This document shows, in pieces, positions 1 to 38,970 of a DNA stretch of 38,970 nt (position 1 is the stretch's first letter; the number at the start of each line of letters is the position of its first letter). This stretch comes from Chlorobium sp. (GTDB lineage Bacteria > Bacteroidota > Chlorobiia > Chlorobiales > Chlorobiaceae): NCBI GenBank assembly GCA_005843835.1, contig SZXZ01000086.1:1-38970 (forward strand), written 5' to 3'. The translations under genes and the position numbers were made by a program. The notes below the pieces were generated by a model. The model was not told where the DNA came from and made no database searches. It saw nothing but the letters and a program-made list of their open reading frames with translations.

Positions 1-3120
<3,120 letters not shown>

Positions 3121-4254
3121 TTATATTTTAACCCAGCTGCGTAAGCGATTAGAGTCAATCCCCGCCTGCAATACCTTCTGGATCATCAGACCATCGGAAA
3201 AACCTGCAGCATCGTAAAGGCTTTTTTCCTTGTTGCGAAGTGCTTTTACAATGCGATGTGCAAGAAAGGCAAACCCAACAGCAAAAATACCATGCACCGC
3301 TAGCGAAGATTGCCTGATTTTTTCCTGCAGAACCAATTCATCCCACGGAAGCATTGGCTCAACCTGCTTCCATCTGGGAGCATCGACAAGACTCCGTCCT
3401 CCTTTTGCATCATCATTTGCGACTTCCCATAGTCTTCCTGCCCCATCCAGTCTGATAGTTTTCAAGCTGCCAACTACTTCGAATGAAAACCAGGTATAGG
3501 CACCTACAGTAGTGACGTGCATGAGTGAAGAACTTCCAAGTGCGACAGATGAGGGACCAAACTTCATCATCATTGCAAAATTATCATCAGAAGTCACGAT
3601 ACAGGTTTTCCCTGATGTATCGACTCGATAAGGAATACTTGTTGAGAGATTACAGGACACTTCAGCTATTTCGCCTATCAGATAACGGTTCATGTCAATC
3701 AAATGAGATCCAATAGCACCAAGTGCTCCGCCACCCTTTGAGGCATCGCACCACCATGACCATGGCAGATCTGGTCTGTTGCGGCTAGCAAGATTGACAA
3801 CAGTACGAACTTCATAAACCTTGCCGATTTCGCCACCGTCAATCATCTGCTTCATACTCCGTACAGCAGGATGAAATCTAAGTTGATGGTCGAGAAGCGC
3901 AAAACCAGGAGAATTTGAGGCAACCTCAACCATTGCCGATGCATCTGATACATTGAGAGCAAATGGCTTTTCGCAAAGCACACTTTTTCCGCTTTCAAGT
4001 ACCCCTGTCACCATTTCAGCATGCAGAAAAGGAGGGGTTGTAACGCATACCAGATCTAAATCGCACTCCAGCAAATCTCGCCAGTCGGCAAAACCTTTTC
4101 GAATATCAAACCTGTCCATAAACTTTTGACGATTCAGCTCGGTAGGACTTGCTACCGCTGATAACTCAACATCTTCAATCAATGAAAATGCTGGAGCCTG
4201 AGCCACTTTAGCCCAACCGCTTCCCAAAAAGCCTATTTTTATTTTTTTTTTCAT
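3121..4254 (-). CDS. Gfo/Idh/MocA-family NAD(P)-dependent oxidoreductase
   Basis: Length (377 residues) and layout fit the Gfo/Idh/MocA family. An N-terminal Rossmann fold carries the dinucleotide-binding loop GFLGSGW (residues 8-14), and the family EKP motif is at 95-97 (Glu-Lys-Pro, with Lys near the active site). A C-terminal alpha/beta domain contains [15 protein letters not shown] around residues 174-188. Family members oxidise or reduce sugars, inositols, biliverdin-like or related substrates with NAD(P); the substrate here cannot be read from sequence. It sits 60 bases downstream of hemN on the same strand but behind a terminator hairpin, so it is probably not tightly co-transcribed with hemN. 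ATG start at 4254. Confidence 0.88.
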
Positions 4255-4263
4255 AAAATTGAC

Positions 4264-4294
4264 ATAAAAAAAGGGTGACCGAAATCACCCTTTT
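4264..4294 (-). terminator. Rho-independent terminator downstream of hemN
   Basis: Read on the minus strand, a 10-bp stem AAAAGGGTGA / TCACCCTTTT with a 6-base loop is followed by a run of T residues (4264-4272). It sits between the hemN stop and the next minus-strand gene, so it should end hemN transcription. Confidence 0.75.
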
Positions 4295-4314
4295 CATTGC
4301 ATTAAGCATTGTTC

Positions 4315-5733
4315 TCATCCAACCTGCTGAGCTTTTGCTAATCGGGCTTTCTCAATATACGTCTTCTGGATATCCCTTGACACATTATATGCCTTTGAAA
4401 GACTGTCGGAACTCCAGAGCCTTGCATCGAAAGCCATACAGATATTTCTAAGAAACGGAATACCAACTTCTGTAACCCGAACCCCTTTATCCTGCAAAAC
4501 AACCAAACCGTCATTTTCCATATCTTCAAGACGATAGAGAGCAATATCAAGTTCATCACAATAGAGTTTCGGATCTTCCCATGAAGTCTCCTGCTTGCAC
4601 ATCAGATTCAGGATATGGCGGCGCAGGACAAGATCCTCATCAGTAAGCAGATGACCGCGATGTAACGGAAAACGACCTTCATGCACAGCTTTTATATAAT
4701 CACTGTCGTCCCGTTCATTCTGAGCAAAAGCATACCAGGTGTCGCTGATAGATGATGAACCGAGAGCCAGCATCATCTGGGTAGTATTTTCTGTATACCC
4801 CATGAAATTGCGGTGCAGTGTCCCGTTTTTAGCCGCTATATACAAGGCATCGCCTTCTATGGCAAAATGGTCCATACCGATTTCATGATATCCGATAGAC
4901 TCAAGCATTGCACTGCCTTTATCGTAAAGTTCCTGCTTGACATCGCCAACTGGAAGATCCGCCTCCTTAAACTTCCGCTGACCTTCGTACATGTGCGGGT
5001 TGTGGCCGTAAGCATAAAAAGCAAGACGGTCGGGCTTAAGTTCCATAACCTTCTGGATGGTATCCGTTATGGTGGCAAGTGTCTGCTTGGGCAGACCATA
5101 GACAAGATCAAAATTAATAGAAGTAAAGCCTATCTGACGGGCAAGATCTACCTTTTCCTTAACCAGTTCGAATGACTGGATACGGTTGATTTCCTCCTGG
5201 ACAACTGGGTCAAAATCCTGTATTCCGAAACTCATGCGTCGGAATCCCCCATTATAAAGCGCTTCTAGATGTTCCTTTGATGTCGAACGGGGATTGGTTT
5301 CGAAGCTGAACATATAGTTTTCCATCCTATTGACGTTCTTGCAGATGCCGTCAATAAGCCTGGTAAGATTTTCGGGACTGAAAAAGGTTGGAGTACCGCC
5401 CCCGATGTGCAATTCCTTTACATTAAGCGTACCAGGAAAAACATCGATATACATTTGCCATTCTTTAAGAAGTGCCTCAAGATATGGTGTCTCATAAGAG
5501 TGGTCCTGAGTACGATGAGCATTGCAACCGCAGAAGTAACAGTGATTCTCACAGTATGGAATATGAATATACAGGCTGATTCCGGTGGTTTCGTTACTAT
5601 CGTTGAAGCCTTTAACCATTGCCTCTTTCCACTGCTCCTGGGTAACACCATCGGTGCTCCATGATGGAATGGTAGGATAACTGGTGTAACGAGGTCCAGG
5701 ATTACTGTACTTAACTGCAAGATTAGTTGCCAT
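4315..5733 (-). CDS. hemN: Oxygen-independent coproporphyrinogen III dehydrogenase
   Basis: A radical-SAM enzyme converting coproporphyrinogen III to protoporphyrinogen IX without oxygen, an essential step toward haem and bacteriochlorophyll in an anaerobe. The 472-residue length matches true HemN. The 4Fe-4S/SAM site is Cys61-x3-Cys65-x2-Cys68 followed by Gly69-Cys70, in [13 protein letters not shown], the extended motif that separates HemN from HemW-like proteins. The N-terminal GPRYTSYPT (13-21), HIGGGTP and NFDLVYGLP motifs are also present. A good ribosome site AGAGGAAG lies 7 bases before ATG 5733. It is divergent from purE and followed by a hairpin terminator. Confidence 0.96.
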
Positions 5734-5927
5734 TGTTAATCTTCCTCTACAAGTATTATTTTTTTAAATTCATGTCACGTGAAAATACATAAAACTCGGC
5801 AATTTCATAAATCATTACCTTGGAAACAGACATGCAGACTTCCATTTTGAAGCCTTGATCCCTTTAATACCACCAAGTTGTATCCGCTTGGCTTAGATTC
5901 ACTTATCATTATTAACAGCGTCTTTAT
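5734..5927. promoter_or_regulatory. Divergent hemN/purE promoter region
   Basis: This 194-base spacer must hold promoters for both hemN (minus) and purE (plus). For purE a candidate -35 TTGGCT (5888-5893), 16-base spacer and -10 TATTAA (5910-5915) would give a very short leader, and no Shine-Dalgarno sequence is seen before ATG 5928. A 5-bp inverted repeat CCAAG/CTTGG (5873-5877, 5887-5891) overlaps the candidate -35. The promoter call is by eye only. Confidence 0.35.
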
Positions 5928-6455
5928 ATGACACAAAAACCAACAGAAAAAAGCACACCAGTTGTCGGTATTCTTATGGGTTCCGATTCCGATTTCGACA
6001 TCATGAAGGAAGCCGCGCTGGTGCTTGATGAATTTGGCATTATTTCTGAAAGTTCTGTTATTTCAGCACACAGGACACCTCATGACTTGGAGGAATATGC
6101 ATCTTCAGCCATTGACCGAGGCCTGAAAGTTATAATAGCGGGAGCTGGTGGAGCTGCTCACCTTCCTGGCGTAACAGCGGCTATGACTGTCATCCCGGTT
6201 ATCGGTGTTCCGATTTTCAGCAAAAAGCTCAATGGACAGGACTCGCTCTACTCCATCGTACAAATGCCCGCAGGAATTCCAGTAGCAACGGTCGGTATCG
6301 ACAATGCCCGAAATGCTGCATTACTTGCTATTCAAATACTTGCTCTTTCTGATGAAAGCTTAATGCTGGCACTGGTTGATTTTAGAAAAAAACTTGCCGA
6401 TGCATCAAGACAGAAAACTGGAAAAATAAGGGAACAGCTCTATGCAAAAAGCTGA
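5928..6455 (+). CDS. purE: N5-carboxyaminoimidazole ribonucleotide mutase (PurE)
   Basis: Catalyses carboxyl transfer from N5-CAIR to CAIR in de novo purine synthesis. At 175 residues it has the usual size of a class I PurE. Diagnostic motifs are GSDSD (18-22), SAHRTP (46-51, with the catalytic His48) and [10 protein letters not shown] (72-81). The partner purK is not in this window. The following cupin gene starts inside the last codons of purE (14-base overlap), suggesting co-translation. Confidence 0.95.
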
Positions 6456-6942
6456 ATTCTGGATAGAACACCTCCAGCTTCTCCACCATCCCGAAGGGGG
6501 GTACTACCGCGAAACCTACCGTAGCAGTGGCACTTATGCTTTCACGAATTCTCCGCTCTTCAGTGGCTCTCGCTCATTCGCTACCGCCATTTACTATTTG
6601 CTCCAAAGTACTGATCACTCAAAACTGCATAAAATTCATTCGGATGAACTCTGGTTTTTTCATGCAGGAGATCCACTGAAGGTTTTCACCTTCCCCAAAA
6701 AAGGTGCCCCCTCGAGTTTCACCCTTGGACTTTCTGCAGAAAAAGGCGAGGTTTTACAAGAAACCGTTCCAGCGGAAAGCTGGTTTGGTGCATGTCTTGC
6801 AAATCCTGAAAGTGAAAGCTATTCTTTGGTAAGTTGCGTTGTTGCCCCGGGATTTGAATTCCGGGACTTTACTTTTGCCGACAAAACAACATTGCTGAAA
6901 AAATTTCCCAATAACCGGGAAATCATCGAACGACTCACCTGA
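6442..6942 (+). CDS. Cupin superfamily protein (DUF985 type)
   Basis: A 166-residue protein with the DUF985/cupin_5 signature: [16 protein letters not shown] near residues 13-28, a His-rich strand [17 protein letters not shown] (about 62-78) and a C-terminal segment with APGFEFRDF. The beta-barrel fold is expected to bind a metal or sugar-like ligand through the His/Glu cluster, but no reaction is established for this subfamily. ATG 6442 overlaps the end of purE, so the two genes are probably one operon; a functional link to purine synthesis is not implied by the sequence. Confidence 0.82.
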
Positions 6943-7068
6943 AAATAAGGCAATATGTCACGATTCATCGTAACTTGTGAGATATTTATAACCTTGCCCC
7001 CTTCGTTTATTGAGATTCCGCAACAAATAGATTAACATTTCGCGGATATTTCTTTCTTTTTTTTACCT

Positions 7069-7115
7069 TTGTCCAATTTGTGTCAGTATTACTATTATTT
7101 TCCTTAATACCGACA
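7069..7115 (+). promoter_or_regulatory. Candidate ndh promoter enclosed by an inverted repeat
   Basis: A possible -35 TTGTCC (7069-7074) and -10 TATTAT (7093-7098, 18-base spacing) precede the NADH dehydrogenase gene. An 11-bp inverted repeat with one mismatch, TGTCAGTATTA (7081-7091) and TAATACCGACA (7105-7115), encloses the -10. That placement suits a repressor site, though a hairpin in the leader is also possible. Confidence 0.4.
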
Positions 7116-7154
7116 GACGTCATCCAAGTATTTAAATTGAAGGTAAAACAGGAA

Positions 7155-8456
7155 ATGAAAAAGCAGGTTGTAATTGTTGGCGGCGGATTTGCAGGGCTTA
7201 ATGCGGCCAGAATCCTGGGCAATAAGAAAGACATTGAGGTTACTCTTATTGACAGGAAAAACTACCACCTGTTCCAACCTCTACTCTACCAGGTAGCTAT
7301 GGCAGCACTTGGAGAGGGCGATATTGCGGCTCCACTCAGGAACATGCTTGCAAATTACCAGAATATAACGGTATTCAAGGGTATTGTAAACAATGTCGAT
7401 ATCGAGAAAAAAATCGTTATTACCGATTTCAGGGACATCCCTTACGATTACCTGATTCTTGCCTGTGGTGTGCAACATCACTATTTTGGTAACAACCAGT
7501 GGGAAGAGTTTGCGCCCGGACTGAAAACTCTTGCACAAGCGAAAGAGATACGCAGAAGGGTCATGGAAGCCTATGAACGTGCTGAAAGAACAAAAGATCC
7601 CGTAGAACGCAAAAAATTGCTGACATTTGTAATTGTTGGTGGCGGTCCTACTGGAGTGGAGCTTGCCGGATCAATAGGCGAAATGAGTCGCTATACCCTT
7701 TCTAAATTTTATCGGAATATTGACCCGAAACTCACCCGAATTTTTATTGTCGAAGCTGCTCCAAGAATTCTTGGTTCATTTGCTCCTGAACTTGCGAGCA
7801 AAGCGACTAGATCCCTTGAGAAGCTAGGTGTTCAGGTTTGGACAAGCAGCATGGTCAGTAACGTTGATACCAACGGGGTACAAATCGGCAAGGAACGGAT
7901 CGAAGCATCTACAGTACTTTGGGCCGCGGGTGTCACTGCTATAGAAATCGGCAAAACGATAGGGTTTGAAACCGATAGGATTGGCAGAATCATCGTTGGT
8001 GAAGACCTTAGCATTCCAGGTCATCCGGAAATATTTGTAGGTGGTGACCTTGCTCATTTTGTTCAAGAAAACGGCATACCTTTACCGGGACTGGCTCCTG
8101 TTGCATTACAACAGGGAAGAGTCATCGGAAAAAATATTGTCCTTGATCTGAAAACAAAAGCCAGAAAGCTATTCAGGTACAGGGATAAGGGACAGATGGC
8201 AACAATAGGAAAAAACAAGGCTATTGTTGAGTTTGGAAGCATTAAGTTTGATGGCATTTTAGCCTGGTTTACCTGGCTTCTAGTCCACATCTACTTCCTG
8301 ACAAGTTTCCGGCACCGGGTCTTTGTACTGCTGCAGTGGGGATGGTCTTATTTCACATTCAGCTATGGGGCGCGCCTGATTGTGAACAAGGAGTGGAGGT
8401 TCTATCCTGATCCCGACCCATGTGCAAACCGTTCAGATAAAGACGGGCGGGAATGA
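7155..8456 (+). CDS. ndh: Type II NADH:quinone oxidoreductase (NDH-2)
   Basis: A single-subunit FAD enzyme that passes electrons from NADH to the quinone pool without pumping protons. With the start at ATG 7155 it has 433 residues. It begins with the FAD-binding strand VVIVGGGFAG (5-14), has a second dinucleotide fold FVIVGGGPTGVELAG (about residues 154-168) and the FAD-contacting VGGDLAHF (about 295-302). The C-terminal part is aromatic and hydrophobic (FTWLLVHIYFLTSF), as expected for membrane attachment. The frame stays open upstream to about 7080, but ATG 7155 is preferred because the protein then starts directly at the FAD fold and AGGA lies just upstream. Its stop overlaps the next ATG by 4 bases. 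Sulfide:quinone reductase relatives are the main alternative, but their conserved cysteines were not seen. Confidence 0.9.
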   Translation: MKKQVVIVGGGFAGLNAARILGNKKDIEVTLIDRKNYHLFQPLLYQVAMAALGEGDIAAPLRNMLANYQNITVFKGIVNNVDIEKKIVITDFRDIPYDYLILACGVQHHYFGNNQWEEFAPGLKTLAQAKEIRRRVMEAYERAERTKDPVERKKLLTFVIVGGGPTGVELAGSIGEMSRYTLSKFYRNIDPKLTRIFIVEAAPRILGSFAPELASKATRSLEKLGVQVWTSSMVSNVDTNGVQIGKERIEASTVLWAAGVTAIEIGKTIGFETDRIGRIIVGEDLSIPGHPEIFVGGDLAHFVQENGIPLPGLAPVALQQGRVIGKNIVLDLKTKARKLFRYRDKGQMATIGKNKAIVEFGSIKFDGILAWFTWLLVHIYFLTSFRHRVFVLLQWGWSYFTFSYGARLIVNKEWRFYPDPDPCANRSDKDGRE

Positions 8457-8665
8457 TAAAACAGAGTGCCATATCCTTGGGCTTGGGCATTTTTACAGCG
8501 ATAACCTTTGTGAGTTTTTCCCTTTATATCCTGTTTTTTACGGATAACGTACCTAATTTGAACAGCAACGATATAAAACTTTATGCTCTCCTGACCGGAT
8601 CTTATGGAATCTGGAGATTTATTCGTGTCTTTGCTGTTTGGAAAGAAGGGCAAAATAACGTTTGA
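8453..8665 (+). CDS. Small two-helix membrane protein coupled to ndh
   Basis: A 70-residue unidentified protein whose ATG overlaps the ndh stop (ATGA), implying translational coupling. It has an N-terminal membrane helix at about residues 7-30 (LGLGIFTAITFVSFSLYILFF) and a second hydrophobic stretch at about 44-62 (YALLTGSYGIWRFIRVFAV), ending in a short polar tail. It may help anchor or assemble NDH-2, but only its gene position supports that. Confidence 0.7.
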   Translation: MIKQSAISLGLGIFTAITFVSFSLYILFFTDNVPNLNSNDIKLYALLTGSYGIWRFIRVFAVWKEGQNNV

Positions 8666-8746
8666 ACAGAAAGCGTTTCATCTTTATAATCTATCATTTA
8701 TAACAGTAATATTCCGCCAGTACAATCTTTTGAAGAACAAAAACGC

Positions 8747-9949
8747 ATGAAACCACTGCCCATAACCCAGGAAATCGAACAGAAACTTTTTTTTCATAAT
8801 TATTCCCGTTTCCCCATTGCAGTCACCCACGGTGAGGGTGTATGGCTGGTCAGCGATAATGGAATCCGGTATCTTGATATGATTGCCGGTATTGGCGTCA
8901 ACGCTCTTGGTTATGGTGATAAACGACTTGTACATGCAATAAGCTCACAGGCAGCAAAACTGATTCATGCATCAAACCTGTTTATGATGCAAACGCAGTT
9001 TGAGTTGGCTGATAAATTGCTTTCCCTTTCAGGTCTTTCAAAGGTTTTTTTTGCTAACAGCGGCACAGAAGCAATTGAGGCTGCAATGAAGATGGCTCGA
9101 AAATGGGCCGGCCTGGCAGGTGGTGAAAATAAAAAAGAAGTGCTGTCGCTGAGCAACTGTTTCCATGGAAGAACTTACGGTGCCATGTCCCTTACTGCGA
9201 AAGCTAAATACCTCGACGGATTCGATCCCCTGCTACCCGGTACTGGTATGATTTCCTTTAATGATATTGAGGACCTCGAAGAAAAAGTTTCTGACAATAC
9301 GGCGGCAGTTTTCATTGAAGTAATTCAAGGAGAGGGTGGTATTCACAAAATATCACAGCAATTTATAGATCGACTGAAAGAATTGCGCTTAAAGTACAAT
9401 TTTTTGATTGTTGCGGATGAAATTCAGGCTGGCTGCGGCAGAACAGGAAAGTTTTTCAGTTATATGCATGTTGATGCTGATCCTGACATGGTATGCCTCG
9501 CAAAACCGCTTGGTGGCGGCCTACCGTTATCTGCGGTGCTCGGTAGCGAAAAGGTTGCTGATGTCCTTACGTATGGCAACCACGGCACTACGTTTGGAGG
9601 AAACCCGGTTGCATGCGCTGCAGGAATTGCCATGATTAATGCAATCGAGGAAGACCAGCTTATGAAACATGCCGAGAACACTGGAAGCCTGATCCTCGAT
9701 AAGCTACAGAAACTGGCAACCCGTCATCCTCAAATTCTTGATATCCGTCAATATGGGCTGATGATTGGCATAACTGTGAACAGAGAGGCTAAGTATTATG
9801 TCGAAAAAGCACTCCAGAAACATATTGTCATCAATGCAACGAGCCAGAATGTTATCAGGCTTCTGCCACCTCTGACAATCACTTTTGAAGAAGCTCAACA
9901 ATGTATAAACGCACTTGATGAAATCTTTACTGAAGAAGCAGCAGGTTAA
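8747..9949 (+). CDS. argD: Acetylornithine aminotransferase (class III PLP aminotransferase)
   Basis: A fold-type I, class III (omega) aminotransferase of 400 residues, the standard ArgD length. It shows NSGTEA (104-109, phosphate contact), FHGRTYG (139-145), the PLP-binding DEIQ (Asp224) and the Schiff-base Lys253 in [11 protein letters not shown]. It probably interconverts N-acetylornithine and N-acetylglutamate semialdehyde in arginine synthesis; ornithine or GABA aminotransferase activities are possible, as the family is hard to split by motif. It is monocistronic-like, 81 bases after the small membrane gene, and overlaps the following small gene. Confidence 0.88.
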
Positions 9950-10163
9950 TACTGCTGAACAAAAAGCAGATATGCCCCTTCGAGCTGTCAACTATATCAT
10001 GATAGCTCTTGGGGTGTTCGTTATAGCCGGAAGCTACGGTATAATGTTTCTCGAAAAAAAAGTTGACGGATTTTTCGCTCTTTTTGTCAGCCCCATAACT
10101 TTAGTGGCTGCCTATGGATGGATAATCTTTGCTATACTCTATCAGCCGAAAAATAAAAATTAA
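9918..10163 (+). CDS. Small membrane protein, DUF3098-like
   Basis: An 81-residue protein (from ATG 9918) with two membrane helices at about residues 26-46 ([19 protein letters not shown]) and 55-75 ([19 protein letters not shown]), the layout of the DUF3098 family common in Bacteroidetes/Chlorobi. Function unknown. It overlaps the end of argD by 32 bases; an alternative ATG at 9972 would remove the overlap and still keep both helices. No good ribosome site distinguishes the two starts. Confidence 0.65.
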
Positions 10164-10272
10164 CTGGCGGCTGAATCAAACTGGAACGCTGATAGTCACG
10201 GTAAACCAGACCGTTATCATATTCCACCTCGAATAAACCCCTGTAGAGTGGCGAGGAATGCTTAGTGAAACG
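10136..10272 (-). pseudogene. Coding-like extension behind an in-frame TGA
   Basis: Directly after the TGA stop (10273-10275) of the next gene, the same minus-strand frame stays open for 45 codons to a TAG at 10133-10135. The first 30 or so codons read like real protein, including YRGLFEVEYDNGLVYRDYQR, with common codons (CGT, GGT, CTG, GAC). The phrase DNGLVYR resembles DGKIVYR just before the TGA. The far end runs antisense over the end of the small membrane gene. It may be the lost C-terminus of the neighbouring protein, a decayed neighbour, or chance. Confidence 0.35.
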
Positions 10273-10776
10273 TCACTTCTCTTTTTTCATTCGATAGACT
10301 ATTTTTCCGTCACTATGCGATCTAAAGATATAAATGGTAATGTAGTCCGGCATCGAGAATGGAACGAATAAAACGTCTTTTCCCTGCCAACTATCTAAAT
10401 CAAGGCTAACGCTCCGACTATTGCTTATTCGTTTAAGTAATTCATTTCCTTCTTTATCTTTAACAACGATAGTCAATTCCCTTAATCTACTGTCCCCAAT
10501 CCCATAACCATTATATAAAAGAACAAACTGCCCTCCTTTTGGTATATCGCTAATTAAATTATCTTTTTTAGCATCAGTTAACTTTTCATTTTCAGGCAAC
10601 AGGTCAATTTTTTCCCGCAACTCTTCATAGCTTGTGTACTTCAAAAACGCAACCCCGCTCTTTCCGCTTTTTTTGAAAAGATCATACCCTTTACTTGCAT
10701 TTTCACTTTTAGCGTCTTTCACCCAAACGGTCATAACCGCCATAATCGCAATAATAAACAATGCTTTGATTTTCAT
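10273..10776 (-). CDS. Exported hypothetical protein
   Basis: A 167-residue protein that I do not recognise. The N-terminus is a typical Sec signal peptide: basic start MKIK, hydrophobic core ALFIIAIMAVMTVWV, then polar DAKSEN near residue 24-25, so the mature protein should be periplasmic or surface-exposed. The mature part is rich in Lys, Asp and Ser with alternating beta-like stretches (FVLLYNGYG, ELTIVVKDKEGNELL, DVLFVPFSMPDYITIYIF). It stands alone between convergent or decayed sequence, and the frame continues in coding-like fashion past its stop. It is possibly lineage-specific or recently acquired. Confidence 0.7.
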   Translation of the reverse strand: MKIKALFIIAIMAVMTVWVKDAKSENASKGYDLFKKSGKSGVAFLKYTSYEELREKIDLLPENEKLTDAKKDNLISDIPKGGQFVLLYNGYGIGDSRLRELTIVVKDKEGNELLKRISNSRSVSLDLDSWQGKDVLFVPFSMPDYITIYIFRSHSDGKIVYRMKKEK

Positions 10777-10963
10777 ACTCCATCCATTTAAGTTTATATG
10801 CTTGTTTTAAGTTACGCATTAAAACAATTATTACGGCATCGACTGTCAGAACATCTATCCCCCGGCATTACACAAATATAGGTTCTCAAAAAAGTTTATA
10901 AAATGTACTGTTTACCAAACAGGCATCATATACATAGTAGCCGCTCTGGTTTCATTAATAACG
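10777..10963. other. Intergenic region with compact palindrome
   Basis: AT-rich upstream region of the exported hypothetical protein. It contains a perfect 15-base palindrome CTGTTT-acc-AAACAG at 10908-10922, about 130 bases upstream of that gene's start. No reading frame is supported here. Confidence 0.45.
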
Positions 10964-11230
10964 TTAGCATAAAGCCGGATGAAGGGTGCTCTGTTTCCTG
11001 CCCTCGCTTGAAACTTCTTTAAAATACTGAATGAAATCAGTGCCACACCGCTGCTTGCCAAGAAACACTGCTACCGGGTCAATTTTCAACTGTGCTTCTA
11101 TTTCTGCAGCATATGCTTCAGCCTGCCGCCGTGCTGCTTGATACTCTCTGTCTTTTTGTTTTTCAGATTGAATATCAGTTGTAAGCTGCTGTTTTTGCCC
11201 TTTGTGGTAAATGACGATAGAAAGGGTAGT
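10964..11230 (-). pseudogene. Start-less coding remnant, helical C-terminal fragment
   Basis: This minus-strand frame is open for 88 codons between stops but has no ATG, GTG or TTG near its beginning. It reads as a plausible helical, charged protein: GQKQQLTTDIQSEKQKDREY, then ARRQAEAYAAEIEAQ, then DPVAVFLGKQRCGTDFIQYF, ending at TAA (10964-10966). The heptad-like Ala/Glu/Gln stretch suggests a coiled coil. It appears to be the 3' end of a gene whose 5' part was lost next to tonB. I cannot name the family. Confidence 0.45.
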
Positions 11231-11294
11231 TTACTGAAAAAGTATTTGAGCTATTTCAATACCGAATATAAGTCTCAAGGGGAAAACAGAACAC

Positions 11295-12098
11295 TCAATC
11301 AAGTTGAAATCTTATCGGTACAGTAAACCAGACCTTGATAGGACTGCCGTTCTGAATACCCGGATAGTATTTTGATTCCATCACAGATTTTATCGCAACA
11401 GCATCAAACACATCGCAATCAGCAGGTACACGTTTCATAACTTTTGCCTTTACCGGACGACCATCTTCCCCAATCAGAACACTGACAAACACCTTTCCTG
11501 TAATCCCGGCGATTCTCGCCATCTCAGGATAGACAGGTTTTTTCTGGTCAAGAAATCCGGGCATTTTTTCACAAGGAATAAACATCGGGACTTCATCCCC
11601 AGATGCGCTGCCACTACCTGAACCAGACCCCTGTGTCTGGATCGCCTGTTTTAATTCTTTCTGTGTAGCGACAGTCTGTTCGCGAGGCACTTCTTCCTGG
11701 TTGACCTGCTTTATTTTACCGACATTTGGAGGTGCTGGCACCGATGAAGGAGTTACAACAACTGGCTCTGGAGCATTCAGGGGTGGGGGTGGCGGAAGCT
11801 GTGTTACACTGGTAACAACTTCATAGCACTCAACCATCGGTTTCGTATCCTTATCAAAAAATCCTGCCAAGGAAGCTATGCTCTGCCAATTTGCAGTAAT
11901 AAGCCAGAAAAACGCCAGAAGAGCAATTGCTGTAATTACCCCATGACTGAGAAAAAGATGTGCCTGACGACGAAGCACAAGATTGCCATAGTGTAACTTC
12001 CGCAAACAATCCGTATCCAGATACTCTTCACCAAACGACCATGAAAGAGCTTTTTTATGGAAAGTTTCCTGATGTATTTTTTCAATTTTTGAAGCCAC
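11295..12098 (-). CDS. tonB: TonB energy-transducing protein
   Basis: Spans the periplasm to pass proton-motive energy from ExbB/ExbD to outer-membrane receptors. The 267-residue protein has an N-terminal cytoplasmic region, one membrane helix (about residues 48-68, FLSHGVITAIALLAFFWLI), a proline-rich linker (LPPPPPLNAPEP), a Gly-Ser run, and a C-terminal TonB domain with YPEMARIAGITGKVFVSVLI and the terminal WFTVPIRFQL. The long cytoplasmic N-terminus (about 45 residues before the helix) is typical of Bacteroidetes/Chlorobi TonBs rather than E. coli TonB. It is the last gene of exbB-exbD-exbD-tonB, 30 bases after the second exbD. Confidence 0.93.
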   Translation of the reverse strand: MASKIEKIHQETFHKKALSWSFGEEYLDTDCLRKLHYGNLVLRRQAHLFLSHGVITAIALLAFFWLITANWQSIASLAGFFDKDTKPMVECYEVVTSVTQLPPPPPLNAPEPVVVTPSSVPAPPNVGKIKQVNQEEVPREQTVATQKELKQAIQTQGSGSGSGSASGDEVPMFIPCEKMPGFLDQKKPVYPEMARIAGITGKVFVSVLIGEDGRPVKAKVMKRVPADCDVFDAVAIKSVMESKYYPGIQNGSPIKVWFTVPIRFQLD

Positions 12099-12128
12099 GT
12101 GAACGAACTCCTTTGCTTATTCGCAATC

Positions 12129-12653
12129 TTAAACAGCTCTTTTTATTTCAAGCGCATCCAGCTCAGTATAGTCATCAAGGCTGAAGCGGTCAATTTTCAT
12201 GAGATTCAACTCGTCGATAATGTCGACAAGCTGTTTGTATTTCGCCTTATCGCTTAGCTTGACTACAATCACCATTTTCAAATTAGCTGAAGTCTGCTGC
12301 TTCAGCATCTTGCGTAAGTCTCCGCTTAACGAAAGCTGACGGGTATCTGCAACATCATACAACAAAAATTTTTTAGGCGCTTCATTACCTAGAGAACAAT
12401 ACGCAAACCCGTCACCAGCAATTCTCATAGTCATGACATTCTTTTCTGCAACCTTAACCTCCAATTTTTCCGGTGGAATATTGATTTCCATGGTATTGGA
12501 TTTTGAAAAGGTTGTTGTCAGCATAAAAAAGGTCAACAGAAGAAAAGCCACATCAACCATGGGAGTCATATCCAGATGAAACCCGATTCGTTTTGACTTT
12601 CGCCTTCCTTTTTTAACGCTGCGACGTCCATTGGGAGAATCTACTATACCCAT
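12129..12653 (-). CDS. exbD: ExbD/TolR-family biopolymer transport protein (second copy)
   Basis: A 174-residue ExbD/TolR protein: basic N-terminus, one membrane helix (about residues 29-46) containing [19 protein letters not shown] with the proton-carrying Asp of the MVDV motif, and a periplasmic domain with [20 protein letters not shown]. It is separated by a single base from the upstream exbD, so the two are surely co-translated. It is probably the TonB-proximal partner, perhaps forming a heteromeric ExbD pair with its neighbour. Confidence 0.92.
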
Positions 12654-12654
12654 A

Positions 12655-13188
12655 TCAGCGAACCTCCCTTTTAAGAACAGTAATCAAGTTAAACGTCAGC
12701 AGATTAGCTTTTTTGTAAACCTTGATAACATAATTCACTGCCTCGAAACCAGCACCAGCATCCGCCCTTACAACCGGACGGAGCTTTGGATCAGCAAATC
12801 GCGCCATTACGACATATTTATCCAGCTCATCACGCTCAACACGAAAGCTTTCAGCAAGTTTGAAGTGTTTCAGAGAATCTGCAATAGCTTTTGAAGAAAG
12901 TCCTGCATGTTTAAGCTTTTGGATTACAACAGCGTTAAATATTTTTTCTCGTGACTGTTGTGAAGACACTCCCATTAAAAAGGAGTTTTGAGCACTCACT
13001 GTCACTGTCAGAACATTTGACTCGGGAAGCTTCTGTATCGAATGTGAAGCAGGCAAATTGATCTGTACTATTTCGGGGGGACGAAATTTTGTCGTCAGCA
13101 TAAAAAACGTCAAAAGCAGAAACGCAACGTCTACCATCGGCGTCATATCAATGCGGAATCCTACCCTTTTTGCCTTGATTCTCGACAT
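12655..13188 (-). CDS. exbD: ExbD/TolR-family biopolymer transport protein (first copy)
   Basis: A 177-residue ExbD homologue with the same core as its neighbour: [20 protein letters not shown] near residues 12-31, including the functional Asp in MVDV. The periplasmic half is unlike the second copy ([25 protein letters not shown]), arguing for divergence rather than recent duplication. It lies 6 bases after exbB. Two exbD genes beside one exbB and one tonB is a common Bacteroidetes/Chlorobi arrangement. Confidence 0.92.
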
Positions 13189-13194
13189 CAGCTA

Positions 13195-13941
13195 TTATTC
13201 CGATTTACCGGTTCCAAGAGTATGTATTATGTAGAATGCAGCTTCATCAATGGTATAGTTGAATCTATCAACCCGACTTGTAAAAACGTTATAGGCAACA
13301 ATTCCCATAATACCGCCAAGTATACCAAGCGCTGTATTAAAAAGAGCCTCGGAGATACCCAGCGATAGCTGAACCGCGTCTGGAGCTCCGCTGGTTGCCA
13401 TAGCGGCAAAAGCGCGAATCATACCAAGAGTAGTTCCCAAGAGGCCTACCATTGTCGATATTGAAGCAATAGTGGATATCGATACAAGATTTTTCTCCAA
13501 AAGAGGCATTTCCATAATCGTAGCTTCCTCAACGGCCTTTTCCATCTCGCTGATCTTTTTATCCCGATCGGTCACATTATATTGGGATAGTTTTTTATAC
13601 CGGTCAAGTACGGCGCGAAGAACAGCTGCCAGTGAGCTCTGATGGTCGTCACATTTCGCAATGGCCTGATCAATAAAGCCGTTATCAATATCCTGCTTGA
13701 GACCATGAACAAATTCCGGAATATTCCCTTTCCCCGAAGCTTTGTTCAAAGCAATAATACGTTCCACAGTGTAAGCAACGACCATCAGAATCAATGCCAT
13801 AAGCACAGAGACTACCAGCCCTCCGTTAAAAACGGCATGAAACATTGAACCCGGAGGAGTGCTGCCCATCCAAAAATAAAATCCCAAGGAAACCGAATAG
13901 GTTATTGCAATGAGCAAAGCCGTAAAAAAACCATGTTTCAT
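13195..13941 (-). CDS. exbB: MotA/TolQ/ExbB proton channel protein
   Basis: Proton-conducting subunit of the ExbB-ExbD-TonB motor in the inner membrane. The 248-residue protein has helices at about residues 8-25 and 38-58, a long cytoplasmic loop with charged helices, and a C-terminal double helix region with the family signature STMVGLLGTTLGMIRAF (about 162-178) and GISEALFNTALGILGGIMGIVAYN (about 195-218). It is first in the four-gene minus-strand operon; promoter elements should lie in the 299-base spacer shared with dnaG. Confidence 0.94.
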   Translation of the reverse strand: MKHGFFTALLIAITYSVSLGFYFWMGSTPPGSMFHAVFNGGLVVSVLMALILMVVAYTVERIIALNKASGKGNIPEFVHGLKQDIDNGFIDQAIAKCDDHQSSLAAVLRAVLDRYKKLSQYNVTDRDKKISEMEKAVEEATIMEMPLLEKNLVSISTIASISTMVGLLGTTLGMIRAFAAMATSGAPDAVQLSLGISEALFNTALGILGGIMGIVAYNVFTSRVDRFNYTIDEAAFYIIHTLGTGKSE

Positions 13942-14240
13942 AGAACTCTTATTTGTTTTGACTGACCGGAAGAAAAAAGAGGTATTATTAAACCGCAGTG
14001 TGAAGTTGATGTAGAGTAGCGTGTGTAATACATTATTAAACTATTAATCACCCCTTGCAGGCCCCTTGCAGGAATAGTCCAAACCGTTGAACTTTGAATG
14101 CAACCGCCCTATAAAAAAACAACTTATAAATAACAGGGTTAAATTTAGTAAATAAGCTTCTTATTTTTAAACACTAATCGATTTTATAAAAGAAAAATAC
14201 ACGTGTTCCTGCAACTATATTTAAGTCAAAGATCAGGCAG
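13942..14240. other. Divergent exbB/dnaG spacer with tandem 11-bp repeat
   Basis: This spacer holds promoters for the minus-strand exb operon and for dnaG. Its clearest structure is a perfect tandem duplication of CCCCTTGCAGG (14051-14061 and 14062-14072), about one DNA helical turn per copy and the most GC-rich patch in an otherwise AT-rich stretch. No reading frame is supported. Confidence 0.5.
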
Positions 14241-16136
14241 ATGATCCCTCATTCGATCATTGATGATGTCCGACATGCGGCTGACATTGTTGATATTATA
14301 TCTGATTACCTGACACTTCAGCCTTCAGGCCGCAATTTCAAGGCTCTTTCTCCTTTTACACAGGAGAAAACCCCATCGTTTGTTGTATCACCTGACAAAC
14401 AGATTTACAAGTGTTTTTCGACGGGTAAAGGAGGTAACGTCTTTTCTTTTGTCATGGAAATGGAAAAAGTATCTTTTCTTGAAGCAATCGAACTTGTTGC
14501 CAAGCGAACAGGAATCGATATCAGTCGATTTACTGAAAAAAAAGAGTTCAACCCCGTTCCTGAAGACAGTCGTACCACCACACTTCGATGGGCCGCAATG
14601 TTCTTCCAAAGAACACTGGAAAGTACGTCAGGAAAAATCGGGCATGACTATCTTGTAACCCAGCGAGCACTGTCTGAAAATACCCTCAAATCCTTTGGCC
14701 TTGGCTATGCCCCAGACTCATGGGACACTCTTTTTAACGAAGCAAAGCGAGCAGGCATACCTCAGGAACATCTTTCCGATCTGGGACTTGTCACACAGAA
14801 TAAACAGAAAAATTCCTGGTACGACACATTCCGCAGCAGAGTTATTTTTCCTGTTTTTTCTGTGGGGGGGCAGGTTGTCGGCTTTGGAGGGCGAACCCTG
14901 TTGGATGACCCTCAAACTCCAAAATACCTGAATTCACCTGAAAGCCGTTTGTTTGAAAAATCAAAACTCCTGTATGGACTGCATATAGCAAAAAATGAAA
15001 TCCGACGGAGTGAAACGGCAATCCTTGTTGAAGGATACATGGATGTACTCGCGCTTCATCAGGCAGGAATAAAGAATGCTGTAGCTTCATGTGGCACTTC
15101 CCTGACCCGTTACCAGGCGAAAATCCTGAAACGTCACACAAACCGCGTGCTGTTTATGTACGATGCTGATGCTGCTGGAAAAAAGTCAATGATGACCGGT
15201 CTCGACACGCTCCTTACAGAAGGCATTACCCCCTTTATGGTGATGCTTCCTGACGGTGATGATCCCGACAGTTTTGTTCGGCGTGAAGGCAGGGAAAAAT
15301 TTCTGAAGTTCTCAGAAGAAACGATGCTTTCCTTTCAAGACTTTCAAATCCGCTTTTTTCAGGAAACAGAAAACTTTTCACAGCCCGAGAAAAAATCAAA
15401 AGCAATAAGAGAAATGGCCCATACGATTGCGCTTATTCCGGACCGAATCAAGCAGGAGCTTTATCTGCAGGAATTATCCGGAAAACTATCTATCAGCCAG
15501 CATGCCCTGCACGAGATCCTCGGAAAAGAGCATACTCTCCAAGCAAAAAAAACATCAGCTGAAGAAAGTCGTATTTCGATTCAGCCCCCAAAACAACTAT
15601 CGAAAAAGATTTCTGTGCTGGAAAAAACCTTTTTAAAAGCCCTACTTGAAAGTACAGCGTATGGAAATACTGTGCTTGAATTTGCAGCATCCCATGAAGA
15701 GATGCTCGAATTGCCACACCTTGAGGCTCAGCAGATTTTTACGCACATGATCCGTCGTTACCATGACACATCAGGCAATCCTGAGCAGCACATCGATATT
15801 ACAACTGAAATTAGTCTGTTCAGCAATCCGGAATCAAGGGATCTGGCATCAGGACTATTGATGGACCCTCCGGTCAGCAATAAATGGCTGGAACAAACCG
15901 ATGTCCACGCAGAAAATGCAAAACGGTGTTTGTTAATGTTCCTGGATGCATTCAAAAACCTCATTTTAGAGCCCTTGATCCATCAGAAAAAAACTCTCAC
16001 AGAAAAAATCCGCTGTGAAGATGACTCAAACAGGGAGATTGAGCTTTTGAAAGAGAAAATTGTGCTGGATAAAAAAATCCGCAAAACATCGCTGGATCTT
16101 GATAAGATGATTGCAAAAATAGTTGAAAACAGCTGA
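14241..16136 (+). CDS. dnaG: DNA primase
   Basis: Synthesises RNA primers for replication. The 631-residue protein has the three DnaG parts. The N-terminal domain (1-100) has the CHC2 framework EKTPSFVVSPDKQIYKCF (42-59). The RNA polymerase core has a TOPRIM fold with the catalytic VEGYMDV (about 261-267) and YDADAAGKKS (about 307-316). A C-terminal region (about 450-631) is presumed to bind helicase. In the zinc ribbon, three of four usual ligands are replaced: Ser37, Thr40 and Thr61, leaving only Cys58. Similar loss (SPFT...FSxGKGG) is, as I recall, usual in Bacteroidetes-lineage primases, so this is probably a functional zinc-less form. The ATG start fits family N-termini; CAGGCAG precedes it. 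Confidence 0.95.
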   Translation: MIPHSIIDDVRHAADIVDIISDYLTLQPSGRNFKALSPFTQEKTPSFVVSPDKQIYKCFSTGKGGNVFSFVMEMEKVSFLEAIELVAKRTGIDISRFTEKKEFNPVPEDSRTTTLRWAAMFFQRTLESTSGKIGHDYLVTQRALSENTLKSFGLGYAPDSWDTLFNEAKRAGIPQEHLSDLGLVTQNKQKNSWYDTFRSRVIFPVFSVGGQVVGFGGRTLLDDPQTPKYLNSPESRLFEKSKLLYGLHIAKNEIRRSETAILVEGYMDVLALHQAGIKNAVASCGTSLTRYQAKILKRHTNRVLFMYDADAAGKKSMMTGLDTLLTEGITPFMVMLPDGDDPDSFVRREGREKFLKFSEETMLSFQDFQIRFFQETENFSQPEKKSKAIREMAHTIALIPDRIKQELYLQELSGKLSISQHALHEILGKEHTLQAKKTSAEESRISIQPPKQLSKKISVLEKTFLKALLESTAYGNTVLEFAASHEEMLELPHLEAQQIFTHMIRRYHDTSGNPEQHIDITTEISLFSNPESRDLASGLLMDPPVSNKWLEQTDVHAENAKRCLLMFLDAFKNLILEPLIHQKKTLTEKIRCEDDSNREIELLKEKIVLDKKIRKTSLDLDKMIAKIVENS

Positions 16137-16225
16137 ACTCATTACCTTAAAACTCTCCAGTAGGGAACTGATTGTTTAAATCAGCAACAAAGCTTGAGGT
16201 TTCCCCGATTTGAATCTATACAGAT

Positions 16226-16266
16226 AAAAGCCCACCTGTAATCTTTCGGAATGCAGGCGGGCTTTC
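16226..16266. terminator. Bidirectional terminator between dnaG and glyA
   Basis: A 12-bp stem with one mismatch, AAAGCCCACCTG (16227-16238) and CAGGCGGGCTTT (16254-16265), closes a 15-base loop between two convergent genes. The A/T ends on both sides suit termination in both directions. Confidence 0.7.
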
Positions 16267-16306
16267 ATGTCAATCAATCAAACGAAAAACAAGGAACATA
16301 ACGCTA

Positions 16307-17623
16307 TCAGACCGCATATCCTTCGAGAAGATGACTGAGGCAGAGCTCTTTGATTTCTTTTCGGACAGTTTGGCATACATCATCGGCATTGGGCTTTTCA
16401 GCTGACAAGATAACCCTGTCGATAAGTTCAGCTATTGACCTGCTGTCATCTTCATTCATACCCCTGGTGGTCATGGCAGGAGTACCGATGCGAATACCGC
16501 TTGTAACGAACGGTGACTTGTCGTCAAAAGGAACCATGTTCTTGTTGACGGTAATACCTGCTGCATGAAGAAGATTTTCGGCAACTTTTCCTGTGACGTT
16601 TTTGTTCCGCAGATCAAGAAGCATCAAGTGGTTTTTTGTACCTCCACTTACGATATTGTAACCAAGATCCACAAACTTTTCAGCCATAGCTGATGCATTT
16701 TTTATAACCTGAGTTGCATAATCCTTGAACTCAGGCTGCAATGCCTCACCAAAAGCAACTGCTTTACCTGCAATAATATGCATAAGCGGCCCGCCTTGAA
16801 TACCCGGCATAACTTCAGCGTCCATTACTTCAGACATCATTTTAAGGCGTGAACCTGTTTTTGTCTTGATGGTGATACCCATAGGGTTTTCGAAATCGGT
16901 ACCCATCATAATCATTCCACCTCTCGGCCCGCGAAGGGTTTTGTGGGTAGTGGTGGTTACAAAATGACAATGAGGTAACGGGTTTCCTAAAAACCCGGCG
17001 GCGATCAATCCTGCGGGATGCGCTATATCTGCCATCAGAAATGCACCTACCTTGTCGGCAATTACTCTGAATTCCTTGACGTCAAAACCTTGTGAATATG
17101 CACTTGCTCCGCAAATTATAAGTTTCGGACGAACCTTAAGAGCAAGTTCCTCGACTTTATTCATGTCGATACAACCAGTTTCGCGATCAACACCATAGGA
17201 ATGGGCATCAAACATCTGACCTGAAAAATTTACGGAACTGCCATGGGTAAGATGTCCGCCATGCGATAGATCAAGACCCATAATAGTATCACCAGGTTTC
17301 AGAACTGCAAAAAGAACCGCCATATTTGCACTTGACCCTGAATGAGGCTGAACATTGACATACTCGCAGCCAAAGAGCTTTTTAGCGCGGTCACGGGCGA
17401 GATTTTCAGCGACATCAACATATTCACATCCACCATAATATCGCTTGCCTGGATAGCCCTCGGCATACTTATTGGTCATCACCGATCCGCAGGCCTGCAT
17501 GACTGCTCGACTGGTAAAGTTTTCAGAAGCAATAAGCTCAAGTGTTTCAGTTTGTCTTCTGGTTTCGTTGGCAATAGCCTCAAAGACCTCTTGATCCTGA
17601 AGTTGAAGGATTTCGGTATCCAT
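16307..17623 (-). CDS. glyA: Serine hydroxymethyltransferase
   Basis: A PLP enzyme interconverting serine plus tetrahydrofolate and glycine plus methylene-tetrahydrofolate. The start at ATG 17623 gives 438 residues; the frame is open 26 codons further upstream into ribBA, but that extension lacks family similarity. Hallmarks: LELIASENF (about residues 27-35), [27 protein letters not shown], and the Schiff-base Lys228 in [14 protein letters not shown]. Its start is 7 bases after the ribBA stop and its ribosome site AAGGA lies within the last ribBA codons, so both are one operon. A bidirectional terminator follows. Confidence 0.96.
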
Positions 17624-17630
17624 CGGTTTC

Positions 17631-18902
17631 TCAGTCCTTTTCCTGACGGAAGTTTTCGGTTGTAGAAGTGTGTGTTTTATCAGTGCCGCATGAACAGCCA
17701 ATCATGTGGCCTAGCTTGTCGCGTTTTGTATTGAGATAACTTTGATTCAGAGGATTTGGCAGCATCTCTAGCGAAATTCGCTCAACTATTTCCAGACCAT
17801 ACCCCTCAAGACCGACAACTTTTTTCGGATTGTTGGTCATGAGCTTCATTCGCCTGACTCCGAGATCCTTGAGAATTTGTGCCCCGATACCATAGTCCCG
17901 AAGATCAGCCTTGAACCCAAGTTTTTCGTTTGCCTCAACAGTATCAAACCCTTCATCCTGAAGGTTATATGCTTTCAATTTATTGATAAGGCCTATACCT
18001 CGACCTTCCTGCATAAGATATATTAATACTCCTCTTCCCTCATTTTCTATCATTCTCAACGCAGAAGCAAGCTGGTTTCCACAATCGCAACGCAGAGAAG
18101 CAAAGGTATCGCCCGTGGCACACTGCGAATGAACCCTTACAAGAACCGGATCATCAGTAGTAATATCGCCCTTTACAATAGCCATATGGTTCTGCTGGTC
18201 AGTAAACGATTCGTAGGCAATTAATCTGAACTCCCCGAAAATAGTCGGAAGTCTCGATTCGACTGCACGGTGCACGAGTTTGTTGCGTTTCATCTGATAA
18301 GCAACAAGTTCCTTGATGGTAATAAGCTTTAATCCAAACTTTGCCTTAAGCTTGATAAGTTCGGGTAGTCTTGCCATACTGCCGTCGTCGTGAAGAATTT
18401 CACAGAGCAGTCCGACAGGACTGCATCCAGCAAGACGTGCAAGATCAACGGCAGCTTCAGTATGTCCGACACGTCTGAGAACGCCACCATCCATTGCCCG
18501 TAGCGGAAATATATGACCGGGTCTGGAAAAATCGTCTGCCTTTGAGTTGGGGTCACCAAGCATTTTAATGGTCATTGCCCTGTCATACACTGAAATACCG
18601 GTTGTAACTCCTTCGGCAAGTGCATCAACAGAGACCGTAAAATTTGTCTCATGCTGGGAAGTATTTCGCTGAACCATTGGATCAAGCTGCAGCTCTTTTG
18701 CTCGATCCATTGTAATCGCAACACAGAGAAGTCCACGAGCTTCCTTGGTGATAAAATTCACCATTTCGGTGGTTACCCTATCCGCAGCACCAATAAAATC
18801 GCCTTCATCTTCTCGATCCTCATCATCAATAACAATAACAAGTTTACCCTGCCGTATATCTTCCACGGCATCTTCAATTGTATCGAAATGCTTTTTATCC
18901 AT
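17631..18902 (-). CDS. ribBA: Bifunctional DHBP synthase / GTP cyclohydrolase II
   Basis: Makes both riboflavin precursors. Residues 1-200 are 3,4-dihydroxy-2-butanone-4-phosphate synthase ([11 protein letters not shown] at 26-36; [10 protein letters not shown] at 127-136; [14 protein letters not shown]). Residues about 208-400 are GTP cyclohydrolase II, with zinc ligands Cys261, Cys272 and Cys274 in [17 protein letters not shown] and the QEGRGIGL substrate motif (298-305). Both domains look complete; the total of 423 residues is normal for RibBA. It is the first gene of the ribBA-glyA operon. No FMN riboswitch signature was recognised upstream. Confidence 0.96.
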
Positions 18903-18943
18903 TAATGGTTATTATCCTTTTTTTCAAATCAAATAGATCAAAT

Positions 18944-18952
18944 AGTATAACA
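18944..18952 (-). promoter_or_regulatory. Candidate extended -10 promoter for ribBA
   Basis: On the minus strand, TGTTATACT (an extended -10, TGnTATACT) lies about 42 bases upstream of the ribBA ATG; a T-rich -35 area precedes it. Called by eye. Confidence 0.35.
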
Positions 18953-19029
18953 ATGTGAGTGTAATGTAAAAAATCTTGACCCATTTTCAGGAACCAAAAA
19001 TGAACCTTGGAGAGTAACGACCGGTAACT

Positions 19030-19057
19030 TTGAGAAGCAAGAGCATTTTTGTATAAT
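19030..19057 (+). promoter_or_regulatory. Candidate sigma-70-type promoter for carB
   Basis: A -35 TTGAGA (19030-19035), 16-base spacer and perfect -10 TATAAT (19052-19057) lie 82 bases upstream of the carB start. ACCGGT occurs just before and just after this promoter (about 19020 and 19060). Confidence 0.5.
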
Positions 19058-19138
19058 GCACCGGTTTTTATTAAGAAGGTGAATTGTTACCTTTAATACA
19101 GCTATATTCTGAAGCTTTTTAAATACTATCGAGACTGC

Positions 19139-20995
19139 ATGACCAACCAAGCTTCCGACCTTACACAGGAGATTATTGACCTTTCCAGGAAATTCCCGAA
19201 AGACAAGCTACTGCTAGCCAAACAAAACGGGTTTTCAGATTTTCAGCTTGCCAATATTTTCAGTACGGCAGAACCTACCATTCGGGCACTCAGAAAACAT
19301 TACGGCGTTGAATCCGTCTTCAAAACCGTAGATACCTGCGCTGCGGAATTTGATGCAAAAACTCCTTATCATTATTCGACATACGAAGAGGAAAATGAAT
19401 CTGTTTCTTCAAATCTGAAAAAAGTCATTATCCTCGGTGGCGGTCCAAACCGGATCGGTCAGGGTATTGAGTTTGATTATTGTTGTGTACAGGCTGTCTT
19501 TGCTCTTAAAGAGGCCGGTTATGAAACAATCATGGTCAACTGTAACCCTGAAACTGTTTCAACCGATTATGACATAGCCGACAAGCTTTACTTTGAACCT
19601 CTCACCTTTGAGGATACCATCCGCATCATAGAGCATGAAAAACCTCTCGGTGTGATCGTAAGCTTTGGCGGTCAGACCCCTTTGAAACTTTCAGCAAAAC
19701 TTCATGAAGCCGGTGTAACTATTCTCGGGACCTCGTCAAAAGGCATTGATCTTGCTGAAGACCGTAAAAAATTCGGGGCACTTCTTGAAGAACTTGATAT
19801 TCCTCATCCCGAATACGGGACTGCTATCAGCTTTGAAGAAGCAAAAAAAATCACCGAAAGAATCGGCTACCCTGCTTTGGTCCGTCCAAGCTATGTGCTC
19901 GGAGGGCGGGCAATGAAAATTGTCTATAATGATGATTCGCTCAAAGAGTATGTTGATCAGGCACTCTTTATTACTGAAAAATATCCGCTACTTATTGACC
20001 GTTTTCTGGAAACAGCTGTTGAATTTGATATTGACGCCATCGCTGATACTACTGACTGCGTTATCAGTGGCATCATGCAGCATGTTGAGGCTGCAGGAAT
20101 ACACAGTGGAGACTCCACCTCTATTCTTCCCTATCACAACATCAGTCCGAATGTCATAGCCACCATGAAGTCTTACACTCGGACTCTGGCTACGAACCTG
20201 AAGGTAGTGGGTCTGATGAATATACAGTATGCTGTACAGAACGAGAGTGTCTATGTTATCGAAGTCAATCCAAGAGCGAGCCGGACGGTCCCGTTTGTAG
20301 GCAAGGCAACTGCCATACCTATAGTAAAAATTGCGACCCGTGTCATGCTTGGTGAAAAACTGAGCGACCTTCGTCAAGAATACGATCTTAAAGATTGTGA
20401 TGAACTCGGGATGAAACACATGGCTATTAAAGAACCTGTCTTCCCATTCTCTAAATTTGTTAAGTCCGGTGTTTACCTTGGTCCTGAAATGCGTTCTACC
20501 GGTGAAGCGATGAGCCTTGCCGATGAGTTTCCGGAAGCTTTTGCCAAGGCATATCAAGCAGCAAATATGCAGCTTCCACTTTCAGGAGCAGTTTTTATAA
20601 GTGTGAACGATCAGGATAAAAACCAGCGCATCCTGGCCATTGCAAAAGCACTTTATCGCATGGACTTCGACTTGATTGCTACAGCAGGCACCCACGAATT
20701 TTTAATAGAAAATGGTATTGAGTGTAAAAAAGTGTTCAAGGTAGGTGAGGAAGGGCGACCCAACATTTTCGATATTATCAAACATGGCAAAATCAACTTT
20801 GTCATAAATACTCCAAGAGGCGAGAAAGCCCTTCATGATGAGGAAGCAATAGGGGCTGCGTCAGTGCTTAGCAACGTTCCCTTTGTAACCACAATTGAAG
20901 CTGCTGAGGCTTCTGTACAAGCAATAGACTGTATCCGCCATCAGGAATTCGGCGTTAAAAGTCTTCAGGAATACGCGTCCTACCGCGACAAATAA
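19139..20995 (+). CDS. carB: Carbamoyl-phosphate synthase large subunit, C-terminal half
   Basis: Encodes only the second half of CarB in 618 residues, against about 1070 for the usual single chain. It starts with the oligomerisation domain (about residues 1-75, LAKQNGFSDFQLANIF), continues with the second ATP-grasp unit for carbamate phosphorylation (VIILGGGPNRIGQGIEFDYC, about 92-111; RPSYVLGGRAM; VIEVNPRASRTVPF), and ends with the MGS-type regulatory domain (AIAKALYRMDFDLIATAGTHEFL). The first half must be encoded elsewhere. Split CarB is known in other deeply branching prokaryotes. The gene has its own promoter, and the domain boundary at the N-terminus is clean, so this is not a frameshift fragment. 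Confidence 0.93.
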   Translation: MTNQASDLTQEIIDLSRKFPKDKLLLAKQNGFSDFQLANIFSTAEPTIRALRKHYGVESVFKTVDTCAAEFDAKTPYHYSTYEEENESVSSNLKKVIILGGGPNRIGQGIEFDYCCVQAVFALKEAGYETIMVNCNPETVSTDYDIADKLYFEPLTFEDTIRIIEHEKPLGVIVSFGGQTPLKLSAKLHEAGVTILGTSSKGIDLAEDRKKFGALLEELDIPHPEYGTAISFEEAKKITERIGYPALVRPSYVLGGRAMKIVYNDDSLKEYVDQALFITEKYPLLIDRFLETAVEFDIDAIADTTDCVISGIMQHVEAAGIHSGDSTSILPYHNISPNVIATMKSYTRTLATNLKVVGLMNIQYAVQNESVYVIEVNPRASRTVPFVGKATAIPIVKIATRVMLGEKLSDLRQEYDLKDCDELGMKHMAIKEPVFPFSKFVKSGVYLGPEMRSTGEAMSLADEFPEAFAKAYQAANMQLPLSGAVFISVNDQDKNQRILAIAKALYRMDFDLIATAGTHEFLIENGIECKKVFKVGEEGRPNIFDIIKHGKINFVINTPRGEKALHDEEAIGAASVLSNVPFVTTIEAAEASVQAIDCIRHQEFGVKSLQEYASYRDK

Positions 20996-21015
20996 GGCTA
21001 TACAACACCTTTTTA

Positions 21016-21498
21016 CTACGATGTTTCAAGGCCCTGCAATAACAGTAGGGCTTTTAAAAACTGATATGACTCAGTATAGATTGAAACATCAGAAGTCGCC
21101 CGTGGCCCTGCAATATTGAGAGTTTCGATTGCGTGCCTTATTATCCACTGCATAACTGATTCGATTGCCGGCATATTGTCAAAGCGGACGATCATGCAAG
21201 GACGCTCAGTCTTTATAGCGCATTCATAGGTATAACGGGATCCCCCTTTCAATCGGTTACGAACAAGAATCAGTGTGCCATCAGAATCTCTTACATTCCA
21301 CGCTGTTCTTTGTCTGTAATCGGCATGAGGAGTTTCTTGAAGCAGGTAACGTTCAGGAATTCCTCCATCCTCTGACCGCCTCCCTTTAGGACACCAACCA
21401 CCATAATCAATACAGACTGCGATTGCTGCATCAAGTGCCGCCCGGTCAACGCCCGATTGACCACCGGAAACAATTTTTTTAAGCATATTCTGGTACAT
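21016..21498 (-). CDS. YpsA-like putative molybdenum carrier (cpYpsA/SLOG) protein
   Basis: A 160-residue Rossmann-like protein of the family labelled putative molybdenum carrier in databases. Key features are KKIVSGGQSGVDRAALDAAI (about 7-26), the nucleotide-phosphate loop, and GGWCPKGRRSEDGGIPERY (about 33-51). It also has TLILVRNRLKGGSRYT, consistent with a small SLOG-type ligand-binding fold. The molybdenum role derives from a structural annotation and is not proven; nucleotide-derivative binding is at least as likely. ATG 21498 was kept, with Met5 as an alternative. It is alone on this strand, tail-to-tail with carB. Confidence 0.8.
   Translation of the reverse strand: MYQNMLKKIVSGGQSGVDRAALDAAIAVCIDYGGWCPKGRRSEDGGIPERYLLQETPHADYRQRTAWNVRDSDGTLILVRNRLKGGSRYTYECAIKTERPCMIVRFDNMPAIESVMQWIIRHAIETLNIAGPRATSDVSIYTESYQFLKALLLLQGLETS
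21029..21056 (+). terminator. Possible carB terminator inside the convergent gene
   Basis: GCCCT (21031-21035) and AGGGC (21047-21051) form a short stem followed by TTTT. It lies within the last codons of the convergent minus-strand gene, 36 bases after the carB stop. Confidence 0.35.
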
Positions 21499-21527
21499 CT
21501 TTAAATCAGAATCGTATCAAACCTTAA

Positions 21528-21593
21528 CCCCTTAAAATTTTGAGGGGAGAAAAATAATCATCTCAGTAAATGATAACTGAGTATATTTATAAT
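21528..21593 (+). promoter_or_regulatory. Ferritin-like gene promoter with two palindromes
   Basis: A perfect TATAAT (21588-21593) lies about 90 bases upstream of the ferritin-like gene. Just upstream is the inverted repeat CTCAGT-N8-ACTGAG (21562-21581), covering the -35 area. A near-perfect 20-base palindrome, CCCCTT-AAAATTTT-GAGGGG, spans 21528-21547. Either may be an operator; the second could instead serve the divergent YpsA-like gene. Confidence 0.45.
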
Positions 21594-21685
21594 GGTGGTA
21601 TTATTGCCTTTAATTAAGACAGACTCCTCGTTTGGATAAAAATGAGAACCGGTAAAAACCTACGGAAAAATAAAATGTATTGACC

Positions 21686-22150
21686 ATGCCAGAAACATTT
21701 CATAATCATCTTGACGAGTCAATAAAACTGGAACTTAACCTTGCAAAACTCTACAGCTTTTTTCACGACAGTTTTTCTGAAGATGAGGATTTCTGGTGGG
21801 AGTTGGCTATGGAGGAACAAGGCCATGCGTCACTGCTTCAGCAGGAGAAAAAACAGCCCCATCCTGCAGAATTTTTTCCTGAAAATCTCTTATCAAAAGA
21901 CCTGCAGTCTCTTATCGATACAAACACCAGAATTACGGAACTGATGAGTCAGTATGCAACAAACCTTCCGTCAAGAAACGGTGCGTTGCAGATTGCTCTT
22001 GATTTAGAAATGGCTGCAGGTGAATCGCATTTTCAACAGTTTCTTGACAGTCCGACCAACTCTCTTTCGGCTAATATTTTCAAACAGCTGAACCAGGAAG
22101 ACAGCGATCATGCCGAAAGAATCAGGAACTATATGCAAAAGAACACATAG
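21686..22150 (+). CDS. Ferritin-like/rubrerythrin-type four-helix protein
   Basis: A 154-residue helical protein with the spacing of a ferritin-like di-iron site: Glu residues in KLELNLAKLYSFF (helix 1), MEEQGHASLL (helix 2, ExxH), LDLEMAAGESHF (helix 3) and QEDSDHAERI (helix 4). The paired E..ExxH pattern suggests a di-iron centre, as in rubrerythrin or stress ferritins, but there is no C-terminal rubredoxin domain. The frame can be extended to TTG 21680; ATG 21686 is preferred. It lies 94 bases before a true ferritin on the same strand, which supports a role in iron storage or peroxide handling. Confidence 0.75.
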   Translation: MPETFHNHLDESIKLELNLAKLYSFFHDSFSEDEDFWWELAMEEQGHASLLQQEKKQPHPAEFFPENLLSKDLQSLIDTNTRITELMSQYATNLPSRNGALQIALDLEMAAGESHFQQFLDSPTNSLSANIFKQLNQEDSDHAERIRNYMQKNT

Positions 22151-22244
22151 GAAATGATAAACTATTTGGATTAACCCGATGTTTAATGGGATAATTGAAA
22201 CCTTTCTTATTTTTTAAATAACACAATATTCTGGAGAATCTGCC

Positions 22245-22739
22245 ATGTTAAGCAAAGCACTTGAAAAAGCTTTCAACGATCAGATTAATCATGAGCTGTC
22301 GTCGTCATATCTTTACCTTTCTATGGCTGCTTATGCTGAATCACAAAATCTTCCAGGATTTGCTCACTGGCTTAAACTTCAGACCAAGGAAGAGACTGGC
22401 CATGGAATGAAACTCTACAAATTCGTTAATGAGCGTGGAGGACGTGTTGAGCTTCAGAAAATAGATCAGCCCATTTTGGAGTTCAAATCACCAACAGCCC
22501 TTTTCGAGGAAGTACTTAAACACGAACGAAAAATAACTGTCCTCATCAATAAACTCTATGAACTGGCATTGGAGGAAAAAGACTACGCCGCGCAGGTGCT
22601 TTTACATGAATTTATTGGAGAGCAGGTAGAAGAAGAAGCCACCGCCTCATCAATCCTTGAAACCCTGAAAATGGCCGGCGAGAAAGGACATGCTTTGATA
22701 ATGATGGACCGCCAGCTTGCTCGAAGGGGGCAGAACTGA
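22245..22739 (+). CDS. ftnA: Bacterial non-haem ferritin
   Basis: Iron-storage protein of 164 residues, matching FtnA length. Helix 1 contains [18 protein letters not shown], helix 2 contains [19 protein letters not shown] with the ferroxidase ExxH, and helix 3/4 carries [14 protein letters not shown]. Together these give the usual ferroxidase glutamates and histidine. GGAGA is placed 8 bases before ATG. No haem-ligand methionine pattern of bacterioferritin was noticed. A hairpin terminator follows at about 22765-22803. Confidence 0.93.
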
Positions 22740-22764
22740 ACAATACCGCTTAATTCTAAAACGC

Positions 22765-22805
22765 AAAGGGGGCTGCTGACTCATTTAAGAGCATCCCCTT
22801 TTGAT
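22765..22805 (+). terminator. Terminator after ferritin
   Basis: AAAGGGG-GCTGCT pairs, with a small bulge, with AGCAT-CCCCTTTT, followed by TTGATTTTAT. It stands between the convergent ferritin and phosphoesterase genes and may act in both directions. Confidence 0.6.
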
Positions 22806-22806
22806 T

Positions 22807-23679
22807 TTATATTGATGGAAGTGTAAGAAACTGCTGAGTAAATTTCCCTTCCCCTTCTATTACCAGTTCACTATAGCAACGAGAGTTGTATCGAAAACTA
22901 CCTCCATTAATAAAAGTTATACCATTAACCTCGTAGGACTGAAACCGGTGAAAATGACCATGCAGAACCATTTTTGCGTGAATCCCCTTTAAGGCTCCAA
23001 GAAACTCCTCACGGTTTTTGAGTTCCATAGTCCAATCGAAAGCCTGGTCAATTGGAGAATCCGTACCATATACCTTATAGGCATGATGGCATAACCCGAT
23101 AACAAAACACTCTGTAAGAGAAGCAAGGACACCAGCCTGGCTTAAAGCATGTAACTGACCAACGCTGACAGAACCTCTTGCTCCAAGGGGATTATCGGCA
23201 GGGTACCACGGATACACTGAGTTAAGAGCGATCACGGCTATCCTTACCGACGAATAATTGATTATTTTTATGAATGGATACGTTTTACTTCCCCGGTCTT
23301 CTCCAGTAATCAGTTCCTGAAAAAAAACACAAAACTCCTTAATTTTGCGGTCAAATGCTTTTTTTCGAACGATTGGAAGGGGATTCAGAGCATTATAAAA
23401 CCGTAATTCCTCTTCAAGATTTATCAGATCATGATTACCGGCAATAACAGTGGTTTTGTCCCAATGGTACAAACCATGGGCCTCAAGTTTTTCCCTGATA
23501 ATCTTCCAGTCACTTGTATTGGCATTATTGCTGAGATCACCAGAAATAACAAGATGATCGTATCCTTCAGTATTGAAATGATCAAGGAGACGATCAAAAT
23601 CCCTCAGTTGCTTACGATCCTGCATGCCGGAAATGTGCAGGTCCGATATATGTGCTATTTTTACTGCCCCAGTAATCAA
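22807..23679 (-). CDS. Calcineurin-like metallophosphoesterase
   Basis: Contains all the metal-site blocks of the family in order: DLH (Asp13, His15), GD (Gly47-Asp48), GNHD (81-84), a lone His at 198 in LCHHAY, and GHFH (241-244). With 290 residues and this spacing it resembles class III cyclic-nucleotide phosphodiesterases such as CpdA, but substrate cannot be assigned from motifs. No signal peptide is seen, so it should be cytoplasmic. It is a single-gene unit on the minus strand. Confidence 0.87.
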   Translation of the reverse strand: MITGAVKIAHISDLHISGMQDRKQLRDFDRLLDHFNTEGYDHLVISGDLSNNANTSDWKIIREKLEAHGLYHWDKTTVIAGNHDLINLEEELRFYNALNPLPIVRKKAFDRKIKEFCVFFQELITGEDRGSKTYPFIKIINYSSVRIAVIALNSVYPWYPADNPLGARGSVSVGQLHALSQAGVLASLTECFVIGLCHHAYKVYGTDSPIDQAFDWTMELKNREEFLGALKGIHAKMVLHGHFHRFQSYEVNGITFINGGSFRYNSRCYSELVIEGEGKFTQQFLTLPSI

Positions 23680-24017
23680 TTTTTTACAGACTTGCGGTTT
23701 TCAATACTTACAATTTCAATGCTACGTAAAGGAGACGTTAAAAAAATACAATTAACCTTACCTAACTTTATGCGGCATCAAGTTAATAACTTTTGTACCC
23801 TGTTTTGTAACAAAAAACGAACGAAGTCAAGCGTAATAAATGGATACTGGTAGACCCGAGTGTTAATTGAGAAAAATGATATTAGGTATAATCGGTTGAC
23901 TGAAAAACAAATAAAAGTTACGTTATCAACGTAATAAACGAAGAACTGGTTCACTGATTTATTGCAATTGAGATCCAGCGAGCTCTGATAGCTCCTAACG
24001 ATAAAAGTCTTAACTCC
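23680..24017. other. Divergent spacer between phosphoesterase and SRAP genes
   Basis: This 338-base spacer holds no supported gene. Towards the SRAP gene it contains a good promoter with a palindrome on the -10 (listed separately) and a GAGCT-N5-AGCTC inverted repeat about 30-45 bases before the SRAP ATG. Confidence 0.5.
23896..23934 (+). promoter_or_regulatory. SRAP promoter overlapped by a 17-base palindrome
   Basis: A -35 TTGACT (23896-23901) and a -10 TACGTT (23919-23924) are 17 bases apart. The perfect inverted repeat TTACGTT-atc-AACGTAA (23918-23934) covers the -10, the usual place for a repressor site. It does not match the CTGT-N8-ACAG LexA form. Confidence 0.5.
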
Positions 24018-24725
24018 ATGTGCGGACGATTCGGTTTTTTTGAACTCAAGTATTTTATAGAACAGCTTCGGCAGTACGAAATTCCTTTTGGTGATAAGAA
24101 AGCATTAAACTTTACACCAAGCTACAATATTACTCCCGAAACAAATATTGTCATGTTGCAGTGTAACAATGGTAGGTACACCCTCAAACTGGGCCGCTGG
24201 GGCTTAATTCCTCATTGGGTGAAAGGAATGCCTAAAGTGCGACCGATCAACGCGCGCACAGAAACTCTAGAAATAAAATCCTACTTCAGGCACATGTTGA
24301 ACAGGACTCATTGTCTTATCCCTGCCAGCGGATTTTATGAATGGAAAGCTGAAGGATTGAATAAAAAACAACCATACTACATTCATCGGGCAGACGGCAA
24401 GCCTATGGCTTTTGCCGGTCTGTGGGATAGTTGGCAGGCACAGGAAATAAATGAGTTACCAATTGTATCATGCGCCATTGTAACCACAGCGTCGAATCAT
24501 GAGATGAAGTTTGTTCACGATCGTATGCCGATTATCCTTGAGCCTGAACAGTGGAAATCATGGCTGAATGCTGATGTAACGGATACCAGAAAATTATTGG
24601 TGCCTTCCAAGGACGGAGCACTTGCTCTTTATCCAGTCTCTACTCAAGTCAATAATCCAAAATATATCAGTCATGACTGCATCAAGCAATTGAACGTTAA
24701 GCAAAAAGGCAACATCGAAAGATAA
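24018..24725 (+). CDS. SRAP-domain protein (HMCES/YedK family)
   Basis: Protects abasic sites in single-stranded DNA by forming a covalent DNA-protein link. The 235-residue protein keeps every catalytic feature: Cys2 exposed after Met removal (MCGRF), Asn78 in RPINARTET, Glu108 in GFYEW, and His167 in HDRMP. WGLIPHWVKG (61-70) is also typical. Conservation of the Cys2 start fixes the start at 24018. It is alone on its strand behind a promoter with a palindrome, so it could be damage-regulated; that is inference. Confidence 0.94.
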   Translation: MCGRFGFFELKYFIEQLRQYEIPFGDKKALNFTPSYNITPETNIVMLQCNNGRYTLKLGRWGLIPHWVKGMPKVRPINARTETLEIKSYFRHMLNRTHCLIPASGFYEWKAEGLNKKQPYYIHRADGKPMAFAGLWDSWQAQEINELPIVSCAIVTTASNHEMKFVHDRMPIILEPEQWKSWLNADVTDTRKLLVPSKDGALALYPVSTQVNNPKYISHDCIKQLNVKQKGNIER

Positions 24726-24774
24726 GTTTCAACTCTGGTATTATGATTGTTTAATAATACGTTCAGCTCATTAA

Positions 24775-25368
24775 CTATTGAGCTTTTAATGGTGCGGTTG
24801 ATTTTGGTCGGCCTCGTTTTTTTGTGCCATGTAGTTTTTCAGTTGGAGCATCTATCAAAACAGGATCATCTGTTTGAATCAGTTGAGTATCAAGATCCTC
24901 GTCAAGTTCATCATCATGAATATCCGGTATGGCAATAACCTCAAGTACAGCAAGGTCAATTTCATCAATAATTTCTGCTGAGTGGATCTTTTTTTTCACA
25001 CGCCCTGCTCTTTTTCCTTTTACATCAGGGGCGATAAGGGTCATAACCTCATTAACGGAAGAAAAAATATTGAGCTGCCTGTCAAGATCCTGAAGTTTTA
25101 AAAGATCCTTAATTGGTTTGCAGAGCGAAACAAAGATAACTATACCACCGTTTTTGTTTGCAAACTCCTGAGCAAATCGTATGGAAGTAATTACACTGGC
25201 ATCAATGGCCTTTACCTGGGAAAAATCGATAAGCAGATTTTTACTCTGCTCCTTGGCAAGAAGATCTGCAACAACAGAATTAAACGGATCCTCATGACAA
25301 ATATTAAATACACCTTCTTCGATTTTCAGAATGGATAAATCTTTGCGGATGGTAACTGATGATTTCAT
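24775..25368 (-). CDS. STAS-domain protein with AT-hook-like C-terminal tail
   Basis: The first 115 or so residues resemble a STAS (anti-sigma-factor antagonist-like) domain: LLIDFSQVKAIDASVITSI (about 46-64) corresponds to the conserved strand and phosphoserine loop, with Ser58 of DAS as possible phosphosite. The remaining 80 residues are not STAS: a basic patch KGKRAGRVKKK (about 117-127), an acidic segment with DDELDEDLD, and a tail HGTKKRGRPKST (about 180-191) holding the AT-hook core RGRP. The tail suggests minor-groove DNA binding. This combination is unusual; partner kinase or anti-sigma factor is not adjacent. Confidence 0.75.
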   Translation of the reverse strand: MKSSVTIRKDLSILKIEEGVFNICHEDPFNSVVADLLAKEQSKNLLIDFSQVKAIDASVITSIRFAQEFANKNGGIVIFVSLCKPIKDLLKLQDLDRQLNIFSSVNEVMTLIAPDVKGKRAGRVKKKIHSAEIIDEIDLAVLEVIAIPDIHDDELDEDLDTQLIQTDDPVLIDAPTEKLHGTKKRGRPKSTAPLKAQ

Positions 25369-25566
25369 GAGTATTGCAGTATCAATGTAGGATTCATAAG
25401 CAAATTTGAAGGATTATATACAAACTTTGCTCAATATGGTATATATCATTTCAAGTTATATGATGATCGTTTGATTTTTATGAATCGGACAGCCAAATCC
25501 TTGACTTTTTTATCAGGCAAACATCAATGATTTTTTTGCTTGGTTAACTTTTGAAATACTGGTTAA

Positions 25567-25595
25567 TAACAATATTTGAGCATATGCTGTATAAT
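25567..25595 (+). promoter_or_regulatory. Candidate promoter for the first flavoprotein
   Basis: A perfect -10 TATAAT (25590-25595) with a weak -35 TAACAA at 17-base spacing (25567-25572), 42 bases upstream of the gene. Confidence 0.4.
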
Positions 25596-25636
25596 GAGTA
25601 ATTTCCATCCAAAACCGAAAATTCCTTGAAAAAACG

Positions 25637-26248
25637 ATGGATACTCCTGTAAACATACTCGCAATAGTCGGGAGCTACAGAAAAGCGGGCATTATCGAAC
25701 GAGCGGTCGACGAAATCCTATCCGCAGCAGGAAAGGCAGGTGCTGTGACCCGTAAAATCACTTTGATTGATAAAAATCTAGCATTCTGTACAAACTGCCG
25801 AAGTTGTACCCAGGTAGCTGGCGACCACTTTGGAGTTTGCGTCCTTGATGATGATATGACCTCTCTTTTGCAGGAAGTGAATCATGCAGATGCAATTATT
25901 CTTGCATCACCTATGAATGCAGGCACTGTCACAGCTGTGATGAAAACTTTTATTGAACGTCTTGTCTGTACGGCTTACTGGCCTTGGGGTGCCCCAGGCC
26001 CAAAGGCTCGTCGTCCTGAAAAATCAAAACGAGCGGTACTTGTTGCATCTTCAGCTGCCCCGGGTATAATTGCCAGATTGACTGGAGATGTGACGAAACG
26101 ACTTGAATCTGCAGCAAATATGCTGGGTGCAAAAACAATCGGAACGCTCTTTATTGGGCTTGCGGCACAACAACAGCATCAAGAACTGAGCAAGAGAATC
26201 ATTATTAAGGCCCGGAAACTTGGTCAAAAACTGGCTGTCCACAATTGA
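25637..26248 (+). CDS. NADPH-dependent FMN reductase / iron-sulfur flavoprotein-like
   Basis: A 203-residue flavodoxin-like protein. It starts with the FMN-phosphate loop AIVGSYRKAG (9-18), and carries ILASPMNAGTVTAVMKTFIERL (about residues 89-110) of the FMN reductase family. Cysteines at 51, 54, 57 and 68 (CTNCRSC plus one) give CX2CX2CX10C, close to but wider than the 4Fe-4S motif of archaeal and bacterial iron-sulfur flavoproteins. It could carry electrons from ferredoxin or NAD(P)H; partner unknown. It has its own promoter and is 251 bases from the similar next gene. Confidence 0.78.
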   Translation: MDTPVNILAIVGSYRKAGIIERAVDEILSAAGKAGAVTRKITLIDKNLAFCTNCRSCTQVAGDHFGVCVLDDDMTSLLQEVNHADAIILASPMNAGTVTAVMKTFIERLVCTAYWPWGAPGPKARRPEKSKRAVLVASSAAPGIIARLTGDVTKRLESAANMLGAKTIGTLFIGLAAQQQHQELSKRIIIKARKLGQKLAVHN

Positions 26249-26499
26249 ATTACGGGAAGTTGATCCAACTGGAGAGAAGTACGTTAGCTTAAGCCTTTGT
26301 TACCGTGCACTTTAGCTTCATTGATTGATGTTTTTTTTTCGGTGATAGCAGAAAACATCTTTTAAAAAGCATATAATTTGTAATATACCGTGTAAGCTTT
26401 TGAAGATTATGCTGCTTGAAATAAGCAGTGTCAATGACCCTCTAACCGGTTTTCTGAAATACATAATGAATATCGATACACAGGGTATAACAAGAAAAT
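26249..26499. promoter_or_regulatory. Spacer between the two flavoprotein genes
   Basis: No gene is supported here. A 6-bp inverted repeat CTGCTT-gaaat-AAGCAG (26412-26428) lies about 70 bases upstream of the second flavoprotein and may be an operator or small hairpin. Confidence 0.35.
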
Positions 26500-27135
26500 A
26501 TGAAGGTTATAGCGATTAATGGAAGCCCAAAAGAGAATGGGAACACCTTTCACGCGCTGACAGGCGTTGGCAAGCAATTGCTGGAAAACAGCATTGAGTT
26601 TGAAATTATTCATGTTGGAAATAAAGCCGTAAGGGGGTGCTTGGCTTGCGGGACATGCTCCAAAAACAAAGATGAAAAATGCAGTATAAGCAACGATCCG
26701 GTAAATGACTGGATTCAGCAGATTAAAACTGCTGATGGCCTCATTCTGGCATCACCTGTTTATTATGCCGGCATTGCGGGGACTATGAAATGTTTTCTTG
26801 ACAGGGCTTTTTATGTCGCGGGAAGTAATGGTGGGTTGTTTCGCCAGAAGGTTGCAGCTGCTGTAGTTGCCGTTCGCCGTACAGGAGGCTCTACAACATT
26901 TGACAGCCTGAACCATTATCTGACCTATTCAGAGATGATTCTTGCAACCTCAAATTACTGGAATATTGCCCATGGTACTACCCCGGGTGAAGCGTTACAG
27001 GATAAAGAAGGATTGCAGATTATGGATGTACTTGGTCGCAATATGGCATGGCTGCTCAAAATGCGTGAAGTCACAAAAGCAACACTGCCGAACCCGGCAA
27101 CAGTTACCAAAATTTATACAAATTTCATCAGGTAG
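26500..27135 (+). CDS. Iron-sulfur flavoprotein / NADPH-dependent FMN reductase family
   Basis: A 211-residue flavodoxin-fold protein beginning with the FMN loop INGSPKENGNT (6-16). Cysteines 47, 50, 53 and 61 give CX2CX2CX7C, matching the compact 4Fe-4S motif of iron-sulfur flavoproteins. ILASPVYYAGIAGTMKCFLDR (about 82-102) is the family's FMN-contact region. It probably shuttles one electron between its cluster and FMN; physiological partners are unknown. It resembles the upstream flavoprotein only in overall design, so a recent tandem duplication is unlikely. Confidence 0.85.
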   Translation: MKVIAINGSPKENGNTFHALTGVGKQLLENSIEFEIIHVGNKAVRGCLACGTCSKNKDEKCSISNDPVNDWIQQIKTADGLILASPVYYAGIAGTMKCFLDRAFYVAGSNGGLFRQKVAAAVVAVRRTGGSTTFDSLNHYLTYSEMILATSNYWNIAHGTTPGEALQDKEGLQIMDVLGRNMAWLLKMREVTKATLPNPATVTKIYTNFIR

Positions 27136-27422
27136 ATCACGCTTATAAAAGGAAGCCTAGTGAGTAAGTGGCTTATAACTGATATCTTCAGAATGCGTTA
27201 AAACTCGATAGCGCTCTCTTATCAATTATAATCATCTCATTTTGGTACCAGTACGGATGTAAAAACAAAACAATTGGCATTCCTATTTTAGCCATACAAT
27301 TGAGTAATCTTGCGAAGATACAAATCTTTGATTTTTTCAGTATCTTTATTTTATAAAGTTCTTTCTGAATTGGGTGGTACAAATTTTCAAAAATCTTCAT
27401 TTTTTTAAACACACATTCAGCT

Positions 27423-27650
27423 ATGGCAAACGACAACAATGGCATCTTTTCCGACCTCTTCATAGCGGTTGGCAATCCAATCCAGAATGTGGCTGACACC
27501 TTGGGTGAAGGGTTCAATGTAGCCACTTCTATCGCTCAGTCTTGCGTCAATCTCTGCGCAACAATCGTCACAAGTACAGCAAACGCAGCTATCCAGCTCA
27601 TCCAAAGCGTTGTAACGGGCATCACATCAGCCATCACGCCGAAAAAGTAA
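27423..27650 (+). CDS. Chlorosome envelope protein, CsmB/CsmF-like
   Basis: A 75-residue hydrophobic protein rich in Ala, Val, Ile, Thr and Ser and ending in SAITPKK, which resembles the CsmB/CsmF family of chlorosome envelope proteins (about 74-75 residues, similar C-terminus). These coat the bacteriochlorophyll-filled chlorosome in green sulfur bacteria. The middle is amphipathic helical with two cysteines (SCVNLC, about residues 40-45). It is transcribed alone, with a strong terminator 16 bases after its stop. The identification is by resemblance; I cannot tell CsmB from CsmF. Confidence 0.7.
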   Translation: MANDNNGIFSDLFIAVGNPIQNVADTLGEGFNVATSIAQSCVNLCATIVTSTANAAIQLIQSVVTGITSAITPKK

Positions 27651-27665
27651 GTATTTCCATTACGT

Positions 27666-27697
27666 GAAAAAGCCCCTTCACACAATGGGGCTTTTTC
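27666..27697. terminator. Bidirectional terminator
   Basis: A perfect 11-bp stem GAAAAAGCCCC / GGGGCTTTTTC with a 10-base loop lies between the convergent chlorosome and racemase genes, with T-runs for both strands. Confidence 0.88.
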
Positions 27698-27699
27698 TC

Positions 27700-28557
27700 T
27701 TATTTTTCACCAAGGGAATACTTTACAGCGGCTTCAGCATGTATTGCGGTCGTATCAAAAACCGGAACACTTACATCTTCCTGCTTGACCAGAAGAGGAA
27801 TTTCTGTACACCCCAGTATAACACCTTCTGCACGGCTTTCTTTCAAGAGGCGGTTGATAATGTAGATGAAGTGATCCCTGGATTCCCTATTTATTTTTTC
27901 GGCACACAATTCATCAAAAATCACGGAGTTGATATAGTTGCGTTCTGCCTGATTCGGCAGAATAACTTTGAGACCATAGTTTTTCTCAAGACGGTCCCTA
28001 TAGAAATTATTTTCCATTGTGTACTTCGTACCCAGTAGTACTATGGAATTGAGGCCTTTCTCTTTAATTTTTCGGCCTGTTGCATCAGCGATATGCAGGA
28101 CAGGAATTTTAACATTATCCTGGATATCTTCGGCACTTGAGTTCATAGTGTTAGAGGCTATGACAATAAAATCCGCACCACCGTTTTTCAACCGTTGAGC
28201 CGCATCGATCATTATTTTTCTCAGTGGCCTCCAGTCTCCCTTCTCGGCCAGCCGTTCCTCTTTTGAGAATTCTCCAAACTCAATTGAATACATCAGGATT
28301 TGAGCTGAATTCAAACCCCCGAGCTTATCTCTGACCATCTGATTCATGAGACGATAATATTCCAGCGAAGAAACCCAACTGACTCCTCCTATTATGCCGA
28401 TTGTTTTAATCTGAGGCACGCTTACAGAAGCAATGCCTGACTGCCTTGAGATGCTCGGTCTTTCTTTGGCTGCAACATTGAAAACAAAACTACAGTTCAT
28501 TGCTATAGCTGTGAAAATCAAGATCAGCAGACCTTTTGGACTAAACTGTGTTTTCAT
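27700..28557 (-). CDS. Exported aspartate/glutamate racemase homologue
   Basis: Matches the YgeA/RacD-type racemase fold throughout: IGIIGGVSWVSSLEYYRLMN (53-72), IPVLHIADATGRKI, LLGTKYTMENNFY and the second catalytic cysteine in GCTEI (Cys250). Two things are odd. An N-terminal Sec signal peptide (about 1-30, GLLILIFTAIAMNCSFVFNVAA) directs it out of the cytoplasm. And the first active-site block reads ASNTMN (134-139) where active enzymes have C-T-N-T-M-H, so the first catalytic Cys and the His are missing. It may be a periplasmic D-amino-acid enzyme with changed chemistry or a binding protein. Confidence 0.82.
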   Translation of the reverse strand: MKTQFSPKGLLILIFTAIAMNCSFVFNVAAKERPSISRQSGIASVSVPQIKTIGIIGGVSWVSSLEYYRLMNQMVRDKLGGLNSAQILMYSIEFGEFSKEERLAEKGDWRPLRKIMIDAAQRLKNGGADFIVIASNTMNSSAEDIQDNVKIPVLHIADATGRKIKEKGLNSIVLLGTKYTMENNFYRDRLEKNYGLKVILPNQAERNYINSVIFDELCAEKINRESRDHFIYIINRLLKESRAEGVILGCTEIPLLVKQEDVSVPVFDTTAIHAEAAVKYSLGEK

Positions 28558-28995
28558 ACAGGGGATATTAGGGAAGGTAATTTAAAGGAAAAATAGATCT
28601 ATGTACTCAGGGTTTATTAAGATGATACGAATATTTTGAAATAGCCTGAGGTTTTGCCAAACATTCTAATCTGTAATTATATCAATGTAAACACAATAAT
28701 ATAGCGCTGTTACGAGCTCAATTCAGCTCGATGTATGCAGTCGAACAGAATGAGAAATCAATTATTTTTATGCTTTTTGTACCGTATTTGTATTTTGTCA
28801 CCGCGTGAGTGTGGCGTTCTCTGGTTCTTTCTGTTTTCGATTCTAAAACAGTAAATTGATTGACACTACGTACATTATTTTAATTTTTATAGACTTTTTC
28901 TTCCAATAATGAAAGGCGTTCGTTAGCCTTAAAGCATTAAGATAAAGCCTTTCATCAACCTGTTGCAGTAAAGCAATCATCCATCCTTTACAATT
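28558..28995. promoter_or_regulatory. Long leader/promoter region of the glucan phosphorylase gene
   Basis: This is the longest gene-free stretch in the window (438 bases). It contains a perfect TTGACA (28860-28865), though no strong -10 follows at ideal spacing. There is a 6-bp inverted repeat CGAGCT-N6-AGCTCG (28713-28730). A 9-bp perfect inverted repeat ATGAAAGGC (28909-28917) / GCCTTTCAT (28947-28955) would form a leader hairpin 40 bases before the start codon. No reading frame or known RNA was recognised. Confidence 0.45.
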
Positions 28996-31110
28996 ATGCA
29001 AAAAAAAATAACATCCCTTAAAGCACTGACCAGAAATTTATGGTGGTCGTGGGATACAGAAGCAAAACAAATTTTTGAAGAGCTTTCACCCTTGCTTTGG
29101 GAAAGAAATAATCACAACCCCGTAGAGCTTTTACGGCATATATCCAATGATGAACTGGAAGCTCGATGTATAGGAGAATTGGGCGACAAAATAGACCGGG
29201 CCTTTTCTCGCTTTACTGCCTACCTTAACGATACGAATACATGGGCAGCAAATAACGCCAGAGAAATTACTGAAAATCCTGTCGCTTATTTCAGTGCGGA
29301 ATTCGGTATTCATGAGAGCGTTAGAATTTATTCAGGCGGACTCGGTGTTCTTTCTGGTGACCACTTGAAATCGGCCAGTGACCTGGGCATTAACTTTATA
29401 GGTATCACCTTATTTTATAAAGAAGGGTATTTTCGCCAGAACCTCAATCAAGACGGTTGGCAGAAAGAGGACTATCCTCTTCAACTTTCAGAAAACCTCC
29501 CTATAGAAAAAGTAACAGACCCTGACGGCAATGATCTGATTATTTCGGTCAATATTGCTCAAAGTGAAGTATTTGCACAGGCTTGGAAACTCAAAGTAGG
29601 CAGAGCAACACTTTTTCTGCTTGATACTAATATTCCGGCCAATGAATCACACTATCGCGATATCTGTTGCAGAGTCTATGGTGGCGACCAGAACATGCGC
29701 ATAAATCAGGAAATTATTCTCGGTATTGGGGGTGTGAAACTTCTTGACCAAATCGGCATAAAACCGATTGTCTATCATATGAACGAAGGCCACTCCGCAT
29801 TTCTCACGCTCGAACTGCTCGCTAAAGAGCTTAGCAAGGGAGTCTCGCAAAAAGAAGCAATAGAAACTGTCCGTTCACTCTGCGTCTTCACAACGCATAC
29901 CCCTGTTCCTGCCGGCCATGACCGCTTTTCATGTGACATGATGCATTACACTTTTGACAAATACCTGACCACAATAGGATTGAACTTCGATGACCTGATG
30001 AAGCTTGGATCAGAAGACAAAAGTAATATATACGGACTTTTCACCATGACGGTGCTTGCCCTGAATCTGTCTCGAGCTGCAAACGGCGTTTCCAAACTTC
30101 ACGGAGAAGTTTCACGCACTATGTGGCAGCACCTATTTCCAGGCAAAGAGGTTTCTGAGGTTCCTATCGGTCATATCACCAATGGCATCCATGCCAGCAG
30201 CTGGACGAGCGGTCATACTGACAATTTCTGGAAAAAATTTACCGGTAGTGTTGACGATATGAGCCTCTCAACCGAGACCGCTGAAGCCGTTCTGGCAAAA
30301 GTCACGGATGAGGAGCTATGGTCACTGCGTTACAGCCTGAAACGCAATCTTATCGACTTCATGGACAAATATCTGAGCAATCAACTTTTTCACCAGCATA
30401 CCAATTCCATCTATAGTGAATACGATGCGTTGCGTTCAAAAACCAATACGTTTTCTCCTGATGTTCTTACTATAGGGTTTGCAAGACGTTTTGCTACATA
30501 CAAGCGCGCTCCACTTGTTTTTAGAGATCTTGAACGACTTGACAAAATTATCAATCATTCTTCAAGACCATTGCAGATAGTTTTTGCCGGAAAAGCACAT
30601 CCGCATGATGATGCGGGAAAAGACTATATCCGACAGATAATTCACCACTCACGCCGACCAGAATTCAGTGGCAAGGTTGTTTTCCTTGAAAACTACAACC
30701 TTGGTGTTGCAAAGCGTATGGTGGCGGGCGTTGATGTCTGGTTAAACACACCAGTCAGACCAATGGAAGCAAGCGGTACTTCGGGTGAAAAAACTGTACT
30801 TCACGGGGGCCTGAATTTCAGCGTCCTTGATGGATGGTGGCCTGAAGCCTATAATGGCAATAATGGTTTTGCCATTGGTAATGGTGAATCTTTTGAAAAC
30901 AGTGAAGAACAGGATAGTTTCGATGCAGAGCAGTTGTACTCTGTTCTCGAAAAACAGATTATCCCTGCATATTACGAACGTAACGAGATGAACATACCTT
31001 TACAGTGGATTAAAAAAATACGTAATGCGATTGCAACCATTGCACCGGTTTACAATACCCACAGAATGGTAAAGGACTATGCGACCTGCTACTATCTGAA
31101 CAGAAAATAG
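28996..31110 (+). CDS. glgP: Alpha-glucan (glycogen) phosphorylase, short GT35 type
   Basis: Releases glucose-1-phosphate from glycogen with PLP as cofactor. The 704-residue chain and N-terminus (NLWWSWDTEA, with AYFSAEFGIHESV and YSGGLGVLSGDHLKSASDLG) are typical of the TIGR02094 branch rather than E. coli GlgP. The PLP-binding lysine is Lys599 in EASGTSGEKTVLHGGLNFSVLDGWW. Other family blocks include HMNEGHSAFLTLE and TTHTPVPAGHDRF. Together with the nearby phosphofructokinase it fits dark glycogen breakdown in a phototroph. Transcribed alone, with a long upstream region. Confidence 0.94.
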   Translation: MQKKITSLKALTRNLWWSWDTEAKQIFEELSPLLWERNNHNPVELLRHISNDELEARCIGELGDKIDRAFSRFTAYLNDTNTWAANNAREITENPVAYFSAEFGIHESVRIYSGGLGVLSGDHLKSASDLGINFIGITLFYKEGYFRQNLNQDGWQKEDYPLQLSENLPIEKVTDPDGNDLIISVNIAQSEVFAQAWKLKVGRATLFLLDTNIPANESHYRDICCRVYGGDQNMRINQEIILGIGGVKLLDQIGIKPIVYHMNEGHSAFLTLELLAKELSKGVSQKEAIETVRSLCVFTTHTPVPAGHDRFSCDMMHYTFDKYLTTIGLNFDDLMKLGSEDKSNIYGLFTMTVLALNLSRAANGVSKLHGEVSRTMWQHLFPGKEVSEVPIGHITNGIHASSWTSGHTDNFWKKFTGSVDDMSLSTETAEAVLAKVTDEELWSLRYSLKRNLIDFMDKYLSNQLFHQHTNSIYSEYDALRSKTNTFSPDVLTIGFARRFATYKRAPLVFRDLERLDKIINHSSRPLQIVFAGKAHPHDDAGKDYIRQIIHHSRRPEFSGKVVFLENYNLGVAKRMVAGVDVWLNTPVRPMEASGTSGEKTVLHGGLNFSVLDGWWPEAYNGNNGFAIGNGESFENSEEQDSFDAEQLYSVLEKQIIPAYYERNEMNIPLQWIKKIRNAIATIAPVYNTHRMVKDYATCYYLNRK

Positions 31111-31144
31111 TTCGGAACTGATGCACGTCGAACTGACCGCATCC

Positions 31145-31190
31145 TCTTTTTATCCCTGCCACGGCTATCGCCCGACAGGGATAAAAAAGA
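31145..31190. repeat. Inverted repeat between glgP and pyrD
   Basis: TCTTTTTATCCCTG (31145-31158) pairs with CAGGGATAAAAAAGA (31176-31190) around a 17-base loop, with one extra A. It may end glgP transcription, but there is no separate T-run after the stem, so it could instead be a structured leader of pyrD. Confidence 0.5.
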
Positions 31191-31241
31191 CGCAGGATTA
31201 ATAAAACGTTATTCAGGTATTTTAGTCAAGCGCTGAAGAAC

Positions 31242-32186
31242 ATGAGCAAACACCAAACCCTCAACCCCAGTCCCGCGGCAGCAGTATCTCTCGGCAGAGG
31301 ACTTGATCTGAAATCGCCGGTAATTCTGGCTTCTGGAACTGTTTCATACGGTGAAGAGCTCAATCAACTCTGCGACCTGTCCAAAATAGGGGCCTTGGTC
31401 ACCAAAGCAATTTCCCTTGAACCCAGATCAGGAAATCCCCCTCAGCGTATTGCGGAAACTCCTTCAGGAATGATTAATGCCATTGGTCTCGCCAATGTGG
31501 GACTTGAACGTTTCATTATCGATAAAGTCCCCTTTCTTACACAGCTCGATACAGCAATCATTGTGAATATTGCAGGTCGGTCAGTTGATGACTATTGCGA
31601 AATAGTATCGCGGCTTGATGATGTTGATGGTCTTAACGGTTATGAAATCAACCTTTCCTGCCCTAACGTGAAAGGTGAATGCATGATTATGGGGGTCAGC
31701 CGGGATGCAACCTATGAAATAGTCTCTCAACTTCGCAAAATTACCCCGAGACACTTGATGATAAAGTTGACGCCTAACGTTACCTCAATCAGCTCTATAG
31801 CCCTTGCAGCGGAAGAGGCTGGCGCTGATTCTGTTTCACTCATCAATACTGTTGTCGGTATGGCTATTAACTATAAAACCCGACGGCCTCTGTTGAAAAA
31901 TATTACTGGAGGACTTTCGGGACCCGCAATAAAACCCATTGCTCTGGCAAAAGTTTGGGAAGTTTTTAAGGCTGTCACCATTCCGATTGTAGGAATGGGA
32001 GGTATTGCCGGGTTTGAAGATGCAATGGAGTTTCTTCTTGCCGGATCGAAGGCTGTGCAGATTGGCACTATGAACTTTGTCTATCCCGATATTGGCGAAA
32101 AGGTGGCCGTAGCCATTGAACAATTTTTTTCTGATCCTGGAGCGACACCTCTCTGTGAATACAGCGGAAGCCTTTTAACAGCTTAA
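31242..32186 (+). CDS. pyrD: Dihydroorotate dehydrogenase, class 1B catalytic subunit
   Basis: Oxidises dihydroorotate to orotate in pyrimidine synthesis. The catalytic base is Cys140 in NLSCPNVKGE, as in class 1 enzymes (class 2 uses Ser). IGLANVGLERF, IKLTPNV and VGMGGIAGFEDAMEFLLAGS support the 1B (NAD-linked, PyrK-dependent) subfamily. PyrK is not in the window. At 314 residues it is of normal length. Its stop overlaps that of the convergent DUF4407 gene through one TTAA. Confidence 0.94.
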   Translation: MSKHQTLNPSPAAAVSLGRGLDLKSPVILASGTVSYGEELNQLCDLSKIGALVTKAISLEPRSGNPPQRIAETPSGMINAIGLANVGLERFIIDKVPFLTQLDTAIIVNIAGRSVDDYCEIVSRLDDVDGLNGYEINLSCPNVKGECMIMGVSRDATYEIVSQLRKITPRHLMIKLTPNVTSISSIALAAEEAGADSVSLINTVVGMAINYKTRRPLLKNITGGLSGPAIKPIALAKVWEVFKAVTIPIVGMGGIAGFEDAMEFLLAGSKAVQIGTMNFVYPDIGEKVAVAIEQFFSDPGATPLCEYSGSLLTA

Positions 32187-33295
32187 CGGTATCGTCCCCA
32201 TCCTCTTTTATTTGAAACAAATTTTTTTGCCCTTCTACCTCCAAATTTTGAACCTAAAAATCTGTACTCGCGCACGGTTCTATTACGCGAAAGATAGGAT
32301 GTATTGGTCAGTTGTGAAATAATTCGAGATTCGGATTCCTTTATATCTACGTCTGAAGGACCAACTTCAGCAAGAAGCTTTACAATGAGAGGTGCACATT
32401 CGAATACAACAAAAAGCAGGGTTATACATAAAATTGCAGTTGCTGATGATTTACTGACATCATTTCGCGCATGAGTCAACTCGCTGAGAGCCCAGTTCCG
32501 GTCAGCAAATCCTGCACGTGAGGCTTTTATGTCAAGTTTATCATCAGTCAGCATCGTCAGATTGTTGATTCCCTCTGCGGTTTTCTGCCGATTCAAGTTT
32601 ACTTGCTGTTCGGAAAGTTGAGCGGCAAGAAATTCGAGCCTAGTCTGTTTGGCTATTACAACGAGTTCCTTATTTTTGGCATAGGTACCATATCCTACCA
32701 CGCCGGATGTTGTAGAGGTCCTGAATCCGAAAACTTCCCGCTTTAATTCTTCACGTAACCGGTTAACCTCACTGCTCAACTTGTCGTACTCTTCCTGGTA
32801 TGTTTTAATCTGCGAAAGTTCAAGCGCATATTTTTCTGTAAATAACTGTTGAACCTTGACAATCCTTTCATTTTGCTCCGATAAATAGCGGGTCTTGAGT
32901 TGCTCGTGGATTTCTTTGTCAAATATTTTCAATTCAAGGGGGCGGGCGATAACAAGCGCTATAAGCACTGCAAAAACAAACCGTGGAGAAGCCTGGTAAA
33001 ACTGCTTCATACCTTTGGTGTTTTTTTTGATGCCTGAAACAATAGAACGATCAAGATTTAAAATGGCCAACCCCCAGATTATACCAAACAGGATTGACGA
33101 AAATTCCCCATAAGAACTACCCGCAAAAACAAAGTAAAGTGCATAGCCGCCTGACAAAGCGGCGAAAAGGGCTGTAAAAAATATGGTAGCCCCTATACCA
33201 AAATATTTGCTGTGCTCAGTAGGGTATTTTTCTATTATGGTAACTGAAGTGCCTGCACACATCCAAAAAAATCGCTGTAATCGTGAAAATATCAT
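32183..33295 (-). CDS. DUF4407 multi-spanning membrane protein
   Basis: From ATG 33295 it has 370 residues. This start is preferred over TTG 33313 or ATG 33310 because GGGGAGG lies 5-6 bases before it. Four hydrophobic helices are visible: three near the N-terminus (IGATIFFTALFAALSGGYAL, SILFGIIWGLAILNL, FVFAVLIALVIARPLEL) and one late (TAILCITLLFVVFECAPLIVKLL). Between them lies a 150-residue charged coiled-coil region, then a basic tail rich in Arg and Lys. DUF4407 has no assigned function. No partner gene is adjacent. Confidence 0.8.
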   Translation of the reverse strand: MIFSRLQRFFWMCAGTSVTIIEKYPTEHSKYFGIGATIFFTALFAALSGGYALYFVFAGSSYGEFSSILFGIIWGLAILNLDRSIVSGIKKNTKGMKQFYQASPRFVFAVLIALVIARPLELKIFDKEIHEQLKTRYLSEQNERIVKVQQLFTEKYALELSQIKTYQEEYDKLSSEVNRLREELKREVFGFRTSTTSGVVGYGTYAKNKELVVIAKQTRLEFLAAQLSEQQVNLNRQKTAEGINNLTMLTDDKLDIKASRAGFADRNWALSELTHARNDVSKSSATAILCITLLFVVFECAPLIVKLLAEVGPSDVDIKESESRIISQLTNTSYLSRNRTVREYRFLGSKFGGRRAKKFVSNKRGWGRYR

Positions 33296-33491
33296 AGAAC
33301 GCCTCCCCATCAACAGGCTATGAAAATTTCCTAGTTTTTTTTTTATACCTATTATTTAACATGCAACAATCAAGAAAAAGTCAGATTATAATTTTACGGC
33401 TTTTCTTAAACACTTCAGCAATCCAATTCTGATTCTTGCTGATTTATTCTATCTTTGGAATCTGCTGTTGTAACCCTAAAAAGTATTAACC

Positions 33492-33965
33492 ATGCGTATT
33501 GGAATTGGTATTGATGTACACCCTTTTCTTGAAGGCAGAAGGCTTGTGATTGGCGGAGTTCATATCCCCTCGAACAAAGGACTCGACGGCCACAGCGATG
33601 CTGATGTACTGCTTCATGCAGTGAGCGACGCATTGCTTGGTGCCGCAGCACTGGGTGACATTGGTCTGCACTTTCCGAATACCAGTCCGGATTTCAAAGA
33701 TATTGACAGCATGATTCTTTTGAAACATGTAGGAAAACTTCTTGCAAAGCATGGTTACCAGACAATGAATGTGGATGCCATGCTGCTTCTTGAAGCACCA
33801 AAAATCGCATCCTACATTACCGAAATGCGTAAAAACATTGCTCGCTGTCTCGGTGTTGATATTGGGACAGTATCGGTCAAGGCAACCACTAATGAAAAAC
33901 TCGGATATATTGGACGGGAAGAAGGTGCTGCTGCACATGCGGTATGCATTATCCGCACTATTTAA
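33492..33965 (+). CDS. ispF: 2-C-methyl-D-erythritol 2,4-cyclodiphosphate synthase
   Basis: Forms MEcPP in the MEP isoprenoid pathway, needed here for quinones, carotenoids and the farnesyl/phytyl tails of chlorophylls. The 157-residue protein has the metal-binding GIDVHPF (6-12, Asp8 and His10), the GGVHIP block, [27 protein letters not shown] with His42, and the C-terminal [22 protein letters not shown]. Its stop shares TTAA with the convergent permease. Confidence 0.96.
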
Positions 33966-35236
33966 GCACCAACTTCACCCCTGAGAATTCTGACGGGCAT
34001 ATAACGCGTAGCCTTTCTTGCAGGATTCCAGGAAGAGAGTACAGCTATCAGGATACCGAACACAATTACAATAAGATGGGCATCGAACATTTCAATAATG
34101 TTTATTCTATCGCTTTTCAATACTCCCGCAGTACTGGCCTCGAAGCGGATTGAGTAAACGAGATGACAAATCACATGCCCGAAAGGACTACCGATTATTA
34201 CCCCGAGAACTCCAATCATAAACCCTTCAAGCATAAAAATACGAGTAATGCTCCTTCCCTCCATCCCCATTGAGCGTAAAATAGCTATATCCTTGACTTT
34301 TTGCAGTATCACCGTTGTCATGACCGATGATACGCCAAGACCGGCAACAATAAAGACAAACCCTACCAGAACAAGCGTAATCATTGCGTTTCTGTTATAA
34401 AACTCAATAACATTTCTGTTCGTCTCATCCCAGCTCTCGCTTTTATATCCAGAGAGTGTCTGCACTTTTGCTGCGGTCAGACTTGCTCGTTCAACAAAGG
34501 CTGTTCTCAAACCGATTCCACTTACGGAATTAGAGGATATTCCCTCCATCCTCTGGGCTAAAGCCAGGTTTACGTATGCCTCCCGCTCATCTTTAGCATT
34601 AAACCCGCTGCTGAATCGACCCACTATTGTTACTGGAAATTCTTCACTGTTTTTTGTAACAAGCACTATCCTGTCTCGATATCCCGCATTGAGTTTTTTT
34701 GCCAAAAGATCACCAACAAGAATGCCATTCGGAGTATAAGCCAATTCTTCAAGAGAGTTTTTTTCAAGCAGATTCTTTTGCAATCCGGCAATTTCAGCTT
34801 CAAGATGAGGAACAACCCCACGGGTAACACACGGTGTAAAACGAGTTTTATTGCGAGCTAACAATTTGCTGAGCACAAACGGGGAAATGCTTCTGAGTTC
34901 TTCGACCCGACGGATGCTTTCGACAACCCCTGTATAATTTTTGATAACCTGCTGCTCGTCAAGATTAATATTTTTGGTTACCATTGCAACCCTTCCTCTT
35001 TGCTTGCTGACAATATTTTCGGGCACAAGAGGAACAACCCTTTCGGCACTTATCAATACATGCGGTACTGTGTCAATGACTTTAGCAATAACATTGGATG
35101 ACGAACCCCTTGATACTGAAATGGTAGTCACCAGCATAGCTGAACCAACAGCAACACCTAGAGCAGTGAGAATGGTCTGGCGTTTTCTTTCTCTAAGATG
35201 CACAAAGGCGATCCTCACCTGATCCAGGTAATTCAT
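33962..35236 (-). CDS. ABC transporter permease, FtsX/LolC-MacB type
   Basis: A 424-residue permease with the four-helix MacB/FtsX plan: helix at about residues 20-40 ([19 protein letters not shown]), a large periplasmic domain (about 45-285), then a C-terminal FtsX domain with three helices ([57 protein letters not shown]) and the coupling motif [17 protein letters not shown]. It ends with the common [18 protein letters not shown]. It likely exports or extracts lipids or lipoproteins. The ATPase partner is not next to it. Confidence 0.87.
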
Positions 35237-35413
35237 AACATAATTTGCAATTCAGGTTATTGCAGGAAAATGAGCTGTTATTTGAAGCTTGATGTTGAAA
35301 AATCACGCAAATAATCTATTTTATCTGCCAGAAGCAGGATAGAATATTTCCTGACAAATAAATAATTTTGAACATTAAATACTAACGTCAGCATCGAATA
35401 GGAGAGCATACTT

Positions 35414-36619
35414 GTGAAAAAAATTGGCATTCTTACCAGTGGCGGAGATTGTGGAGGGCTTAATGCTGTGCTTAAAGGTGCGGCTATGATGGCTTTATCA
35501 AAAGACCTTGAACTGTATATCATTCCAAACGGCTATGCCGGGCTTTACAACCTTATTGATCAAGAGACCATTGTCCGTCTTGACCAGGATCGTCTTGATC
35601 GGTTCGACGCAAGTTTTGCCGGTTCCGAAGCTGGACATTCGAGGGTTAAAATCAAGGCCATCAGCAATCCTGAAAAGTACAACCGTATCAAGCTCGGTAT
35701 GAAAAAATTTGAACTTGATGCTCTTGTTATCAGTGGTGGCGATGATTCAGGCAGTGTGATGGTTGATCTTAATCAAAATGGCATTCAATGCATCCATGCT
35801 CCGAAAACAATGGATCTTGACCTGCAGACGTATTCGGTAGGCGGCGATTCAACCATCAACCGTATTGCCCAGTTTGTACATGACCTGAAAACAACCGGCA
35901 AAACCCATAACAGGGTACTTGTTACCGAAGTATTCGGCCGATACGCCGGTCATACCGCATTTAGAAGTGGTATAGCTGCTGAAGCTGACTGTATTCTTAT
36001 TCCTGAAATTCCTGTTGACTGGGATATCGTTTACGAACATCTTGCTGAACGATTTACCCGCAGAATACGAGATAGCGATGTCCATAGTGGAACCTACACT
36101 GTTGTAGTCGCTGAAGGCTTGAAAAATGCCGATGGCACCGATATTGTTGATGAATCAGCTGGTATTGACGCTTTTGGGCATAAAAAGCTTGCAGGAGCAG
36201 GAAAATTCACCTGCCAGCAAATTCAGAAAAGAATGAAAGCTGATCCTGCAATGCCTATTTTTATGAAAGAAACCGGCATGTTCGTCGAAGGGATTTATGA
36301 AATTCCTGAAGTTCGTGAAATCCATCCCGGTCACCTTGTCCGTTCTGGCAACTCATCGGCATATGACATTAATTTCGGCTTTGAAGCAGGTGCTTCTGCC
36401 ATTCTGCTGCTGCTTGAGGGCAAGACAGGTGTAACAGTTTCAAAAGTTAAGGGTCGCAAGATCGAGTTTATTGAATCAAGTAAGGCTATCGTTCAACGCC
36501 ATGTCGATCTCGAACATGTCGCATTGTATGAATCGCTAGGTATCTGCTTCGGACGAAGCCCAGCAATTTTCGAGCCTATTCTTCGTGAGGTTGAAGGAGT
36601 TTACGAAAGAATATATTAA
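35414..36619 (+). CDS. pfkA: 6-phosphofructokinase, PPi-dependent signature
   Basis: Phosphorylates fructose 6-phosphate. The GTG start at 35414 is backed by AGGAGAG 8 bases upstream. The 401-residue protein starts with the family block ILTSGGDCGGLNAV (6-19). Two positions that mark phosphoryl-donor use read as PPi type: GGDDS (108-112, Asp111 in place of ATP-type Gly) and PKTMD (130-134, Lys131 in place of Gly). The catalytic Asp134 and Asp136 are present, though the usual Asn between them is Leu135. EVFGRYAGHTA replaces the usual MGR. PPi use is inference from family signatures. Confidence 0.9.
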   Translation: MKKIGILTSGGDCGGLNAVLKGAAMMALSKDLELYIIPNGYAGLYNLIDQETIVRLDQDRLDRFDASFAGSEAGHSRVKIKAISNPEKYNRIKLGMKKFELDALVISGGDDSGSVMVDLNQNGIQCIHAPKTMDLDLQTYSVGGDSTINRIAQFVHDLKTTGKTHNRVLVTEVFGRYAGHTAFRSGIAAEADCILIPEIPVDWDIVYEHLAERFTRRIRDSDVHSGTYTVVVAEGLKNADGTDIVDESAGIDAFGHKKLAGAGKFTCQQIQKRMKADPAMPIFMKETGMFVEGIYEIPEVREIHPGHLVRSGNSSAYDINFGFEAGASAILLLLEGKTGVTVSKVKGRKIEFIESSKAIVQRHVDLEHVALYESLGICFGRSPAIFEPILREVEGVYERIY

Positions 36620-36637
36620 TCAGTAGTTTAACTGGAT

Positions 36638-36676
36638 ATACATACCCCCGGCACACTGGGCATCGGGGGTATGTAT
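36638..36676. terminator. Perfect hairpin downstream of pfkA
   Basis: A perfect 13-bp stem ATACATACCCCCG (36638-36650) / CGGGGGTATGTAT (36664-36676) with a 13-base loop lies 18 bases after the pfkA stop. No T-run follows, so it may act as a 3'-end stabiliser or a non-canonical terminator. Confidence 0.6.
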
Positions 36677-36847
36677 CCTGAAATATTGCCTCTGTTATTA
36701 CCTCTACAAACTCCTCTTTTCTGATCTCGAAAGAGTTCCAATCGTTCTAAATCTGAAGAAAAAAGCCTGCACTTCCTTTTAAAAAACTCAAAACAAGCTA
36801 TCTTTGAGTGTAATTCTGGTAATGTTTTAACACCCAACGCCTGCGCC

Positions 36848-37759
36848 ATGAACAAGACTGCTAAAATCTGGATGAACGGCGAACTGATTGACTGGATTGA
36901 CGCAAAAATCCACATTCTGTCACATGTTGTCCACTACGGTTCATCTACTTTTGAAGGAATCCGCTGCTATGAAACCCTAAAAGGATCGGCAGTGCTTTTT
37001 CTTGACGAACATATCAAACGTCTCAGAGATTCTTCTAAAATATACCGCATCGAAATCCCTTATTCAGAAAAGGAACTTAAAGATGCCGTTATAGGCCTCA
37101 TTCATGCAAACAGTCATAAATCCTGCTATGTCCGTCCGCTGGTTTATCGCGGTCAGGGCGCTTTTGGGGTCAATCCTCACAGAGCGTCAATTGAAGTCGC
37201 CATTGCAACTTGGGAATGGGGCGCTTACCTTGGAGAAGATGTTCTGGTAAACGGCGTTGATGTACGAGTATCTTCATGGAACAGACCTGCTCCTAATACC
37301 TTGCCTGCATGGGCTAAAGCCGGAGGAAATTACCTGAACTCGCAACTCATAAAAATGGAAGCCTTGATGGATGATTATGCCGAAGGTCTGGCACTTGATG
37401 TCAACGGCTATGTATCAGAAGGCAGCGGAGAAAACATTTTTGTTGTCCGTGACGGGATTCTCTATACACCTATGTCGGCCCAGTCGATTTTACCAGGCTT
37501 CACGCGTTATGCTGTTATGCACATAGCAAAACAACTTGGGTATGAAGTTCGCGAAACACTCATCCCGCGTGAAGCACTCTATATTTCTGATGAAGTCTTT
37601 CTCACCGGCACTGCTGCTGAAATAACTCCGGTAAGAAGTATCGATAAATATCCTATCGGTAATGAAAAACGCGGACCAATAACAGAGGCTTTGCAACATG
37701 AATATCTGAAAATTGTCCAGACCGGTGAAGACCCTTACAACTGGCTGACCTTTATCTGA
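36848..37759 (+). CDS. ilvE: Branched-chain amino acid aminotransferase
   Basis: Fold-type IV PLP enzyme for the last step of Leu, Ile and Val synthesis. The 303-residue length and motifs fit IlvE: HVVHYGSSTFEGIRCYET (about 27-44), RPLVYRGQGAFGVNP, the Schiff-base Lys in WAKAGGNYLNSQLIK (about 158-172), EGSGENIFVVRDG and the PLP-phosphate contact TGTAAEITPV. D-amino-acid transaminase and aminodeoxychorismate lyase share the fold but are shorter and lack this N-terminus. It is 16 bases before holB on the same strand. Confidence 0.94.
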   Translation: MNKTAKIWMNGELIDWIDAKIHILSHVVHYGSSTFEGIRCYETLKGSAVLFLDEHIKRLRDSSKIYRIEIPYSEKELKDAVIGLIHANSHKSCYVRPLVYRGQGAFGVNPHRASIEVAIATWEWGAYLGEDVLVNGVDVRVSSWNRPAPNTLPAWAKAGGNYLNSQLIKMEALMDDYAEGLALDVNGYVSEGSGENIFVVRDGILYTPMSAQSILPGFTRYAVMHIAKQLGYEVRETLIPREALYISDEVFLTGTAAEITPVRSIDKYPIGNEKRGPITEALQHEYLKIVQTGEDPYNWLTFI

Positions 37760-37775
37760 GCCCGGCAAGGCAGGC

Positions 37776-38945
37776 ATGAGCTGGAAAAATATTATCGGCC
37801 AAAAACAGCAGATCCGCATCCTGCGGAAAGCTCTTGAAACAGGGCGGTTTGCTCATGCCTACCTGTTCACAGGCCCTGAAGGCTCGGGAAAGGAATCAGC
37901 AGCTTTTGAAATCGCTTCTCTTTTAAACTGCCGTTCAACTGATACCGCAGAAAGTGAAGGTTCATGTGGAGTGTGCTCTGACTGCCGTCTGATTCAATCG
38001 TTCATGCACCCGAATGTGGAGTATATTTTTCCGGTAGAAGCCGCCCTTCTTGATCCCGGTGACTCTGCAAAAAAAGAGAATAAACGATTTTCGGATGCAA
38101 AAGAGCGGTATGATGCGCTCATTGATCAAAAAAAAGAGAACCCATATTTTTCGCCCTCAATGGAACGATCGATGGGCATCCTGACTGAACAGATTATTAC
38201 TCTTCAGCATAAATCTTCGTATATGCCGAGAGAAGGCAGTAAAAAGATTTTTATTATTTCACAAGCTGAAAGACTGCACCCTTCTGCTGCAAACAAGCTA
38301 CTGAAACTTCTTGAAGAGCCACCAGCCCATGTACTTTTTATTCTTGTTTCGTCGAGACCTGAAGCACTGCTCGCAACCATCCGATCTCGGTGCCAGGCCA
38401 TCAAGTTCTCAAGGGTAACTGCTGGAGAACTCAGACTCTGGCTGAAGCAAAATCGCCCCGAGATCGTTGATCCCGAGCTTAGTTTTATTGTAAGTTTTTC
38501 AAGATGCAATCTGCGACTGGCATGGGAGCTTATTAACAGTCGTGACAGTAGCCCTTCTGAAACAGCAACTATTATTCTCCGTAACCAGGCACTTGATTAC
38601 TTGCGCCAGGTACTTACGCCAAATCGTTTTCATGAAGCAATTACCACCTGTGAGAGAAACGCTAAAAATCTTTCGCGTGGTGATCTTACCCTTTTTCTTG
38701 CCGCACTGCTGCTCTTCTTTCAAGATGTTAACCACCGAAAGATTAAACCTGAATTTCAGGAACTGAACAACCCTGACATAACAGAAGCAATTGATCGTTT
38801 TGTAAAAAACTTTCCTGCCACAGATTTTTTCCAGATATCAACCATCACTGAAGATGCAATTCGATGTATCGAAAGAAATGTCAACCCGCTACTTGTCATG
38901 GGAGAATTCACTGCTGAAATAAAAGCACTGCTTCATCGAAGCTGA
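37776..38945 (+). CDS. holB: DNA polymerase III delta-prime subunit
   Basis: A clamp-loader subunit of the AAA+ fold. In 389 residues it shows IGQKQQIRILRKAL (7-20), a P-loop GPEGSGKES (33-41, with Glu where ATPases have Ser/Thr next to the Lys), a zinc site of Cys52, Cys64, Cys67 and Cys70, EEP after LLKLL (about 175-182), and the SRC motif (204-206) that supplies the trans arginine finger. A charged insertion of about 50 residues (95-150) sits between the zinc module and the second half of the AAA+ core. DnaX (tau/gamma) is excluded by length and the altered P-loop. It is probably co-transcribed with ilvE. Confidence 0.92.
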   Translation: MSWKNIIGQKQQIRILRKALETGRFAHAYLFTGPEGSGKESAAFEIASLLNCRSTDTAESEGSCGVCSDCRLIQSFMHPNVEYIFPVEAALLDPGDSAKKENKRFSDAKERYDALIDQKKENPYFSPSMERSMGILTEQIITLQHKSSYMPREGSKKIFIISQAERLHPSAANKLLKLLEEPPAHVLFILVSSRPEALLATIRSRCQAIKFSRVTAGELRLWLKQNRPEIVDPELSFIVSFSRCNLRLAWELINSRDSSPSETATIILRNQALDYLRQVLTPNRFHEAITTCERNAKNLSRGDLTLFLAALLLFFQDVNHRKIKPEFQELNNPDITEAIDRFVKNFPATDFFQISTITEDAIRCIERNVNPLLVMGEFTAEIKALLHRS

Positions 38946-38970
38946 ACAGTTGAAAGATAGAGGTTACTCA

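Follow-up and report, generated by a model that had tools for sequence, protein, structure and literature searches.

A putatively exported Asp/Glu-racemase homologue with a Ser/Cys active site, shared by Chlorobium and methane-cycling archaea

The window, by which we mean the whole 38,970-nucleotide stretch of Chlorobium sp. DNA analysed here (contig SZXZ01000086.1 of assembly GCA_005843835.1), carries on its minus strand an open reading frame, 27700-28557 with the stop codon included, that encodes a 285-residue homologue of the Asp/Glu racemases. The features of the locus are as follows.

27700..28557, minus strand: coding sequence of the Asp/Glu-racemase homologue, putatively exported (profile and sequence comparison)
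28468..28557, minus strand: putative signal peptide, residues 1-30, MKTQFSPKGLLILIFTAIAMNCSFVFNVAA (hydropathy plus an alignment of the orthologues' N-termini; cleavage site placed by eye)
28255..28263, minus strand: three-residue insertion, about residues 99-101 (alignment A1)
28141..28158, minus strand: active-site block 1, ASNTMN, residues 134-139 (alignment to EcL-DER)
27799..27813, minus strand: active-site block 2, GCTEI, residues 249-253 (alignment to EcL-DER)
27666..27697, no strand assigned: 11-pair hairpin, GAAAAAGCCCC...GGGGCTTTTTC, right behind the stop codon (fold energy)

The protein is a true member of PF01177 (137 bits against a cut-off of 31 bits), its sole Pfam match at E 0.001, and no alanine-racemase-type domain was found in that search. 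As a whole it scores 222.2 bits with the TIGR00035 amino-acid racemase model, over the curated cut-off of 93.1, 256.3 bits with the YgeA equivalog PRK10200/NF007569, below the curated cut-off of 417, and 44.9 bits with the MurI glutamate racemase model TIGR00067, below the cut-off of 146.65. In its own genome, which is 88.74% complete, it is the single TIGR00035 member over the cut-off; PF01177 finds there one further protein over the cut-off, a MurI-like one, and one weak match below it. The nearest solved relatives by sequence are 3ojc and the E. coli enzyme EcL-DER (YgeA). The AlphaFold model has a mean pLDDT of 86.4, being poor over residues 1-50 (block means of 47-59 over residues 1-40), at 71-75 over residues 91-110 and good elsewhere, and its residues 50-285 superpose on EcL-DER (5ell_B) with Z 34.5 and an rmsd of 1.2 over 232 residues at 46% identity. 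Arylmalonate decarboxylase (3eis_D; Z 16.5, 16% identity) is also in the fold list, far below the racemases.

The hairpin behind the gene, with fold energies of -17.9 kcal/mol on the minus and -18.5 kcal/mol on the plus strand, is likely a terminator usable on both strands; its loop of 10 kept it out of a scan with a loop limit of 8. Rfam gave no match in the window. Convergent with the racemase gene lie two adjoining FMN_red (PF03358) flavodoxin-fold genes (25637-26248 and 26500-27135), a pair not found in the other loci compared, and divergent from it lies an alpha-glucan phosphorylase gene with DUF3417 (28996-31110; TIGR02094, 855 bits). Across the 13 loci compared, four of them on contigs below 9 kb so that synteny is only partly testable, the racemase is the only family common to all, and five other families each occur in two loci. 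An operon-based assignment of function was rejected, as no neighbour is common to more than two of the 13 loci and none hints at a pathway. One of the shared families, represented by 24018-24725 (starting MCGRFGF) and by positions 365-1072 of locus L124 in genome G201 (58% identity over 226 aa), lies within a few kb of the racemase in both and is the only neighbour common to the window and another genus member. Phosphofructokinase-like genes (window 35414-36619 and 13276-14517 of the Methanophagales contig L066; 54% identity over 390 aa) lie some 4-7 kb from the racemase on these two contigs only, among the loci compared, probably by coincidence.

Residues 133-143 of the translation read IASNTMNSSAE. 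Aligned to the EcL-DER block C82-T83-N84-T85-M86-H87, Ala134 stands in the Cys82 column, Ser135 in that of Thr83 and Asn139 in that of His87, and Cys250 of the second block matches the second catalytic cysteine, Cys197, which is thus kept. The catalytic partner of Cys197 in EcL-DER is reported to be Thr83 (PMC12838360, PMC12661438, review PMC8142540); the window protein has Ser135 at this first-face place, and it is in the Ser135 column that two-cysteine PCNT(MH) members (10 of 73 locus rows) carry their first Cys. The protein, with its Ser135/Cys250 pair, therefore does not belong to the two-cysteine PhAspR type, which has Cys on both faces. The preliminary description of this DNA had read both the ASNTMN and the GCTEI block correctly, and the changes of Cys and His that it pointed out are real. 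Its placing of the lost "first catalytic cysteine", on the other hand, was off by one residue: the catalytic column is that of Thr83/Ser135, and the lost Cys is its neighbour. Judged by alignment, the catalytic change is from Thr to Ser, with Cys82 to Ala only a neighbouring change, so that the active site is altered more mildly than had been stated; the replacement of His87 by Asn139 is real and rare. Among the matches listed, the 73 locus rows have Thr (24), Ala (20), Ser (19) or Cys (10) at the Thr83/Ser135 place and His (62) or Asn (11) at that of the block-1 His. The Thr83 place changed at least four times on the tree without PCNT rows, and Ser also occurs there in a separate archaeal group reading GSNTPH (L079-L083), outside the clade of exported-looking proteins described below. 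All 41 aligned bacterial and archaeal rows have Asn136, Thr137, Cys250, Thr251 and Glu252 without exception.

Nor is a Cys at the first place needed for catalysis, as had been supposed: EcL-DER (Thr83/Cys197) and the RacX of Halocola ammonii (Ala79/Cys193) are reported active without one, the latter, with its Ala, racemizing Lys in both directions (PMC12838360). Many members of the family lack a Cys here, which alone does not mean that racemase activity is lost. Ser may nevertheless be a poor residue there, because Ph1733, whose residue there is Ala, reportedly fails to act on Asp and Glu (PMC12838360), a Cys-to-Ser change at the matching place left OpaE 4.8% of its activity (PMC12661438), and replacing Cys by Ser greatly lowered the activity of HisR, a histidine racemase with a different fold (PMC11602996).

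By eye, all seven genus proteins have an N-terminal Lys, then a hydrophobic stretch and then a c-region of small residues, which in six of the seven ends at one aligned place (AAA, SAA, TAA or AVA). The window protein has Lys at the last of these places, so that its likely cleavage site lies one residue earlier (VAA before Lys31) and is, again by eye, the least canonical of the seven. The Sec-type features, a charged n-region, an h-region and a small-residue site, were recognized by hydropathy and alignment; the signal peptide proposed in the preliminary description is thus borne out as a signal-like N-terminus in 7/7 genus rows, from which export would follow. In the full set of rows, the serine clade introduced below, to which the genus proteins belong, was flagged for a hydrophobic N-terminus after the start codon in 12 of its 14 members (11/11 rows with Asn139 and 1/3 Ser-His rows), against none of the 49 rows outside it with a testable N-terminus. 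The alignments of the remaining 10 of the 73 rows begin too deep inside the protein to be tested in this way; L084, one of these, was flagged internally and is not counted. The mean number of core cysteines is 2.08 in the 12 exported-looking rows against 3.82 in 45 other YgeA-type rows (EcL-DER included). This fits an extracytoplasmic place weakly, because the two non-extended Ser-clade rows (also 2) and the two-cysteine rows (2.3) are low as well.

TIGR00035 members over the cut-off occur in 8 of 98 genomes of the order, seven of them in the window's genus (7/65) and none in the sister genus (0/21). The six other genus orthologues are 74-81% identical to the window protein. Orthologues that keep both cysteines had been named as a sign of a local mutation, and none of these does so: 7/7 genus rows read IASNTMNSS and LGCTEIP, an agreement that rules out a sequencing error or a lone local mutation. 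An eighth genus genome holds a decayed remnant of the gene in short pieces with broken frames (L129, G323:C134, 5276-5450). In all 21 pairs within the genus the core gave pN of 0.028-0.100, pS of 0.14-0.70 and omega of 0.034-0.188, values of omega that are rough since most dS are near or above 1; these omega values and the lack of an internal stop rule out that the window copy is a pseudogene. The N-terminal part evolves faster in the genus pairs (pN 0.22-0.47), and a conserved core behind a fast N-terminus is what one would expect of a functional enzyme whose signal peptide is under loose constraint.

Relatives were sought in 394 genomes of the own phylum (drawn evenly), in the 98 of the order and in overlapping archaeal sets of 237, 58 and 294 genomes; other bacterial phyla were covered by a single scan for close relatives. 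The best loci of each survey were read (at most 30, 30, 30, 20 and 25), and the tree and motif counts refer to these, weaker matches, which include second copies in some own-phylum genomes, lying outside them. Of 98 loci with a match, 25 were dropped (one was a MurI, one a distant row, and the others either repeated a gene already included or were fragmentary or split in frame, as is L112 with CSNTMH), leaving 73 rows for the tree and for the motif, N-terminus and Cys counts. EcL-DER was added to them for both trees and the Cys counts, and the second tree was also built without the 10 PCNT rows. The scan for close relatives confirmed six loci: three Chlorobiaceae MAG contigs, carrying the same genes as G141, G201 and G094, and three archaeal loci, from a Methanocellaceae MAG, a Methanothrix MAG and a Methanophagales record. 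G621 (same class as the Methanothrix genome) and G736, G758 and G792 (same phylum as the Methanocellaceae genome) supplied additional relatives. The archaeal relatives are 54-71% identical and join the genus rows in one serine clade. Stray contamination is disfavoured for the exported-looking archaeal copies L100 and L101 because they lie on chromosome-size contigs of 3.16 and 2.54 Mb; L064 and L073, on contigs of about 5 kb, may be contaminants. Plasmid homologues were set aside, all 268 records being below 60% identity; of the two inspected, H1 has an annotated CDS (223 aa) with no extension and H15 no annotated feature. In viral contigs, none of 19 pattern matches was confirmed.

In the tree of 74 rows, 14 Ser rows form one clade (support 100/96), ordered from the outside in as L103 (CSNTMH), L100 (CSNTMH), L066 (ASNTMH) and then 11 rows reading ASNT-M/V/L-N. 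L103, which like L101 sits on a long end branch, has no start codon before the core, L100 has a hydrophobic N-terminus, and so do all 11 Asn rows. In the Methanophagales copy, L066, the frame upstream (8001-8114) encodes a signal-like stretch with a stop directly before the ATG, so that this copy looks secondarily cytoplasmic or reflects an assembly error. A three-residue insertion is present in 14/14 Ser-clade rows and in 0/27 other rows of alignment A1, its exact place being alignment-dependent and within the less well modelled residues 91-110. When the motif and insertion columns are removed the nesting holds (Ser clade 99/90, or 99/93 without L103; L066 with the Asn rows 95/73; Asn rows 99/87). 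The Asn clade consists of four archaeal rows (95/88) and seven bacterial rows (100/100), with L066, L100 and L103 outside both. His to Asn is a single change on the tree, and because it is one event the pairing of export with Asn139 is not independent evidence that the two need each other.

The bacterial rows are thus nested among archaeal ones. Vertical inheritance was rejected both with 23 other same-phylum rows (AU p 2.9e-61) and with the order member L012 alone (AU p 1.5e-16). Holding the archaeal Ser rows together without Chlorobium was disfavoured (AU p 0.033 with L103 and 0.0064 without, for groups chosen post hoc). In composition the gene (GC 0.420) gives no transfer signal against the window (0.424). 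On the strength of the tree, the gene was probably acquired from methane-cycling archaea, and one passage from archaea, the likely donors, into the Chlorobium lineage would be the simplest reading.

Our favoured reading, which we hold with moderate confidence, is that the protein is a PLP-independent racemase of the YgeA/EcL-DER type that works outside the cytoplasm, relies on an unbalanced Ser/Cys pair and reached Chlorobium from archaea. A Sec-type signal peptide would carry it across the membrane to work in the periplasm. There, Cys250 would be the strong base that takes the alpha-proton from one face of the substrate, and Ser135, or a water held by it, would return a proton on the far face as a weak acid or relay in place of Thr83. 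Substrate binding would fall to Asn136 and Thr137, whose counterparts Asn80 and Thr81 are important in RacX (PMC12838360). The unbalanced pair may bias the reaction from L to D, in line with reports that EcL-DER converts L-Asp to D-Asp only (PMC12661438, PMC8142540, PMC12838360) and that an L-to-D bias is seen with EcL-DER on Asp/Glu and with RacX on Lys (PMC12838360). We do not rely on this direction, because YgeA is listed with the same kcat/Km (0.76) for both isomers of homoserine (PMC8142540); the direction in the cell would in any case depend on supply, since a racemase cannot shift the equilibrium. The protein could make or recycle D-amino acids outside the cell. The enzyme would have arisen stepwise in archaea: Ser135 came first, export second, and the replacements of Cys82 by Ala and of His87 by Asn last, followed by a single transfer to the Chlorobium lineage.

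The loss of the conserved His of block 1 counts against the racemase reading. With first-face residues altered and a clade-specific insertion that could reshape the substrate pocket, an exported enzyme of the same fold might use Cys250 alone for another chemistry, as a one-base decarboxylase, lyase or peptide epimerase. Arylmalonate decarboxylase, which appears in the fold list, does work with one Cys. We nevertheless regard this as unlikely, given that the racemases are far nearer to the protein (46%, Z 34.5) than the decarboxylase (16%, Z 16.5) and that Asn-Thr and Cys-Thr-Glu are invariant in 41/41 rows. The same invariance of Cys-Thr-Glu across bacteria and archaea, together with the strong purifying selection on the core in the genus and the want of a conserved partner gene beside the racemase in the 13 loci, makes it quite improbable that the protein is exported but catalytically dead and serves for binding or as an amino-acid sensor, even though two conserved block-1 residues are changed besides Thr to Ser and Ph1733, whose catalytic place holds Ala, reportedly does not act on Asp/Glu (PMC12838360). 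Of the three functions proposed in the preliminary description, the one-base racemase gains ground, with Cys250 kept and EcL-DER and RacX as precedents, and nothing found here favours the lyase or the sensor.

A further doubt concerns the N-terminus, whose hydrophobic helix might be an uncleaved membrane anchor, or the protein might stay inside as an ordinary cytoplasmic-side racemase. The c-region was judged by eye, and the window protein has Lys where the six other orthologues end their small-residue run. The c-regions of those six nevertheless end at one aligned place despite fast N-terminal divergence, as is usual for cleaved signal peptides, and we give this possibility a low probability. 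Taken together, the sequence comparisons argue for export and for a racemase whose asymmetric site has effectively a single cysteine.

Discussions of extracellular D-amino acids often link them to the peptidoglycan wall, and the preliminary description had tied this protein to it. That link found no support here: the same genome encodes a separate two-cysteine MurI-like protein (L135, with CNT and GCTH blocks; PF01177), which we take as the source of D-Glu, and the nearest relatives outside the genus, among the matches listed, are archaeal, belonging to methanogens and Methanophagales. These archaea are not known to have murein. A wall-specific role is disfavoured because the relatives are archaeal. 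The periplasmic Alr of P. putida, for its part, is reported to have no visible effect on peptidoglycan composition and, by the title of the paper, serves amino-acid catabolism (PMC6034422). We therefore put forward, tentatively and at somewhat less than even chances, an extracytoplasmic, cofactor-free Ser/Cys racemase family that would have originated in methane-cycling archaea and later reached green sulfur bacteria, making or salvaging D-amino acids outside the cell even where there is no peptidoglycan wall. If this is true, a cofactor-free racemase outside the membrane of phototrophs and of murein-less archaea would suggest that D-amino acids outside the cell serve some other purpose. The natural series CTNTMH, CSNTMH, ASNTMH, ASNTMN would also make it possible to ask what part the second acid-base residue plays in setting racemization rate and direction. 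Among the matches listed from the open-licence literature there is no report of a signal-peptide-bearing Asp/Glu-type racemase, nor of D-amino-acid racemases in Chlorobium, which is weak evidence of absence; passages of a paper on a Shigella aspartate racemase (PMC6980539) contain nothing on export or catalytic residues, and the term "signal peptide" occurs 0 times in the text of the RacX paper (PMC12838360).

Set beside known systems, the protein is ordinary in family and fold but unusual in its putative location and in belonging to a clade of two domains of life with a stepwise-altered active site. V. cholerae BsrV is reportedly a broad-spectrum racemase working in the periplasm; it and the Alr of P. 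putida, likewise a broad-spectrum enzyme, are PLP-dependent proteins of the alanine-racemase type, whereas the window protein has only PF01177 among Pfam families. Alr is a racemase reported to work in the periplasm (PMC6034422), as the window protein would. MurI shares the PF01177 superfamily and the fold, the difference being that the window protein falls below the TIGR00067 cut-off. Like the window protein, RacX has a one-cysteine site (Ala79/Cys193); it is independent of PLP and acts on Lys both ways with a kinetic L-to-D bias, and differs in having Ala at the first place where the window protein has Ser (PMC12838360). E. coli EcL-DER/YgeA (PDB 5ell, 5elm, 5hra) shares the fold, Asn-Thr, Cys197 as the counterpart of Cys250 and the want of a Cys at the first catalytic place (Thr83 there, Ser135 here); the window protein differs from it in the residues at the places of Thr83 (Ser), Cys82 (Ala) and His87 (Asn), in the three-residue insertion and in the signal-like N-terminus.
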